DNA of 64,000 nucleotides from Deltaproteobacteria bacterium (GCA_016218825.1 JACRCV010000008.1:1-64000), one strand, 5' to 3'; positions 1 through 64,000 are shown, counted from the first letter of the stretch. Translations and numbers: made by a program. The notes: a model not told the origin generated them from the letters alone.

Positions 1-120
1 ACCGGGAGGCCAGGTTACAGCGCCTTCGTGCATGGATGGGAGCGCCTGATGGACCGCGTGGCCATGCTGGGCGAGCTACACCTGATGAACGCCATTCCCC
101 GGCCGGAGGGGCGCCGATGA
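1..120 (+). CDS. C-terminal fragment of an unidentified protein, truncated by window start
   Basis: Frame 1 is open from base 1 to TGA at 118-120: TGRPGYSAFVHGWERLMDRVAMLGELHLMNAIPRPEGRR*. Confidence 0.4.
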   Translation, partial: TGRPGYSAFVHGWERLMDRVAMLGELHLMNAIPRPEGRR

Positions 121-137
121 GATGCGATCAAGAGTCA

Positions 138-218
138 GCCCGGGGGGCGAGGGGTCGGGGGAGTGGGGGGTGGGGAGCGCCGCCGCACCGGCGGCGCGGG
201 AATCAAACGCCGGTGAAA
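138..218. repeat. Dispersed GC-rich intergenic repeat, copy 1 (G-rich tract + perfect hairpin GCGCCGCCG-CAC-CGGCGGCGC + GGGAATCAAA)
   Basis: ggggcgaggggtcgggggagtggggggtggggagcgccgccgcaccggcggcgcgggaatcaaa is shared with 21.7 kb and, inverted and shortened, with 49.2 kb. Confidence 0.75.
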
Positions 219-223
219 GAGGC

Positions 224-928
224 CTACGGGTTCAAGTCGACGGGCAGCTGGCGATCGAGCTCGATGCCGCGCTTCGTGACCTTGGCGCGGTAGCAGACGA
301 CCTCGACGCCGCGGGCGATGGCGTCGCGGAGCGCTTGCCCGAACTCGGTGTCGATGGCGTCGGCGATCTTGAAGCGCTGCACGTCGGCGCGCTGCGCCAG
401 GAAGAACACCATCGCCCGGTTGCCCTCGCGGACGATGTCGACGAGCTCGGCCATCTCGCCGACGCCGTTGTCGGTCATCGCGTCCGGGAACATCGCGACG
501 TCGCCGCTCGCCATCGACACGCCGCGCACCTCGACGAAGCAGGAGCGCAGGCCGTTGCCTTCGAGCAGCAGGTCGACCCGGCGATCGCGGCCGTAGAGGA
601 CCTCGCGCCGCATCGTCGCGTAACCGGCGAGCTCGGGGACCACGCCCTTGCCGATGCCCTCGGCGACGACGCTGTTCGGCCGCCCGGTGTGGATACCGAC
701 CGGGATGCGGCCGGCGTAGATGATCTCCAGCTGGTGCTTGAACTTGCGCCGCGGATCGGAGGCAACCGACACCAACACCTTGCTCCCCGGCTCGGAGCAA
801 CCCATCATGCTCCCGGGGTTGGCACAGTGCACCGTGACCTCGGTGCCGTTGTCGAGCTTCACGTCCGCCAGGAAACGCTTGTAACGCCGAACCAATGTCC
901 CTTCGAGCAGAGGCCGTTCGAAACGCAC
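224..928 (-). CDS. sfsA: SfsA family DNA-binding/nuclease protein (sugar fermentation stimulation protein)
   Basis: VRFERPLLEGTLVRRYKRFLADVKLDNGTEVTVHCANPGSMMGCSEPGSKVLVS...; GTG start at 928 preceded by AGGAAAGGA, preferred over the longer ORF start at 1045. Confidence 0.9.
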   Translation of the reverse strand: MRFERPLLEGTLVRRYKRFLADVKLDNGTEVTVHCANPGSMMGCSEPGSKVLVSVASDPRRKFKHQLEIIYAGRIPVGIHTGRPNSVVAEGIGKGVVPELAGYATMRREVLYGRDRRVDLLLEGNGLRSCFVEVRGVSMASGDVAMFPDAMTDNGVGEMAELVDIVREGNRAMVFFLAQRADVQRFKIADAIDTEFGQALRDAIARGVEVVCYRAKVTKRGIELDRQLPVDLNP

Positions 929-1125
929 GGTCGTCCTTTCCTCGGGCCACCGCCTGCACAAGGCGGGGCCTGAAACGCCCCCGCCACGACGGCAGGGGCG
1001 ATGCGCGCGGCACACCAAGCCAAATACTAAGCAATTCGTCAACAAAATTCGTAAGTTTCGTCTGATCGCCGAGGTCGCCGCCGGCCGCGTTGACGACCGG
1101 CTGCCGCCAGGCTACGTTACTTCCC

Positions 1126-1725
1126 ATGAACGCACGGTGGGTGGTGGCAGTGGCGCTCGCGGTCACGAGTGGCGGCGTACGGGCCGAGACCGCGGCGGGT
1201 CCGGAGACGATCCAAGCGGCAGCGGCGGCGCCAGCGCCGGCGCCGAGCGAGCCCGCGAAGCATGAGCCGCAGAGCCTGGTGGAGAACGTGCCCGACAGCG
1301 AGAAGGCGGCGCGGACCCAGGAGCACATCGCGCGGATGAAAGAGATCCTCGGCAAGGTCATCAAGCACCTCGAGGAGGCGCGCGACGAGAAAGACGTGGT
1401 GAAGCTCAACTGCGTCAACGAGAAGCTCACCAACGTCAAGGGGTTGCTGAAGATCTCGGAAGACGGTGACGTGAAGATGCAAGAGGCGCTGGCGCGCCGC
1501 AACGTCGAGGAGGCGCTGCACGAGTACGAGAAGATCTCGATCGCCCGCACCAAGTGCGAACAGCTGTTCGCCGAGAGCGAGGCCTGCGTCGGCGAGCTCG
1601 CGGTCTACGCCGGCGACACCCAGGTCGAGGTGGTCGTCGAAGGCGAGCCGCCCACCGACATGACCGAGAACGTGCCGAAGATCAGCGTCATCACCCGACC
1701 GCCGGCCGCGAGCCCCTATCAATAG
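1126..1725 (+). CDS. Secreted hypothetical protein, predicted helical, N-terminal signal peptide
   Basis: MNARWVVAVALAVTSGGVRA signal-like start; no opposing gene fits better. Confidence 0.6.
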   Translation: MNARWVVAVALAVTSGGVRAETAAGPETIQAAAAAPAPAPSEPAKHEPQSLVENVPDSEKAARTQEHIARMKEILGKVIKHLEEARDEKDVVKLNCVNEKLTNVKGLLKISEDGDVKMQEALARRNVEEALHEYEKISIARTKCEQLFAESEACVGELAVYAGDTQVEVVVEGEPPTDMTENVPKISVITRPPAASPYQ

Positions 1726-1763
1726 CGGCGCTACTTCTTCGCGACCCGCAAGCCGAGCGGCGC

Positions 1764-2141
1764 TCACTTCGCCTTGCTGAGGTACGTGACCCCGCTCAGC
1801 CCCGAGAAGTCGGCGTCGCTGGTCACGAGCTCGGCTCCCAGGGACTGGGCCGTGGCGTAGACGATCGAGTCGGCCATCGCTAGCTTGTGCTCTAAACCGA
1901 GGTCCGCGGCGGTCAGCGCGATCGAGTCGTCGAGCGCCACGAGGCGGGTCTGGGACATCTGCGCTGCAGCGATGAGAGCGTCTTCCTCTCCCCGCTCCCG
2001 TTTGATCACCTTGTAGACCTCGTGCAAGACGACGGTCGGCGTCACGACGTTGCTGCTCGTCGCGAGATAGCGACCATACTCGGCGGCCAACGGACCGTCG
2101 GCGAAGAACTCCAGCCAGCCGGAGGAGTCGACGAGGATCAC
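1764..2141 (-). CDS. vapC: PIN domain ribonuclease toxin (VapC family)
   Basis: MILVDSSGWLEFF...ALDDSIALTAADLGLEHKLAMADSIVYATAQSLGAELVTSDADF: PIN-type acidic residues; overlaps upstream AbrB-type antitoxin by 4 nt. Confidence 0.88.
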   Translation of the reverse strand: MILVDSSGWLEFFADGPLAAEYGRYLATSSNVVTPTVVLHEVYKVIKRERGEEDALIAAAQMSQTRLVALDDSIALTAADLGLEHKLAMADSIVYATAQSLGAELVTSDADFSGLSGVTYLSKAK

Positions 2142-2347
2142 GCCCGGTCCTTCTTGTCACGAAAGCCCTTGGTCGACATGCCCTTCACCAACCCCCGGAC
2201 CTTGGCGAGGGGGCGAATCGGCACCAAGGTGATGACGCCGCTCTTCGCGAGGACTTGGACCCGCTGCCCGACCGTGAGCCCGAGCGCGCGCCGGATTTCG
2301 AGGGGAATCACCACCTGGTACTTCGTCGACACCACCGCCTGCGCCAT
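2138..2347 (-). CDS. vapB: AbrB/MazE-type antitoxin (VapB-like)
   Basis: MAQAVVSTKYQVVIPLEIRRALGLTVGQRVQVLAKSGVITLVPI: SpoVT/AbrB swapped-hairpin signature. Confidence 0.88.
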   Translation of the reverse strand: MAQAVVSTKYQVVIPLEIRRALGLTVGQRVQVLAKSGVITLVPIRPLAKVRGLVKGMSTKGFRDKKDRA

Positions 2348-2376
2348 ACGCCCTCCTACGTCCTCTCCATCGATGC

Positions 2377-2389
2377 TACTATCGTAATA
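2377..2389. promoter_or_regulatory. Candidate autoregulatory operator/promoter of vapBC
   Basis: AT-rich imperfect palindrome TACTATCGTAATA just upstream of vapB, whose ribosome-binding sequence (ccctcc on + strand) lies at 2351-2356. Confidence 0.3.
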
Positions 2390-2452
2390 CGCAGAGCGGC
2401 GCGCGGCAACGATGCGCCTGGTTCACGTCTCGACCGACTCGCGCCCCCGCGC

Positions 2453-3817
2453 CTACAGCACCCGGCCCCGCATCCCGGCCTGCGGCGCCAACCCGAAGCG
2501 ACCGAGGATGGTCGGCGCGACGTCGTAGATGCTGATGGCATCGGGCGCCGGTCGCGGCCCGCTCCCGTCCGCGAGGATGAAGACGCCGTGCGCCGCGTGG
2601 TTGGCGGCGTCCGGGCCGGTGTCGTTGTCGCGCACGAATAGCGACTCGTGCCCGACGCTGCCGACCGCCCGCAGCCCAAGACCGTCCAGGTAGGCGATGA
2701 GCTCCGGCGGCACGCCGTTCGCCGCCGCATAGACCGCACGGGGCTCGAAGGCCTCGGTCGCGACCGGTCGGCCGCCCGGTGTCTGCAGCGCGCCGAGCTT
2801 GGCCCGGATCTCGGCGACCAGGGCCGGGACCGCGTCGCCGGGCACGACACCGTCGGGCTCGCGACCCGCGACGTTGACGTAGAGCCTCGCCGCATAACCC
2901 CCGTCCGCCCACGCCCGCGTCCGGCGCCAATCGACGCGGTCGGGCTCGAGCGCCGTCGGGGTCGCCGCGCGCTCTCGCAACGCCAGGTAGCCCTCCTGCG
3001 CCAGCCAGTCGTTGATCGCAAAGCCGCCGACCCGGGCCTGGGCGCCGTGATCCGAGACCACGAGCACGGTGTCGTCAGGGCGGAGGCAATCGAGGAGAGC
3101 GCCGAGGTGCTGGTCGAGGGTGACGTAATAGTCGCGCAACGGGTTGTCGGCACGAGCGGCGACCGCCTCGGGGGTCAGGAGCGCCTCGTCCCAGAACGAG
3201 TGCTGCATGCGGTCCGGCCCCATCTCGACGAGCATCATGAAGTCCCAGTCGTCCCGGCCGGCCCAGGTGTTGGCGAGGCGAAAGCGGCGCGCGGTCATCT
3301 CGAGGATGTCGGCGCGGATCTCGTCGCGCGCGCGGTGACGGAAGTCGGTGATGTCGGGCACGTAGCCACCGGCCTCGGCGTCTACCGTCGGGCGCGCCTC
3401 CGGCGGATAGGTCAGATCGGCGCACGCGAGCGGCAGCGGCGGCCCGGCCACCAGCACGCCGCGCACCGGCTTCGGCGGATAGGTCTGCGGCACGCCCAGG
3501 ACCCGGCAGCGAAAGCCGGCCCGCGACAGGAGCGTCCACACCGGGGCGGCGCCGACGTGTAACGACGACGCGAGGCGGCGGCGGCCGTAGCTGCGGTCGG
3601 CACGATCGTGAAAGCCGTAGATGCCGAGAGCTCCGGGGTCGAGGCCGGTGACCATCGCGGTCCAGGCGGGGATGGTCACGGGCGGCACGGTGCTCTGCAT
3701 CGGCCCCGAGACGCCGCGGGCGCCGAGGCCTGCGAGTCGCGGCAGCCGGTCGCGAAAGACGTCGAACACCAACCGCGGCGACAGCGCGTCGAGGCCGATG
3801 ACCAGAACCCGCGCCAT
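2453..3817 (-). CDS. Alkaline phosphatase superfamily / type I phosphodiesterase-nucleotide pyrophosphatase-like protein
   Basis: MARVLVIGLDALSPRLVFDVFRDRLPRL...STVPPVTIPAWTAMVTGLDPGALGIYGF...VLVVSDHGAQ: metal-ligand D, catalytic T and SDHG motifs. Confidence 0.85.
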   Translation of the reverse strand: MARVLVIGLDALSPRLVFDVFRDRLPRLAGLGARGVSGPMQSTVPPVTIPAWTAMVTGLDPGALGIYGFHDRADRSYGRRRLASSLHVGAAPVWTLLSRAGFRCRVLGVPQTYPPKPVRGVLVAGPPLPLACADLTYPPEARPTVDAEAGGYVPDITDFRHRARDEIRADILEMTARRFRLANTWAGRDDWDFMMLVEMGPDRMQHSFWDEALLTPEAVAARADNPLRDYYVTLDQHLGALLDCLRPDDTVLVVSDHGAQARVGGFAINDWLAQEGYLALRERAATPTALEPDRVDWRRTRAWADGGYAARLYVNVAGREPDGVVPGDAVPALVAEIRAKLGALQTPGGRPVATEAFEPRAVYAAANGVPPELIAYLDGLGLRAVGSVGHESLFVRDNDTGPDAANHAAHGVFILADGSGPRPAPDAISIYDVAPTILGRFGLAPQAGMRGRVL

Positions 3818-3896
3818 GCGACGCGAGCGTAGCACAGCCCCGCCGCCACGCATCTGGTTGGAGCGCGGCAGAGCGCGTGCGATACATTGGAGTCAG

Positions 3897-4682
3897 ATGT
3901 GGTTCCCGTTGGTTGCTGCCTCGTGTTGGCTCGCCCTGCCCCCGCCGCAGCCGCCCCGCACCCCCAAGGGCTTGGCGCCGTGCGTCAGGACCCTGGCGAC
4001 GAGCACGCCGTTGTCACGGGCGCAAGGGGAGGCGGTGCGCTATCTGGTGGAGGTCGACGGGGTGTCGCTCGGCACCGTGGACTTCAAGGTGGAGCGCCGT
4101 GGCGGCTTCGAAGGCAAGTCGGTCACCGAGTACCGCAGCCTCTTCAAGCTCGACGCCCTCGTCGCCACCTTCGTGCCGGTGGAGGGGCGGGCCGCCGCGA
4201 TCGTCGTCGACGGCGACTACTGGCCGGCGAAGGCGATGGACCGCTATCACCTCGACAAGGACAACCTCGAGGAGGACCTCGCCCTCACCGCGGACGGTCG
4301 CGGCTTCACGGTGAAGCAGGTGCGGAACGGCAAGACCACGAACGACAAGCGGACCTTCCCCAACCCGGTGCTCGACTTCGTCACCGGGTTCTACCTGGTG
4401 CGGGCGCTGCCGCGGGAGATGAACGGCTGCACGATCATCTACGGCAACCAGCGGGCCTACACCATTTGGATCAAGCCGGACGGCCGGGAGAAGGTGCGGA
4501 CCCCGGTGGGCTTCAAAGACGCCGATCGTTACCTGCTCAAGTACGGCTCGGAGAAGTCGCCGCGGCCCTATGACGCGGTGGTGTGGATCGGAGATCAGCC
4601 GGCGCGGCTGCCGTATCGCGTGCGGTTGTCGGGCAAACACACGCTCGAGGCGCACATTCACCTGTACGAGAACGGTCGCTGA
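3897..4682 (+). CDS. DUF3108-like secreted protein
   Basis: Signal-like MWFPLVAASCWLALPPP, then VRYLVEVDGVSLGTVDFKV...NPVLDFVTGFYLVR...ARLPYRVRLSGKHTLEAHIHLY. Confidence 0.6.
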   Translation: MWFPLVAASCWLALPPPQPPRTPKGLAPCVRTLATSTPLSRAQGEAVRYLVEVDGVSLGTVDFKVERRGGFEGKSVTEYRSLFKLDALVATFVPVEGRAAAIVVDGDYWPAKAMDRYHLDKDNLEEDLALTADGRGFTVKQVRNGKTTNDKRTFPNPVLDFVTGFYLVRALPREMNGCTIIYGNQRAYTIWIKPDGREKVRTPVGFKDADRYLLKYGSEKSPRPYDAVVWIGDQPARLPYRVRLSGKHTLEAHIHLYENGR

Positions 4683-7600
4683 GTGCGCTCGGCGACCAGG
4701 CGGTAGATCGTCGGCAGCACGATGAGGGTGAGCAAGGTCGAGGTGACGAGCCCGCCCATGACCACCACCGCCAACGGCTTCTGAATGTCGGCGCCCGAGC
4801 CGGTGGCGTAGAGCATCGGCAAATGGCCGATGAAGCTGACGAGCGCGGTCATCAGCAGCGGCCGAAAGCGAAGGTCGCAACCTTTGATCACGGTGTCGGC
4901 CACCGACTCGCCCTGGTCGCGGAGCTGGCGGAAGAAGGCCACGAGGACGACGCCGTTCTGCACCGCGATGCCGAGCAGCACGATGAAGGCCACCGCCGCC
5001 GACACCGAGATCGGCATCCGGAAGGCGACGACCGCGATCACCCCGCCGACGAGCGCGAACGGCAGGTTGAGCAGGACGAGCAGGGCATTCCAGATCGAGC
5101 CGAGCGCCAGGTACAAGAGCGCCATGATCAACAACAGCGCCACCGGCACGACGACGGCGAGCTGGCGCATGGCGCGCTGCTGGTTCTCGAACTGGCCGCC
5201 GTACTCGACGAAGTAGCCCGGCGGCAGCTCGCCGACGATGGGCGCGATGCGGGCCTGGACGTCGCGGACGAAGCCGCCGAGGTCGCGACCGCGGACGTTG
5301 GCCTCGGCCACCACCCGTCGCATGCCGTTCTCGCGGCTCACCTGCGCCGGCGCCTCGATCACCTCGAGCCGGGCCAGCTGTGCCAGCGGCACCCGCTCGC
5401 CCCCGGGCGCGGCCACCAGCAGCCGCTCGATCTCCGGAATGTCCCCGCGCGCTGATTCCGGGAAGCGAACCACCACGGCGAAGCGGCGTTGCTCCTCGAT
5501 GAGCGTCGTAGCCTCGCGGCCCGCGACCGCGGTCTCGATGGTCGCGTTGACGTCGCCGATCTTGATGCCGTATCGCGCCACCGCCTCGCGATCGATGACC
5601 ACGTCGAGCTGCGTCATGCCTGACACCTGCTCGACCTTCACGTCCCGCGCGCCATCGACCCCGCCCAGGGTTGCCGCGGCGCGGTCGGCGAAGCTCTTGA
5701 GAACCGCGAGGTCGGGCCCGAAGACCTTGACCGCGAGGTCGCTCTTCACCCCCGAGATGAGCTCGTTCACTCGCAGCGCTATGGGCTGCGAGAACGAAAA
5801 ACGCAGGCCGGGGATTTGGGCCAGCTCCTCTTGGACGGCCTCGACCAGCTCGGCCTTGTCCCGGCCCGTGCCCCACTCTTGGCGGCGCTTGAGCATGATG
5901 AAGACGTCGGTCTGCTCGGGACCCATGGGGTCCTCGGAGATTTCGGCCCGCCCGGTCTTGCTGACCACGGTGTCGACCTCCGGGAACTGCCGGAGGCGCT
6001 GCTCGATGAAGGTTGAGACCTTGACCGAGCCTTGAAGGGAGGCGTTGGGCAAGCGCACGACGTTGACCGCGATCGAGCCCTCGTCGAGCGGCGGCATGAA
6101 CTCCGTGCCCATGAAAGGAAGAAGCGCCAGCGAAGCGACGAGCACGCCGCCCGAAATCCCGAGAGTGACGACGGGACGGCTCACCGCCAGACCGAGCCAC
6201 CGCACGTAGGCCTGGTGAAAACGCCGGATGAAGGCGAACTCCTTCTCAGGAGCCTGCTCGAGGAAGAGCTCCGAAAGGACGGGGATGACGGTCAACGCCA
6301 CCACCAGCGAGACCATGAGGGCGATGAGCATCGTCGCCGCGAGCGGCGCGAACATCTTGCCTTCGATGCCCTGGAGCGTGAACAGCGGCACCAGGATGAT
6401 GGCGATGATGAGCACCGAGAACGCGACGGGCCGCGCGACCTCGAGCAGCGCTTCGGCCACGATCGGCCGCCGGAGCTCGTTTTCGGTCCGGCGCGCGAGA
6501 TGCCGGCGGATGTTCTCGACGATCACGATGGATGCGTCCACCACCATGCCGACGGAGAACGCCAGCCCGCCGAGGCTCATGAGGTTCGAGCTCAGACCCG
6601 CGGCGCCCATGAGGATGAAGCTCACGAGGTAGGTGAAGGGCAGCGAGAAGAGGACGATGAGCGCCGTGCGGAGCTCGGCGACGAACAGGAAGAGGATCAG
6701 GATGACGAAGATCCCACCCTCGAGCAGCGCGTCGACGACCGTCTTGATACAGGCCTCGATGAGCGAGGTTCGGTCGTAGAAGACGTTGAGCCGCACGCCT
6801 TCGGGCAAGGTCGCCTCGATCTTGCCGAGCGATTCCTTGACGCGGCTGACGACGTCCTGGGAGTTCGCGCCCTTGAGCATGATGATCATGCCGGCGACGG
6901 CCTCGCCCTTGCCGTCGCGCGAAACCGCACCCTGTCGGGGCTCGGCGCCGATGACCACGTCAGCCACGTCCCGGATGTAGACCGGGGCGCCGTCCTTGGC
7001 CTTGACGACGATGCGCTCGATGTCAGGAATGTCTTTGAGCAGACCGACGCCGCGCATGTACATCTGCTCCCAGCCGCGGACGACCACGCCACCGCCGGCG
7101 TTGGCGTTGCCCTGTTCGACGGCGTCTACGATGTCGCGCACCGTCAGCCCGTACTTCAGGAGCTTCTCGGGGGACACGAGGACCTGGTACTGCTTGACCT
7201 CGCCGCCGAAGCTGTTGACCTCGTTCACTCCGGGAATCGGCTTGAGCAAGGGAGCCACGATCCAGTCCTGGACCGTGCGCAGCTCCATCGCGTCCTTGCC
7301 CTCGCCGCCGAGGGTGTACTGGAGGATCTCGCCCAGGCCCGTGGAGATCGGACCCAGCTCTGGATCTACGCCCGGCGGCAGCTGCTCGCGAGCCATGCTC
7401 AGCCGCTCGAAGACCAGCTGTCGGGTCCAGTAGGTGTCGACGCCGTCCTCGAAGATGATGACCACCTGCGAGAGTCCGGCCTTGGACAGCGACCGCACCT
7501 GCGTCACCCGCGGCAGGCCGCGCATGACCTGCTCGATGGGGTAGCTCACCCGTTCTTCGACGTCGACCGCGGCGAGCCCGGGAGCCTTGGACAGGATCAT

Positions 7601-7735
7601 CACCTGCGTATTGGTGACGTCGGGGAAGGCGTCGATGGGCAGGCGCAGCCACGCGAGCACCCCGGCGGCGACGAGGACCGCGGTAGCGAGGAGCACGAGC
7701 ATCCGATTCTTCAAGAGAAACATCACCGGCTTCAT
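4658..7735 (-). CDS. Heavy-metal-type RND efflux pump inner membrane subunit (CusA/CzcA family)
   Basis: 1025 aa; MKPVMFLLKNRMLVLLATAVLVAAGVLAWLRLPIDAFPDVTNTQVMILSKAPGLAAVDVEERVSYPIEQ; RND TM motifs, SVGMVVDASIVIVENIRRHL. Confidence 0.93.
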   Translation of the reverse strand: MKPVMFLLKNRMLVLLATAVLVAAGVLAWLRLPIDAFPDVTNTQVMILSKAPGLAAVDVEERVSYPIEQVMRGLPRVTQVRSLSKAGLSQVVIIFEDGVDTYWTRQLVFERLSMAREQLPPGVDPELGPISTGLGEILQYTLGGEGKDAMELRTVQDWIVAPLLKPIPGVNEVNSFGGEVKQYQVLVSPEKLLKYGLTVRDIVDAVEQGNANAGGGVVVRGWEQMYMRGVGLLKDIPDIERIVVKAKDGAPVYIRDVADVVIGAEPRQGAVSRDGKGEAVAGMIIMLKGANSQDVVSRVKESLGKIEATLPEGVRLNVFYDRTSLIEACIKTVVDALLEGGIFVILILFLFVAELRTALIVLFSLPFTYLVSFILMGAAGLSSNLMSLGGLAFSVGMVVDASIVIVENIRRHLARRTENELRRPIVAEALLEVARPVAFSVLIIAIILVPLFTLQGIEGKMFAPLAATMLIALMVSLVVALTVIPVLSELFLEQAPEKEFAFIRRFHQAYVRWLGLAVSRPVVTLGISGGVLVASLALLPFMGTEFMPPLDEGSIAVNVVRLPNASLQGSVKVSTFIEQRLRQFPEVDTVVSKTGRAEISEDPMGPEQTDVFIMLKRRQEWGTGRDKAELVEAVQEELAQIPGLRFSFSQPIALRVNELISGVKSDLAVKVFGPDLAVLKSFADRAAATLGGVDGARDVKVEQVSGMTQLDVVIDREAVARYGIKIGDVNATIETAVAGREATTLIEEQRRFAVVVRFPESARGDIPEIERLLVAAPGGERVPLAQLARLEVIEAPAQVSRENGMRRVVAEANVRGRDLGGFVRDVQARIAPIVGELPPGYFVEYGGQFENQQRAMRQLAVVVPVALLLIMALLYLALGSIWNALLVLLNLPFALVGGVIAVVAFRMPISVSAAVAFIVLLGIAVQNGVVLVAFFRQLRDQGESVADTVIKGCDLRFRPLLMTALVSFIGHLPMLYATGSGADIQKPLAVVVMGGLVTSTLLTLIVLPTIYRLVAERTQRPFSYR

Positions 7736-7750
7736 GGGCGGCGTTCCTTG

Positions 7751-9079
7751 TCAGTCGGCGCAGCCCGCGCCCATCTTCGAGCGCAGGACGTCGGACTTCA
7801 TGAGGAAGGCGCCCTCGGCCACTACGATCTGCGATGACTCGAGCCCGTTCTTGATCTCGACCCACCCGGCCCAGGTCCGCCCGAGGACCACGGGCCGGCG
7901 AACGTAGTATTCATCATGGTGGTGGACGAAGACGAAGGAGCGCCCCTCGTCCTCAAGGACCGCGTTCTTTGGGACCGCGAGTGTCTCGGTCGTGCCCGGC
8001 AGGAAGAGCTTGACCGTGGCGAACATCCCCGCGAGGAGCCGGCCGTCGGTGTTCTTGACCTCCACCCGCACCTTCACCGTGCGCGAGGACTCATCCATCG
8101 CCGGACTGACGAGATCGACGGTCCCGGGAAACTCCTCCCCGGGGTAGGCCTTGACCGCGACTGACGCCGCGAGCTTCTGCGCCGCCTGTCCTCGCTTCAC
8201 GGCGGCGATGTCGCGCTCGTAGAGATCGGCCCACACCCAGACCGCGGTGTTGTCACCCACGGTGACGAGTGACTCGTCGGTCTTGGCCACCTCACCACTG
8301 ACCGCGTGCATGACCAGGACCGCGCCGTCCATCGGGGCGCGGAGCACGAGACGGCCACCGGCCGTGCCGCCGGTGCCCAGGCGGGTGAGCTTGCCGAGCG
8401 CGCCCGCGGTCCGGATCTCGGCGGCCTCGAGCTCCTGACCAGCCAGGAGGAACTCCTTCTCGGAGGCGATGTTCTCGCGACGCAGCGCCGACACCCTCTC
8501 GAAGTTGCGGCGCGCGAGCCTGAGCATGCCCTGGGCCTCGAGATAGACCGACTGGCCCTCGCCGATCACGACACTCTCGATCTCGATGAGCGGCTGCCCT
8601 TTCTTCACCTGGTCACCGAGCGCGACATGCACCTGCTTGACGATGCCTTCCACCTGGGAGCTCACGTGACCGACCTTCCGCTCGTCGAAGCGGATCTCAC
8701 CGGTGAGCGCGATCGGTAAGGCGACCTTCCGGCTCTCGGCTTTGACCGTCGTCACGAGTCCGCCCGCGATCAACGCCGCCGCGGCGCGCACCACGCCGAC
8801 CTCATAGCGGCACGCATCGCACTCGAAGGCCTTCTGGTTGTGCTCGCAGGAGCGGCCGAATAGCTCGTCGACGGGACGGTCCAGATCTGATGGGACCGCG
8901 GCCTCGACGCCCGGTTCCGGATCCTCGCTGCCGCGGGAGTCGGGTCGCGCATGCTCATCCGGGCTCGTCTGGGCCGGAGCGGCAGCAGTGGCCTCGACCG
9001 GCTTGCTGGTGTTGCAGGACAGACTCGCGATCGCAACAGCGATCGCGCCGGCACGCAGGGTGGTCACGGGGGCGGTCAT
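7751..9079 (-). CDS. Efflux RND periplasmic adaptor (CusB/CzcB family) with N-terminal Cys/His metal-binding segment
   Basis: CEHNQKAFECDACRYEVGVV segment, then EIRFDERKVGHVSSQVEGIVKQVHVALGDQVKKGQPLIEIES lipoyl/barrel-sandwich region. Confidence 0.9.
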   Translation of the reverse strand: MTAPVTTLRAGAIAVAIASLSCNTSKPVEATAAAPAQTSPDEHARPDSRGSEDPEPGVEAAVPSDLDRPVDELFGRSCEHNQKAFECDACRYEVGVVRAAAALIAGGLVTTVKAESRKVALPIALTGEIRFDERKVGHVSSQVEGIVKQVHVALGDQVKKGQPLIEIESVVIGEGQSVYLEAQGMLRLARRNFERVSALRRENIASEKEFLLAGQELEAAEIRTAGALGKLTRLGTGGTAGGRLVLRAPMDGAVLVMHAVSGEVAKTDESLVTVGDNTAVWVWADLYERDIAAVKRGQAAQKLAASVAVKAYPGEEFPGTVDLVSPAMDESSRTVKVRVEVKNTDGRLLAGMFATVKLFLPGTTETLAVPKNAVLEDEGRSFVFVHHHDEYYVRRPVVLGRTWAGWVEIKNGLESSQIVVAEGAFLMKSDVLRSKMGAGCAD

Positions 9080-10383
9080 TCGGGCTCCTCTCCGACCAAG
9101 GCACCGAGGCGGCTGCAGTCGATGTGGGCTCGGGTGAGCGCGCCCAAGTAGAGGCGGTGCGAGTCGAGCAGGGTCCGGCGGGCGTCGATGACCTCCAGAA
9201 GGCTCCCTTCACCGAGCTGGTACGTCTTCTCCACCGTGGCTGCGGCGGTTTCCGAGCGCGGCACGACGTTGTTTCTGAAGCGCGTCGCGGCGAGGACCGA
9301 CGCCTGGCAGGCCGCGTGGACGTCGAGGACGGTCGCCTCGATCTCCAGCCCCGTGGCCTCGGCCTGCTTGCGCCCCGCCGCAAGCTTGGCCTCGGCCTGG
9401 GCGATGCGCCCGGAGCTCCAGTTCCAGAGAGGCAAGTCCACCGCAAGACCGACGCCGTATGCCCGCCGGTCGAGCTCATCGGTCGTGAAACCGGTGAGGC
9501 CGAACGCCGGCACGCGGGCCATCCGCTCCGCACCGACCTCGGCCTCGAGGAAACGTGTCCGCGCTCGCGCCAACGTCAGCGCCGGGTGAGTCGTACGCAC
9601 CTTGACGACTGCCGCGTCGCGATGAATCGCAACGGGGAGCAGCTCCAGGTCGGCGACCGCCAGGAGCGTCTTGCCCGCGGGTATCCCGAGCCAAAGCCCG
9701 AGCTCGGCCTGGCGAGCGGAGAGCAGCGTGCGCGCGGTCTCGAGCTCGCTGGTGACCGTCTCGAGCTCGATCTCGACGCGGGTCGACTCCACGGGGCGAG
9801 CCTCCCCGTTCTCCACCCGTTTCCTGACCGTCCGAACCAACGCCAAAGTCTGGGCCTCGAGGGCCGCCAATGACGTGACCCGCGACTGCTCCGCGGCAAG
9901 GGTCCAGAACAGCGTCCGAAGCTGCAGCATCACGTCGCGCCGCAGGGCCTGGGCCTCTGCGACCGCCACGTCGAGCTCGGCCTCGGCCGCCTCGATCCGC
10001 GAGCCGCGAGGCGCTATCCAGCCAAGGGGCATGCTCAGCGCCAAGCCCCGTTCGACCCGCGAAGCGCCACCCGTCCGCGCGCTCCCCTTGCCGATGCTGG
10101 CCTCCAAGGTCGGATTGGGCACCGCGCCCGCCGCGCCCACGCCTCCCCGGGAAGCGTCGATCTGAAACCTGGCGGCGGCGAGTCGGGGGTGCTGATCGAC
10201 CAGACGGACGATGTCCGCCCAGGTCACGTCGACGACGAGGCGCGCCGCCGGCCCGTCAGGAGGCGCCGACGAAACCGCATCCGCCTGGCCCGGGCCGGCC
10301 AACGCCGGGCTCGCCGACACAAGAACCACAACCAGGAGCTGACCGCGCCGCCACCCGGGGGCGCGCATGAGAATACGTCGCAT
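9076..10383 (-). CDS. TolC family outer membrane factor (CusC/CzcC-like)
   Basis: Outer-membrane efflux protein pattern (WADIVRLVDQHPRLAAARFQIDASRGGVGAAGAVPNPTLEASIG); overlaps adaptor start by 4 nt. Confidence 0.88.
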   Translation of the reverse strand: MRRILMRAPGWRRGQLLVVVLVSASPALAGPGQADAVSSAPPDGPAARLVVDVTWADIVRLVDQHPRLAAARFQIDASRGGVGAAGAVPNPTLEASIGKGSARTGGASRVERGLALSMPLGWIAPRGSRIEAAEAELDVAVAEAQALRRDVMLQLRTLFWTLAAEQSRVTSLAALEAQTLALVRTVRKRVENGEARPVESTRVEIELETVTSELETARTLLSARQAELGLWLGIPAGKTLLAVADLELLPVAIHRDAAVVKVRTTHPALTLARARTRFLEAEVGAERMARVPAFGLTGFTTDELDRRAYGVGLAVDLPLWNWSSGRIAQAEAKLAAGRKQAEATGLEIEATVLDVHAACQASVLAATRFRNNVVPRSETAAATVEKTYQLGEGSLLEVIDARRTLLDSHRLYLGALTRAHIDCSRLGALVGEEPE

Positions 10384-10444
10384 CTTCGGACACCTGTGTT
10401 CCAAGAACGCCCGCGACGGGCGTCGAGGTTGCGCCAACACCGAA

Positions 10445-10463
10445 CGCTCGCGTCACGCGAGCG
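10445..10463. other. Perfect inverted repeat (8-bp stem, 3-nt loop) between a small Cys-rich gene and the metal efflux operon
   Basis: CGCTCGCG-TCA-CGCGAGCG. Confidence 0.6.
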
Positions 10464-10490
10464 ACACGGGACCCATCGGGAGCAAAGGCC

Positions 10491-10826
10491 TCAGGCGCGC
10501 GGCGGGTGGAAGATGCGCTGCAACACGTCGACGGGCGTGCAACGGGTTACGACGATGGTGTCGAGCGCGGTCGCGGTCGGCGCGCCCATGGTTGGCACCC
10601 CAGGCAGGAGCGCCACTCTGACCATGTGACCGGGACAACAGGCACACGGACAGCTCGGCCCGCAGGGGCGGCCGTGGGTGTCAGGATCTGGGCATCCGGG
10701 ATCCGACGCGTCGGCGGCCCCGGGCGTGGCAACGGCCGCGTCGACGCTGTCGCGAGCGAAGAACGACAGCACGGCTGCCGCCGCGATCAGGCACAACACC
10801 GGCAGAGCCAGGCGACGTCGACTCAT
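10491..10826 (-). CDS. Small membrane/secreted Cys-rich protein upstream of the metal RND genes
   Basis: LPVLCLIAAAAVLSFFA N-terminal hydrophobic segment; CPDPDTHGRPCGPSCPCACCPGH cluster; co-directional with the efflux operon. Confidence 0.6.
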   Translation of the reverse strand: MSRRRLALPVLCLIAAAAVLSFFARDSVDAAVATPGAADASDPGCPDPDTHGRPCGPSCPCACCPGHMVRVALLPGVPTMGAPTATALDTIVVTRCTPVDVLQRIFHPPRA

Positions 10827-10857
10827 CGCGCTAACATTGGCTGGGCCGGGAGCGAAG

Positions 10858-11376
10858 TCAATCCGCCATCTTCGTGTGGCGCATCTGCTCGATGAGGCGG
10901 CCGTATTCCACTTCCCACTCGGCCGTGCCTTCGCGCAGGTTCTTCAGGCGACCGCGGACCTCGCGATCCAGCTCTTCGTCGACGCCCATGTACTTGGTCA
11001 TCGCTTCGTTGACGAGCTTGCGGATCTCGTTGTCCTCGGCAAACACCTCTTCGATGTTCTTCGATTCGAAAAGTCCTTGAATTACGAGATCGAGGACGTG
11101 CTCGAGGGCGCCCTCGCCGGTCACGATCTTGCGGGTGTCGGCGATCGAGCGCTTCACCCGGCCCAACATCTCCTGCGGCAGATGATGACGCGCCAACGTC
11201 TCCTGGGCGTCGGTCTTCAAGCGATCGAGAGAGTTCAGGTATTCAACCAAGACCCCGGCCACGTCCAGCTCGGCCTCGTCCCGGCGCCCGTCTTCCACTT
11301 CGATGGCGCGGTTGGCCAACAGCGAGCGGATGACGTCCTTGGCGATCTTCGGGATGACCTTGCGATAGATTCTCAT
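10858..11376 (-). CDS. DUF507 family protein
   Basis: MRIYRKVIPKIAKDVIRSLLANRAIEVEDGRRDEAELDVAGVLVEYLNSLDRL...MRHTKMAD. Confidence 0.85.
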   Translation of the reverse strand: MRIYRKVIPKIAKDVIRSLLANRAIEVEDGRRDEAELDVAGVLVEYLNSLDRLKTDAQETLARHHLPQEMLGRVKRSIADTRKIVTGEGALEHVLDLVIQGLFESKNIEEVFAEDNEIRKLVNEAMTKYMGVDEELDREVRGRLKNLREGTAEWEVEYGRLIEQMRHTKMAD

Positions 11377-11602
11377 GGCTTCAGGCTCCCGTTCGGCGTT
11401 CTGTGCATAATCCGCGCCGTATAAGGGGGGCGCTCGCAGGTGTCAAGCGGAAGGACGAACGCGCGGCTCGGGGGCGTTGGGTGGCGCTGGCGCCGCGAAG
11501 TGCGCCGATTTTTTGACCCGGTTCTACTCACCGCCTAGCATCGATTGAGACCACATGCTCTGCGCGGGGTGTGGGGTCGCAGAAGTCGGAGGGCATTTGA
11601 TC

Positions 11603-14353
11603 ATGGCAAACAAGCGGCGGGCGGCCGCCCCACGTAAAGCCAAGGACCAGACGGACCACAAGCGCAATCCGCGGCGCAACGACAAGCCGGGGATCGGCAG
11701 CAAGGCGCTGCACGAGGCGATCGCGGTCTCGCTCGGTTGCAGCGGTCTGCTCACCGTCCTCGCGCTCTGGAGCTACAACGCCGGCGACGCGTCGCTGAAC
11801 GCCAGCGGCACCGCCGACGTGCACAATTGGATCGGGCCGGCGGGCGCCTACTGGGCCGACATGCTGTTCCAGCTGCTCGGCGTCGGCGCCTACGCGCTCG
11901 GCCTCGGCGCCCTGTTCGCGAGCGTCCGCGCCTTCAGCGGCCGGCGGGTGCGCCCCGGGTTCCGCGAGGCGGCCGGCACGGTCTTGATGGTGGTCTGCGT
12001 CGGCGCGTTCGCGCACCTGGTCTTGTTCGGCGTCCCGCGGCCCTATCCGGCGGGCGGCGTCGTCGGCGCGATTTTGGCGCAGGTGCTGTTGGAGAAGTTC
12101 GCGAAGGTCGGCGCTTACGTGCTCTCGGGGGCGCTGGTGATGACCTCGGTGACCCTCACCGCCGACGGCATCCTCTCGGGCCTGGGTCTGAAGGGCCTCG
12201 GGGCGCTGTCGCACACCTTCACCTGGGCGCGGGCCACCGCGGTGCTCTTCGCCGAGCGCCACCGGGCGAAGCGCGAGCGCCTGCAGCAGCTGGTCCCCGA
12301 GCTCCCCGAGGCCGCCGACGATTGGACGATGGGTGCCGCCGCCCTGCCGGACAAGGCCGAAGCGAGCACCGCCGCCAAGCTCGAGGAGGCGCGGGCCCGC
12401 GGCCGCAAGCTCGGCGAGGCCGAGGCGGTCGAAGAGATGGACCTCGCGAAGGCGCGGGCGCTGCGCGACGTCTCCGAGCCGGAGATTGAGCTCGACCAGA
12501 GCGTCGACCTCGCGGCCGAGGAGGACTTCGAGATCGGCGCGCTGCCGCCGCTCGATCAGATCGTGAACCCCGGCGCCGCCGCGGTCAGCGACGAGCCGGT
12601 CGTCGAGCTCGAGCCCGACGACGTCGAGATGGACATCGCGATCCGCGCCGCGACCCCGGAGGCCGCCCTGCGCCTTGCGATCTCGGATTTGACGGTGGAC
12701 GACACCCAGGAGGTCCCGATCCCCACCTTCGACGAGATGATGCGGCCGGCGACCGCGGCGCCAAAGAGCGGGCTGTCGTCCACGAAGAAGAAGCGTCACG
12801 CCGAGCCCGAGATCGTCGACGTTCGGCCGCAGGTGGACGCCGCCGCCATCGAGCGCGCCGCGGCGGAGAAGGTCGACGAGACCCCGCGCCAGTTCACCTT
12901 GCCGTCGGCGACGCTGCTCGACTTTCAGGAGTCGACCCGCGCCCCGATCGACGCCGAGCTCTTGCGCGACAACGCCGTCAAGCTGACGAAGACCCTGAAG
13001 GAGTACGGCATCGACGGGCACGTGCGCGAGATCCGCCCCGGACCGGTGGTGACGATGTACGAGTTCGTCCCGGCGCCGGGCATCAAGCTGTCGCGCATCG
13101 CCAGCCTCGCCGACGACTTGGCGATGAGCATGGCGGCGCTCCGGGTGCGCATCGTCGCCCCGATCCCCGGCAAGGGCGCGGTCGGCATCGAGATCCCGAA
13201 CGAGTCGCGGGAGATGGTCTACCTCAAGGAGATGATCGCCCACGACAACTTCCGCAAGGCCAAGGCCAAGCTGACCCTGGCGCTCGGCAAGGACATCGAG
13301 GGCAACGCCACGGTCGCGAACCTGGCGAAGATGCCGCACCTCTTGGTCGCCGGCACCACCGGCACCGGCAAGTCGGTGTCGATCAACAGCATGATCATGA
13401 GCATCCTCTTCAAGGCCACGCCGGACGACGTCCGGATGATCATGGTCGACCCGAAGATGCTCGAGCTCTCGGTGTACGACGGCATCCCGCACCTCTTGCT
13501 GCCGGTGGTCACCGATCCGAAGAAGGCGTCCTTGGCGCTGCGCTGGGCGGTCGAGGAGATGGGGCGGCGCTACAACGTCCTCTCCGAGCTCGGGGTGCGG
13601 TCGATCGACGGCTACAACCAGAAGCTCGAGGACGCGGCGAAGGCCGGCGAGGAGGTCGTGCTGCCGCCGGAGACTGAGGGCGGCGAGTCGCGGGTGCTGC
13701 GGCGCATGCCCTACATCGTCGTCGTCGTCGACGAGTTCGCCGACCTGATGATGGTCGCCGGGCGCGAGGTCGAGGCCTCGATCATGCGCCTGGCGCAGAT
13801 GGCGCGGGCGGCGGGCATTCATCTGATCCTCGCCACCCAACGGCCGTCGGTCGACGTGATCACCGGCGTCATCAAGGCCAACTTCCCCACCCGGGTCGCG
13901 TTCCAAGTGGCGTCGAAGCACGACTCGCGCACCATCATCGATCAGAACGGCGCCGAGCACCTCCTCGGCCGCGGCGACATGCTCTACCTGTCGCCGGGCG
14001 CCGGCGGGTTGTGCCGTGTCCACGGCGCCTTCGTCTCCGACGAGGAGATCGATCGCACCGTGAAGTTCCTGCGCGCCCAAGGGACGCCGCAGTACGACGA
14101 GTCGATCCTGGCGCCGCGCGAGGAGGCCGAGGCCGGTGAAGAGAACCCGGCCGACAAGGACGAGATGTACGACCAGGCGGTGGCGATCGTCGCCGAGACC
14201 CGGCAGGCCTCGATCTCGATGATCCAGCGCCGGCTGCGCATCGGCTACAACCGCGCCGCCCGCCTCGTCGAAGTGATGGAGAAAGAAGGCATCGTCGGCC
14301 CGGCCGACGGCGCCAAGCCGCGCGAGGTCTTTGTCTCGCCGGCCCCGATGTGA
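11603..14353 (+). CDS. ftsK: FtsK/SpoIIIE family DNA translocase
   Basis: N-terminal TM region; HLLVAGTTGTGKSVSINSMIMSILFKATPDDVRMIMVDPKMLELSVYDGIPHLLLPVVTDPKKA; C-terminal gamma winged helix ISMIQRRLRIGYNRAARLVEVMEKEGIVGPADG. Confidence 0.97.
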   Translation: MANKRRAAAPRKAKDQTDHKRNPRRNDKPGIGSKALHEAIAVSLGCSGLLTVLALWSYNAGDASLNASGTADVHNWIGPAGAYWADMLFQLLGVGAYALGLGALFASVRAFSGRRVRPGFREAAGTVLMVVCVGAFAHLVLFGVPRPYPAGGVVGAILAQVLLEKFAKVGAYVLSGALVMTSVTLTADGILSGLGLKGLGALSHTFTWARATAVLFAERHRAKRERLQQLVPELPEAADDWTMGAAALPDKAEASTAAKLEEARARGRKLGEAEAVEEMDLAKARALRDVSEPEIELDQSVDLAAEEDFEIGALPPLDQIVNPGAAAVSDEPVVELEPDDVEMDIAIRAATPEAALRLAISDLTVDDTQEVPIPTFDEMMRPATAAPKSGLSSTKKKRHAEPEIVDVRPQVDAAAIERAAAEKVDETPRQFTLPSATLLDFQESTRAPIDAELLRDNAVKLTKTLKEYGIDGHVREIRPGPVVTMYEFVPAPGIKLSRIASLADDLAMSMAALRVRIVAPIPGKGAVGIEIPNESREMVYLKEMIAHDNFRKAKAKLTLALGKDIEGNATVANLAKMPHLLVAGTTGTGKSVSINSMIMSILFKATPDDVRMIMVDPKMLELSVYDGIPHLLLPVVTDPKKASLALRWAVEEMGRRYNVLSELGVRSIDGYNQKLEDAAKAGEEVVLPPETEGGESRVLRRMPYIVVVVDEFADLMMVAGREVEASIMRLAQMARAAGIHLILATQRPSVDVITGVIKANFPTRVAFQVASKHDSRTIIDQNGAEHLLGRGDMLYLSPGAGGLCRVHGAFVSDEEIDRTVKFLRAQGTPQYDESILAPREEAEAGEENPADKDEMYDQAVAIVAETRQASISMIQRRLRIGYNRAARLVEVMEKEGIVGPADGAKPREVFVSPAPM

Positions 14354-14390
14354 CGACCGTCAGACCCTACACCCACTCACAGGAGACCCC

Positions 14391-14663
14391 ATGACCCCCG
14401 ACCTGCTGCTCGAGATCGCGACCCTGACCGCCGAGAGTGAAGGCTGGCGCCTGCAAGGCAACGTCAGCTTCGTCAGAGAAGTGGGCGCGTCGTTGACGAG
14501 CGACGCCATCGTCAGGATCGAGGCGTTGGACCGCGCCGCGGCGCGGATGCGCTTCGTCCGCCTCGACGCCGAGACCGGCGACGTGGTTTCGACCGGCTAC
14601 CGCGCCAAGACCGACTCCGAGCTCGAGGCGCTGTTCAGGACGCCGCTGTTCCGGGCGGCGTGA
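14391..14663 (+). CDS. Small conserved-looking hypothetical protein
   Basis: 90 aa ORF with plausible start (acaggagaccccATG), immediately after ftsK. Confidence 0.5.
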   Translation: MTPDLLLEIATLTAESEGWRLQGNVSFVREVGASLTSDAIVRIEALDRAAARMRFVRLDAETGDVVSTGYRAKTDSELEALFRTPLFRAA

Positions 14664-14667
14664 GGCG

Positions 14668-16284
14668 TCAGGCGTTCTTCAGCGCCAGATCGAGCTTGTT
14701 CTTGGCCATCTTGCCGACCTTGGTGCGGCCGGCGACCTTGACGACGTCGGCGAGCAGCTCCTCGCCGAGCGGGTGCCCCTCCTCGACGAAGTGGAAGCCG
14801 GCGTAGTACAGCACCTCCGGGCTCAGGAGCTTGCTCGCCTTCGCCGCCTTGGCGACGTCGAAGCCGCTCGCCGCCAGCTGCGCCAATGACTTGAGGGCCG
14901 GGTCGCGAGAGCGCGAGGTCGGGTGGGTGTCGAGGCGCCCGGTCGCGAGCTCGAGGGCGGCGCACAGGAAGCGGTCGTCGGCCGAGGCCTGGTCGGAGCG
15001 ACACAAGACCCGCGCCACCATCACCGCCTTGTGCTCCTTCTTCGCCTTCATGAAGCCGGAGACGAGCTCGCGCAGCGCCCCGGCGACCGCGTTCGGATCG
15101 GCGTCCTTCACCGCCTGTAGCTGCGCCTCCCAGCCGCGCTTGCCGGCGGCGAGCTTGTCGACCGCGTTCTCCACCAACCGCAGCCGCTCCTTCGGGCTCA
15201 ACCGCCCGGCGTGCGGCCGCAGGATCTTCTGCAGCAGCCAGGCGCGCTCCGGGTCCTCGACCTTCTCGAGGGCGCGCGCGAGGAGCGGCGCCGCCTCGGG
15301 TCGTTTCTTCAACATGTCGCCGGCGAGCTCGGCCCGGGTCCGGTCTTGCACCGCGACGACCCCGACCAGCGCCTGCAAGCCCTCGGTCGACTCCTGGTTG
15401 CCGAGCTGCTCGATCGCGAAGCGGGCGCGCTCGAGGTCCGGGTGGGTCGCGAGCTCGCCGAGCTCCGCCGCCAGCGCCGGCGACAGCGCCAGGTGGCCGA
15501 GGGATAAGAGCGCCGCGCGCGCCAGGGAGGCGTCGTCGCCCTGGGCCAACGCCAACAGCGCCGCGCCGATCTTGTTCTGCTCGGCCTTCGACGGCTTGAC
15601 GAAGCGCAGCGCGGTGATCGCCTCTTCGCGCACCCCCATCCCCCACTTGGTCTGGGTGGCATAGCGCAAGAGGAGCGGCGCGGTGTTCGGCTGCTCGAGG
15701 AAGCCGACGATCTTGACCGCCGCCAGGACCGCGGCGCGGTTCTCCGCCGCCTTCGCGCTCTTCAAGAACCTCAAGATCTCTTTGTGGTAGCTGGCGCGGG
15801 TCTTCGGATCGGCGTCCTTCACCTGATGCCGCACCGCGAGCGCGACGCTCTTCGCGGTGTCCTCGTCGCCGGCGTTCAGGTTCGCGAGGATGGTCGCGAG
15901 CGCCTCTTTGCCGCCGAGCTCGGCGAGCACGTGCTCCAGGGCCCGCTTCTCCTCGGCCGCGGCCGACCGCAGGCGGGCCTTGACCTTGCCGACCACCTCG
16001 GGGCCGACGCTCGCCAGCGCCCGCACCGCGGCCTCGCGCACGTCGTTGTCGCGCGAGGTCAACAGCGGAAAGATCTGCTCGACCGCCTTGGCGGCGCCGA
16101 GCTGGGTGAAGGCGTCGAGGCCGTGCCGGCGCACGGCAGGGATCGGGCTGTCGAGCATCGCCAGCAGGCCCTTGGTGACCGCGGCGCTCTTGACCTTGAG
16201 CTCGCCCAAGACGATGGCCGCCGCCACCTGCTTCTCCGGCGCCTCCGAGTGCAGCAGAGTCGCCACCTGGTCGAAGTCACCCAT
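14668..16284 (-). CDS. HEAT-repeat protein
   Basis: Repeated helical units such as VAAAIVLGELKVKSAAVTKGLLAMLDSPIPAVRRHGLDAFTQLGAAKAVEQIFPLLTSRDNDVREAAVRALASVG. Confidence 0.8.
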   Translation of the reverse strand: MGDFDQVATLLHSEAPEKQVAAAIVLGELKVKSAAVTKGLLAMLDSPIPAVRRHGLDAFTQLGAAKAVEQIFPLLTSRDNDVREAAVRALASVGPEVVGKVKARLRSAAAEEKRALEHVLAELGGKEALATILANLNAGDEDTAKSVALAVRHQVKDADPKTRASYHKEILRFLKSAKAAENRAAVLAAVKIVGFLEQPNTAPLLLRYATQTKWGMGVREEAITALRFVKPSKAEQNKIGAALLALAQGDDASLARAALLSLGHLALSPALAAELGELATHPDLERARFAIEQLGNQESTEGLQALVGVVAVQDRTRAELAGDMLKKRPEAAPLLARALEKVEDPERAWLLQKILRPHAGRLSPKERLRLVENAVDKLAAGKRGWEAQLQAVKDADPNAVAGALRELVSGFMKAKKEHKAVMVARVLCRSDQASADDRFLCAALELATGRLDTHPTSRSRDPALKSLAQLAASGFDVAKAAKASKLLSPEVLYYAGFHFVEEGHPLGEELLADVVKVAGRTKVGKMAKNKLDLALKNA

Positions 16285-16411
16285 GCTCCCTCCAACGCTC
16301 TGACCGCGTGCCGCGGCACCGGGCCGACCTTGACGCTACCCAAAGGCCGGGAGCATAGGGGAAAGCCGTCGGTCATGGCAACGCGCGCTTGCGGCGGGCT
16401 GAGGGAGATCG

Positions 16412-18001
16412 ATGCTGCCCAAAGACAAAGAGCGGGTGCTGGTCGAGATCGTTGAGCGGGTGCTCAGCGCCTACCACGACGGCGCTGCCGTCGAGCGCGC
16501 GATCTACGACACCCTCTACGAGGAGCGCCGCCGCCTCGAGACCGAGCGCGACCGCAAAGAGGCCGCGCGCCAGCGGGCGTTCTACGACCGGATCTACAGT
16601 GATGCGAACGGCGCCGCCCCGGAGGTCCAAAGGCGCCTGCTCAAGGAGATCGTCCGGGCGTTCGCCGCCGAGGTCGCCGGCCACTTCGATCCGCGGATCT
16701 ACGCCGCCGCCACCCGCTTGATCCCGCCCGCCCTGAGCGTGCTCTTGAACGCCGCGAGCCCGTTGCGGCTCCTGACCGCCGCGACCACCGGCTTCGCCAA
16801 CCTCGAGGACCAGCTGCGCGTCGAAGGCGAGGTCGAGACCCTGCAGCACCTCGCGACCCTCGGCACCACGGTGCTCGTCCCCACCCACCTCTCGAACCTC
16901 GACAGCATCGTCATCGGCTACGCCCTGCACCGCATGGGCCTGCCGCCCTACATCTACGGCGCCGGCCTGAACCTGTTTCACAACAAGCTCATCGGCTTCT
17001 TCATGCACCACCTCGGGGCCTACAAGGTCGACCGGCGCAAGAAGGCCCTGCTCTATAAGGACGTCCTGAAGACCTACGCCGGCTGCACCCTCGAGGCCGG
17101 CTACCACAACCTGTTCTTCCCCGGCGGCACCCGCAGCCGCAACGGCGGCGTCGAGAACCACCTGAAGCTCGGCCTGCTCGGCATGGGCTTGAGCGCCTAC
17201 GTCCACAACCTCGCGGCCGGCAAGGCCAAGCCCGACATCTTCGTGGTGCCGTGCACCTTGAACTACCAGCTGGTGCTCGAGGCCGAGACCCTGATCGACG
17301 ACCACCTCAAGGAGGTCGGCAAGAGTCGCTACATCATCGAGGACGACGAGTTCTCAAAGCCGCGCCGGATCTTGGACTTCATCGAAAAGCTCTTGTCGCT
17401 CAACTCCAGGATCCATCTGGTGATCTCGCGCCCCCTCGACGTCTTCGGCAACGAGGTCGACGACGACGGCCACTCCAAGGACAGCCGCGGCCGGCGCCTC
17501 GACCGCACCCGCTACGTGGCAAGAGACGGCGGTGTCGGCCTCGACCCGCAGCGCGACGCCGAGTACACCCACGAGCTCGCCGACAGCGTCCGCAAGGCCT
17601 ACCGGCGCGACACCTTGGTGAGCTCGACGCACGCCCTCGCCTACACCGTGTTTCGCCTGCTTCGCGCCCGCAACCCGGAGGTTGACCTCTACAAGCTCTT
17701 GCGCACCGGCGGCAAAGAGACGAGCTTCAGCGCCATCGAGGTCTACGAGCGGCTGGAGCGGCTGCTCGACCAGCTGCGCCGCCTCGCCGCCGACGGCCGG
17801 CTGTGGCTCGACGACACCCTCGCCAAGAAGGACACCGTGGCGGTCGCGAACGACGCCCTCGCGCACCTGATGAGCTATCACCGCCACCCGGCGGTGGTGC
17901 GCCGCGGTGACCGCCTGTTCCACGAGGACCGCAACCTGCTGCTCTACTACCACAACCGCCTCGACTCGCTCGGCCTCCCCGGCCTCGAGGTGCCCCGATG
18001 A
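16412..18001 (+). CDS. PlsB/PlsC-type acyltransferase (glycerol-3-phosphate acyltransferase-like)
   Basis: HLSNLD (HX4D motif I), FFPGGTRSRNGG motif III region; followed by gpsA with 4-nt overlap. Confidence 0.82.
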   Translation: MLPKDKERVLVEIVERVLSAYHDGAAVERAIYDTLYEERRRLETERDRKEAARQRAFYDRIYSDANGAAPEVQRRLLKEIVRAFAAEVAGHFDPRIYAAATRLIPPALSVLLNAASPLRLLTAATTGFANLEDQLRVEGEVETLQHLATLGTTVLVPTHLSNLDSIVIGYALHRMGLPPYIYGAGLNLFHNKLIGFFMHHLGAYKVDRRKKALLYKDVLKTYAGCTLEAGYHNLFFPGGTRSRNGGVENHLKLGLLGMGLSAYVHNLAAGKAKPDIFVVPCTLNYQLVLEAETLIDDHLKEVGKSRYIIEDDEFSKPRRILDFIEKLLSLNSRIHLVISRPLDVFGNEVDDDGHSKDSRGRRLDRTRYVARDGGVGLDPQRDAEYTHELADSVRKAYRRDTLVSSTHALAYTVFRLLRARNPEVDLYKLLRTGGKETSFSAIEVYERLERLLDQLRRLAADGRLWLDDTLAKKDTVAVANDALAHLMSYHRHPAVVRRGDRLFHEDRNLLLYYHNRLDSLGLPGLEVPR

Positions 18002-19023
18002 GCGCCGCCGGTCGCATCGACGCGCTGGTGCTCGGCGGCGGCAGCTTCGGCACCGCGCTCGCGAACCTCCTCGCCGGGCTCGGGCGCCACGTGGTGTTGT
18101 GGGTGCGGCGGCCGGAGCAAGCCGACGAGATCAACACCCGGCACCAGAACCGCCGCTACGTGCCCGACGTCAGCTTGGCGCCGAACCTGGTCGCGACCGC
18201 CGAGCTCGCGCCGGCGCTGGCGGCGGCGCCGTTGGTGCTGATGAGCGTGCCGTCGCGGTCGTTTCGCGAGGTGGCGCACGCGGTCGGTGAGACCATCCGC
18301 GGCGATCAGATCTTGGTGCACACCACCAAGGGCATCGAGATCGGCAGCGGCAGGCGGATGTCGGAGATACTGCGCGAAGAGACCTGCGCCTTGAAGCTCG
18401 GGGTGCTCTCCGGGCCGAACCTCGCCGGTGAGATCTTCGCCGGCCACCCGGCCGGCGCGCTCGTCGCCTCGCGCTACGACGAGGTCGTCCGTGCAACCCA
18501 GGGCCTGTTCGCCGGTGGCTGGCTCCGGGTCTACGGCGGCAGAGACGTGATCGGCACCGAGATCGGCGGGTCGTTCAAGAACATCATCGCCATCGCCTCC
18601 GGCGTCGCCGACGGCCTCAGCCTCGGCGACAACACCAAGGCGCTGTTGATGACCCGCGGCCTGTCGGAGATGGCGCAGCTCGGGGTCAGCGCCGGCGCCG
18701 ACGTCTTCACCTTCGGGGGGCTCGCGGGCATCGGCGATCTGATCGCCACCTGCGCCTCGCCGCTGTCGCGCAACCATCAGGTGGGGCTGCGGCTCGGCAA
18801 GGGCGAGGCGATTCAGGCGATCTTGAACAGCATGGTGCACGTCGCCGAAGGGGTGCCGACCGCGCGCGCGGTGCACGAGCACGCCAAGACGCGCGGCCTC
18901 GACCTGCCGATCGTCGCTGCGGTGTTCGCGATGGTCCACGAGGGCCTGACGGCCAAGGCGGCGGTGGCGACGCTGATGGCGCGACCGGTGGGCGAAGAGC
19001 TCGCGCAGCTGAGGTACCGCTGA
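17998..19023 (+). CDS. gpsA: NAD(P)-dependent glycerol-3-phosphate dehydrogenase
   Basis: LVLGGGSFGTALANLLAGLGRHVVLWVRRPEQADEINTRHQNRRYVPDVSL...VLSGPNLAGEI...EIGGSFKNIIAIASGVADGLSLGDNTKALLMTRGLSEM. Confidence 0.97.
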   Translation: MSAAGRIDALVLGGGSFGTALANLLAGLGRHVVLWVRRPEQADEINTRHQNRRYVPDVSLAPNLVATAELAPALAAAPLVLMSVPSRSFREVAHAVGETIRGDQILVHTTKGIEIGSGRRMSEILREETCALKLGVLSGPNLAGEIFAGHPAGALVASRYDEVVRATQGLFAGGWLRVYGGRDVIGTEIGGSFKNIIAIASGVADGLSLGDNTKALLMTRGLSEMAQLGVSAGADVFTFGGLAGIGDLIATCASPLSRNHQVGLRLGKGEAIQAILNSMVHVAEGVPTARAVHEHAKTRGLDLPIVAAVFAMVHEGLTAKAAVATLMARPVGEELAQLRYR

Positions 19024-19916
19024 TGTCGGGCACCGCCTATCCGTTGTTCGTCGACGACCAGCGCACGCTCCTTGCCGATTACGCCGGCAACGTCTTCGTC
19101 TGGGACGTCGACAAGACCTACCTCTCGACCCACTTCTCGTCGGTGCGCGGTCTGTTGCGCATCCCGATCGAGTTCGCGGTGGACAAGCGCGCGATCCCCG
19201 GCATGCCCGAGGTGCTGCGCGGCCTGCGCTACGGCCCCGGCGCGCACTACGCCTGCGTGCCGCTCTACTTCCTCACCGCGAGCCCGCGGCAGCTGCATCG
19301 GGTGTTGGCGCACAAGATGATGCTCGACGGCGTCGAGCACGACGGCATCATCTTCAAGGACTGGACCAAGGCGGTGCTCGGCTTGCGGCCCGGACGCCTG
19401 CGCGAGCAGGTCGGCTTCAAGCTCGCGGCGCTGCTCACCACCCGGGCGCGGCGCCCGAACGCGGTCGAGTACCTGTTCGGCGACGACACCGAGGCCGACG
19501 CCGAGGCGTTCTACCTCTACGCCGAGATCCTCTCCGGCCGCCTCAAGGCCGAGGAGCAAGACCGGGCGATGGCGCAAGCCGGCGTCGCCGCCGATGATCG
19601 CGCCTGTGTCGCGGCGCTCGTCAGGCAGCTGCCGCCGCACCCGAAGGGCTCGGTCGGGCGGGCCTTCATTCACCTGGAGCAGCACACGCCGCCGTCGTTC
19701 TTCGACAAGTACCGCGGCCTGGTGACGCCGGTCGCCGGTGCCTTTCAGCTGGCGCTGTGCCTGTTCGACCTCGACCTGGTCGCCGCCCGTACCGTCGTCG
19801 AGTGCGGAAGGGCGACGGCGGCGGCAAACCCGAGCTGGGATCGAGAGGCGCAGCTGACGGACGCCAGGGAGCGCGGCCTGGTCAGCGCGTCGAAGCTCGA
19901 GGCGCTCGGCCGGTGA
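19023..19916 (+). CDS. App1-like (DUF2183) phosphatidate phosphatase, HAD-type
   Basis: VFVWDVDKTYLST (DxDxT), YFLTASPRQL, FKDWTKA, LFGDDTEADAEAFYLYAEILSGRL; overlaps gpsA stop. Confidence 0.7.
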   Translation: MSGTAYPLFVDDQRTLLADYAGNVFVWDVDKTYLSTHFSSVRGLLRIPIEFAVDKRAIPGMPEVLRGLRYGPGAHYACVPLYFLTASPRQLHRVLAHKMMLDGVEHDGIIFKDWTKAVLGLRPGRLREQVGFKLAALLTTRARRPNAVEYLFGDDTEADAEAFYLYAEILSGRLKAEEQDRAMAQAGVAADDRACVAALVRQLPPHPKGSVGRAFIHLEQHTPPSFFDKYRGLVTPVAGAFQLALCLFDLDLVAARTVVECGRATAAANPSWDREAQLTDARERGLVSASKLEALGR

Positions 19917-20682
19917 GGCTCTGGAGGCGCGCCCGGGCCGCGGCGCTCAAGTAACGCACCCCGCGGCGACCGTAGTCCGAGAGGGCGCTCGCGGTCTTGG
20001 ACTTGCCGTGCTGCCGGGCCCGGATCTGATAGGCGACCTCGACGACCTTGGCGCCGCGCCGCTCGAGCTCGGTCCACAGGCCGATGAAGTACTCGCCGTG
20101 GTCGCCCTGGAGGCGGACGCTCACCGCGAGGTCACGGCGCAACACGACGAAGCCGCTGGTGTAGTCGTGGACACCATCGCCGATCAGGGCCGGCAAGATC
20201 GCGGCGTTCAGCGCCCAGCTGAGCGCCACCCCGACCCACGAGTCCTCGCTGTTCTGCACGTTCTTGAGCGCCTTCATCCGGCCGCGGAAGCCCTCGGCCT
20301 CTTGCCCTTTGATGCCGCCGCCCATGACGAAGCGCGAGCCGATGGCGGCGTCGGCCCCGGCCTCGACCGCGGCGACGAGGCGCGCCAGGTCGGCGGGGGC
20401 CATCGCCAGATCGGCGTCCATCCAACCGACCAGCTCGCTCTTCGCGGCGAGGATGCCTTCTTGCAGGGCGGCGGTGAGCGACGGCGGCCCGGAGCGCACG
20501 AACAGTCGGACCCGGGGCTCGGCGGCGCTAAGGTCTCTGACCACCTCGTGGGTGCCGTCGGTGGAGCCGTCGTCGAGCACCAAGATCTCGGCGAGCTGCG
20601 GCACGGTCAAGAGCAGCTCGGGGATCAGCACCTCGAGGTTGTCGCGCTCGTTCAGGGTCGGCAGGATCAGCGACAGCTTCAT
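19882..20682 (-). CDS. Family 2 glycosyltransferase (dolichol-phosphate-mannose synthase-like)
   Basis: MKLSLILPTLNERDNLEVLIPELLLTVPQLAEILVLDDGSTDGTHEVV...GWMDADLAMAPADLARLVAAVEAGADAAIGSRFVMGG. Confidence 0.9.
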   Translation of the reverse strand: MKLSLILPTLNERDNLEVLIPELLLTVPQLAEILVLDDGSTDGTHEVVRDLSAAEPRVRLFVRSGPPSLTAALQEGILAAKSELVGWMDADLAMAPADLARLVAAVEAGADAAIGSRFVMGGGIKGQEAEGFRGRMKALKNVQNSEDSWVGVALSWALNAAILPALIGDGVHDYTSGFVVLRRDLAVSVRLQGDHGEYFIGLWTELERRGAKVVEVAYQIRARQHGKSKTASALSDYGRRGVRYLSAAARARLQSLTGRAPRASTR

Positions 20683-20811
20683 GGCCGCAGAGACTAGCCC
20701 AGACCCGCCCCGAGACCAACCCTGCGCCGCCGCCCGGGGCGGCGCGGCCGGTGACGGCGAGCTGCCCTGCCGCTTTGGGACGTGATACAACCCACCGCGC
20801 ACGGAGGGGCG

Positions 20812-21522
20812 ATGAGATCTCACGCAAGCATCGCGATGGTCGCCGGCGCCGTAGGCTTGGCGCTCGGCACGACGGCCTGCGGCAGCGACTCGCTGCACGA
20901 CGCCTGCAAGTACACCGAGAGCGCCTTCGACATCGAAGAGGTGTCGGTGCTCGAGGACGCGACCGGCTGGCCCGGCTACCACGACGCGGTGGCGCTGACC
21001 TATGACACCAGCCGGCTGCCGGCGAACGGGACCTGGCGGGTGTCGCAGGTCGACGTGCTGGTGATGATCGGCGCCTCGGTGTTCTCGACTTTTCCGCCCG
21101 GGCTGCAGCTCGGCGTCGAGGTCTTCGACGGCACCACGCCGAGCCCGGCGTACGCAACCACCGTATGGCAAACGCTCGACAAGGCGGCGCTCTCCTTCAC
21201 GCCGGTGACCCTGACCAACCCGAGCGAGGCGCTGGAGAACGAGCAGATGCGCGCCTGGTGGACCTTCGACTTCGCGGCGGTGGCGCCCGCCGCCGGCATG
21301 CAGAGCGCGAGCTACATCGCCGGGGTCGTCTGGCCGGGGAGCGGCGCGATGATCAAGACCGGCTACTCGAACTTCAACCGCGCCTGCAACAAGAACTGGA
21401 CCGACTACGCCGACGGCCGTGGCTTCGTGATGAACGGCCTCACCGGCGGCGAGGTGTGCAGCTGGCCGATGCTGCGCGTCAAGGTCGAGGTCACCGATCC
21501 CGCCGGCAAGTGCCAGCACTGA
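20812..21522 (+). CDS. Secreted/lipoprotein hypothetical
   Basis: MRSHASIAMVAGAVGLALGTTACGSDS lipobox-like start. Confidence 0.65.
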   Translation: MRSHASIAMVAGAVGLALGTTACGSDSLHDACKYTESAFDIEEVSVLEDATGWPGYHDAVALTYDTSRLPANGTWRVSQVDVLVMIGASVFSTFPPGLQLGVEVFDGTTPSPAYATTVWQTLDKAALSFTPVTLTNPSEALENEQMRAWWTFDFAAVAPAAGMQSASYIAGVVWPGSGAMIKTGYSNFNRACNKNWTDYADGRGFVMNGLTGGEVCSWPMLRVKVEVTDPAGKCQH

Positions 21523-21550
21523 GGCACGCCAACATCGGGTTGATGCGTTC

Positions 21551-21756
21551 CCCTCGCCCCCACCCGGGGGGCGGGCACCGAGCAGCTGGCTTTGCCAGTG
21601 CGCGGTGCGGGGGCACGGGGGGACGCAGAGCCGGCGCTCCACCTTCGGCGTGGTCCGCGGACGGAGTGCCGGCGGGCGGTCCCCCCGCTAGGTTGGCTGG
21701 GGGGGTGGGGAGCGTCGCCGCACCGGCGGCGCGGGAATCAAATGCAGGTGAAAGCA
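21551..21756. repeat. Structured GC-rich intergenic repeat, copy 2 (long form), with nested inverted repeats and the shared 3' core gtggggagcgtcgccgcaccggcggcgcgggaatcaaa
   Basis: Stems: GCACCG 21575-21580 / CGGTGC 21603-21608; CTGGC 21586-21590 / GCCAG 21594-21598; CGGGGGGAC 21616-21624 / GTCCCCCCG 21679-21687; GCCGGCGCTCC 21630-21640 / GGAGTGCCGGC 21663-21673. Confidence 0.75.
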
Positions 21757-21807
21757 GTCCAGCCCGTGCGTGCCTTTCGCCCCCGGAGCTGCTAGCTTCG
21801 GCGGCCG

Positions 21808-22209
21808 ATGACGGTCGCCGAGTCCATCGAAGCCGAAGGCCGGGTGTTGGCCTTCGTGATCCGCGCCCACGCCGAGACCACCGCGACCACCTTCGTGACC
21901 TCGCCGGAGATGAACTTCCAGGCGGGCTTCATCGTGCACCCGCAGGGCCACAAGATCCCCCGCCACCGCCACCCCGCGATCCGCCGCGAGGTCGCCGGCA
22001 CCGCCGAAGCGCTGCTCGTGCGTCGCGGTCGCTGCCGGGTCGACTTCTACGACGGCCAGGAGCGCCCGGTGACCTCGCGCGAGCTGCGCGCCGGCGACGT
22101 CATGGTGTTGTTGTCCGGCGGCCACGGCTTCGAGATGCTCGAGGACACGGTGCTGTTGGAGATCAAACAGGGCCCGTACACCGCGGCGTCGGACAAAGAG
22201 CGCTTCTGA
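21808..22209 (+). CDS. Cupin-fold protein (sugar-cluster type)
   Basis: FQAGFIVHPQGHKIPRHRHPAIRREV...EALLVRRGRCRVDFYD...LRAGDVMVLLSGGHGFEMLEDTVLLEIKQGPY. Confidence 0.75.
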   Translation: MTVAESIEAEGRVLAFVIRAHAETTATTFVTSPEMNFQAGFIVHPQGHKIPRHRHPAIRREVAGTAEALLVRRGRCRVDFYDGQERPVTSRELRAGDVMVLLSGGHGFEMLEDTVLLEIKQGPYTAASDKERF

Positions 22210-22212
22210 CCC

Positions 22213-23346
22213 ATGATCCCCGTCAACACCCCGCTCTTGGGCGCCCGCGAGCTCGAGCTGGTCTCGGAGTGCGTGCGTGACGGTTGGATCTCGTCGGTCG
22301 GCAAGTTCATCACCCAGTTCGAAGAGGGCTGGGCGCGCTACTGCGAGCGCAAGGCGGGCGTCGCGGTCGCCAACGGCACCGTGGCCCTCGAGCTCGCGCT
22401 CAAGTGCCTCGATCTCGCCCCCGGCGACGAAGTCATCCTGCCGAGCTTCACGATCATGTCCTGCGCCCTCGCGGTGCTCCGCCACGGCGCGGTGCCGGTC
22501 GTGGTCGACGCCGATCCCGAGACCTGGTGCATGGACCTGGACGCGCTCGAGAGCCGCCTGACCCCGAAGACCCGCGCCATCATGCCGGTGCACATCTACG
22601 GCCACCCGGTCGACATGGATCGAGTGACCGCCTTCGCCGCCGCGCATCGCCTGGCGATCGTCGAGGACGCCGCCGAGGCCCACGGCGCCCTGTACCTGGC
22701 GGCGCGCGGCACCGACGACGAGCGCTGGCGCAAGGCGGGCTCGTTCGGCGACGTCAGCTGCTTCTCGTTCTACGCCAACAAGCCGGTCACCACCGGCGAG
22801 GGCGGCATGCTGCTCTTCGACGACGACCGGCTCGCCCTGCGGGCGCGGTCGCTGCGCAACCTGGCGTTCGGCGCGCTGCGGCGCTTCGAGCACGAAGAGC
22901 TCGGCTACAACTACCGGATGACCAACCTGCAGGCGGCGCTCGGGGTCGCGCAGCTCGAGCGCATCGACGCCATCGTCGCGAAGAAACGCCAGGTGGGCCA
23001 CGGCTACCGCGAGCGCCTCGAGGGCTTGCCCGGGGTGCAGCTCCCGGTGGAGCGGCCGTGGGCGAAGAGCGTCTACTGGATGTACGGCCTGGTGTTGGAC
23101 GAGGCGACCGGCCTCGACGCGACGCGCTGTGCGGCGCGGCTCAAAGAGCGCGGCGTCGAGACCCGACCCTTCTTCCACGGTATCCACGCGCAGCCGGTGC
23201 TCAAGGCTCGGGGTCTGTTTCGCGACCTGAGGCTGCCGGTGACCGAGCGCTTGAGTCGCCAGGGGCTGTACCTGCCTTCCGGGCTCACGCTCGCTGAGCG
23301 CGACCTCGACCAGGTCGTCGCCGCGCTGCGCGAGGTGGTGCGATGA
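22213..23346 (+). CDS. DegT/DnrJ/EryC1/StrS aminotransferase (perosamine synthase-like)
   Basis: MIPVNTPLLGARELELVSECVRDGWISSVGKFITQFEEGWARYCERKAGVAVANGTVALELAL...SFYANKPVTTGEGGML (PLP Lys). Confidence 0.93.
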   Translation: MIPVNTPLLGARELELVSECVRDGWISSVGKFITQFEEGWARYCERKAGVAVANGTVALELALKCLDLAPGDEVILPSFTIMSCALAVLRHGAVPVVVDADPETWCMDLDALESRLTPKTRAIMPVHIYGHPVDMDRVTAFAAAHRLAIVEDAAEAHGALYLAARGTDDERWRKAGSFGDVSCFSFYANKPVTTGEGGMLLFDDDRLALRARSLRNLAFGALRRFEHEELGYNYRMTNLQAALGVAQLERIDAIVAKKRQVGHGYRERLEGLPGVQLPVERPWAKSVYWMYGLVLDEATGLDATRCAARLKERGVETRPFFHGIHAQPVLKARGLFRDLRLPVTERLSRQGLYLPSGLTLAERDLDQVVAALREVVR

Positions 23347-24119
23347 CCGAGGTGTTCGGGGCCCACTACGCCGGCGCCTACGACGCGATCTACGGCCACA
23401 AGGACTACGCCGGTGAGTGCGACCTCGTCCTGCGCCTGGTCCAGAGGCACGGGGCGCCGCCCTGCGCGCACCTGCTGGATTTGGGCTGCGGCACCGGCCG
23501 CCACGCCGAGCTCTTCGCGGGCCGCGGTTACACGGTGGTCGGCGTCGACCGCTCCGAGGCGATGCTCGCCGCGGCGCGCCGCCGCTGCCCCAAAGGCGCG
23601 CGCTTCGTGTGCGGTGACACGCGGGAGGTCGTCGCCGGGGAGCCGGGCACCTTCGACGTCGCGGTGATGATGTTCGCGGTGTTGAGCTACCACACCGAGA
23701 ACCGGGACGTGCTCGCGGCGCTCCACAACGTCGCGCGCCATCTGCGCCGCGGCGGGTTGTTCGTCTTCGACGTCTGGTTCGGACCGGCGGTGCTCGTCGA
23801 GCGACCGGAGCGTCGCAGTCGGACGCTCACCGACGCCGCGGGTCGCACGATTCGGCGGACGGTGACCGCCGATCTGGACGTCATGCGGCACCGCTCCACC
23901 GTCAGCATCGACACCGAGATCTCGGCGGCCGACGCGCCGCCCTCCGTGAGCCACGAGGAGCACGCGATGCGCTTCTTCTTCCCGCTGGAGCTCGAGGCGC
24001 TCTTGGCGCAGGCCGGGCTGACGCTGCTGCAGCTCGGCAAGCTCCCGCAGGTGGACGAGACCCCGGACACCAGCTCCTGGAACGTGATCGGCGTCGCCCG
24101 CAAAGCCAGCCCGAGCTAG
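23343..24119 (+). CDS. SAM-dependent methyltransferase, resembling aminosugar N,N-dimethyltransferases
   Basis: YDAIYGHKDYAGECDLVLRL...LLDLGCGTGRHAELFAGRGYTVVGVDRSEAMLAAARRR; 4-nt overlap with aminotransferase. Confidence 0.85.
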   Translation: MTEVFGAHYAGAYDAIYGHKDYAGECDLVLRLVQRHGAPPCAHLLDLGCGTGRHAELFAGRGYTVVGVDRSEAMLAAARRRCPKGARFVCGDTREVVAGEPGTFDVAVMMFAVLSYHTENRDVLAALHNVARHLRRGGLFVFDVWFGPAVLVERPERRSRTLTDAAGRTIRRTVTADLDVMRHRSTVSIDTEISAADAPPSVSHEEHAMRFFFPLELEALLAQAGLTLLQLGKLPQVDETPDTSSWNVIGVARKASPS

Positions 24120-24360
24120 CCCACCCCGGCGAAGGCCACGACGCCGTCGCCGACGACAGGAACCGTGGGCGTGCCAGGCAAAGCCCCCAAGGGCCGCAAG
24201 ACCCGACGCCGGCCGCGTATCCCGACGTTGACACCCGGCGCCGAAGATCGAGCGTAACTGCCCGTGCTCATTACGACGCGCGGGTGGTCCGCGTCTTGCA
24301 TTGGTGCACCGGCCGAAGGCCGAGCCTCGAGCGTTGAACGCAATACCGGTGGAGGGTGCG

Positions 24361-27300
24361 ATGAGCAGCAAACGGATTCTGGGCGCGCAGGTTGCGATGT
24401 TCGTGGTGCTGGTGTCGGGTTGTGTAAAGACCGAGACCAAGGAGGTCATCCAGTACGTGAGCGTCGGCGACCGGCCGTTGCCGCCGCCGGCCGCGGACGG
24501 CAGCCCGAGCATCGACGCCGCGATCTTCCCCGAGATCGGCAGCACCGCGTTCCTCACCGCGAACGACAACGAGCTGGTCTCGGAGGGCACCTCGAACGGA
24601 GTCCACGGCGGCTATAACGGCGGCGACGTGCTCGGCGGCAGGGGCACGTTTGACGACGCCGCGGAGGCGCCGCCGTCGGCGGGCGCCGAGCCGATGCCGG
24701 AGCCGGACCCGACGCGCGAGATCGTCGAAGGCGACCTGTTCAAGGTCGAGGGCGACCTGGTCTACGTGCTCAACCGCTATCGCGGCCTGGTGATCATCGA
24801 CATGAGCGTCGCGGACCAACCGGTGGTGCGGGGGCGGTTGCCGTTCCAGGCGGTGCCGGTGGAGATGTACGTCCAGGACGGCCGCGCCTACATGATCATC
24901 AGCGATTGGTTCGTCTACTGGATGTACGATCCGGACGCCGACCCGTTGGGGTTCCACGGCAGTCAGATCTTGATCGCCGACGTCTCCAACCCCGACCAGC
25001 CGACGCGCCTCGGCTCGGTGCGCGTCGACGGCGAGGTCACCGACACCCGGCTGGTCGGCGACGTGCTCTACGCGGTCTCGAAGCGCAACCCGGACTACTG
25101 GCGTTACAACACCGTCGACTGGCAGGACACCACCTGGGTGGTGTCGCTCGACATCGCCGATCCGAACGCGATCCACGAGGTCGACCGCATCACCTTCCAA
25201 GGCACCTCGACCCTCATCCACGTCGCGCCGCACGCGATCTTCGTCGCCGCGACCGATCCGAACTACTACCTCTACGACGCCGCCCACGCCCAACAGACGC
25301 TGTTCACCTACGTCGACATCTCCGACCCGGCCGGCGACATCCGCGAGCGCGGCAGCATCTATCTGGAGGGTCGGATCACCGACAAGTTCAAGATGGACTA
25401 CTTCGACCACACCTTCCGCGTCATCATGCAGGACTGGTGGACCGCGAGCCTCGGACGCCTGGACGTGGTCGACGTCTCCTACCCGGACGACCTGGTCAAG
25501 GTAGGCGCCCTCGCCATCGATCAAGGGGTGTGGGGCAGCCTGCAGGCGACGCGGTTCTCGGAGGCGCGCGCCTACGCGATGACCTCGCGCTACGACTACG
25601 CCTTGCAGCGGGGCTACTACGAGCTGCACAGCATCGACCTGACGTCGCCGCAACACCCCTTCGAGGCCGGAACGCTGCGGCTCGACGGCAACGTCGGCTA
25701 CTTCGACGTCCGCGCCGGCAACACCCGGCTTCTGGCCCTCGGCCAGGTCTGGCAGGGCTCGCCGACCTATACCTCGAGGACCACCCTCAGCCTCTATGAC
25801 GTGAGCGACGCCGCGGCGCCGGCGCTGCTCTCCGAGGCGCAGCTCGGCGAGGGCTACTCGTCGAGCGCCGCCACCTGGGACTACAAGGCGTTGAAGATCG
25901 TCGACGCGATGCAGCTGATCTTGCTACCGCTCACCTACTGGGACCAGGGCTTCCAGCGTTACTTCACCGGCACCCAGCTCGTCGATTGGGTGGGGGACAG
26001 CCTCGACGAGCGCGGTCGGGTCGAGAACATCGATCAGGTGCAGCGCGCCTTCCCGGTCGGCGACCGCCTGGTCGCGATCTCGACCTCGCGGGTCCAGGTG
26101 ATCAACGCCGCGAACCGCGACCTGCCGGTGGTCACCGCCGCCCTCGATCTGATCCGCAACGTCTACGACATCTTCGACATCCAGGGCCAAGAGGTGCAGC
26201 TGGTCGGCGACGTCTACGACGGCGGCGTCAAGCTCTACGTCCAGCCCTTCGGCGAGCGTGACGACGCGGCCGCGACCGCGACCCTCGAGCTGCCGTTCGC
26301 CGGCGCCCCGGCGTGCTTCCGGCGCGGCAACCTCATCCACATGATCGGCTTCGAGGCCGGCGCCCAGACCATCCACACCGCCGACCTGTCCGACCCCGCG
26401 CACCCCGTGCTCCGCGGCGAGCTCCGCCTCGCCGCCGACGTCGAGCGTATCTACTCCGCGAACGGCAGCTACTATTATTACTATTGGAACCCGATGGCGG
26501 GTCTGCCGATCGACAACCGCATCCTGCCGTTCACCGTCCGCCGCCTGGTCGAAGACCAGAGCGGCCGGCGCGACTTCGACAGCGAGCTGCGTCTCATCGA
26601 CATGACCGACCCCGACAACCCCCGCGTCAGCGCCGCCGCGATCCCGATGAACGAATACCCGTTCATCAACAAGGTCACCCACGGCCGGGTGCTGTACTCG
26701 ACCCACGTCGAGCAGGGGACGACCACGGCCGGCACCACCTTGCTCTACCACGTGCGCTCGTACGTCGACCGCATCGACGTCGCCGACGTCGACCACCCGA
26801 TCGTGCTGCCGTCGGTGAACGTCCCCGGTTGGCTCGTAGACGTGACCGACGACGGCCAGGTGTTGTTCACCATCGACTACCAGTGGGACGACTTCGGCCG
26901 GCGCCGCAACTCGCTCAACGCCTTGCGGCTCGACGGCGACGTCGCCTCGCTGATGGAGGTGCTGCCGGTCTCCGACCAGGTCAACCGCGCGGTGTTCCGC
27001 GATCACAGCGTCTGGCTCGTGACCCACAAGTATCCGTGGTGGGGGGTGCACGCCGACACCGTCGAATCACGTCAACCCTACACCGTTCTCAACCGTGCCG
27101 ACTTCGGCGCCGCCGGGACGCTTGGCGGGCTGACGACCGCCAAGATCCAGGGTTACCTCTTCAACCTGCTGGACGTCGACGGTCAGCTCGCCTATCTCGG
27201 CTCGAGCTACCCCTACGGCTTCGTGGTCCTCGACGTCGCCGACGCCTCGGCGCCGGTGTTGATGAACAGCTCGCGCACCATCGGCTACGTGTCGCGCATC

Positions 27301-27387
27301 CTGGTGCACGACCAGGTGGTGTACTCGCCGCTGTCGATGTTCGGGGTCTGGCGGCTGCCGGCGTTGGGGCAATCGCCGCCGTTGTGA
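24361..27387 (+). CDS. Secreted beta-propeller domain lipoprotein
   Basis: MSSKRILGAQVAMFVVLVSGCVKTE lipobox; repeated blades (EGDLVYVLNRYRGLVIIDMSVADQPVVRGRL; DVSNPDQPTRLGSVRVDGEVTDTRLVGDVLYAV; VDISDPAGDIRERGSIYL). Confidence 0.85.
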   Translation: MSSKRILGAQVAMFVVLVSGCVKTETKEVIQYVSVGDRPLPPPAADGSPSIDAAIFPEIGSTAFLTANDNELVSEGTSNGVHGGYNGGDVLGGRGTFDDAAEAPPSAGAEPMPEPDPTREIVEGDLFKVEGDLVYVLNRYRGLVIIDMSVADQPVVRGRLPFQAVPVEMYVQDGRAYMIISDWFVYWMYDPDADPLGFHGSQILIADVSNPDQPTRLGSVRVDGEVTDTRLVGDVLYAVSKRNPDYWRYNTVDWQDTTWVVSLDIADPNAIHEVDRITFQGTSTLIHVAPHAIFVAATDPNYYLYDAAHAQQTLFTYVDISDPAGDIRERGSIYLEGRITDKFKMDYFDHTFRVIMQDWWTASLGRLDVVDVSYPDDLVKVGALAIDQGVWGSLQATRFSEARAYAMTSRYDYALQRGYYELHSIDLTSPQHPFEAGTLRLDGNVGYFDVRAGNTRLLALGQVWQGSPTYTSRTTLSLYDVSDAAAPALLSEAQLGEGYSSSAATWDYKALKIVDAMQLILLPLTYWDQGFQRYFTGTQLVDWVGDSLDERGRVENIDQVQRAFPVGDRLVAISTSRVQVINAANRDLPVVTAALDLIRNVYDIFDIQGQEVQLVGDVYDGGVKLYVQPFGERDDAAATATLELPFAGAPACFRRGNLIHMIGFEAGAQTIHTADLSDPAHPVLRGELRLAADVERIYSANGSYYYYYWNPMAGLPIDNRILPFTVRRLVEDQSGRRDFDSELRLIDMTDPDNPRVSAAAIPMNEYPFINKVTHGRVLYSTHVEQGTTTAGTTLLYHVRSYVDRIDVADVDHPIVLPSVNVPGWLVDVTDDGQVLFTIDYQWDDFGRRRNSLNALRLDGDVASLMEVLPVSDQVNRAVFRDHSVWLVTHKYPWWGVHADTVESRQPYTVLNRADFGAAGTLGGLTTAKIQGYLFNLLDVDGQLAYLGSSYPYGFVVLDVADASAPVLMNSSRTIGYVSRILVHDQVVYSPLSMFGVWRLPALGQSPPL

Positions 27388-27425
27388 GCCGCGCCGCGGC
27401 GGTTTCTAGCGCCAAGGCGGCGCGT

Positions 27426-28403
27426 TCACCGGGGCGTGGTCGTCAGCACCGCCTGCAGAAACGCGAAGCTGTCCTGCCAGCAGCGGCGCGCCTCCGGGCG
27501 CCAGACGAAGGCCTGAAAGGCGTGGGGCTCGCGACCGTAGACCCGCGCCTCCACCTGCCCGCCGAGCTTCGCGAGCGCTCGCTGCAGCCGCAGGGTGTCG
27601 TCCTGCAACGGGTCGTTGCCGCCGACGCTGGCGAACACCGGCGGCAGCGGCCGCGCCGGCTGCCCGGCCCTCTCGAGGTACAGCAGCGGATCGACGAGGT
27701 CGTCGCGTGCCTGTTCGAGGTCGTCGCCCGCCGGCAGATAGGTGCGGGCAATCTCCTCGGTGCGCTCCCAGAAGAAGCGCGGCGCGGTCGGGAAGAACCG
27801 ACCTGGGTTGCTCACCTGAAGCATGCCGCAGCCGGCCCAGACCGCGGCCGGAACCCGGCCCTGACGGAAGATCTCTCGCGCCACCGGCTCGTCATGCTCG
27901 TAGCAACACGCGATCGCCAGCGCCAGCGCCAGGTTCGCGCCCGCCGATTCGCCGGCCACGACCAGCCGCGCCGGGTCGCCGCCGAGACCCGCGGCGTTGG
28001 CGTGGGTCCAGGCGTAGGCCGCCGCGACGTCCTCGAGCGCCGCCGGGTAGCGATGGCGGGGCGCCAGGCGGTAGTTGATGTTGAGCACCAGATAGCCGGC
28101 GCGCGCGAACGCCAGCGCCATCACGTAGTGGGTGTCCTTCGACAGGATGCGAAAACCGCCGCCGTGGACGTAGAGCACGATCGGCAGCGGTGCCTGGGCC
28201 CGTTGCGGTCGATAGAGATCGAAGCGATGCTCGACCTTCCCGGTCGCCTGATAGCTGAGGTCCCGCTGCACCTCGACGTGATGCGTGACTCCCCAGGAGC
28301 GCGGCGACAGCCTGCCGGCGAGCGCCGCGCCGTTCAAGAAGGCGTCGATGCCGAGGCCGCACAGCCGCCGCCAGACGCGCTCCGTGAAGGTCTGCGTCGA
28401 CAT
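27426..28403 (-). CDS. Alpha/beta hydrolase (HSL-type esterase/lipase)
   Basis: LPIVLYVHGGGFRILSKDTHYVMALAFARAGYLVLNINYRLAPRHRYPAALEDVAAAYAW...VVAGESAGANLALALA. Confidence 0.93.
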   Translation of the reverse strand: MSTQTFTERVWRRLCGLGIDAFLNGAALAGRLSPRSWGVTHHVEVQRDLSYQATGKVEHRFDLYRPQRAQAPLPIVLYVHGGGFRILSKDTHYVMALAFARAGYLVLNINYRLAPRHRYPAALEDVAAAYAWTHANAAGLGGDPARLVVAGESAGANLALALAIACCYEHDEPVAREIFRQGRVPAAVWAGCGMLQVSNPGRFFPTAPRFFWERTEEIARTYLPAGDDLEQARDDLVDPLLYLERAGQPARPLPPVFASVGGNDPLQDDTLRLQRALAKLGGQVEARVYGREPHAFQAFVWRPEARRCWQDSFAFLQAVLTTTPR

Positions 28404-28542
28404 CGCCCGCCATCGTAACCCAAATCCCGGCCGCGTGGCATCAATAGCGCCGCCGGTGTCACTCGCGTGGCCGGCCACGTGCGCGCCCTTGCCGTCTTGG
28501 GTGTAGCCCGACAGGGCGAGGCTTGCTAAGCTTCGAGAGGCA

Positions 28543-30093
28543 ATGAGACCACTCGCCGCGACATCGCCTGGTTCTCGACCCCTCCGACGTTCAGGTCCGG
28601 CCGCGTGGCTGTGTCTGGGGGTCGTCGCCGCCGGGCTGCTACCGATGGCGGCGCGCGCCGAGGGCGGCGCGCGGGTCGGCATCGTCGTGGAGGGTGAGGA
28701 CGCCGGCAAGATCCGGCAGCACCTCGCCCGTCTAGCGCCCTCCGGGGTCGTGGTCGTCGACGAGCGCGGCCTCTCTGAGGCGCTGGCGAAGAACGGCCTC
28801 GGCGGCGACTTGGGCGGACGCATCAACCAAGCGAGCGCGCGCGGCAACTTCGTAGCGCAGGCAGTCGCGACCGCGAAGACCTTGAACCTCGGCCTGATCA
28901 TCTTCATCCGCCGCATCGCCCCGAAGGACGTCGCCTGGGTGTTCGCGGTCAACGGCCAGACCGGCGAGGAGGAGATCGATCGCGAGGTCGGCCTGGTCGA
29001 GCGCGCCGGCCCCAAGCCCAAGAAGGGCAAGAAGCGGCCGCCACCGACCATCGACTACTCGGAGCTCGACACCGAGGTCCAGGCGCTGTTCATGAAGGCA
29101 CCGAAGGGCGGCGCTGCCGCCGCCCCGAGCGCCGGCGACGACGAGGGTACCGCGGCGGCCGAACCCGTAACGCCGCGCGGCACCAACTGGGGCGCCGCGG
29201 ATTGGGGCGGCGGGAGCTCCGGCGGGGGCGCGGGCTCGAGCCCGAGCTCGGGCTCGAGCTCGAGCTCAATCTCGAGCGGCAGCTCGCGGTTGCTGCAGAA
29301 CGACAAGAGGCAGGAGGTGCCCGAGGCGGCGATCGCGAGCAGCAAGACCCCGCGCCGCAAGCGCGGCACCGACGTCAGCGACGCGTTCATCGTGCTGCGC
29401 CCGGTCTACACCCTGTCGATGCGCACCTTCAGCTACGCCAACCGGCAGACAGACAACCTCCGGCCCTACGAGGCGAAGCTGGTGTCGCTGCTGGGCGCCG
29501 AGCTCGAGGCCTATCCGGCGGTGGTGGCAGCTATTCCGGTCGTCGAGAACATCGGCGTCAAGGTCGGCTATCGCCAGGCGCTGGGGCTGAAGTCGTCCCC
29601 CAAGGACAACAACACCGTAAAGCTGACGACCACGTGGAAGGAGCTGGACGCCGCGTTGTGCTACCGGTTGGTCCTGCACCCGATGTTGATCAACGTCGCG
29701 GTGGGCTACGGCAGCCTGGCGTTCACCTTCAACATCCCCGCCGGCGACCCGCTCGCGGGGCAGGCGCCAGATCTGACGTACACCTTCGTGCGCCCCAGCC
29801 TCGACCTGCGCGTCACCGCCGGCCCGGTGGTCATCCTCGCCGGCGGCGGCTACCGCTACGTGCTCGGGACCGGCAAGCTCGGCAAGGACTACTTCCCCGA
29901 CGGCCAGGCGTCCGGCTTCGACGGCAACCTCGGCGTCGCCTACCCGATCGCCAGTCGCTTCGAGGCCTACGCGCTCGGCTTCTACACCCGCTTCACCCAC
30001 GCGCTGAACCCCGCGAGCGGCGCGACCTACGTCGCGAAGAGCGCCACCGACGCCTACTATGGTGGGCGCCTCGGCGTGCAGTTCCACATCTAG
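28543..30093 (+). CDS. Exported hypothetical protein: N-terminal periplasmic domain, Ser/Gly linker, C-terminal beta-barrel-like domain
   Basis: Signal-like start; SSGGGAGSSPSSGSSSSSISSGSS linker; alternating strands in the C-terminal half (FVRPSLDLRVTAGPVVILAGGGYRYVLG...GGRLGVQFHI). Confidence 0.65.
   Translation: MRPLAATSPGSRPLRRSGPAAWLCLGVVAAGLLPMAARAEGGARVGIVVEGEDAGKIRQHLARLAPSGVVVVDERGLSEALAKNGLGGDLGGRINQASARGNFVAQAVATAKTLNLGLIIFIRRIAPKDVAWVFAVNGQTGEEEIDREVGLVERAGPKPKKGKKRPPPTIDYSELDTEVQALFMKAPKGGAAAAPSAGDDEGTAAAEPVTPRGTNWGAADWGGGSSGGGAGSSPSSGSSSSSISSGSSRLLQNDKRQEVPEAAIASSKTPRRKRGTDVSDAFIVLRPVYTLSMRTFSYANRQTDNLRPYEAKLVSLLGAELEAYPAVVAAIPVVENIGVKVGYRQALGLKSSPKDNNTVKLTTTWKELDAALCYRLVLHPMLINVAVGYGSLAFTFNIPAGDPLAGQAPDLTYTFVRPSLDLRVTAGPVVILAGGGYRYVLGTGKLGKDYFPDGQASGFDGNLGVAYPIASRFEAYALGFYTRFTHALNPASGATYVAKSATDAYYGGRLGVQFHI
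29232..29276. repeat. Low-complexity palindromic GAGCTC/CTCGAG tract encoding a Ser/Gly linker
   Basis: gggctcgagcccgagctcgggctcgagctcgagctcaatctcgag. Confidence 0.7.
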
Positions 30094-30095
30094 CC

Positions 30096-31193
30096 ATGGG
30101 ACGCGACGCGACCACCGCGACGACGATCGAGCCGGCTCAGATCCAGGCCTACCTCCGCCACGCCGGCTTCCCGGACGCGATCGTCAAGAGCTTGGCGCCG
30201 CTCGGCCAGAAGACCCAAGAAGGCCTGAAAGGCTTCGGCTATGGCCGACCGCTGCGGGTCAGCTTCGCGAGCGGCGGCGCGACGCGCGACCTGGTGGTGC
30301 GGACGATGTCCCCCGACCCTTTCGGTCACAACCGCCGCTCGGCGCGCGCCGAGACCCTGATCTTGTGCTTCGACACCTTCAACACCTTCCCCGGCCACAT
30401 CCGCGCCACCGACATCGGCGCGTTCACCGAGAGCGGCGAGCTGTTGCCGATGGGGCGCGGCGAGGTGTTCCTGGTCACCGAGTACGTGGACGGCGAGCTC
30501 TACGCCCGTGACCTGAGCGCGCTGCAGAGCGCCGCGGCCGCGACCGATCGCGACCGCAACCGCGCCGTGGCGCTGGCGCGCTATCTGGCGGCGCTGCACT
30601 CGCAACCGGCGGCGCCCGAGGAGTACGGCCGCGCGGTGCGCGATCTCGTGGGGTCGGGCGAGGGCATCTTCGGGCTGGTCGACAGCTATCCAAAGGATCT
30701 GGAGATCGTCCCCGCCGCCCGCCTGCGCGCCCTCGAGGCCCTGGTCATCGACTGGCGCTGGCGCATCAAAGACCGGGCGCACCGGGCGCGGCGCACCCAC
30801 GGCGACTTCCACCCCTTCAATCTCCTCTTTCGAGACGGCGTCGACTTCTCGGTGCTCGATTGCAGCCGCGGCGCCGCCGGCGAGGCCGCCGACGACGTGA
30901 CCTGTCTGTCGATCAACTACCTGTTCTTCGCGCTCACCGCCCACGGCAAGGTCGACGGCCCGCTGTTGGAGCTGTGGCAGCTGTTCTGGCGCACCTACCT
31001 CGAGGCGAGCGGCGACCAGGAGCTGCTCGAGGTCGTGCCGCCGTTCTTCGCCTGGCGGGCGTTGGTGCTCGCGAGCCCGGTCTGGTACCCGCAGGTGGAG
31101 AACGCCACCCGTGACCGCTTGCTGGTGTTCGCCGAGCGCCTGCTCGCCGGGACCCGGTTCGAGCCGGCGCGGGTGGCGGAGCTGTTCGCGTGA
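30096..31193 (+). CDS. Aminoglycoside-phosphotransferase/choline-kinase-like phosphotransferase
   Basis: RTHGDFHPFNLLFRDGVDFSVLDCSRGAAGEAADDVTCLSINYLF (HGDxHPxN catalytic loop). Confidence 0.82.
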   Translation: MGRDATTATTIEPAQIQAYLRHAGFPDAIVKSLAPLGQKTQEGLKGFGYGRPLRVSFASGGATRDLVVRTMSPDPFGHNRRSARAETLILCFDTFNTFPGHIRATDIGAFTESGELLPMGRGEVFLVTEYVDGELYARDLSALQSAAAATDRDRNRAVALARYLAALHSQPAAPEEYGRAVRDLVGSGEGIFGLVDSYPKDLEIVPAARLRALEALVIDWRWRIKDRAHRARRTHGDFHPFNLLFRDGVDFSVLDCSRGAAGEAADDVTCLSINYLFFALTAHGKVDGPLLELWQLFWRTYLEASGDQELLEVVPPFFAWRALVLASPVWYPQVENATRDRLLVFAERLLAGTRFEPARVAELFA

Positions 31194-31200
31194 GGCGGCG

Positions 31201-32325
31201 CTAGCGGCGAATGCGCGCCGCGTACCACTCGTTCCACAACCGGCCGTTGGCCTGAAAGCGGACGTTGTCGCCGACCAAGATCCGCTCGACGACGCCGCAG
31301 TACTCGAGGAGCTCGGCGAACTCCTTGAGCGGCTTGATGCCCAGGTCGCGTTCGACGACCCGGAGATCGACGGCGTCGCCGCGCTCGATGAGGTGCTGCA
31401 TCAGCGCGTGCTCCGGGGCGGCGTAGGCGCCGCGATAGGTCACGCCGCGCCCGAGGTCGAGCTCGTCCCACAGCCGGGTGAACAGCCGGTCGGTGTGCGG
31501 TCGAACCGCGGCGAGGACCAGGTCGGCGTCGACGTTGAACTGGTGCCGCTCGTACTCGGCGAGCAACAGCTGCATCAGGTAGGGGTGCTTGCCGCTCTGC
31601 GCCAAGACCTCGTCAGCGAGCGCCATGTCCACCGCGTCGCACGACGCCTCGATCAACGCCCGCGCCTCGCTGTCGCGCAGCGCGCCGAGAAACAGCGGCC
31701 GCACGCCCGTGAGCGGCCCGTCTCGTTCGTTGAGCAGCTCCCGCAGCGGCCGCCCCGCGGCCAACACCAACGCCCGGGGCGCGAAGGTCTCGCTCGCCGC
31801 CACCAGCGTCGCGACGGGCGCGGCGCAGGTCTCGAGCGCCGGACTCAGCAACCGGTCGGCGTTGTCGACGAGCAGCAGGTACTGACACCAGCCGGCGGTG
31901 CCCTGCAACGCCTGCCCGTAGGCGGCGAGCGTCCGGCAAAGCTGCGCGAAGGGGTCGTCGCCGCGTTTGACCGTCAGCTCCGGGACCCGCACCGGAAGGG
32001 CGTTGCCGTAGACCTTCGGGTCGGCGACCGCCTTGGTGATCGCGCTGTAGATCGCGGTGGCGAGCGTCGCAGCGCTGTTGATGCTCTCGGGCTCGAGATC
32101 GACGAGCGCCGGCACCAGCCGCGTCGCCTTGGGGTCGCGCTTGAAGGAGAGCTCGAGCTGCGCCTTGAGCTGCAGCAAGGTCGAGGTCCGTCCGGTCTTG
32201 GCGCCGCCGACGACGGCGAACGAGCGGCCGCGGCCGACACCGGTGTAGAGCGAGCGCCCGAGCTGCTCGCGCCCGAAATACTTTCCGGTGCCGACGACCG
32301 GCTGCTCGGAGACGAACGGGCTCAA
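31201..32325 (-). CDS. AAA/STAND-like ATPase with C-terminal winged-helix-like region; atypical Walker A (GGAKTGRTS)
   Basis: SFAVVGGAKTGRTSTLLQLKAQL, CQYLLLVDNADRLL, C-terminal LLEYCGVVERILVGDNVRFQANGRLWNEWYAARIRR. Confidence 0.75.
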   Translation of the reverse strand: MSPFVSEQPVVGTGKYFGREQLGRSLYTGVGRGRSFAVVGGAKTGRTSTLLQLKAQLELSFKRDPKATRLVPALVDLEPESINSAATLATAIYSAITKAVADPKVYGNALPVRVPELTVKRGDDPFAQLCRTLAAYGQALQGTAGWCQYLLLVDNADRLLSPALETCAAPVATLVAASETFAPRALVLAAGRPLRELLNERDGPLTGVRPLFLGALRDSEARALIEASCDAVDMALADEVLAQSGKHPYLMQLLLAEYERHQFNVDADLVLAAVRPHTDRLFTRLWDELDLGRGVTYRGAYAAPEHALMQHLIERGDAVDLRVVERDLGIKPLKEFAELLEYCGVVERILVGDNVRFQANGRLWNEWYAARIRR

Positions 32326-32954
32326 GGGGACAACAGGTCGACGACCGATCGATAGAGGTCGGCGCCGAGCACGTCGGGCCCGAGCTCCTTGGCCTCCTCG
32401 AGGACCGCCTTGGCGCGGCCGTCCTCGCCGTGATCGCGCAGCGCCACCCCGAGGTTGTGGAGGTGAAAGCCGCGCTCCTGGGTAGCGCCTTGCTCACGGG
32501 CCTTGGCGATCAGCTGCTCGAGCTGGTGGATCCGATCTTTGCGGATGCGCTTGACCTCGTCGCGGTTGCCGTCGTTGGCGTAGATCTGCTCGAGGAAGGT
32601 CAGCGCGGTCACCGAGTGGTGCGTCGGGGTCTCGGGGTAGGCGACCTTGCGCAGCTCCAACAGCGCCCGCTGCGTGCGCCCCTGGTGATAGAGACACAGC
32701 CCGAGCGAGGTGCGCGCCGCCGCCGACCAGAACGGGTGCTTGCGCTTCGCGGCGTCCTCGAACTTCTCCACCGCGGCCCCGAGGTCACGGCCCCGGAACA
32801 ACAGGTCGAGGCCGATCTTGTAGAGCGCCTCGACCGCGGCGTCCGACGCCGGGTGCTCGGTGACGATCTGCTGCCGCACCTTGCGCAGGCCCTCGAGGTC
32901 GTGCTGCGCGTCGAGGTTGGCGAGGTCGTTCTGCAGGGACTCCAGGTTCGCCAT
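32322..32954 (-). CDS. Tetratricopeptide-repeat protein
   Basis: PASDAAVEALYKIGLDLLFRGRDLGAAVEKFEDAAKRKHPFWSAAARTSLGLCLYHQGRTQRALLELRKV; 4-nt overlap with ATPase. Confidence 0.75.
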   Translation of the reverse strand: MANLESLQNDLANLDAQHDLEGLRKVRQQIVTEHPASDAAVEALYKIGLDLLFRGRDLGAAVEKFEDAAKRKHPFWSAAARTSLGLCLYHQGRTQRALLELRKVAYPETPTHHSVTALTFLEQIYANDGNRDEVKRIRKDRIHQLEQLIAKAREQGATQERGFHLHNLGVALRDHGEDGRAKAVLEEAKELGPDVLGADLYRSVVDLLSP

Positions 32955-32971
32955 GGTTGCTCCCTCGTCGC

Positions 32972-33388
32972 CTAGCGAATCCCGAGCTCCTTCTTGAGCT
33001 TGCCCACCAGCTGAAAGTACTCGTTTCGAGAGTAACCGACGTTCAGCAGGTGGAAGTCCTTCTTCACCAGACCCACGCAGCCGAAGCAGTAGGTGCAGTC
33101 GGAGCACGAGGTGCACTGAATGAGGTAGGCGCTGCCGGTGCAGTACTTCGAGCCGGTGATATACGCCGAGCTGTGACACGCCTCGCAGCCCCTGGAGTGC
33201 GACAGGTTGCTGCAGTTGAGGCAGTCGGCGCAGTGGGTGCAGCGATAGCAGTTCTCCAGCCCTTCGGAGAACATGCACATCGAGCACGCCTTCAGGTTGG
33301 TGGAGCTGATGCACCCGGTCGAGGGCGCGTCGTCCTCGAATTCGCGGGTGAGGCGGTTCTGCTCGGCTAGGAATTCGGCGCGGTTCAT
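32972..33388 (-). CDS. Small Cys-rich CxxC-repeat protein (16 Cys in 138 aa)
   Basis: GCISSTNLKACSMCMFSEGLENCYRCTHCADCLNCSNLSHSRGCEACHSSAYITGSKYCTGSAYLIQCTSCSDCTYCFGCVGLVKKDFHLLNVGYSRNEY. Confidence 0.8.
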   Translation of the reverse strand: MNRAEFLAEQNRLTREFEDDAPSTGCISSTNLKACSMCMFSEGLENCYRCTHCADCLNCSNLSHSRGCEACHSSAYITGSKYCTGSAYLIQCTSCSDCTYCFGCVGLVKKDFHLLNVGYSRNEYFQLVGKLKKELGIR

Positions 33389-33469
33389 CGTGAGGACAGG
33401 GGATATCCCGGCGGCCTTTCGCGGTCAAATACTCGACTTCCACAAAGGGGTGGGGTAAAAAGCCCGCCT

Positions 33470-34027
33470 ATGGTTGATGTTGAACGCCGCAAGCACGAGC
33501 GAATCGCCATCGAGATGCCGACCCGGATGTGGCTGGAGGAGAGCTACAACGGCAAGGCCATCGTCTTCGAGGGCTTTGCCCGCTCCCGGGACCTCGCGAT
33601 CGGCGGCACCTTCCTTGCGTCGAACTACCTGTTGCCGGTCGGGTTTCCGCTCAACCTCGAGATGCGGATCAACGACAACGAAGTCCTCCTCGCCCGCGGA
33701 GAGATCGTCCACAGCATCAGCGAAGGTGACAAGCACGAGCCCGGCATGGGCATCATGTTAACCGAGGTGGACGCCGAGAACCGCGAACGGCTGCTGCGCT
33801 TCTTCGTCAGCGCGCGCATCCAGGAGTTCTACGGCACCCGCTTCCTGATCGAATTCCCGCACCTGGAGGCGAAGCTGTCGCTCCAGGACGTCGCGCTGGT
33901 CATCAACCTGTGGGAGGACAAGGAGGGGCGCTTGACGACCCTGCACCGCGGTGATGGCGGCAAAGCGCGAGGCAGCGCGCGGCGCGACGAGGCCGCCGCC
34001 GCCGAGAAACGCAAACCCAAGAGGTAG
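33470..34027 (+). CDS. PilZ domain protein
   Basis: ERRKHERIAIEMPTRMWLEE...EGFARSRDLAIGGTFLAS...VGFPLNLEMRINDNEVLLARGEIVHS...GMGIMLTEVDAENRERLLRFF. Confidence 0.82.
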   Translation: MVDVERRKHERIAIEMPTRMWLEESYNGKAIVFEGFARSRDLAIGGTFLASNYLLPVGFPLNLEMRINDNEVLLARGEIVHSISEGDKHEPGMGIMLTEVDAENRERLLRFFVSARIQEFYGTRFLIEFPHLEAKLSLQDVALVINLWEDKEGRLTTLHRGDGGKARGSARRDEAAAAEKRKPKR

Positions 34028-34162
34028 TACCAGCCGCGGCGTCGCTTCAGCGTAGCACCGTTCGCACCGACTCTTCTTTTGGGCGACCACGCAAGGATCT
34101 CGGTCCGAGAGTCAGGGGCACGGCGCTCGAAGCACCGCGCACCGCTATCGGAGTAGAAGCGC

Positions 34163-35563
34163 ATGGCTCACGTTCTGTCACGCCAGGCCATCATCATGGC
34201 GCTGACTCTCGGGGTCGCGACCGCCGCCGCGGCGGCAGAAGACCCCGGGGCGCGGCGCTTGACGCTGAAGGAGTGTCTGGCGCTCGCGGCCGCTGCCAAC
34301 CCCGATCTCAAGTCGGCCGACTCCGAGCTCGAGGCCGCCGCCGCCGGGCGGCGCGGCGCGCTCGGGTCCTTCGGCCCCAAGCTCAAGGTCGAGGGCAGCT
34401 ACCTGCGCTGGGACGAGCCGCTCTACATCGACTTCGCGGCTTCGCTCGGGCCGTTGATGCAGGCGATCGGCCCGCTGCTGCAGGCCGCGGGGGTCGTCAT
34501 CGATCCGGCGTCGATGCAGCCGATGCCGGTCCGCGAGCAGTACACCAAGGCCGTGACCGCGACCGTGACCCAGCCGCTGACCCCGCTGTGGACGATCTAC
34601 GAGGCCTATCGCCTGCGCGATCTCGGGGTGGACGTGGCCGCGATCCGGCGACAAATGACGCAAAACGACGTCGCCTACCAGGTCACCGAGGCGTTCTACC
34701 GCGCGCTGCAGGCCCGAGGTTTGGCGCAGATCGCCGAGAGGTCGGTGGCGCAAATCTCCTCGCAGGTCGACCGCGCCCGCGCCTTCCTGGCCCAGGGCAT
34801 GGTGGGCGAGAACGACGTGTTGCGCGCCGAGCTCGGCCTCGCCGCCGCCAACCAGCGCCTGATCCAAATGCGCGGCACCGTCACCCTCGCCTCCGGCCGC
34901 TTGGCGCTGCTCATCGGCCTGCCCGCCGACACCGTCCTCGAGCCGGTGGCGAACCTCGACCGGACGCCGGCGACCGAGATCCCGGAGAGCGCCGAGATCC
35001 AACGGCGCGCGATCGACAAGCGCCCGGAGCTCAAAGAGCTCGCGGCCCGCACCGACCAGGCCCGCGCCGCGAAGACCCTGGCGTGGTCGCGGATGGTGCC
35101 GACGGTGGCGGCGCTCGGCAGCTACTCCTACAACAAAGGCTCGATGTTCCAACCGGAGCGCTCCTGGTACGTCGGCGGCGTGATGGCGTGGGACGTCTGG
35201 GAGTGGGGCGCGACCTACGCCGGCATCGACGAGGCCGACGCCCGTCTGACGCAGGCGCTCGAGCTCCGGACGAAGATCGAGAACCTCATCCGCCTCGAAG
35301 CCCACAGCGCCGTGGTGAGCTTGACCGGCAGCGCCGAGGCGCTCCGCGTCGCCGAGCGCGCCGTCAGGCAGGCGGAGGAGAACTTCCGTATCGAGAACAA
35401 ACGCTACGAGGCCGCGGCCAGCACCACCTTCGACGTCCTCGACGCCGAGACCCTGTTGACCACGGCGCGGACCCAACAGCAGACCGCGCTCTTCGACCTG
35501 CAGATCGCGGCCGCCGCCATCGTCCGCGTGACCGGCGCGGGCGCCGCCGAGGCCGCGCCATGA
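34163..35563 (+). CDS. TolC family outer membrane factor
   Basis: RLTLKECLALAAAANPDLKSADSELEAAAAGRRGALGSFGPKLKVEGSYLRW; repeated TolC halves. Confidence 0.9.
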   Translation: MAHVLSRQAIIMALTLGVATAAAAAEDPGARRLTLKECLALAAAANPDLKSADSELEAAAAGRRGALGSFGPKLKVEGSYLRWDEPLYIDFAASLGPLMQAIGPLLQAAGVVIDPASMQPMPVREQYTKAVTATVTQPLTPLWTIYEAYRLRDLGVDVAAIRRQMTQNDVAYQVTEAFYRALQARGLAQIAERSVAQISSQVDRARAFLAQGMVGENDVLRAELGLAAANQRLIQMRGTVTLASGRLALLIGLPADTVLEPVANLDRTPATEIPESAEIQRRAIDKRPELKELAARTDQARAAKTLAWSRMVPTVAALGSYSYNKGSMFQPERSWYVGGVMAWDVWEWGATYAGIDEADARLTQALELRTKIENLIRLEAHSAVVSLTGSAEALRVAERAVRQAEENFRIENKRYEAAASTTFDVLDAETLLTTARTQQQTALFDLQIAAAAIVRVTGAGAAEAAP

Positions 35564-35609
35564 CCCCCGACCTTCACCCTGCGCACCGCCAGTGACTGCG
35601 GTGGTTCCG

Positions 35610-36572
35610 ATGAGGCCCGTCATGATTCAGCGTTGCCTACCGTTTGTCGCCTTGACCCTGACCGTGGCCGCCTGCTCCTCCGAGCCCCGAGCGAGCCTGC
35701 CCGCGACGCCACCGGCGCCGGCCGCCGCCGCCAAGCCGTTGTTGGCCGGCCTCGAGAGCAGCACCGATGCCGCGGCGACCGCGACTCCGGCGGAGGCCGT
35801 CCTCCAGAGCCCGTACTTGACCGGGGCCACCGAGGCCCACCGGCGCAGCGCTCTCGCAGCCCGGGTCGCGGGCGTGGTGGCGAAGGTCTACGTCCGCGAG
35901 GGTGATCTGGTGAAGCCAGGCGCGGCGCTGGTAGCGCTCGATCCGGAGGACTTCCAGCTTCGCATGGCCCAGGCGGAGGCCGGCCTGAAGGCGGCGCAGG
36001 CACAGTACGTCGCCACCCGCCTGGAGTGGGAGCGGGTCAAGAAGCTCAAGGAGGACCGCGCGGTGCCGGCGAGCCAGCTGGACATGATGGACGCCAAGTT
36101 CGAGGGCTCGAAGGCCCAGGTCGCCACCGCCGAGGCGATGTTGACGATGGCGAAGAAGGCGCTCGGCGACTCGACCCTCACCGCGCCGTTCGCCGGCGTC
36201 GTCACCAAGCGCTTCGTCAACGAGGGCGAGTACGCGACCGCGATGCCGCCGACGATGCTGGTGTCGATCGAGGAGACCGATCCGATGGACCTGCGGCTGC
36301 AGGTACCCGCCAACGAGATGAGTCGGGTGGTCGCGGGTGCGAAGGCCAAGATCCGCTTCCCGGCTACCGGCCGCGAGCTCGAGGCCACCGTCACCCGGGT
36401 CGTGAGCTCCCTCGACGCCCGCACCCGATCGTTTGCCGCGATCATCGAGCTGCCGAACGCCGACCGCTCGTTGTGGGCCGGGATGTTCGCCGACGTCCGG
36501 ATCGCGCCGACCGCCAAAGAGGTGGCGGCGGCACCGGTGAGCGGCACGGCGTCGGCGGCCGAGGGACGCTAG
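35610..36572 (+). CDS. RND efflux periplasmic adaptor (MFP), lipoprotein
   Basis: CLPFVALTLTVAACSSEP lipobox; RVAGVVAKVYVREGDLVKPGAALVALDPEDFQLRMAQAEAGLKAAQAQY. Confidence 0.92.
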   Translation: MRPVMIQRCLPFVALTLTVAACSSEPRASLPATPPAPAAAAKPLLAGLESSTDAAATATPAEAVLQSPYLTGATEAHRRSALAARVAGVVAKVYVREGDLVKPGAALVALDPEDFQLRMAQAEAGLKAAQAQYVATRLEWERVKKLKEDRAVPASQLDMMDAKFEGSKAQVATAEAMLTMAKKALGDSTLTAPFAGVVTKRFVNEGEYATAMPPTMLVSIEETDPMDLRLQVPANEMSRVVAGAKAKIRFPATGRELEATVTRVVSSLDARTRSFAAIIELPNADRSLWAGMFADVRIAPTAKEVAAAPVSGTASAAEGR

Positions 36573-36574
36573 CG

Positions 36575-39500
36575 ATGAAGCTCGCCGACATATCGATCCG
36601 CCGCCCGGTGCTCGCGAGCGTCATGGTCGGGGTGCTCGCGGTCTTCGGCCTCTGGGCCTACCCGCGCATCGGCGTCGACCTGTTCCCGGACGTCGAGTTC
36701 CCGGTCGTCGTGATCACCGCCATCTACCCGGGCGCCGACCCGGCGACGATGGAGTCGAAGGTCATCCACAAGCTCGAGGAAGAGGTCAGCACCATCAACG
36801 GCATCAAGCTCTTGCGCAGCACCAGCATGGAAAACGTCGGGATGGTGATCATCCAGTTCGAGCTCGAGCGGCGCGCCGACCTCGCGGTGCAGGACGTCCG
36901 CGACAAGGTCGCCGGGGCGTTGCAGCTCTTGCCCCCGGATCTCGAGCCGCCGGTGGTGCAGCGCTTCGACGTCAACGCCGCGCCGATCATGGCGCTCGCG
37001 GTCTCCGGCAAGCTGTCGCCGCGCGAGATCACCAAGGTCGCCGATGACCAGATCAAGCGCCGGCTGCAGACCATCAGCGGCGTCGGCGGCGTCGAGATCT
37101 TGGGCGGCCAGGAGCGCGAGTTCCACGTCTGGATCGATCCCCAACGCCTGGAGTCTTACGGCCTCGCGGCCGGCGACGTGCTGCAGGCGCTGGCGGCGCA
37201 GAACGTCGAGATCCCGGGCGGGCGCCTCGACGTCGGCAGCCGCGAGCTGACGGTCAAGACCCTGGGCCAGGTGCACTCGGCGGCGGAGCTCTCTCAGATC
37301 ATCATCACCGCGGCGATGGGCACCCCGGTCCGGATCGGCGACGTCGCCGGTGTCGAAGACGGCGAAGAGGAGCGCCGCTCGCACTCCTCGGTGAACGGCA
37401 CCGCGGCGGTGGGCCTGGTGGTCCGCAAGCAGTCGGGCGCCAACACCGTCGAGGTGGCGGCCGCGGTGCGCAAGGCGCTCACTGCGATCACGCCGCTCTT
37501 GCCGCCCGGCGTCGAGGTCAGCATCCCCACCGACAACTCGACCTTCATCTCCAACACCATCAACGACGTCCAGTTCGACCTGCTCTACGGCGCCATCCTC
37601 GCGGTGCTGATCATCTTCCTGTTCCTCTACGACTGGCGCGCCACCTTGATCTCGGCCTTGGCGCTGCCGGTGTCGGTCATCGCGACCTTCGCGTTCATCA
37701 AGGCGATGGGCTTCACCTTCAACATGATGACGATGCTGGCGCTGTCGCTCTCCATCGGCATCCTCATCGACGACGCCATCGTCGTGATCGAGAACATCCA
37801 TCGCCACCTGCGCTCCGGCAAGCCGCCGATGAAGGCCGCCGCCGACGCCACCGCCGAGATCGGCCTCGCGGTCATGGCGACCACCGCCTCGATCCTCGCG
37901 GTGTTCGTGCCGGTCGCGACGATGCAAGGCATGGTGGGGCGCTTCTTCAAGCAGTTCGGCCTCACGGTCGCGTTCGCCGTCAGCGTGTCGCTGTTCGTCG
38001 CCTTCACGTTGACGCCGATGATGTCGGCGCGCCTGCTCACCGTCGAGGCGCACAAGGGCCGGCTGGGGCACTGGGTGGACGCCCGCCTCGCGACCGTCGA
38101 TCGCTTCTATCGCCAAGCCCTCAGTTGGGCCCTCGCGCATCGGGGCCTCACGGTGCTGATCGCCACCGTGATGTTCGTCAGCAGCCTCGGCCTCGGCGCC
38201 GTTGTCCCCAAGGAGTTCATGGTCGCCGAAGACCGCAGCCAGTTCCTGGTCAAGCTCGAGCTGCCGGCGGGCACCGGCCTGGCGAGCACGGAGCACTACG
38301 CCGAGGGCGCCGCCGAAGAGCTGCGCGCCATCCCCGGAGTGTTGTCGACCTTCGTCACCGTCGGCGGTGGCAGCCAGAACGAGGTCAACCGCGCCGACAT
38401 CCAGGTGAACACCGTCGGCCGGCGAGAGCGCACCTACACTCAGCTCGAGGCGATGGGCTACGCCCGCGGCCTGTTCGTGAATCGCCCCAACGTCACGGTC
38501 GCCGTCGAGCCGGTGAACGCGATGGGCGGCGGCGGCGGCTTTAGGGCCGCGACCGTGCAGTACGTCATCCTCGGCGACGACTACGACGCGCTGAACCGCG
38601 TCGCCCAGAGCCTGATCCAACACCTCCGGGGGCTCGGCGGCTACGTCGATCTCGACACCACCTTCCGTGGCGGCAAGCCCGAGCTCGCGGTGTCGATCGA
38701 TCGGGACCGCGCCGCCGACCTCGGCGTCCCGGTCGCGAGCATCGCGATGACCTTGAGGAGCCTGATCGCCGGCGACAAGGCCACCGAGCTGACGACCGGG
38801 GGCGACCGCTTCGACGTCCGGGTGCAGCTCCAGGATAGCTTCATGCAGCGCCCCGAGGACATCCTCGGCTTGAAGGTCCGCTCGACCTCCGGGCCGCTGG
38901 TGCACCTCGCCAACGTCATCGCGGTCTCGCCCGGGGCCGGGCCGGCGAAGATCGAGCGCCAGGACCGCCAGCGCCAGGTGACGGTGTTCGCGAACCTCTC
39001 CGGCAAGGCGCTCGGCACCGCGATCACCGAGATCGACGACTGGGCGGCACAGAATTTACCGGCGGACCTGACGTCGAAGTGGAGCGGCATGGGCGACATC
39101 ATGACCGACTCGTTCAAGAACCTGTTCGCGTCCCTCATCCTCGCGGTGATCATGGTGTTCCTCATCCTCGCGGCGCAGTTCGAGAGCGTCCTCTACCCGC
39201 TCACCATCATGCTGTCGTTGCCGCTATCGTTGGTCGGCGCGATGGGCGGCCTGGCGGCGACGCGGGCGCCGCTCGGCATCATGGCGATGATCGGCGTCAT
39301 CCTGCTGATGGGCCTGGTCACCAAGAACGCCATCCTCCTCGTCGACTACACCAACGCCCTGCGCGAGAAGGGCATGGGCACGGTCGAGGCGCTCCTCGCC
39401 GCGGGCCCGGTGCGGTTGCGGCCGATCCTGATGACCACCGCGGCGATGATCTTCGGCATGGTCCCGGTCGCGCTCGGGCTCTCCGAAGGCGGCGAGACCC

Positions 39501-39640
39501 GCGCGCCGATGGCGGTGGCGGTGATCGGCGGCCTGCTCACCTCGACGCTCTTGACCCTGCTGGTGGTGCCGGTGGCGTACGCGATCTCGGACTCGATGGT
39601 CGTCGCGCTGCGCCGCCGGCCGCGCCAGACGACGATCTGA
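36575..39640 (+). CDS. RND efflux transporter inner membrane permease (HAE1/AcrB type)
   Basis: [85 protein letters not shown]. Confidence 0.96.
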
Positions 39641-39647
39641 GGAGCTG

Positions 39648-42080
39648 ATGTCCGGATACGGCACCCGCATCGCGACCGCCGTCGAGCGCCGCTTGCGCGA
39701 TCTCGGCACCTGGGCCTTTCGCCGGCCGATCGCCGCGCTCGCCGTCGTTGGCCTGTTGTCGGCGGCGGCGCTCGCCACCGCCAGCCGCCTGCAGGTGAAC
39801 GCCGATCTCTCCGAGCTGTTGCCACGCACCTTTCCGAGCCTGCAAGCCTTCGACGTCCTCAAAGAGCGCTTCGGCGGCATCGGCTTCGTCGTCGTCGTCG
39901 GCCAGGGGGCGGAGCCCGAGACCCTGCGGCGCTTCGCCGCCGACGTCGCGAAGCAGGTCGACGGCCTGGAGACGGTGCGCTACGTCGACTACCTGCGGCC
40001 GATGGAGTTCTTCCGCGACCACGCGCTCTACTTCCTCGACCTCGACGACCTGACCGAGATCCAGGCGACGCTCGAGAAACGCCTGGAGTGGGAGAAGCGC
40101 CACGCCAACCCGATGTACGTCGACTTCGAGGACGCCCTGCCGCCGTCCTTGGAGTTCACCGACATCGTCCACAAGTACGCCGGGCGCGGCGACCGCCGCT
40201 GGGTGAAGGCCCAGCTCGGCGAGCACTTCTACCTCGACGAGGGCAAGCGCCTGGTCGCGGTGTTCGTCAAGCCGGCGCAGGCCTCGACCGATCTCAGCTT
40301 CACCCGGAGGCTCGTCGGCGAGGTCAAAGACGCGGTCGGCCGGCTCGATCTCGCCCAGTATCCCGGGCTCGAGGTTGGTTTCACCGGCACCTATCCGAAG
40401 CGCATCGACCAACAGGAGATCATCGACCGCGACCTGCGCGTCGCCTCGCTGGTCGCCTTTCTCCTGATCTTCGGCTACTTCCTGATCCACTTCCGGCAAA
40501 TCACCGCGGTCGCGGTGGCGCTCACACCGATGCTCGTCGGCACCCTGTGGACCTACGGCTTCGCCGGCGCCGCCTTCGGCGTCCTGAACATCCTGACCTC
40601 GTTCATCGGCGCGATCATCATGGGCATCGGCAACGACCACGGTCTCCACCTCCTCGCCCGCTACAAGGCCGAGGTCGCCCTCGGCCGCAGCGAGCCGGAG
40701 GCCGCTCGCCTCACCTTCGGCAACACCGGCCGCGCCGCGCTGGTTTCGGCGCTGACGAGCTGCGTCGGCTTTGCCGGTCTCGGGCTCTCGGAGTTCCGCG
40801 CCTTTCGCGAGTTCGGCCTGATCGCCGCCGCCGGTGGCTTGCTGATGGTGCTCGCCTACATGCTGACGCTGCCGGCGCTGTTGTCTTTGGCCATGAAGAC
40901 CGGCTGGCGCCTGCGGCTGCTCGCCGACGAGCGCGCCACCCCCCTCGCCGGCATCCTCACGCGCCGCGCCACCGGCATCCTGGTGACCGCGGCGTTCACG
41001 GTCGTGGTCGGGCTGCTGCTCATCTCCAGGGTCGGCTTCAACTACGACTTCAACTCGCTCGGCAACACCGATCTGGAGTCGTTCCGCCTCGACACCAAGG
41101 TGAACGCGCTCCTCGGCTACTCGCAGACGCCGGTCGTCATGCTCACCGACAGCCTCACCGAGGAGAGCCACGCCGCGACCGCGTTGCGCGCGTCCCAACG
41201 GACACGGGGCCGCGACTCCACCGTCGACTTCATCGTCGCCGGCGCCGACCTGGTGCCGCAAGACCAAGCAGCCAAAGAACCGCACCTGCGGGCCATCGGC
41301 GACCTGCTGCGCCAGGTGTCGCCGCGTCGCTTGAGCGCCGAGCGCCGCGGCCAGCTCGCGACGATCTTGCGAATGACCGAGGCGAAGCCGTTCGGCCGCA
41401 CCGAGCTCCCGGTGGAGGTACGACGCCAATTCCAGGGGCTGAACAGCCTCGCCGGTCGGGGCTTCGTGCTGGCGTTTCCGGCGATCTCGACCAGCGACGG
41501 GCACGCGGTGATGCGCATGGCGAGCGAGATCCGGGCGGTCACCTCCCTCAAAGGCGAGGTCTACCCGGCCGCCGGCGAGTCGCTGATCCTCGCCGACATC
41601 CTGCACATGGTCATCAACGAGGCGCCGATCGTCTTGACCCTCACCGTCATCGCCACCTTCCTGATCTCGCTGCTGCTCATCGGCCGGCTGCGCGAGACCC
41701 TCCTGGCGCTCGGCCCGACCGCCGCGACCTTGATCGTCACGCTCGGCTTCTTGCCGTTGATGTGGCTGCCGCTCAACTACCTCAACATCATCTTGATCCC
41801 GTTCTTGTTCGGCTACGGCATCGAGAGCGGCGCGCACCTCGTCACCCGCCTGTCGGTCGAGCCCGACCTCGACCGGGTGCTGCCCACCACCGGCCGCGCC
41901 ATCGTCGCGTCGCTCTCCACCACCGCGTTCGGCTTCGGCGCGATGCTGATCGCCAAGCACCCGGGCCTGCGCTCGCTCTCCGAGCTCGCGCTCGTCGGCC
42001 TCGGCGCCAACATGCTCGCCTGCACCGTGGTGTTGCCGAGCTTCGTGGTGTGGTACCGCAGGCGCAGCCTCAACCAATGA
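39648..42080 (+). CDS. MMPL/RND-superfamily (sterol-sensing-domain-like) transporter
   Basis: [66 protein letters not shown]; two TM bundles. Confidence 0.9.
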
Positions 42081-43566
42081 TCAACGTCTCGTGACTCTTG
42101 ACCCCGCCATCCTTGAACCGGGCGGCGCGGTTGTCCTTGAAGATCGCGTGCTCCTGGCCCTTGGCGAGGTAGAGGCCGACGTACTTCGAGACCGCCGGCG
42201 CCATCATGAAGCCGTGACCGACAAAGCCGTGCACCTGGAAGAAGCCTTCGACCTCGTCGACGTAGCCCAGGATCGGATTGCCGTCGGGGGTGCGGTCGTA
42301 GCACCCGGCCCACTGCCGCAACACCTTGACCTCGGCGAGGCGCGGGATCCGCTGCACCAGGGCGCGGCTCATGCGAACCAGGAAGCGCAACGACGAGCGC
42401 ATCTCGATGCCCTCGGGCTCGTCGGGGTCACCGAGGCCGCCGACGATCTCACCGCGGCCCGACTGCGAAAAGTACAGACCGCTGCCGAGCTCGCTGACGA
42501 GAGGCTTCAGGAACGGCTTCAACGATTCGGTGACCAGGATCTCGTGGCGCTCCGGCCGATTCGGGAACGTGATCCCCGCCATGCGCCCGATCTGCGGCGC
42601 CCAGGCCGCCGCGGCGTTGATCACCAGGTTGCAGCCGATCCGACCCCGAGCCGTCAGCACCCCGGTCACCCGGCCGGCTTCGACGTCGATCCCGGTCGCC
42701 GGGGTGAAGGTCACGATCTTGGCGCCGTGCGCCTTGGCGCCGTTGGCGTAGCCCCACAGGAAGGGCCACGGGAACAGCGTGCCGTCCTCGGGGTTGTAAC
42801 ACGCGCCCTGCAGATCTTGGATCTGGAGGTCGGGCACGATCTCCTTGGCGCCTTTGGGCTCCAAGATCCGCGTCGGCACCCCGAGCCGGTTTTGCAGCGC
42901 GACGTTCTTGGCGATCGCCTCCATCTGCGCCGGGTTGCCGGCGAGGAAGAGATAGCCGCCCTGCCGCAGCCAGACGTTGATCCCCAGCTCCACCGCGAAC
43001 TCGCGACAGATGGCGATCGACTCCTTCATCAAGAGGACGTTCTGCTCCGTCGACCACTGCGCGCGAATGCCGCCGCCGCAACGCCCCGACGCCCCGGAGT
43101 TGATGTAGGCCCGCTCCAACACGACGACGTCGTGGACCCCGTTCTTCGCCAGGTGGTACGCGGTCGCGAGGCCCATGATGCCGCCGCCGATCACCACCAC
43201 CTCGGCGCGCTTCGGGAGCGGCTCTTGGTGCGCGGGCGACCGCGGCATCGGCGGTGGCGGCGTCAGCGCCGCGCCGTCGGCCCCCGGATAGAGCAACGGC
43301 AGGTCGCCGCCGACCGCCAACAGGCCGAGCGGCGTGGGGTTGAGGGGCGGCCGGGGCGTCGTCGGTTGCAGGCGCGCGGGCTCGGCGCCGGCGGCCGCGA
43401 GCAGGCGCGCCACCGCGGCGACACAGGACTTTCCCTGGCAGATGCCGGTGCCGAAGCCGGTGTAACGCTTGACCGACTCCATGTCGGTGTAACCCCGGCG
43501 GACCGCGGCCTCGACGTCGGCGCGGGTCACGTCCTCGCAGGCGCAGACGAGCTCACGCCCGGCCAT
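42070..43566 (-). CDS. FAD-dependent amino-acid oxidase/dehydrogenase (DAO/HcnC/SoxB-like) with N-terminal BFD-type [2Fe-2S] domain
   Basis: [44 protein letters not shown] (BFD) then [53 protein letters not shown]. Confidence 0.88.
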
Positions 43567-44875
43567 GGCTCACCTCGGCGCGATGCTTGCCGGCGCTGAA
43601 CGCCGCCGCCACCGCCGCTCCGACCCTGCTGCCGTCCGCGGCCGCCTGGTCGGCCTCGACGCCGGCAACCTCGCCGGCCACGTACAGCCCTGGGCGCGTC
43701 GTGCTGCCGTCGGCGGCTCTCTGAAGCTCGAAGCCCCCGAGCCCGGGGTCGTACGGGGTCTCGAGGCCCATCTGCCGCGGCAGGTCGTAGGCGGGGAGCG
43801 GCCGGCCGCACCAGATCAAGGCGTCACACTCGAAGGCCCCGGTGTCGCCCTCGGCGACGACGCGCTTCACCCGGGTCCGGCCGACGATCTCCGCCAAGGC
43901 ACCCGGCAGCGCGTGCGCGACACCGGAGACCGGCTCGAGCCCGAAGGTCACGCGGACTTCGGCGCCCGCGCCCTGCAGGCGCAGCACCAGCTCTCGACCT
44001 TGGCGCCGGGTGGACCGATCGGCCTCGGGATCGACGGCCACGACTGGACGCAGGCCCGGCAAGATCCCGGCGGCGAGCGCTGCATCCGCGGCGCGACGCC
44101 CGAGCACCCCCGGCAGGTCGTTGCCGGGGACCCACGGCAGCTGCTCGACACCGCCGGTCGCGATGACGACGACGGCCGCCTCCAGCCACAGGTGACGGTC
44201 GGCGCCGACGACGACCAGCGTCCGGTCGTCGTAGAACCCGATCACCCGCATGCCGCCCAAGACGCCCGGCCCCGACCCCAGACGTGGGTCGATGATCACC
44301 GTGTCCAGGCCGGCTTGCACCAGCACCTGTGCCACGGCCTGTCCCGCCTGGCCCCCACCCACCACCGCCACCGCGACCCGGCGTTTCTCGGGCGTCAGCG
44401 CCAGCGCCCCGGCCGGCGCCGGCGGCAGGCGGCCGAGCCCGGAGAGCTCGTGCACCATCGCCAGCGCGACGCGGTTCAAGGTCTTCGAGCCGGTCATCAG
44501 GTGGTGGTGATCGAGGCCGGCGGGGAACAGCCAGTCGATGGTGGACAGGAGATCGACCTCGGCCGAGCCGATGACGTTCTGGCTCGCGATCTTGACGCCG
44601 TCGGCGGCGGCGCACTCGCACAGACGCTGGTTGGGCCGATCGTCGACCTCGGCGACGCAGTGACCGCACACGCCGCGGCCGCAGAACAAGCCGCGCGGTC
44701 GATGGTACTTGGCGCTGCGCCCGAGCACGAAGACTCCGTGGGCGAGCAAGGTCAGCGCCAGCGGCTCGCCGCGGCGGGCGCTGTAGCGCTTGCCGTCGAA
44801 CAGCACGGTGGCGTCGGGCGGCGTCGAGAACCGCCCGGAGATCTCGAGCTTGCGAAAGCGCGTGCGCCCGCCCAA
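43553..44875 (-). CDS. Fused [2Fe-2S] ferredoxin + NAD/FAD oxidoreductase (HcnA-HcnB / sarcosine-oxidase-alpha N-terminal-like)
   Basis: [26 protein letters not shown] (Fer2) followed by [31 protein letters not shown] Rossmann motif. Confidence 0.87.
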
Positions 44876-44890
44876 GGCGAGGCCTCCAGG

Positions 44891-45394
44891 CTACAGCAGG
44901 CGGTCGAGGGTGAGCTCGACGCCGGTCGCCGGGATCGCGACCAACTCTTTGGTCTCGCCGTAGACGTCGCCCGGGTTCTTGGTCATCGCGTCTTTGTCCT
45001 TGTCGACCCGCGCCTCGATCTTGACCTTGCCGGCGAGCGAGGTCTGGGCGTGCATCACGTCGCCGCCGCTCAGCCGGAACGCCAGCGGGAACTTGTCGCC
45101 GATCTGGATCTTGGTCACCGCGACCAGGCTGCCGGTGGCGGCGTTCTTCGCCATGATGAACACCGTGTCGCCGGCGGCGACCTTGTCCTTGAGGTTGTCG
45201 GCGATCTGCAGCGCGCCGCTGATCTCGCCGGAGGGCAACGCCGGCAAGTCGCCGATCCCGGTCGCCGGGTGGCCGGCGGGCACGGTGGTCGGCGACCCCG
45301 CGGCCGCGGGGCCCGGCGTCGGCGCTGCCTGGTCTTTGCAGCCGAAGACGGACAGGAGCCCGAGGGTGATGACGATGACGGCGGTCTTGGTCAT
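44891..45394 (-). CDS. Lipoprotein with CcmI/CycH C-terminal-domain-like sequence
   Basis: VITLGLLSVFGCKDQ lipobox; GDTVFIMAKNAATGSLVAVTKIQIGDKFPLAFRLSGGDVMHAQTSLAGKVKIEARVDKDKDAMTKNPGDVYGET. Confidence 0.6.
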   Translation of the reverse strand: MTKTAVIVITLGLLSVFGCKDQAAPTPGPAAAGSPTTVPAGHPATGIGDLPALPSGEISGALQIADNLKDKVAAGDTVFIMAKNAATGSLVAVTKIQIGDKFPLAFRLSGGDVMHAQTSLAGKVKIEARVDKDKDAMTKNPGDVYGETKELVAIPATGVELTLDRLL

Positions 45395-45966
45395 GACAGA
45401 TCCTCAATCAGTGAACGGCGCGTCTCCCCCTCGATCGGCGTCCGCGCGTCGTAGCTCGGATGGTCGATCTGGAGCAAGACCGGCGTCGTGGGTTCAGCGA
45501 AGCCCTTCTGCGCCGTGGGGCTGAGCGGAAAGCGCACGTGCTGGTTCGGGGCGATGCCCTCCGTGCCCGACACCGGCTCGAGGACCGCCGGAATCGCCTC
45601 CGGCCCCACCACCAAGGCGATGCGCTTCTCCATTCCCGCGAGCCGCTGCAGCTCGTGGCGGACGTTGATCCCTTCGGGCAGGTCGATCACCAGACAGGCG
45701 GACAGCACCGAGCTGTTGGGCAGCATCGCGTTGTAGACGTCGCACTCCGCCTGCAGCGCCGCCTTGTCGGTGATCCCCTCGGCGCGCATCGTCTCGTGGA
45801 GCTGAAAGAACACGGTGTCGCGGCTCTCGAACACGAAGCTGATGCGGTTACCCACCGGCACCCGGCGCACCTTCTTCAGCGCCACGACCCGCTTGCGCAT
45901 GTCGAGGCGGACCTTCTCGTACTCTTCAAGGCTCAACAGCTCCGTGACGACAATCGGCTTGGCCAT
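45391..45966 (-). CDS. DUF3501 family protein
   Basis: LLSLEEYEKVRLDMRKRVVALKKVRRVPVGNRISFVFESRDTVFFQLHETMRAEGITD. Confidence 0.88.
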   Translation of the reverse strand: MAKPIVVTELLSLEEYEKVRLDMRKRVVALKKVRRVPVGNRISFVFESRDTVFFQLHETMRAEGITDKAALQAECDVYNAMLPNSSVLSACLVIDLPEGINVRHELQRLAGMEKRIALVVGPEAIPAVLEPVSGTEGIAPNQHVRFPLSPTAQKGFAEPTTPVLLQIDHPSYDARTPIEGETRRSLIEDLS

Positions 45967-45988
45967 GACTCGAGACCTCCCGCCGCCC

Positions 45989-47287
45989 TCAATCCGCGGC
46001 CTTCAGACCGTACGCGTCGCGCAGGATCTCCACCGGGTGCCGCGCCTGCCGGCCGGTGCCGCGTGCGATCGCGAGGCGCGCCGCCGGACAATCCGAGGCG
46101 TAGCTGGTGGCGGCAGTGGCGAGCATGTCGTCACACAGCCCGCGCGCCATGCGCTCGGCCATGCGAACATGCGCCTTCTGCATCCCCCAGATCGGCGCCG
46201 CCGGCCGCCCGCTCTCTACGACGCTGACGGTGGTGTCCGGCATCAACGCCAACAGATCGCGGCTCTTCAGGCCGATCTTCTGGGCCTGCAAGTGACTCGC
46301 GGCGTGGTACCCCAAGTGCCCGGCGCCGGCGACGAAGTCGGTGCGCAGCTTGCCCTCGCCGTGCAAGCGCATCAGGTACTCGCAGGCCTCGAGGGTGTGC
46401 GCCGCGACCCGCGCCGCCTCCGGGGTCGCGAGGAGCTTGGGGTAGTCGTCTTTGAGGGTGAAGGAGCAGGTGGGATCGGGGACGACGATCAGGTAGCCCT
46501 GGTCGACGAGGCCGATGAGCGCCCGCACGTTCTTCCGCGCCGCCGCGACCGCGCCCTCGACGTCGCCGACCTGCAGATGCGGCGCGCCACAGCAACGCAC
46601 CCGCGGGATCGCGACCTCGACCCCGTGGTGCCACAACACCTGCGTCAGCGCCTTGCCGACGCCGACCTCGTGGTAGTCGACGCCGCAGGTCGGAAACAGC
46701 GCCACTTTGGCGGCCGCGCCCGCCGCGCCCTTGGCCGCGGTCGGGGCGGGTGAACGGCGGGCCGACGCGAACCAGCGTCCGAACGACAGCGGCGCGAACG
46801 GCGCCGGTTGGTGCTCGCGATCCACACCCGCGACCTTCTCGACCACGAACCGAGCGACGCCGGCGCCGGCGAGCGCGTTCGCGAGCGGCGCGAAGAACGA
46901 GCCGAGCCTGCCGACGACGTCGGGGCGCGCCCAGACATTCGCCCGAACGTCGACGCCGCGTTGGCGGGCAAGGACGGCGCGGCCCCGGAGCATCAGCCGC
47001 GGAAAGTCGACGTCGTGGGGATGGGGTGGCAGGTTTGGGCAATGCACGGTGCAGAGCTTGCAGTCGTCGCACAGCGACACGACCTTCGCGAGGTCGGCCT
47101 CGGTGAGGGCGTCGATCCCGACAGCACCGGCGGCGAGACACGGGTCAACGCGATCGAAGACGCTCACGAAGGCAGGGCAGAGATCGAAGCAGAGCCGACA
47201 ACCATGACAGATGCTGAAGACACGCTTCAGCTCTGCTTCCAACCGTTCGGGTCGAAAGTAATCGCTGGTCGTCACGTCGTACGGCAT
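45989..47287 (-). CDS. Fe-S/CCG-domain oxidoreductase (GlpC/heterodisulfide reductase D-like)
   Basis: ICHGCRLCFDLCPAF and CDDCKLCTVHCPNLPPHPHDVDFPRLML 4Fe-4S motifs; VRCCGAPHL and DCPAARLAI CCG-type motifs. Confidence 0.9.
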   Translation of the reverse strand: MPYDVTTSDYFRPERLEAELKRVFSICHGCRLCFDLCPAFVSVFDRVDPCLAAGAVGIDALTEADLAKVVSLCDDCKLCTVHCPNLPPHPHDVDFPRLMLRGRAVLARQRGVDVRANVWARPDVVGRLGSFFAPLANALAGAGVARFVVEKVAGVDREHQPAPFAPLSFGRWFASARRSPAPTAAKGAAGAAAKVALFPTCGVDYHEVGVGKALTQVLWHHGVEVAIPRVRCCGAPHLQVGDVEGAVAAARKNVRALIGLVDQGYLIVVPDPTCSFTLKDDYPKLLATPEAARVAAHTLEACEYLMRLHGEGKLRTDFVAGAGHLGYHAASHLQAQKIGLKSRDLLALMPDTTVSVVESGRPAAPIWGMQKAHVRMAERMARGLCDDMLATAATSYASDCPAARLAIARGTGRQARHPVEILRDAYGLKAAD

Positions 47288-47498
47288 GAGCTCACTCGAA
47301 AGCCGCCCACCACGCCGGCTTTCTCGGCGGTGGGTAGTCTTCGCCCACAAACCTTCGAAACGCGCCGCTAACATACCGTTCGGCCGGGGGAAATCAAGCC
47401 GGTCCCGATGATGCGCAGCCGGGAATGGGGATGGCGTTTCCTTGACAACCACGGTAACCAGCGTGATCTGTACAACACCTGCACCCGGGTCAAAACGA

Positions 47499-49145
47499 AT
47501 GGTAGACAAGAGCCTGCAGCAAATCCGCGTTCGAGAGCTGGCGTTACCGGTCGAAGAAGCGCTCGACCCCGATGTCCCCTTGCGCCAGCTCACCGCCCAA
47601 AAGCTCGGCATCGCCGCGGCGTCGCTGCCGCCGCTCAAGGTCGTGCGCCGCGCCCTCGACGCCCGGCACCGGGCGCTGCGCTACGTCTACACCGTCGAGC
47701 TGCGCCTCGACACCAAGACCGCCGAGCGGCTCGCCAGGACCGGCGACATCGAGACCGCGCGCAAGGTCGAGCGCTACAAGTACCAGCTGAAGAAGAAGCC
47801 CGACGCCGCCCAACCGCTGGTCGTCGGCTCCGGCCCCGCCGGCCTGTTCGCGGCGCTGTCGCTCGCCGAGGCCGGCTGGCCGCCGGTGGTGATCGAGCGC
47901 GGCCGCCCGGTGGCGGAGCGCGGCCGCGACGTCAGCACCCTCTACGCCCGCGGCATCCTCCACCCCGACTCCAACGTCTGCTACGGCGAGGGCGGCGCCG
48001 GCACCTACTCGGACGGCAAGCTCTACACCCGCGTCAACGACCCCCGCGTCGACCGGGTCATGGAGGCGCTGGTCGGCTTCGGCTCCGACCCCGACATCCT
48101 CGTCGACCACCGCCCCCACCTCGGCACCGACCGTTTGGTGCAGCTGTTGGTCACGATCCGCGCCCACCTCGAGGCGCTCGGCACGGTGTTCCGCTTCTCC
48201 ACCACCGCCGAGCGGTTCGAGGTCAAGGACGGCAGCCTGAAGACCGTGATCTTGCGCGACGGCGAGCGGATCCCGGTAGACACCACGGTGCTCGCCACCG
48301 GCCACTCGGCCCGCGAGATCTGGGAGCGCCTCCTCGACGCCGGCCTGCCGCTCGAGAAGCGCCCGTTCGCGGTCGGTTTCCGCGTCGAGCACCCGCAGTC
48401 GCTGATCAATCGGCTGCGCTACGGCGCCACCGCCAACCGCGGCATCCTGCCGGCCGCCGACTACCGCCTGACCTACAACGAGTCGGGTGACGAAGGCCGG
48501 GGCGTCTATTCGTTCTGCATGTGCCCCGGCGGCGTCGTCGTCCCGACCCCGACGCAGAGCGAAGAGCTGTGCATCAACGGCATGAGCCACGCATCACGCT
48601 CCGGCCGCTTCGCGAACAGCGCCCTCGTCGTGACGGTGTCGCCCGCGGACTACGCCGCGGCCGGCTTCGAGGGGCCGCTCGCCGGGGTGCAGTTCCAGCA
48701 CGCCGCCGAGCACAAGGCCTACGAGCTCGGCGGCGGCGCGTTCGTCGCCCCGGCCTGCCGGATCACCGACTTCATGAACAAGCGTCCCTCGAGCCAGCTG
48801 GGGACCACGAGCTACCGGCGCGGCATCTGGCCCGCCGACCTCGAGGCGCTCTACCCGGCGGCGGTCAACGATGCCCTGCGCCGCGGCATCGCCTCGTTCG
48901 AGAAGAAGATGCACGGCTTCTTGACCGAGGACGCGGTGCTGCTCGGCGTCGAGACCCGCACCTCGTCTCCGGTGCGGGTGCCGCGCGGCGAGGACATGCA
49001 GGCCACCGGCGCCACCGGCCTGTACCCGGCGGGCGAAGGCGTCGGCTACGGCGGCGGTATCATCTCGTCGGCGGTCGACGGCATGCGCGCCGCCGAGAGC
49101 ATCTTGCAGTCGGTCGGCGCCGAGCGCGTCGTCGTCGAAGGCTAA
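47499..49145 (+). CDS. FAD-dependent dehydrogenase-like protein (COG2509 type)
   Basis: QPLVVGSGPAGLFAALSLAEAGWPPVVIERGRPVAERGRDVSTLYARGILHPDSNVCYGEGGAGTYSDGKLYTR...YPAGEGVGYGGGIISSAVDGMRAAE. Confidence 0.93.
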   Translation: MVDKSLQQIRVRELALPVEEALDPDVPLRQLTAQKLGIAAASLPPLKVVRRALDARHRALRYVYTVELRLDTKTAERLARTGDIETARKVERYKYQLKKKPDAAQPLVVGSGPAGLFAALSLAEAGWPPVVIERGRPVAERGRDVSTLYARGILHPDSNVCYGEGGAGTYSDGKLYTRVNDPRVDRVMEALVGFGSDPDILVDHRPHLGTDRLVQLLVTIRAHLEALGTVFRFSTTAERFEVKDGSLKTVILRDGERIPVDTTVLATGHSAREIWERLLDAGLPLEKRPFAVGFRVEHPQSLINRLRYGATANRGILPAADYRLTYNESGDEGRGVYSFCMCPGGVVVPTPTQSEELCINGMSHASRSGRFANSALVVTVSPADYAAAGFEGPLAGVQFQHAAEHKAYELGGGAFVAPACRITDFMNKRPSSQLGTTSYRRGIWPADLEALYPAAVNDALRRGIASFEKKMHGFLTEDAVLLGVETRTSSPVRVPRGEDMQATGATGLYPAGEGVGYGGGIISSAVDGMRAAESILQSVGAERVVVEG

Positions 49146-49160
49146 GGGCGCTCTGCACTT

Positions 49161-49222
49161 CTTTTGATTCCCGCGCCCCCACTCCCCCAACCCCTCGCCC
49201 CCGGGTGGGGCGCGGGGAGCGT
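49161..49222. repeat. Dispersed GC-rich intergenic repeat, copy 3 (inverted, lacking the hairpin)
   Basis: tttgattcccgcgcccccactcccccaacccctcgcccccgggtgggg is the reverse complement of copy 1 minus the GCGCCGCCGCACCGGCGGCGC segment and adjoining G-tract. Confidence 0.7.
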
Positions 49223-49237
49223 GCCGTCGCGCCGACC

Positions 49238-50386
49238 TCAGGCGCCGCGGGCCTTGACCTCGCGATACGCCCGGGAGAGCGCCAGCGCCGCCCGGCGGAC
49301 GTCATCGGTGGTGGTGCTGCGCCCGAGCGACAGCCGCACCGCGCCCCAGGCCGACGCCTCGGGCACCCCCATCGCCAGCAGCACCGGCGATGGTCGCTCG
49401 CCGCCGTCGTGACAGGCGGCGCCGGTCGACGCCGCGATCTCGGGTGCCGCCGCCAACAGGGCGCTGCCGCGCACCCCGTCGAAGCTGACGTTGAGGGTGT
49501 TCGGCAGCCGCGCGTGCGGCTGGCCGTTGCGGCGGATGCCCGGCAGCTCACGCGCCAGGAGCGTCCACAGCTCCTCGGTGAGGGTCGTCAGGCGCTTGGC
49601 CTCGACCGCCAGGTCGCGCGCCGCGAGCTCGCACGCGGCCCCGAGGCCGACGATGTGCGGCACGTTCTCGGTGCCCGGCCGCAAGCCGCGCTCGTGCCCG
49701 GCGCCGAGCAACAACGGCTTGAGCGGCACGCCGCGACGGACGTAGAGCGCGCCGACCCCCTTCGGGGCATAGAGCTTGTGCCCGGCGATCGACAGCAAGT
49801 CGACGTCGAGGTCGCCGACCCGGGTCTCGATCTTGCCCACCGCCTGCGCCGCATCGGTGTGCATCAACGCGCCGCGCGCGTGGGCGGCGCGCGCGATCTC
49901 GGCCACCGGCATCAGCGCCCCGGTCTCGTTCTGCGCCAGCATCACCGTCACCAGCAGGGTGTCGACGGTCATCGCCGCCGCCACCATCGCCGGGTCGACG
50001 CGACCGTCGGCGCCGACCGGCACCCTGGTCACCCGATAGCCGCACTCCTCGAGGTGACGACAGGGGGCGCTGATCGCCGGATGCTCCACGGTGGTGGTGA
50101 CGATGTGGCGCTCGTCGGGGTTGGCGTCGCAGACCCCGCGCAGCGCGAGGTTGTTGGCCTCGGTGCCGCCGGAGGTGAACAACACCTCTTCGGGCGTGCA
50201 GTCGATGAGCCTCGCCACCTGCGCCCGCGCCGCCTCCACCGCGGCGTGGGCCCGCTGCCCCAGGCTGTGGCCGCTCGAAGGGTTGCCGTACTCGCCGCGC
50301 AGATACGGCAGCATCGCCTCCAGCACCCTCGGGTACACCGGCGTCGTCGCGTTGTGGTCGAGGTAGATGAGGTCCGTCGGGCTCAT
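49238..50386 (-). CDS. Cysteine desulfurase (NifS/IscS family)
   Basis: IYLDHNATTPVYPRVLEAMLPYLRGEYGNPSSGHSLGQRAHAAVEAARAQVARLI...SIAGHKLYAPKGVGALYVRRG (PLP Lys)...STGAACHDG. Confidence 0.96.
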   Translation of the reverse strand: MSPTDLIYLDHNATTPVYPRVLEAMLPYLRGEYGNPSSGHSLGQRAHAAVEAARAQVARLIDCTPEEVLFTSGGTEANNLALRGVCDANPDERHIVTTTVEHPAISAPCRHLEECGYRVTRVPVGADGRVDPAMVAAAMTVDTLLVTVMLAQNETGALMPVAEIARAAHARGALMHTDAAQAVGKIETRVGDLDVDLLSIAGHKLYAPKGVGALYVRRGVPLKPLLLGAGHERGLRPGTENVPHIVGLGAACELAARDLAVEAKRLTTLTEELWTLLARELPGIRRNGQPHARLPNTLNVSFDGVRGSALLAAAPEIAASTGAACHDGGERPSPVLLAMGVPEASAWGAVRLSLGRSTTTDDVRRAALALSRAYREVKARGA

Positions 50387-50416
50387 GGGCTCCTCCGTCC
50401 TTTCGCCGGGGCGCGG

Positions 50417-50740
50417 TCAATCCGCGCCTGCCCGGTCTGCGTCCGCCGCGCCGTTCGCCTCGGCGCCCGCGGGGTCCGCGTCGCCCTTCGATCCATCCGC
50501 CGCGCCGCCGTCAGCATCGTCGCCGTCGCCCGCAGCAGCGGGCCGATCTCCGTCATCGACGACCGCCGGGTTGCCGTCGTCGCCGCCGCCCCCGTGGCCA
50601 TTCCCTGGCTCCTGAGGCCCCGGATCTCCCGCGGCCGGGGCCGGGGGGCGGCGACCTTCGGGGAGCGGCACCGTGTCGATCAGGCACGCCGCCGCGAGCG
50701 CGACGAGGATGACGGCGACGGCGAGGACGACGCGGCGCAT
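50417..50740 (-). CDS. Small acidic low-complexity lipoprotein
   Basis: VVLAVAVILVALAAACLIDTVP start; D/G/A-rich C-terminal half. Confidence 0.5.
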   Translation of the reverse strand: MRRVVLAVAVILVALAAACLIDTVPLPEGRRPPAPAAGDPGPQEPGNGHGGGGDDGNPAVVDDGDRPAAAGDGDDADGGAADGSKGDADPAGAEANGAADADRAGAD

Positions 50741-50771
50741 GGTCGGGCCGCAGCCTACCACGCCGGTACGC

Positions 50772-51593
50772 TCACGGACACGCGATGTCGATGCCGTAGT
50801 TGATCACCAGATCGCGCTGCAGGTAGTCGGCGTGCAGGTCCTGCGCCATGTCGGAGGCGTTCACCAGATCGCCCTGATCTGCAGTGCACACGCCGCCGAT
50901 GCCGTTGTCGTTGTGATCCAACAACGCGATGATCTTGTAGCTCCCGGCCGGCACCGCGCTGAAGCCATAGGCCACCGCGGCGCTCGGACTGGAGAAGTCC
51001 TGGGCGCCGAGGTCCAACGTCGCGTTGGCGAAGGGCGCGAGCGCACACAGCGGCGGACAGCTCGAGGTGTCGGCGAACAACCCGACGTAGAGCTTGCCGG
51101 CCAGGTCGGCGGTCGGCGCCCCGAGCAGGGTCGGCGCCCGGCGGACCGTGCCCGCGACCCGATACGCCTGCGCGAGCCCGGTGTTGTCGACGACGAGCGG
51201 CCCGACCGTGTCGCCGATCCCGGAGATCGGCCCGGCGGTCACCCCGACCGACAAATAGACCGTGTCGTGGGCGGCGTACCCCAAGTCCCGCACCGTGTCC
51301 CACACGAAGGTGTGCGGCACCCCGTCCGCTGACGATGCCAGACCCAGGACGATTGGGCTCGTGGCCGCAGCCGTCGCATCCTTCGTGGTCGCGGCGGAGG
51401 TACCCCAACGAAACCCGGCGTTGACCAGGCGGGAGGCCGGGTCGCGCACCAGAAAGCTGACCGTGACGTCGCCGGCGAGCGCCGCGCCACCCAGGCTTAT
51501 CGTCGCCACCGGCACGTCGGGCTCGTCGCCGCTCTGCCCGCAGGCCACGACCGCGAACACCACCATCAGCATCGCCGTGCATCGAGTGCTCAT
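50772..51593 (-). CDS. Lipoprotein, last gene of the ECF/caspase operon
   Basis: MLMVVFAVVACGQSGDEPDV lipobox; GSYKIIALLDHNDNGIGGVC; directly abuts caspase gene stop (51594). Confidence 0.7.
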   Translation of the reverse strand: MSTRCTAMLMVVFAVVACGQSGDEPDVPVATISLGGAALAGDVTVSFLVRDPASRLVNAGFRWGTSAATTKDATAAATSPIVLGLASSADGVPHTFVWDTVRDLGYAAHDTVYLSVGVTAGPISGIGDTVGPLVVDNTGLAQAYRVAGTVRRAPTLLGAPTADLAGKLYVGLFADTSSCPPLCALAPFANATLDLGAQDFSSPSAAVAYGFSAVPAGSYKIIALLDHNDNGIGGVCTADQGDLVNASDMAQDLHADYLQRDLVINYGIDIACP

Positions 51594-53222
51594 CTAGAAG
51601 CTCCACGACGCCGTGGCCAACGCCACGGCGCTCAGTCCCTGCAACTGCCCCAAGAGATAGTCGCCACCGACGCGCAGACCCACCGCCGCACTGTGAACGA
51701 GCCGCAGCCGGGCGAGCCCCACCGCGCCGACGCCGCCCGAATAGCTCTGACGCGCGGTGCTATAAAACGTGCCCGCCGGCGCCCGGCGGACGTACGCGGC
51801 TCCGGCACGGATGCCGGCGCCGAGCTTCAATCGCCCGACCTCGAAGTGCGACAGCACGGCCAGCGCCGCGGTCGCGGCCTGGAGGTCGACGTCGACCGCC
51901 TGGTCGTTGATGCGCCACACGTCGCGGCCGCCGCCCACCTGAACCGTGAGCTCGACGTCGAGGGCGCGGCGCAGCCAGCCTTCGACCCGAAACGCCAAGC
52001 CGGCGCCGCCGAGCAGGTTGCGACGGGCGCCGTAGCGGCTGCCGGGCACCACGAGGGCGCCGAGGTGCAGCTCCAGCTGCCGCGCCGGCTCGGCGCTCCA
52101 CAGGTCGGAGAGCGACAGGGTCTCGCCTTCGCCGACGAAGACCTTCTGCGCCGTGGCTTCGGCCGCGCCCGGCGCCGCCAGCACGATCTCGTGCCAGCCG
52201 GCCTCGACGACGATGCCCCGCGGGAGCGTGCCCTTGTCGGTGCCGTCGACGCGGACGCTGAAGCCCTCGAGCGCCTCGTCATAGGAGAGCAGCACCGGCC
52301 GGCCGCGGCGGTGGCGCCGGCCGGCGAGGACGATTGGATCCTCGCCTTCGACCGTCAAGATCGCGGTCGGCCGCTGGGCGCCGTGCGAAAACCGGTAGGT
52401 CTCCTGGCGCGCGAAGTCGTGCGCCTCGATGACCGAGGTCGCGCCGTCGCCGTTCTCGTCGAAGCCGGCGAGGGCGGCGATGAAGAAGTGGGTGTAGATG
52501 TCGTGCCCGAGGGTGGGATCTTCGCGCGCCGTCTCGCCCCAGGCCGACGCCGACAGCACCACGCTGGCGCTCGAGACCTCGTAGAGGGGACGGACCGGCG
52601 CGCCTTTGACCCCCGCGAGGTAGCGCTGCATCGAGTCGCCGAGCGACGACTTGCCGGCGCCCGAGTAGCAGGTCGCGAGGATCAACACCTTGCGCCGACT
52701 CGCGAGCGCCTCGAAGCGTCGCACCAGCTCGTCGAGCGGCAGCCCGGTCGCGAGCGGCTGGTCGCGGCGCGTGTCCCGCAACGCCACGACCTGCTTCAGC
52801 CCGCCGCCGGCGCCGGTCGCCAAGGTGCCGTGCGTCGACACGTAGACCACGACGGTGTCGGCCGCCGATCCCGTCAGGGAAAGGTCCTCGAGCGCGGCGG
52901 TGACCCGATCCTTGCGACCCTCGACCCCGGTGAGGACCGTGGCGACGAAGCCGCCCGACTTGACCAGGGCCGCCGCGAGATCGCGCGCGTCGGCCTCCGC
53001 GAACGACAACGCCGGAAAGCTCGGGTCGTCGAAGCTCGACACCCCGATCGCCAACAGGCGCCGCTTGCCGCTCGAGCCGCTCGCCGGCGTGCCGGTGCCG
53101 ACGAACACCGGGCCTTTGTCTCCGACCCCGGCTGTGGCCGCGAACGCCTCGACGCCCATGCCGACGAACAGCAGGACCGCGAGCGCGTCTCGAGCCTGTA
53201 AGGAGGGTGGACGCACGCTCAC
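51594..53222 (-). CDS. Secreted caspase-family (C14) protease with C-terminal beta-barrel-like domain
   Basis: RRLLAIGVSSFDDPSFPALSFAEADARDLAAAL; catalytic YVSTHGT (His codon 52830-52832) and LILATCYSGAGKSS (Cys codon 52668-52670); C-terminal amphipathic strands ending ...ALATASWSF. Confidence 0.85.
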   Translation of the reverse strand: MSVRPPSLQARDALAVLLFVGMGVEAFAATAGVGDKGPVFVGTGTPASGSSGKRRLLAIGVSSFDDPSFPALSFAEADARDLAAALVKSGGFVATVLTGVEGRKDRVTAALEDLSLTGSAADTVVVYVSTHGTLATGAGGGLKQVVALRDTRRDQPLATGLPLDELVRRFEALASRRKVLILATCYSGAGKSSLGDSMQRYLAGVKGAPVRPLYEVSSASVVLSASAWGETAREDPTLGHDIYTHFFIAALAGFDENGDGATSVIEAHDFARQETYRFSHGAQRPTAILTVEGEDPIVLAGRRHRRGRPVLLSYDEALEGFSVRVDGTDKGTLPRGIVVEAGWHEIVLAAPGAAEATAQKVFVGEGETLSLSDLWSAEPARQLELHLGALVVPGSRYGARRNLLGGAGLAFRVEGWLRRALDVELTVQVGGGRDVWRINDQAVDVDLQAATAALAVLSHFEVGRLKLGAGIRAGAAYVRRAPAGTFYSTARQSYSGGVGAVGLARLRLVHSAAVGLRVGGDYLLGQLQGLSAVALATASWSF

Positions 53223-54064
53223 CTCTCGGGCGCGCCGGCGCCCGTCACGACCCGGGCGGCGATGCCCACCGGCGTGCCGCCGAGATCGCGCTCGATGAAG
53301 GCCGGCGGCGCCGTGCTCCAGCCGGGTTCGACGGCGCCGACGACCAACGCGACGTCGATGGCCGCCATCGACGCCGCCAGGACAAAGAGATGCGGTCCAG
53401 GCTCGCCGCGGACGTCATAGGCCACGAAGCCGGCCGCGGTGGACAAGCGTCCCGCCCCGGGCGGCGCGGCCTCGACCTCGCCGGCAAACAGCAGCGTCGG
53501 CGCGGTGCCCGGTCGCGCGTGCAGGACGACGACGTGCGCGTCCCGATCGACGCCGTAGCGCGCCTCGAAGACGTGCGCCGCGACGCCCGGCGCCTCCGAC
53601 ACCGCCACGAGCGCCAACGATGCCTGCGGGGCGAGGCGCGCGCCCTTGACCCCGGCGTCCGGCCGGGGGCCGACGGGCAGGCCGACCAGCACGACGAGCG
53701 CCGCCACGGTCGCGGTCGCGAGCCCGGCGAGGCCCCACTTGAGCCCGGCGGTCAGGTCGGCGTCGCCGAACAGCCAGCGCCAGGGACGGTCCTCGACCGA
53801 CGCCGCTCGCGGCGCCGCGGCGCGCGACGTCGTCTCGACGTTGACCCACACGCGCTCGAGGCTCGCTGCAGCCGCGGCCGGCTGCTCGAGCGCGAACAGG
53901 TGCAACAGCAGGGTCTCCTCGTCGAGCCCGGCCTCGGCGAGCGCCGCCGCGCAGTCCGGACAATCGGACTCGAGGTGCAGGGCGAGCTGCTGCCGCAGCG
54001 CCGCCGACAGCGATCCTTGCACCAGGAGCGCGAGGCGCTCCGGACTCAGAATGCAGCGACTCAT
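53219..54064 (-). CDS. Putative anti-sigma factor (zf-HC2-like N-terminus, one TM helix)
   Basis: MSRCILSPERLALLVQGSLSAALRQQLALHLESDCPDCAAAL (H-x3-C-x2-C); TM GLAGLATATVAALVVLVGLPVG; 4-nt overlaps with sigma factor and caspase genes. Confidence 0.72.
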   Translation of the reverse strand: MSRCILSPERLALLVQGSLSAALRQQLALHLESDCPDCAAALAEAGLDEETLLLHLFALEQPAAAAASLERVWVNVETTSRAAAPRAASVEDRPWRWLFGDADLTAGLKWGLAGLATATVAALVVLVGLPVGPRPDAGVKGARLAPQASLALVAVSEAPGVAAHVFEARYGVDRDAHVVVLHARPGTAPTLLFAGEVEAAPPGAGRLSTAAGFVAYDVRGEPGPHLFVLAASMAAIDVALVVGAVEPGWSTAPPAFIERDLGGTPVGIAARVVTGAGAPER

Positions 54065-54678
54065 CGCAGGGCCTCCTCCAGCGGCTGCCGGTCGCAAGAG
54101 GCGGGGACACGGCGTGACAGCTCGACGACGAGCGCCTTCTTGATGTTGTCGCGCACCCGATCGAGACGCGTCGTCACCGTGCTCTGCGGCACGCCGAGGC
54201 GGGTCGCGACCGCGCCGGTCGAATCCAGGCCTTCGACGTAGTAGAGCCGCGCGGTCTCCTTGAGCGGACCGTCGGCGAGGGCGGCGATCGCGCGGCGCAC
54301 GATCTCTTGCCTCTCTGCCGCGGCGAAGACCGCGAACGGGTCGTCGGCCGACCGCGCCGCCGGCTCGGCCGCGAGCTTCTCGGTGCCGCGCTCGTGGCGC
54401 GCGGCCTTGTGCCAACGATTGATCCCGAGGTTCTTGACGGTCTTCATGAGAAAACCACCGAACGCCGCCGGCTCGCGGAGATCATCGAGGCGCGCGAAGC
54501 ACGCGAGCCACGCGTCCTGCAACAGGTCTTCGGCGTCGGCGGTGCGGCCCGAGGTCATGCCGAGCGCCACCCGCATCGCCACCGGCGCGTAGGCGCGAAA
54601 CAGCGCCTCGCGGGCACGCTCGTCGCCGCGCCGCGCCCGCTCCACCCACGCCGCTGTCTCCATCGGCCCCGCCACCAC
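54061..54678 (-). CDS. ECF-type RNA polymerase sigma-70 factor
   Basis: AWVERARRGDERAREALFRAYAPVAMRVALGMTSGRTADAEDLLQDAWLACFARLDDLREPAAFGGFLMKTVKNLGINRWHKAARHE; sigma4 LYYVEGLDSTGAVATRLGVPQSTVTTRLDRVRDNIKKAL. Confidence 0.9.
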   Translation of the reverse strand: MVAGPMETAAWVERARRGDERAREALFRAYAPVAMRVALGMTSGRTADAEDLLQDAWLACFARLDDLREPAAFGGFLMKTVKNLGINRWHKAARHERGTEKLAAEPAARSADDPFAVFAAAERQEIVRRAIAALADGPLKETARLYYVEGLDSTGAVATRLGVPQSTVTTRLDRVRDNIKKALVVELSRRVPASCDRQPLEEALR

Positions 54679-54895
54679 CGCGTTCGCCCTTCGTCAACCA
54701 ACCGCCATCGTGGACGCGCTAACATGCCCACCACCCATCCGGCAACTGTCCCACCCCACGGACAACACCGCCCCGACGCCGGTCCCAACAATCGACCGCC
54801 ACGAACCTCCACAAACCGGCACAAAGAAAGTTGAGACAACCCCCGACGCCCGCGTGTCATTCGGCCGTAACCGTGCTCGAACCCGAGGAGTCATC

Positions 54896-55768
54896 ATGCG
54901 CAACTATTCAATTGTATTTGGTTATTGTCTCGCGGTCGCCCTGCTTGGTTGTGGCGGCGGGAGCGCCGTCGATGGGGGACAAGACCGCGGCCCGACCTTG
55001 ACGACCGGCAAGAGCTTCTCGGTGTCGGGGGAGGCGGCGCTCACCTGTGACCTGAGCTGCGGTGGCGAGCAGGACCAGGCGCTCTCGTATCAGACGCCGT
55101 CGGGGCTGCAGATCGGGGTGACGGCGGTGGAGCTGTTGCGCTCCGCCACCGATCCGAGCCCGCACCGCCTGCTCGCCGCGACCCCCGCCAAAGAGGTCGA
55201 CCTCGTCGCCGGCGCGACCTTCGCAGCGGTGGACATCGGCTCGATCCCCGAGGGCACCTACACCCACATGCAGGTCAGCGTCGCGTGGGTGCGCTTCGAC
55301 GCCGCGGCCACCGCGCACGCGAACGACATGACCATCCCCGGCACCCTCACCGTCGACTACGCGGTGTCGAGCTACGCCGACCCGGCACAGGGACCGCGCA
55401 GCGCCGGCGACTACCTCGCGTCGTTTTGCGCCTTCGGCTCGACCTTGGCCCAAGCCGGCAGTCACCCGGTCGAGTTTCCGCCGCCCTACCCGGGCGCCAC
55501 GGTCGACGCGTCGGCAGGCACCTACCGCGTCCGGTTCGCGATGGCCGACGGGCCGGTGACCATCGATCACGGCTCCCCGACCTCGGTGGACGCCGCGGTC
55601 ACCTTCTACATCGAAGACGCGCTCGGCTGGCGCGACCTCAGCGTCCCGGGCTACACGACCGGGGTGCTGGACCTGGCGCCAGACGCCGCCGCCAGCGAGC
55701 AGCCGGAGTCGATGGCCATCCGGGGCTTCTCGGTGTCGGTCGTCGAGGACGAGGCGCTGACTCCGTAG
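54896..55768 (+). CDS. Secreted lipoprotein, hypothetical
   Basis: MRNYSIVFGYCLAVALLGCGGGS lipobox; divergent from ECF operon. Confidence 0.75.
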   Translation: MRNYSIVFGYCLAVALLGCGGGSAVDGGQDRGPTLTTGKSFSVSGEAALTCDLSCGGEQDQALSYQTPSGLQIGVTAVELLRSATDPSPHRLLAATPAKEVDLVAGATFAAVDIGSIPEGTYTHMQVSVAWVRFDAAATAHANDMTIPGTLTVDYAVSSYADPAQGPRSAGDYLASFCAFGSTLAQAGSHPVEFPPPYPGATVDASAGTYRVRFAMADGPVTIDHGSPTSVDAAVTFYIEDALGWRDLSVPGYTTGVLDLAPDAAASEQPESMAIRGFSVSVVEDEALTP

Positions 55769-55800
55769 ATCCCAGCCGCCGCTGCCGCTAGATTGCGGGC

Positions 55801-56766
55801 GTGGACAAGACCTTCCAACGCGCCTCGCGTCCCGTCTCGCCCCGGCCCCGCCTGGTCGCGGCGCTCGGTCGCTCGCGCCTGCGCGGCGCCGTTGCCCTCG
55901 GGGTCGCCGTCGGTTGCGCCGTGCTCGCGAGCACCGGGTCTTCGGCTCACGGGCTCTTCGGCGTGCGGCGGCCGAGAAGCGCCGAGTGGTTGGGCGAGCT
56001 CGCGCTGGCGAGCGTTCATCGGCTGGCCGGGGACAGCGGCCTCAGCGCGCTCGCGGCGCTCGCCGCGGGCCTGGCGTTGGTCATCGCGGCGGCGACCTTG
56101 CGCCCGCCCTGGGTGTCGCGGCTCTGGTTGATGCTCGGATCGTTGTTGCTGAGCCTTGATCACACCTACCTCCGCCCGCAGCTGTTCGCGTGGCCGCTCG
56201 CGGCGCTGTCGTGCTGGGCGCTGCAACGCAAACACTACTGGCTCGTGCCGCCGGTCTTCCTGGTGTGGGGCAACGTCCACGCCAGCGTCGCGGTCGCGGC
56301 GGTGGTCGGCGGCCTGCACTTCGCCGACGAGTACCGCAGACGCGGCGAGTGGCGGGCGCTGGCGCAGGGCGCTCTGTGCCTGTTGCTGCCGCTCATCAAC
56401 CCCACCTTCGTGCGGGTCTACACCGCCGCTCTCACCCCGGCGACGCTTTCGACCGCGCTCGGCGAGGCGACCGGGCGAGGCAGCGGCAACGACTTCGTGG
56501 GGGTGTTCGTTACCATCGTGATCCTCGCGGCGCTGGGGGTGCTGACCGCACACCCGCGAAACCCCTTCGACCTGGCGGCGGTGGCCGGGCTGACCGTCGT
56601 CGGGCTGTCGGTGGACGGCCTCGACCTCGTCGCCGTGGTCTATCTCGCGCCGCTGGTCGCCAGCCACTACGAGGCGCGGGCGTTCATGCTCGCGTCCCGA
56701 CTGCGGGCCGGGCTCACCGCGGCCGCGGTCGCCGGCTTCGTGGTCGTCGCGCTCTGGCAGCGCTGA
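55801..56766 (+). CDS. Polytopic membrane protein, hypothetical
   Basis: Multiple predicted TM helices (ALAALAAGLALVIAAATLRPPWV; LWLMLGSLLLSLDHTYLRPQLFAWPLAALSCWAL; LVPPVFLVWGNVHASVAVAAVVGGLHF). Confidence 0.65.
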   Translation: MDKTFQRASRPVSPRPRLVAALGRSRLRGAVALGVAVGCAVLASTGSSAHGLFGVRRPRSAEWLGELALASVHRLAGDSGLSALAALAAGLALVIAAATLRPPWVSRLWLMLGSLLLSLDHTYLRPQLFAWPLAALSCWALQRKHYWLVPPVFLVWGNVHASVAVAAVVGGLHFADEYRRRGEWRALAQGALCLLLPLINPTFVRVYTAALTPATLSTALGEATGRGSGNDFVGVFVTIVILAALGVLTAHPRNPFDLAAVAGLTVVGLSVDGLDLVAVVYLAPLVASHYEARAFMLASRLRAGLTAAAVAGFVVVALWQR

Positions 56767-56775
56767 GGCTCGCGG

Positions 56776-57435
56776 TCAGCGCTCGAGCTCGAAGTCGGCG
56801 TAGTCGGCGATCACCTCGGTGTTGGTGCCGTCACCGTCGGTCAAGACCCCGAGGCCGACGATCGACGGCACGTCGACATCGGCGCCGAAGTAGCGGTGAA
56901 AGTCCTCGTCGAGCGGCGCGCTGGCGAGGCGCCACTCCTCGGTCGCCGCCGGCGGACCGTCTTTGACCACGAGGTGGATCTTCTGAAAGAGCCTGGAGTT
57001 GTTGCCCCGAAAGTTGAACCCGGGCGGGTGCTTGACGCTCCAGACGTACTTCAGCACGTACTTGCGAACCGTCGCCTCGAAGTAGACGTAGACCGCTCCG
57101 GCGCTGTCGCGACGCCCCTCGATGGCCTCGTCAGCACCCTCGGGAAACTTGTGGACCCGCCAGCGCCACCGCAGGGTCCGAAAGTGTCCGGGCAGGTCGA
57201 GCTCGGCGTACAAGATCACGGTGTCCCGACCCGGCCGATAGCGCGCGCGGAGGAGCTTCGCGCCCCCCTCGTCGACTACACTGTAGTAGCTGTCGCCCTC
57301 CGCGAAGCGTGACAACACCTTCCACCTTGGCCCGGCAGGAATCGAGACCTTCTCGGGCGCCCCGCCGTCGGCGCGCGCCCCGCCCGGTAGCATGGCGACA
57401 AAGACCAGCGCCCAAAAGACCCGCACCGATGTCAT
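56776..57435 (-). CDS. DUF3047 family secreted protein
   Basis: WKVLSRFAEGDSYYSVVDEGGAKLLRARY...RTLRWRWRVHKFPEGADE...DSAGAVYVYFEA...NTEVIADYADFELER. Confidence 0.8.
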   Translation of the reverse strand: MTSVRVFWALVFVAMLPGGARADGGAPEKVSIPAGPRWKVLSRFAEGDSYYSVVDEGGAKLLRARYRPGRDTVILYAELDLPGHFRTLRWRWRVHKFPEGADEAIEGRRDSAGAVYVYFEATVRKYVLKYVWSVKHPPGFNFRGNNSRLFQKIHLVVKDGPPAATEEWRLASAPLDEDFHRYFGADVDVPSIVGLGVLTDGDGTNTEVIADYADFELER

Positions 57436-57672
57436 GAAGCTCCCTATGGTGACGCCGAGCCTACCTCATCCCGGGAGGCGCGGTCGACCTCTATGACGCA
57501 CTGCATTAAACGCCCGCGAGCTTGGGTAGGGGTGACAGAAACCGCGGCGCGCGGGTTTAGATCGCAGCCGGCTTCAAGGCCTTGCTGGTGGTTTGCCTTG
57601 CTGTTACGGAAGACAACGGCTCCCGAAGCGGGGGCTCGAGAGCGCGGCCAGTGGTGGCCGGGCGAGAGGGTC

Positions 57673-58740
57673 ATGACGAGCGCCGCGTCTGACGATGACA
57701 GCCCCGACACCAGCTCCGGCACGTCTTGGAGCCGGTGGCTCTGGGCGCACGTCTTCCTCATCGGCCCCGACCTCATCTTGCTCGGGCTCTTCGTCCTCCT
57801 GTTGGCCGGGCTGCTCGCCGTCTACGGGGGTCGCTTCGCCTTCGTCCGCAGCTCGTTCTTGCTGCCGCTCTTGTCGGTGGCGCTGCTCATCGTCGTCGCG
57901 ACCCTGACGCAGGCGTCCAAGGTCTTGACCCACGCCGCGACCTCTTGGGCGGGGCTCTCGACCGCGGTCGGCAAGCTGGTCCGCGACTGGCTGCCGCTGG
58001 TGTTGGTGTTGTTCGTCTACGAGAACCTGCACGACCTGACGTATCTGATTCGACCCGACCACGTCGACGCGGTGCTGCTTCGCATCGACGAGCTGATCTT
58101 CGGCGTCGAGCCGACCATCCTCCTGCAAGCGGTCATCTCCCCCTGGCTGACGGAGTACATGACCTTCGCCTACGCGCTGTACTTCGTGTTCCCGACCTTC
58201 ATGCTGGTGTTGCCGTACACCAAGGGCCAGACCTACGTGTTCCGCGAGGGGGCGCTGGCGCTCTCCCTGTGCTGCTACCTCGGGTTTTTGGGCTACATCA
58301 CGGTGCCGGCGGTGGGGCCGCGCTACTTCATCCCCGAGAGCCTGACGGTGCCGCTTACGGGGATCTGGCTCACCGCCCGAGCCGCCGCGGTGTGGAACGC
58401 CCTCGAGACCGTCCAGCGCGACTGCTTCCCGAGCCTGCACACCGCGATGTCGACCATCGCCCTGGTCTACCTCTGGCGCCTACGGCGCTACTATCAGAAC
58501 GGCATGTGGGTGCTGGCGGTGGCGACCCCCCTGACCGTCAGCCTGTGGTTGTCGACGGTCTATTTGCGCTACCACTGGACGGTCGACGTCGTCGCCGGCT
58601 GGGCGCTGGCGTTCCTCTGCGTCAGCTTGGCGCCGGCCATCGTCCGCCGCTACTACAAGAAGAAGGACGGGGCCCGGGTGCAGGTGTCCCCGGACATCGC
58701 CCGGGAGGGTGTCTTGGGTTTTCCTCAATCCTATCGTTGA
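57673..58740 (+). CDS. PAP2-superfamily membrane protein, AUR1/inositolphosphotransferase-like
   Basis: VPAVGPRYF, CFPSLHTAMSTIALVYLWRLRRYY, YLRYHWTVDVVAGWALAF. Confidence 0.82.
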   Translation: MTSAASDDDSPDTSSGTSWSRWLWAHVFLIGPDLILLGLFVLLLAGLLAVYGGRFAFVRSSFLLPLLSVALLIVVATLTQASKVLTHAATSWAGLSTAVGKLVRDWLPLVLVLFVYENLHDLTYLIRPDHVDAVLLRIDELIFGVEPTILLQAVISPWLTEYMTFAYALYFVFPTFMLVLPYTKGQTYVFREGALALSLCCYLGFLGYITVPAVGPRYFIPESLTVPLTGIWLTARAAAVWNALETVQRDCFPSLHTAMSTIALVYLWRLRRYYQNGMWVLAVATPLTVSLWLSTVYLRYHWTVDVVAGWALAFLCVSLAPAIVRRYYKKKDGARVQVSPDIAREGVLGFPQSYR

Positions 58741-58796
58741 CCTCGACGGGGCTTCGGGAGTATCTGACAGCCCGGCCGGGGCGAAAGACGAAGGCA

Positions 58797-60017
58797 ATGA
58801 AGATAGCGTTGGTCTCCGCGTTTGACTTCGCTTATCCGGGTGGCGTGAACTCCCATATCCAGTGTCTGGCGCAGCACCTCGGCCAGATGGGGCACGACGT
58901 CAGGATCCTCGCGCCGTTCAGCGAGGGTCGCGGCCCGGCGCCACAGAACCTGGTGCCGATGGGGGCGTCGTTTCCGTTCCCGAGCGCCGGCTCGATCGCC
59001 CGCTGCTCACCGTCGCCGTTCTTGGGCCCGACGATCGACGCCATCTTGGAGCGCGAAAACTTCGACATCGTCCACGTCCACGAGCCGTTGACCCCGGCGC
59101 TGCCGCTGACGATGGTGTGGCGCTCGACGGTCCCGACGGTCGGCACCTTCCACGCCTATCACGGCACCCCGGTCGCCTATCACCTGTTCAAGCCCTTCCT
59201 GCGCTCCGCCGCCGCGCGCCTGGACGGCCTGACCGCGGTATCGAAGGCCGCCGCCGAGTTCGTGTCGCAGGTGTTCCCCGGCGACTATCAGATCATCCCG
59301 AACGGCATCGAGCTCGAGCACTTCAACGACTCGGTGCTGCCGATCTCCGAGCTCGTCGACGACAAGCTCAACCTGTTGTTCGTCGGCCGCCTCGAGAAGC
59401 GCAAAGGCCTGGACTACCTGCTGCGGGCGTTCGTGAAGATCAAGAGCCAGGTGCCAGCGACCCGCCTGATCGTCGTCGGCTCCGGCTCCGCCCGGGTCCG
59501 CCGGCGCTACGCGCGCCTGGTCGAGAGGCTGCAGCTCGAGGACGTGGTCTTCACCGGCTACGTGCCCGACGCCGTCCTGCCGCGCTACTACCGCACCGCC
59601 GACGTCTTCTGCACCCCGGCCACCGGCCACGAGAGCTTCGGCATCGTGTTGCTCGAGGGCATGGCGCTCGGCAAGCCGATCGTCGCCAGCAACATCCCCG
59701 GCTACGCCGGCGTCGTCACCCATGGCCGCGAGGGGCTGTTGGTGCCGCCGAAGGACCCGTCGTCTCTCGCCCGGGCGCTGGTGTTCTTGTTGATGAACGA
59801 GTCGCTGCGCCACGAGATGGGGGCCCGCGGCAAGGCGACCGCCGCCCGGTACAGCTGGAAGGGGATCGCGAAGCGCCTCGAGGGCCTCTACGAGGACGTG
59901 CTCGCCAAGCGCGCCGCCGCCCCCGCCGCCGCCCGAGTCGAGGTGGGTGTCAGCGAGCTGCCGCTGCTGATGGATCCGGAGGGGAGCCTCGGCACCGCGG
60001 TGGGCCACCGCCCCTGA
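58797..60017 (+). CDS. GT4 glycosyltransferase, PimA-like
   Basis: MKIALVSAFDFAYPGGVNSHIQCLAQHLGQMGHDVRILAPFSEG...FDIVHVHEPLTPALPLTMVWRSTVPTVGTFHAY...GHESFGIVLLEGMALGKPIVASNIPGY. Confidence 0.92.
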   Translation: MKIALVSAFDFAYPGGVNSHIQCLAQHLGQMGHDVRILAPFSEGRGPAPQNLVPMGASFPFPSAGSIARCSPSPFLGPTIDAILERENFDIVHVHEPLTPALPLTMVWRSTVPTVGTFHAYHGTPVAYHLFKPFLRSAAARLDGLTAVSKAAAEFVSQVFPGDYQIIPNGIELEHFNDSVLPISELVDDKLNLLFVGRLEKRKGLDYLLRAFVKIKSQVPATRLIVVGSGSARVRRRYARLVERLQLEDVVFTGYVPDAVLPRYYRTADVFCTPATGHESFGIVLLEGMALGKPIVASNIPGYAGVVTHGREGLLVPPKDPSSLARALVFLLMNESLRHEMGARGKATAARYSWKGIAKRLEGLYEDVLAKRAAAPAAARVEVGVSELPLLMDPEGSLGTAVGHRP

Positions 60018-60066
60018 GCCCGCGCCCGGTGCGTTGCGACTTGCGTAGCGAGAGCACCGCGAGCCG

Positions 60067-62562
60067 ATGATGACCAACCTGCGACAGCGTCTCGCCGCCA
60101 TCCCAAAGACGCTCAGCGCGTCTCTGACGCGCCTCGCCACCCGGCGCTACGGGGTGTTGATCGTCGCCGCGGCGCTCTGCACCGCGGTCGCGACCCACTT
60201 CGTCGCCGAGCTCAAGCTGAAGGCCGACTTCATCGAGCTGTTGCCGCAGCGCTACCAGAGCGTCATCGATCTGCGCAAGATCGTCGCCCAGGTCGGCGGC
60301 CTCGGCAACCTCTCGATCGCCTTCATGTCCGAGGACGTCCAAGCCTCCGAGCGCCTCGCCGACGACCTCGCCCGCGTCCTCGACCGCGAGTTTCGCGACC
60401 GCATCCGCTACTACGACTACAAGATCGACGCGCTGAAGGCGTTCTACGAAGCGCACGCGCCCCTCTACGTGGGCGTCGACGACCTCGAGACCATCCGCGA
60501 CCGCCTCCGCGACCATGTGACGCGCGAGAAGCGCAAGAAGATCCCGCTGTTCACCGACCTGTTGGACGACGAGCCGACGGCCGCCGCCGGCCTCGACTTC
60601 AGCGACATCGAGGCCAAGTACGACGCCAAGACCAAGGCCTACGACCGCTACATCGACGGCTACTACACCGCCGAAGGCGGCCGGCTGTTGGCGATGCTCA
60701 TCAAGCCCAAGGGCGAGAGCACCAACATCCCGGCGATGACCCGCCTGGTCGCCGACCTGCAGGCGGCGATCGGCCGGCTGCGGCCCGAGACCTACGCCGC
60801 CGACATGAAGGTCGGCTTCGCCGGCAACTACAAGACCGGCCTCGAAGAGTACGAGACCCTGAAGAACGACATCCTCGGCACCGCGCTCTTGTGCCTGACC
60901 CTGGTGTCGCTCTCGATCCTGGCGTTCTTCCGCCGCCTGCGCGCCGTGCTGTTGCTCGGCATCTGCTCGGTCACCGCGGTGCTCTGGACCTTCGCGGTCA
61001 CCTACTTCGCGATCGGCTACCTCAACACCGTCACCGCCTTCTTGGGCGCGATCATCGCCGGCACCGGCATCAACTACGGCATCATCCTGTTGGCGCGCTA
61101 CTTCGAAGAGCGCCGCCTCGGCGCCACCCCCGAGGCCGCCGTCGCCACCGCCATCCAAGAGACCCTGGTCGCCACCTTCGGCGCCGCCAGCACCACCGCG
61201 GTCGCGTTCGGCGTCTTCATGCTCGCCGAGGTGAAGTCGTTCTCGCAGTTCGGCTTCATCGGGCTCGTCGGCATCGTCTTGATCTGGCTCGCGAGCTACA
61301 CGCTGCTACCGGCAATGGTCGTCGCCTCCGAGGCGCTGTGGCCGTCGGTGCGCCGGAGCCCCCCCGGCGCCCAGCTGTTGAGCGACAGCGTCGGCCTGGG
61401 CTTCCTCGCCAAGGTCGCGCGTCACGACACCCTGGTGTTGACGGTCTTCGGGCTCGGCGCGGTCGCCGGCGGCATCGTCTTCCTGCGCTACCTCCCGACC
61501 TCGTTGGAGTACGACATGTCGCGGCTGCGCACCAAGAGCAGCCTGGAGTCGGGCACCGCGAAGCTCGATCACCGCATCAGCCGCATCTTCGACGTCTCGA
61601 TGACCCCGGCGGTGCTGGTCGCCGACACCCCGGAGGAGGCGCGCGCCATCTGCGCCGCGCTCGCCAAGAAGAAGGCCGCGGCCGGCGACGCCGCCGGCAT
61701 CGAGCGCTGTCGCTCGATCTACTCGTTCTTGCCGAGCGACCAGGAGGCCAAGCTCGCGCTGATCGCCGAGATCCGCGACCTGTTGTCCGGCACCACCCGC
61801 GCCGCGCTCACCGAGACCCAGCGCCGGCAGCTCGACGAGCTCGAGCACAGCCTGCCGCCCGGGCCGCTCGGCATCGACGACCTGCCCGAAGAGATGACGC
61901 GCTACTTCGTCGACACCGCGGGCAGGATCGGCACCTTCGTCTACGTCGACCCGCGCGAAGGCCGGAACCTCTGGAACGCCGAGAACCTGCTCCGCTTCAC
62001 GAGCGACATCCGGCAGCTGACGCTCACCGACGGCAAGCAGATCACCTCCTCCGGCGAAGCGGTGATCTTCGCCGACCTCTTGACCCTGATGAAGCACGAC
62101 AGCCCGATCGCCACCGCGCTGTCGTTCTTGGCGGTGTTCCTGCTCGTGGTCATGACCTTCGGGAGCCTCAGCGCCTCGGCCTACGTCACCCTGAGCCTGC
62201 TCGTCGGCAGCCTGCTGATGGTCGGAGCGATGGCGGCCGTCGACGTCAAGCTCAACTTCTTCAACTTCGTGGCGCTGCCGATGACCTTCGGCATCGGCGT
62301 CGACTACTCGATCAACATCTATCAGCGCTACCTCCAGGAGGGCCGCGGCTCGCTGCAGAAGGTCTTTCGCCGCACCGGCGGCGCGGTGCTCCTCTGTTCG
62401 CTGACCACCATCATCGGCTACCTGACGTTGATCATCGCCGACAGCAACGCCCTGGTGTCGTTGGGCGGCCTCGCGATCCTCGGCGAATTCACCTGCCTGG
62501 CGACCGCGCTCGTCGCGCTGCCGGCGTTCATCGCCCGCCAGGAGCGGCGCCCCGATGCCTAG
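60067..62562 (+). CDS. MMPL/RND-superfamily transporter
   Basis: LKLKADFIELLPQRYQSVIDLRKIVAQVGGLGNLSIAFMSED; TAFLGAIIAGTGINYGIILLARYFEERR; second TM bundle FGIGVDYSINIYQRYLQEG. Confidence 0.9.
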   Translation: MMTNLRQRLAAIPKTLSASLTRLATRRYGVLIVAAALCTAVATHFVAELKLKADFIELLPQRYQSVIDLRKIVAQVGGLGNLSIAFMSEDVQASERLADDLARVLDREFRDRIRYYDYKIDALKAFYEAHAPLYVGVDDLETIRDRLRDHVTREKRKKIPLFTDLLDDEPTAAAGLDFSDIEAKYDAKTKAYDRYIDGYYTAEGGRLLAMLIKPKGESTNIPAMTRLVADLQAAIGRLRPETYAADMKVGFAGNYKTGLEEYETLKNDILGTALLCLTLVSLSILAFFRRLRAVLLLGICSVTAVLWTFAVTYFAIGYLNTVTAFLGAIIAGTGINYGIILLARYFEERRLGATPEAAVATAIQETLVATFGAASTTAVAFGVFMLAEVKSFSQFGFIGLVGIVLIWLASYTLLPAMVVASEALWPSVRRSPPGAQLLSDSVGLGFLAKVARHDTLVLTVFGLGAVAGGIVFLRYLPTSLEYDMSRLRTKSSLESGTAKLDHRISRIFDVSMTPAVLVADTPEEARAICAALAKKKAAAGDAAGIERCRSIYSFLPSDQEAKLALIAEIRDLLSGTTRAALTETQRRQLDELEHSLPPGPLGIDDLPEEMTRYFVDTAGRIGTFVYVDPREGRNLWNAENLLRFTSDIRQLTLTDGKQITSSGEAVIFADLLTLMKHDSPIATALSFLAVFLLVVMTFGSLSASAYVTLSLLVGSLLMVGAMAAVDVKLNFFNFVALPMTFGIGVDYSINIYQRYLQEGRGSLQKVFRRTGGAVLLCSLTTIIGYLTLIIADSNALVSLGGLAILGEFTCLATALVALPAFIARQERRPDA

Positions 62563-63979
62563 CCCGCGCCCGACCCCGACCGCCGCCGTGGCCCTGCTGT
62601 TGGCCTTCGGAACGCCCTTCGCCCTCGGCGCCGAAGAGCCTTCGCCCCAAGCGCCACCGGCGGCCGACGCCGCCACCACTCTGTCGCTCGCCGACTTGCT
62701 GCAGAGCACGGCGCGGCACAACCCCTTGCTGACCGCGAGCCGGCACGACGTCGAGGTGGCCGAGGCCGAACAGGAGAGCGTCGCCGGCCGGTCTCTGCCC
62801 ACGGTCAGCGCGCTGCTTTTCGGCGGACCGACGCCGGCGGCGCACGGCGACGCCGTCACCAGCACCACGCCGGTCTCCGACTATGGCTACGTGCTGCAGA
62901 ACCTCGGGCCGTTCTTCCGCGCCGAGCTCACGATCACCGAGCCGCTCTACACCTTCGGCAAGCTGACCGCGGCGCACCGGGCGGCGGCCGAGCTCGTCGG
63001 GGTGCGCGAGGCGCAGGCCGTGGTCGCCAAGTGGACGGCGGTCACCGAGGTGAAGTCGGTCTACTACGGCTTGGTGCTGTGCGCCGAGCTGCTGCAGCTC
63101 GTCGACGAGATCCAGGCTCACGTCGACCAGGCCGAGACCTACCTCGAAGAGCACCTGCACAGCGACGACGGCGAGGTGACCCCCATCGATCGCGCCAAGC
63201 TCAACGCCTACGAGGCCGAGCTCAAGACGCAGCGCATCGACGTCGTCAAACGGCACGCGGAGCTCGCGGACGCCCTCGCCCGCCTCGCGGGCCTCGAGCC
63301 GGGAACCCATCTGCGGCTCGCGGACCGCGCGCTGACCAAGGTCGCGCTCCCCGCGGCCGCGCTCGTCGGCGCCGCCGCGGCGGCGGTGGACAGTCACCCC
63401 GAGCTGCGCGCCGTCGATGCCGGTGTGCGGGCGTTGACGCTGAAGCGCGAGGCGGTGCAGAAGACCTATTGGCCGGATCTCTTCCTCGCGGCGCGGGCGC
63501 GCTACGGCGTGGCGCCGGGTCGAGATCAACAGGCGAGCCCGTTCGCCAAAGACGACTTCAACTTCCTCGATGCCGGCGTCGCCTTGGGCCTGCGCTACGA
63601 GTGGCTCACCGGGGTCACCGGCGCCGAGGTCGCGAAGGTGTCGGCGGAGCTCTTGGCGCTGCAAGACCGCAGACAGGCGCTGGCGCTCAGGGTCGCGCAC
63701 GAGATCCAAACCGCGACCGCCGCGGTTGGCGCCGCCGGCGCCAAGATCGAGATCGGCGAGGACGGCTTCCGCGCCGCCCGCGCCTGGAGCTTGTTCGCGC
63801 AGAACGGCTTCGAGCTCGGCACGGTGTCGGCGAAGGACTTGATCGACGCGCTCGGGGCGTTCGTCAAGGCGCGCTTCACGCTCCTGTCCCACACCTACGA
63901 ATACAACCTCGCGGTCGCGCGTCTATCTCAAGCCACCGGCCACGAGCTCCTCCCCGAGCTCGCCACCGGCGTGTGGTAA
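62555..63979 (+). CDS. TolC family outer membrane factor
   Basis: LSLADLLQSTARHNPLLTASRHDVEVAEAEQESVAGRSLPTVSALLFGG...LTITEPLYTFGKL; overlaps MMPL stop. Confidence 0.88.
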   Translation: MPSPRPTPTAAVALLLAFGTPFALGAEEPSPQAPPAADAATTLSLADLLQSTARHNPLLTASRHDVEVAEAEQESVAGRSLPTVSALLFGGPTPAAHGDAVTSTTPVSDYGYVLQNLGPFFRAELTITEPLYTFGKLTAAHRAAAELVGVREAQAVVAKWTAVTEVKSVYYGLVLCAELLQLVDEIQAHVDQAETYLEEHLHSDDGEVTPIDRAKLNAYEAELKTQRIDVVKRHAELADALARLAGLEPGTHLRLADRALTKVALPAAALVGAAAAAVDSHPELRAVDAGVRALTLKREAVQKTYWPDLFLAARARYGVAPGRDQQASPFAKDDFNFLDAGVALGLRYEWLTGVTGAEVAKVSAELLALQDRRQALALRVAHEIQTATAAVGAAGAKIEIGEDGFRAARAWSLFAQNGFELGTVSAKDLIDALGAFVKARFTLLSHTYEYNLAVARLSQATGHELLPELATGVW

Positions 63980-64000
63980 AACGGAGCCGTCCCGATGTCC

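Follow-up and report, generated by a model that had tools for sequence, protein, structure and literature searches.

The locus considered here raises the question of what an exported caspase is doing in the same operon as a sigma factor and its anti-sigma factor, and whether it acts upstream of the sigma factor, as one of its products, or in the death of the cell. The window, a stretch of 64,000 nucleotides from a Deltaproteobacteria bacterium (GCA_016218825.1 JACRCV010000008.1:1-64000), carries on the minus strand at 50772-54678 four open reading frames for, in order, an ECF sigma factor, an anti-sigma factor, a caspase and a lipoprotein, at the positions where a sequence-only reading of the window had placed four genes.

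Gene arrangement and the sigma, anti-sigma and lipoprotein genes

Each junction within the operon overlaps or abuts. The sigma stop and the anti-sigma start have an ATGA in common at 54061-54064, as had been read, but the second overlap that was called ATGA-type, between the anti-sigma stop and the caspase start at 53219-53222, is of 4 bp and is a GTGA; the caspase stop codon TAG, which ends at 51594, directly abuts the lipoprotein ATG at 51593, as had also been noted, and the tight linkage of the four genes is supported. Downstream on the same strand lie a small Gly/Asp-rich lipoprotein-like ORF (50417-50761, minus strand) and a cysteine desulfurase-like gene (49238-50386, minus strand). On the other side, a divergent lipoprotein-like gene (54830-55768, plus strand) adjoins the sigma gene; it has a homologue placed alike in another genome (G002, locus L034) and is a possible second target of the sigma factor.

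The first gene (54061-54678, minus strand; GTG start) encodes 205 residues that match Pfam Sigma70_r2 (E 2.2e-11) and, over the cut-off, NCBIfam sigma70-ECF (E 1.2e-19); region 4 matches weakly on its own, and with regions 2 and 4 but without regions 1 and 3 the product is an ECF sigma factor. The product of the second gene (53222-54064, minus strand; 281 residues) has the features of a zinc-finger membrane anti-sigma factor, namely its position beside the sigma gene, an N-terminal His-Cys-Cys motif (H-x4-C-x2-C) and a single predicted transmembrane helix at residues 111-129 (53678-53734, minus strand; hydropathy 2.22) in a place matched in its relatives, from most of which a second hydrophobic peak at residues 227-245 is absent. 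The earlier reading of an anti-sigma factor is upheld by motif, helix and position; the window copy itself matched neither zf-HC2 nor any other anti-sigma model. Among 17 orthologues, zf-HC2 was matched by four (weakly, best 0.003) and DUF4384 by two (also weakly), and the best matches of the orthologue profile in the PDB, with weak E-values, were DdvA and RsiW, both of them anti-sigma factors. One anti-sigma factor of the window's clade (L044, 6171-6998, plus strand) is without the Cys pair of the motif.

The fourth gene (50772-51593, minus strand) encodes 273 residues beginning with a predicted type II signal peptide, in which inspection and a pattern search both recognise the lipobox VVAC at Cys18; it was rightly taken for a lipoprotein, by this sign and by the conservation of its slot in other operons. 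Sequence searches found relatives of it in only three other genomes, in two of which (G002 and G022) they occupy the same place.

Linkage and co-inheritance across genomes

Searched for the caspase, 33 of 58 genomes from the window's phylum, probably that of the myxobacteria, gave matches, and profiles were built from the stretches around these matches together with one MAG contig. The resulting 96 caspases comprise the window's clade, of 29 full-length relatives including the window copy, and another group of 67. In 74 of the 96 an ECF sigma gene precedes the caspase gene on its strand, at a distance of 489-1462 nt, with an anti-sigma candidate between the two in 72 of these 74; the conserved order that the sequence-only reading had expected was therefore found, and the inconsistent linkage that it had named as a reason for doubt was looked for and not seen. 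The 22 caspases without a linked sigma factor consist of nine with less than 1000 bases of upstream contig, seven that are long proteins from a single genome (G011), and six that are unexplained. Long proteins of G011 (L072, L073, L075, L076, L077 and L082; about 950-1190 aa), with a C-terminal caspase domain and no ECF sigma factor nearby, belong to a different family.

Within the window's clade the sigma factor is upstream in all 27 cases where the contig leaves room, and the genomes of the two contig-cut cases hold an orphan clade-type sigma gene near a contig end, in one case with its anti-sigma gene; these are plausibly the missing halves of the two loci. When relatives were searched in reverse with the window sigma factor, the best 17 matches besides itself were all at caspase loci; the more distant sigma factors whose surroundings were examined were mostly without a caspase of the window type. 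A search with DUF4384, in which the caspase was not used, led mostly to sigma/anti-sigma/caspase operons again, two more of them in the window genome. The grouping of the three genes is far beyond chance. Further second-group caspase operons of the window genome are L175, in which a Cys-rich lipoprotein is next to the caspase, L176, and L061, which is cut upstream by a contig end.

Pairwise distances are closely mirrored among the three genes (r 0.931 for sigma/anti-sigma, 0.943 for sigma/caspase and 0.933 for anti-sigma/caspase), and in two-copy genomes each copy has its nearest relatives in other genomes for all three. As copies pair with their orthologues in this way, each caspase travels with its own sigma/anti-sigma pair, as would be expected of a dedicated partner; the mirrored distances support a unit rather than a mechanism, since co-inheritance alone would give them. 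No relatives were found in the viral contigs searched, and a role in anti-phage defence was rejected for want of a relevant PADLOC match. The window operon is a single instance of a type of bacterial signalling operon found across the phylum.

Given that a sigma factor and a membrane anti-sigma factor nearly always stand beside the exported caspase, which is probably anchored in the outer membrane, and that a lipoprotein usually does so too, these caspases probably serve envelope signalling and not cell death. A sigma-controlled protease of programmed death or lysis, as is suggested for Myxococcus metacaspases in PMC3501461, would be in keeping with the caspase family and with developmental bacteria in which autolysis is regulated. 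However, the caspase is exported and has membrane anchors, the operon contains no death-domain partner and PADLOC returned no defence-system match, and we regard this explanation as very unlikely.

A lipoprotein comes next after the caspase in 50 of 72 operons by a lipobox pattern that, applied to control stops of these regions, picks one out after 79 of 358 (22%); under a stricter pattern the figures are 41 of 72 and 51 of 358. The counts are estimates, because the pattern is simple and the stricter form shifts them. The slot is usually filled by a lipoprotein of a different sequence from that of the window, and the idea of an extra peculiar to the window's subclade was rejected, as other lipoproteins occupy the same slot elsewhere. 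At the lipid-bearing Cys, 19 of the 50 slot lipoproteins have the motif CG-x-x-[SDE]-[NS], found in 1 of the 79 controls, and at some loci without a downstream lipoprotein there is a lipoprotein-like gene upstream of the sigma gene instead. It is possible, at a likelihood below even but little short of that of the route proposed below, that caspase and lipoprotein are both outputs: a sigma factor set free when the anti-sigma factor's own periplasmic domain reads a signal would induce a protease for the processing of proteins of the envelope or surface, the neighbouring lipoprotein being an example of its substrates. The caspase does lie downstream in the same operon, the excess of lipoproteins over control stops points the same way, and the proteins that fill the slot vary and are of surface type, carboxypeptidase-regulatory-like domains being present in several. 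However, one caspase is kept per sigma/anti-sigma pair through many paralogous operons in a single genome, and outputs need not stay so strictly paired.

The caspase, its pocket and its predicted barrel

The third gene (51594-53222, minus strand) encodes an exported protein of 542 residues in which a caspase domain is followed by a PEGA-like segment and a predicted barrel. Its export signal (residues about 1-30; 53133-53222, minus strand) agrees with the export-like N-terminus noted earlier and is plain, with no lipobox, the window copy being an exception in a clade of which 26 of the 29 members have an N-terminal lipobox by pattern, compared with only 5 among the other 67 caspases; similarly, a Lys-Gly comes after the hydrophobic stretch in 27 of the 29 and in one of the 67. 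The caspase domain (residues about 55-300; 52323-53060, minus strand) matches NCBIfam caspase model NF047832 at residues 55-272 (E 1.2e-22, under the model's curated cut-off), and 28 of the 29 relatives also matched Peptidase_C14, with E-values ranging from 7.5e-18 to as high as 1. The His and Cys motifs were correctly read as intact: His131 and Cys185 are invariant throughout the 29 members of the clade and the full set of 96 caspases, and by its predicted fold and this dyad the protein is a caspase of family C14. An EF-hand-like loop, DENGDGATSVIE, in the second half of the domain (residues 255-266; 52425-52460, minus strand) recurs as a pattern in 27 of 27 linked clade members, whilst the PEGA-like segment (residues about 319-371; 52110-52268, minus strand) rests on weak matches to PF08308, of E 0.012 in the window copy and, in 9 of the 29 clade members, 4.4e-4 at best.

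The protein resembles the metacaspases and orthocaspases (C14B) in its caspase fold, His-Cys dyad and first pocket Asp (Asp78 by alignment reading), and differs from them in its export signal, its predicted barrel and the residue that precedes the catalytic Cys by two positions, which is Ala in 29 of 29 members of the window's clade and Asp in 67 of 67 others, such that one of the two Asp of the basic P1 pocket is replaced throughout the clade. In the metacaspase TbMC2 an Asp, taken by alignment as the matching residue, helps to hold basic substrates (PMC6426788). In view of that role the cleavage specificity of the clade has probably changed and, with one acidic pocket residue fewer, a cut after Lys is less to be expected there. 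Second-group caspases at L104, L118, L119, L121 and L122 have repeated 'GLVNIG/QIGLVN'-like motifs in their C-terminal part.

The C-terminal part, residues 378-542 (51597-52091, minus strand), ends in Phe and is likely to be an outer-membrane beta-barrel, as had been proposed. Hydrophobic alternation in the family-averaged C-terminus gave a z of 3.8 against shuffled columns and is absent from the caspase domain, OMP_b-brl was weakly matched by 5 of 29 clade members (best E 0.0017), a C-terminal Phe is present in 42 of the 74 linked caspases, and the same C-terminus occurs in both caspase groups, distant operons included (hhalign probability 98.2). The C-terminal profile had no meaningful match in the PDB. 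The earlier proposal thus gains these signatures but not confirmation from AlphaFold, which reached a pLDDT of 41 from three sequences and of 31 for the C-terminus alone, and because these models failed the barrel is one that we infer. Should both of its ends face inward, and with most relatives carrying a lipobox at the N-terminus, the caspase domain would be expected on the periplasmic side and not at the surface of the cell, and the description of the protein as envelope-displayed is probably wrong. Judging from sequence, it is most likely a protease that is tethered in the outer membrane, faces the periplasm and is dedicated to its own sigma/anti-sigma pair.

A predicted barrel protein encoded with an anti-sigma and a sigma factor follows the familiar logic of Fec-type systems, and the caspase fold might accordingly bind and not cut, making the protein an outer-membrane sensor like the non-proteolytic receptor of FecA-FecR-FecI. 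The His and Cys, however, are as invariant as in an active protease, and such a sensor seems improbable.

A proposed route to sigma release

We propose, tentatively and at a likelihood not far short of even, that the four genes work together as a module for signalling from envelope to gene, in which the caspase starts sigma release. The anti-sigma factor would span the inner membrane once, its cytoplasmic zinc-finger-type domain holding the sigma factor inactive and a DUF4384-like domain lying in the periplasm, whilst the caspase would be anchored in the outer membrane by its predicted barrel with the protease domain toward the periplasm, and in most relatives an N-terminal lipid anchor would add to the tether. 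The caspase would be switched on by a signal at the surface, which the neighbouring lipoprotein may present, and would make the initial cut in the portion of its partner anti-sigma factor that lies in the periplasm; a site-2 protease, for which the window genome has family members as candidates, would then free the sigma factor, and this in turn may transcribe its own operon. Some cyanobacterial orthocaspases have DUF4384 and caspase domains fused (PMC7475262, PMC8283722).

Such a route would be akin to RpoE-RseA-DegS/RseP of E. coli in its ECF sigma factor, single-pass anti-sigma factor, proposed envelope protease and site-2 protease family in the genome, and unlike it in that the protease has a caspase fold instead of being of the HtrA serine type, is encoded in the same operon and is probably in the outer membrane. 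Fec-type systems of cell-surface signalling likewise encode an outer-membrane barrel (here predicted), an anti-sigma factor and an ECF sigma factor together, but here the barrel protein bears a caspase domain. A caspase-like protease also adjoins ECF54-type sigma factors, in the form of CHAT-protease neighbours (PMC8999054); these are described without an anti-sigma factor, whereas operons of the window type nearly always have one. Nor is the operon wholly new, as the sigma-metacaspase linkage has been known, in passing, since 2012: Asplund-Samuelsson et al. (2012; PMC3501461) give sigma-70/metacaspase operons, very likely of the same kind, in 4 of 5 M. xanthus cases and in Anaeromyxobacter, Haliangium, Sorangium, Ralstonia and Fibrobacter. 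The text of that paper mentions the sigma factor alone, describes neither export, barrel, lipoprotein slot nor clade split, and gives no test of function; a search largely outside subscription journals found no published description of the anti-sigma factor, barrel, slot or split.

Were the caspase to control the sigma factor, many of the caspases in multicellular, predatory bacteria would act in signalling and not as enzymes of death, and dozens of natural protease/anti-sigma pairs would be available from which to read out substrate and signal. Both the DUF4384 domain and the lipoprotein slot would then have a suggested role, and in the clade with the changed pocket residue the evolution of caspase specificity could be tested directly.

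In its fullest form, that of an outer-membrane-tethered caspase serving as the dedicated first-cut protease of its anti-sigma factor, repeated several times per genome and in one clade departing from basic P1 specificity, we consider the proposal rather doubtful. Genes in sigma operons are often outputs, which counts against the proposed route, as do the altered P1 pocket and a barrel lacking model support. The same is true of the promoter search, in which the upstream regions of 27 sigma genes shared no ECF motif and had words of the GGAAC type at the shuffled level, and of a Lys-Gly pair that occurs where no caspase adjoins. This pair, Lys140-Gly141 (53642-53647, minus strand), is next to the membrane and is the most conserved point of the predicted periplasmic part of the anti-sigma factor; among the 17 orthologues Lys140 is invariant and Gly141 nearly so, and Lys-Gly stands beside the transmembrane helix in 25 of 27 and 40 of 45 linked anti-sigma factors. 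It is also kept in one sigma/anti-sigma pair of the window genome without an adjacent caspase, which weakens its reading as a caspase-specific cut site and means that it may be structural. At L173 (G000:C18, 6454-7784) the window genome has a sigma factor and a DUF4384-type anti-sigma factor with no caspase downstream, and an ABC-transporter-like ATPase gene lies nearby.
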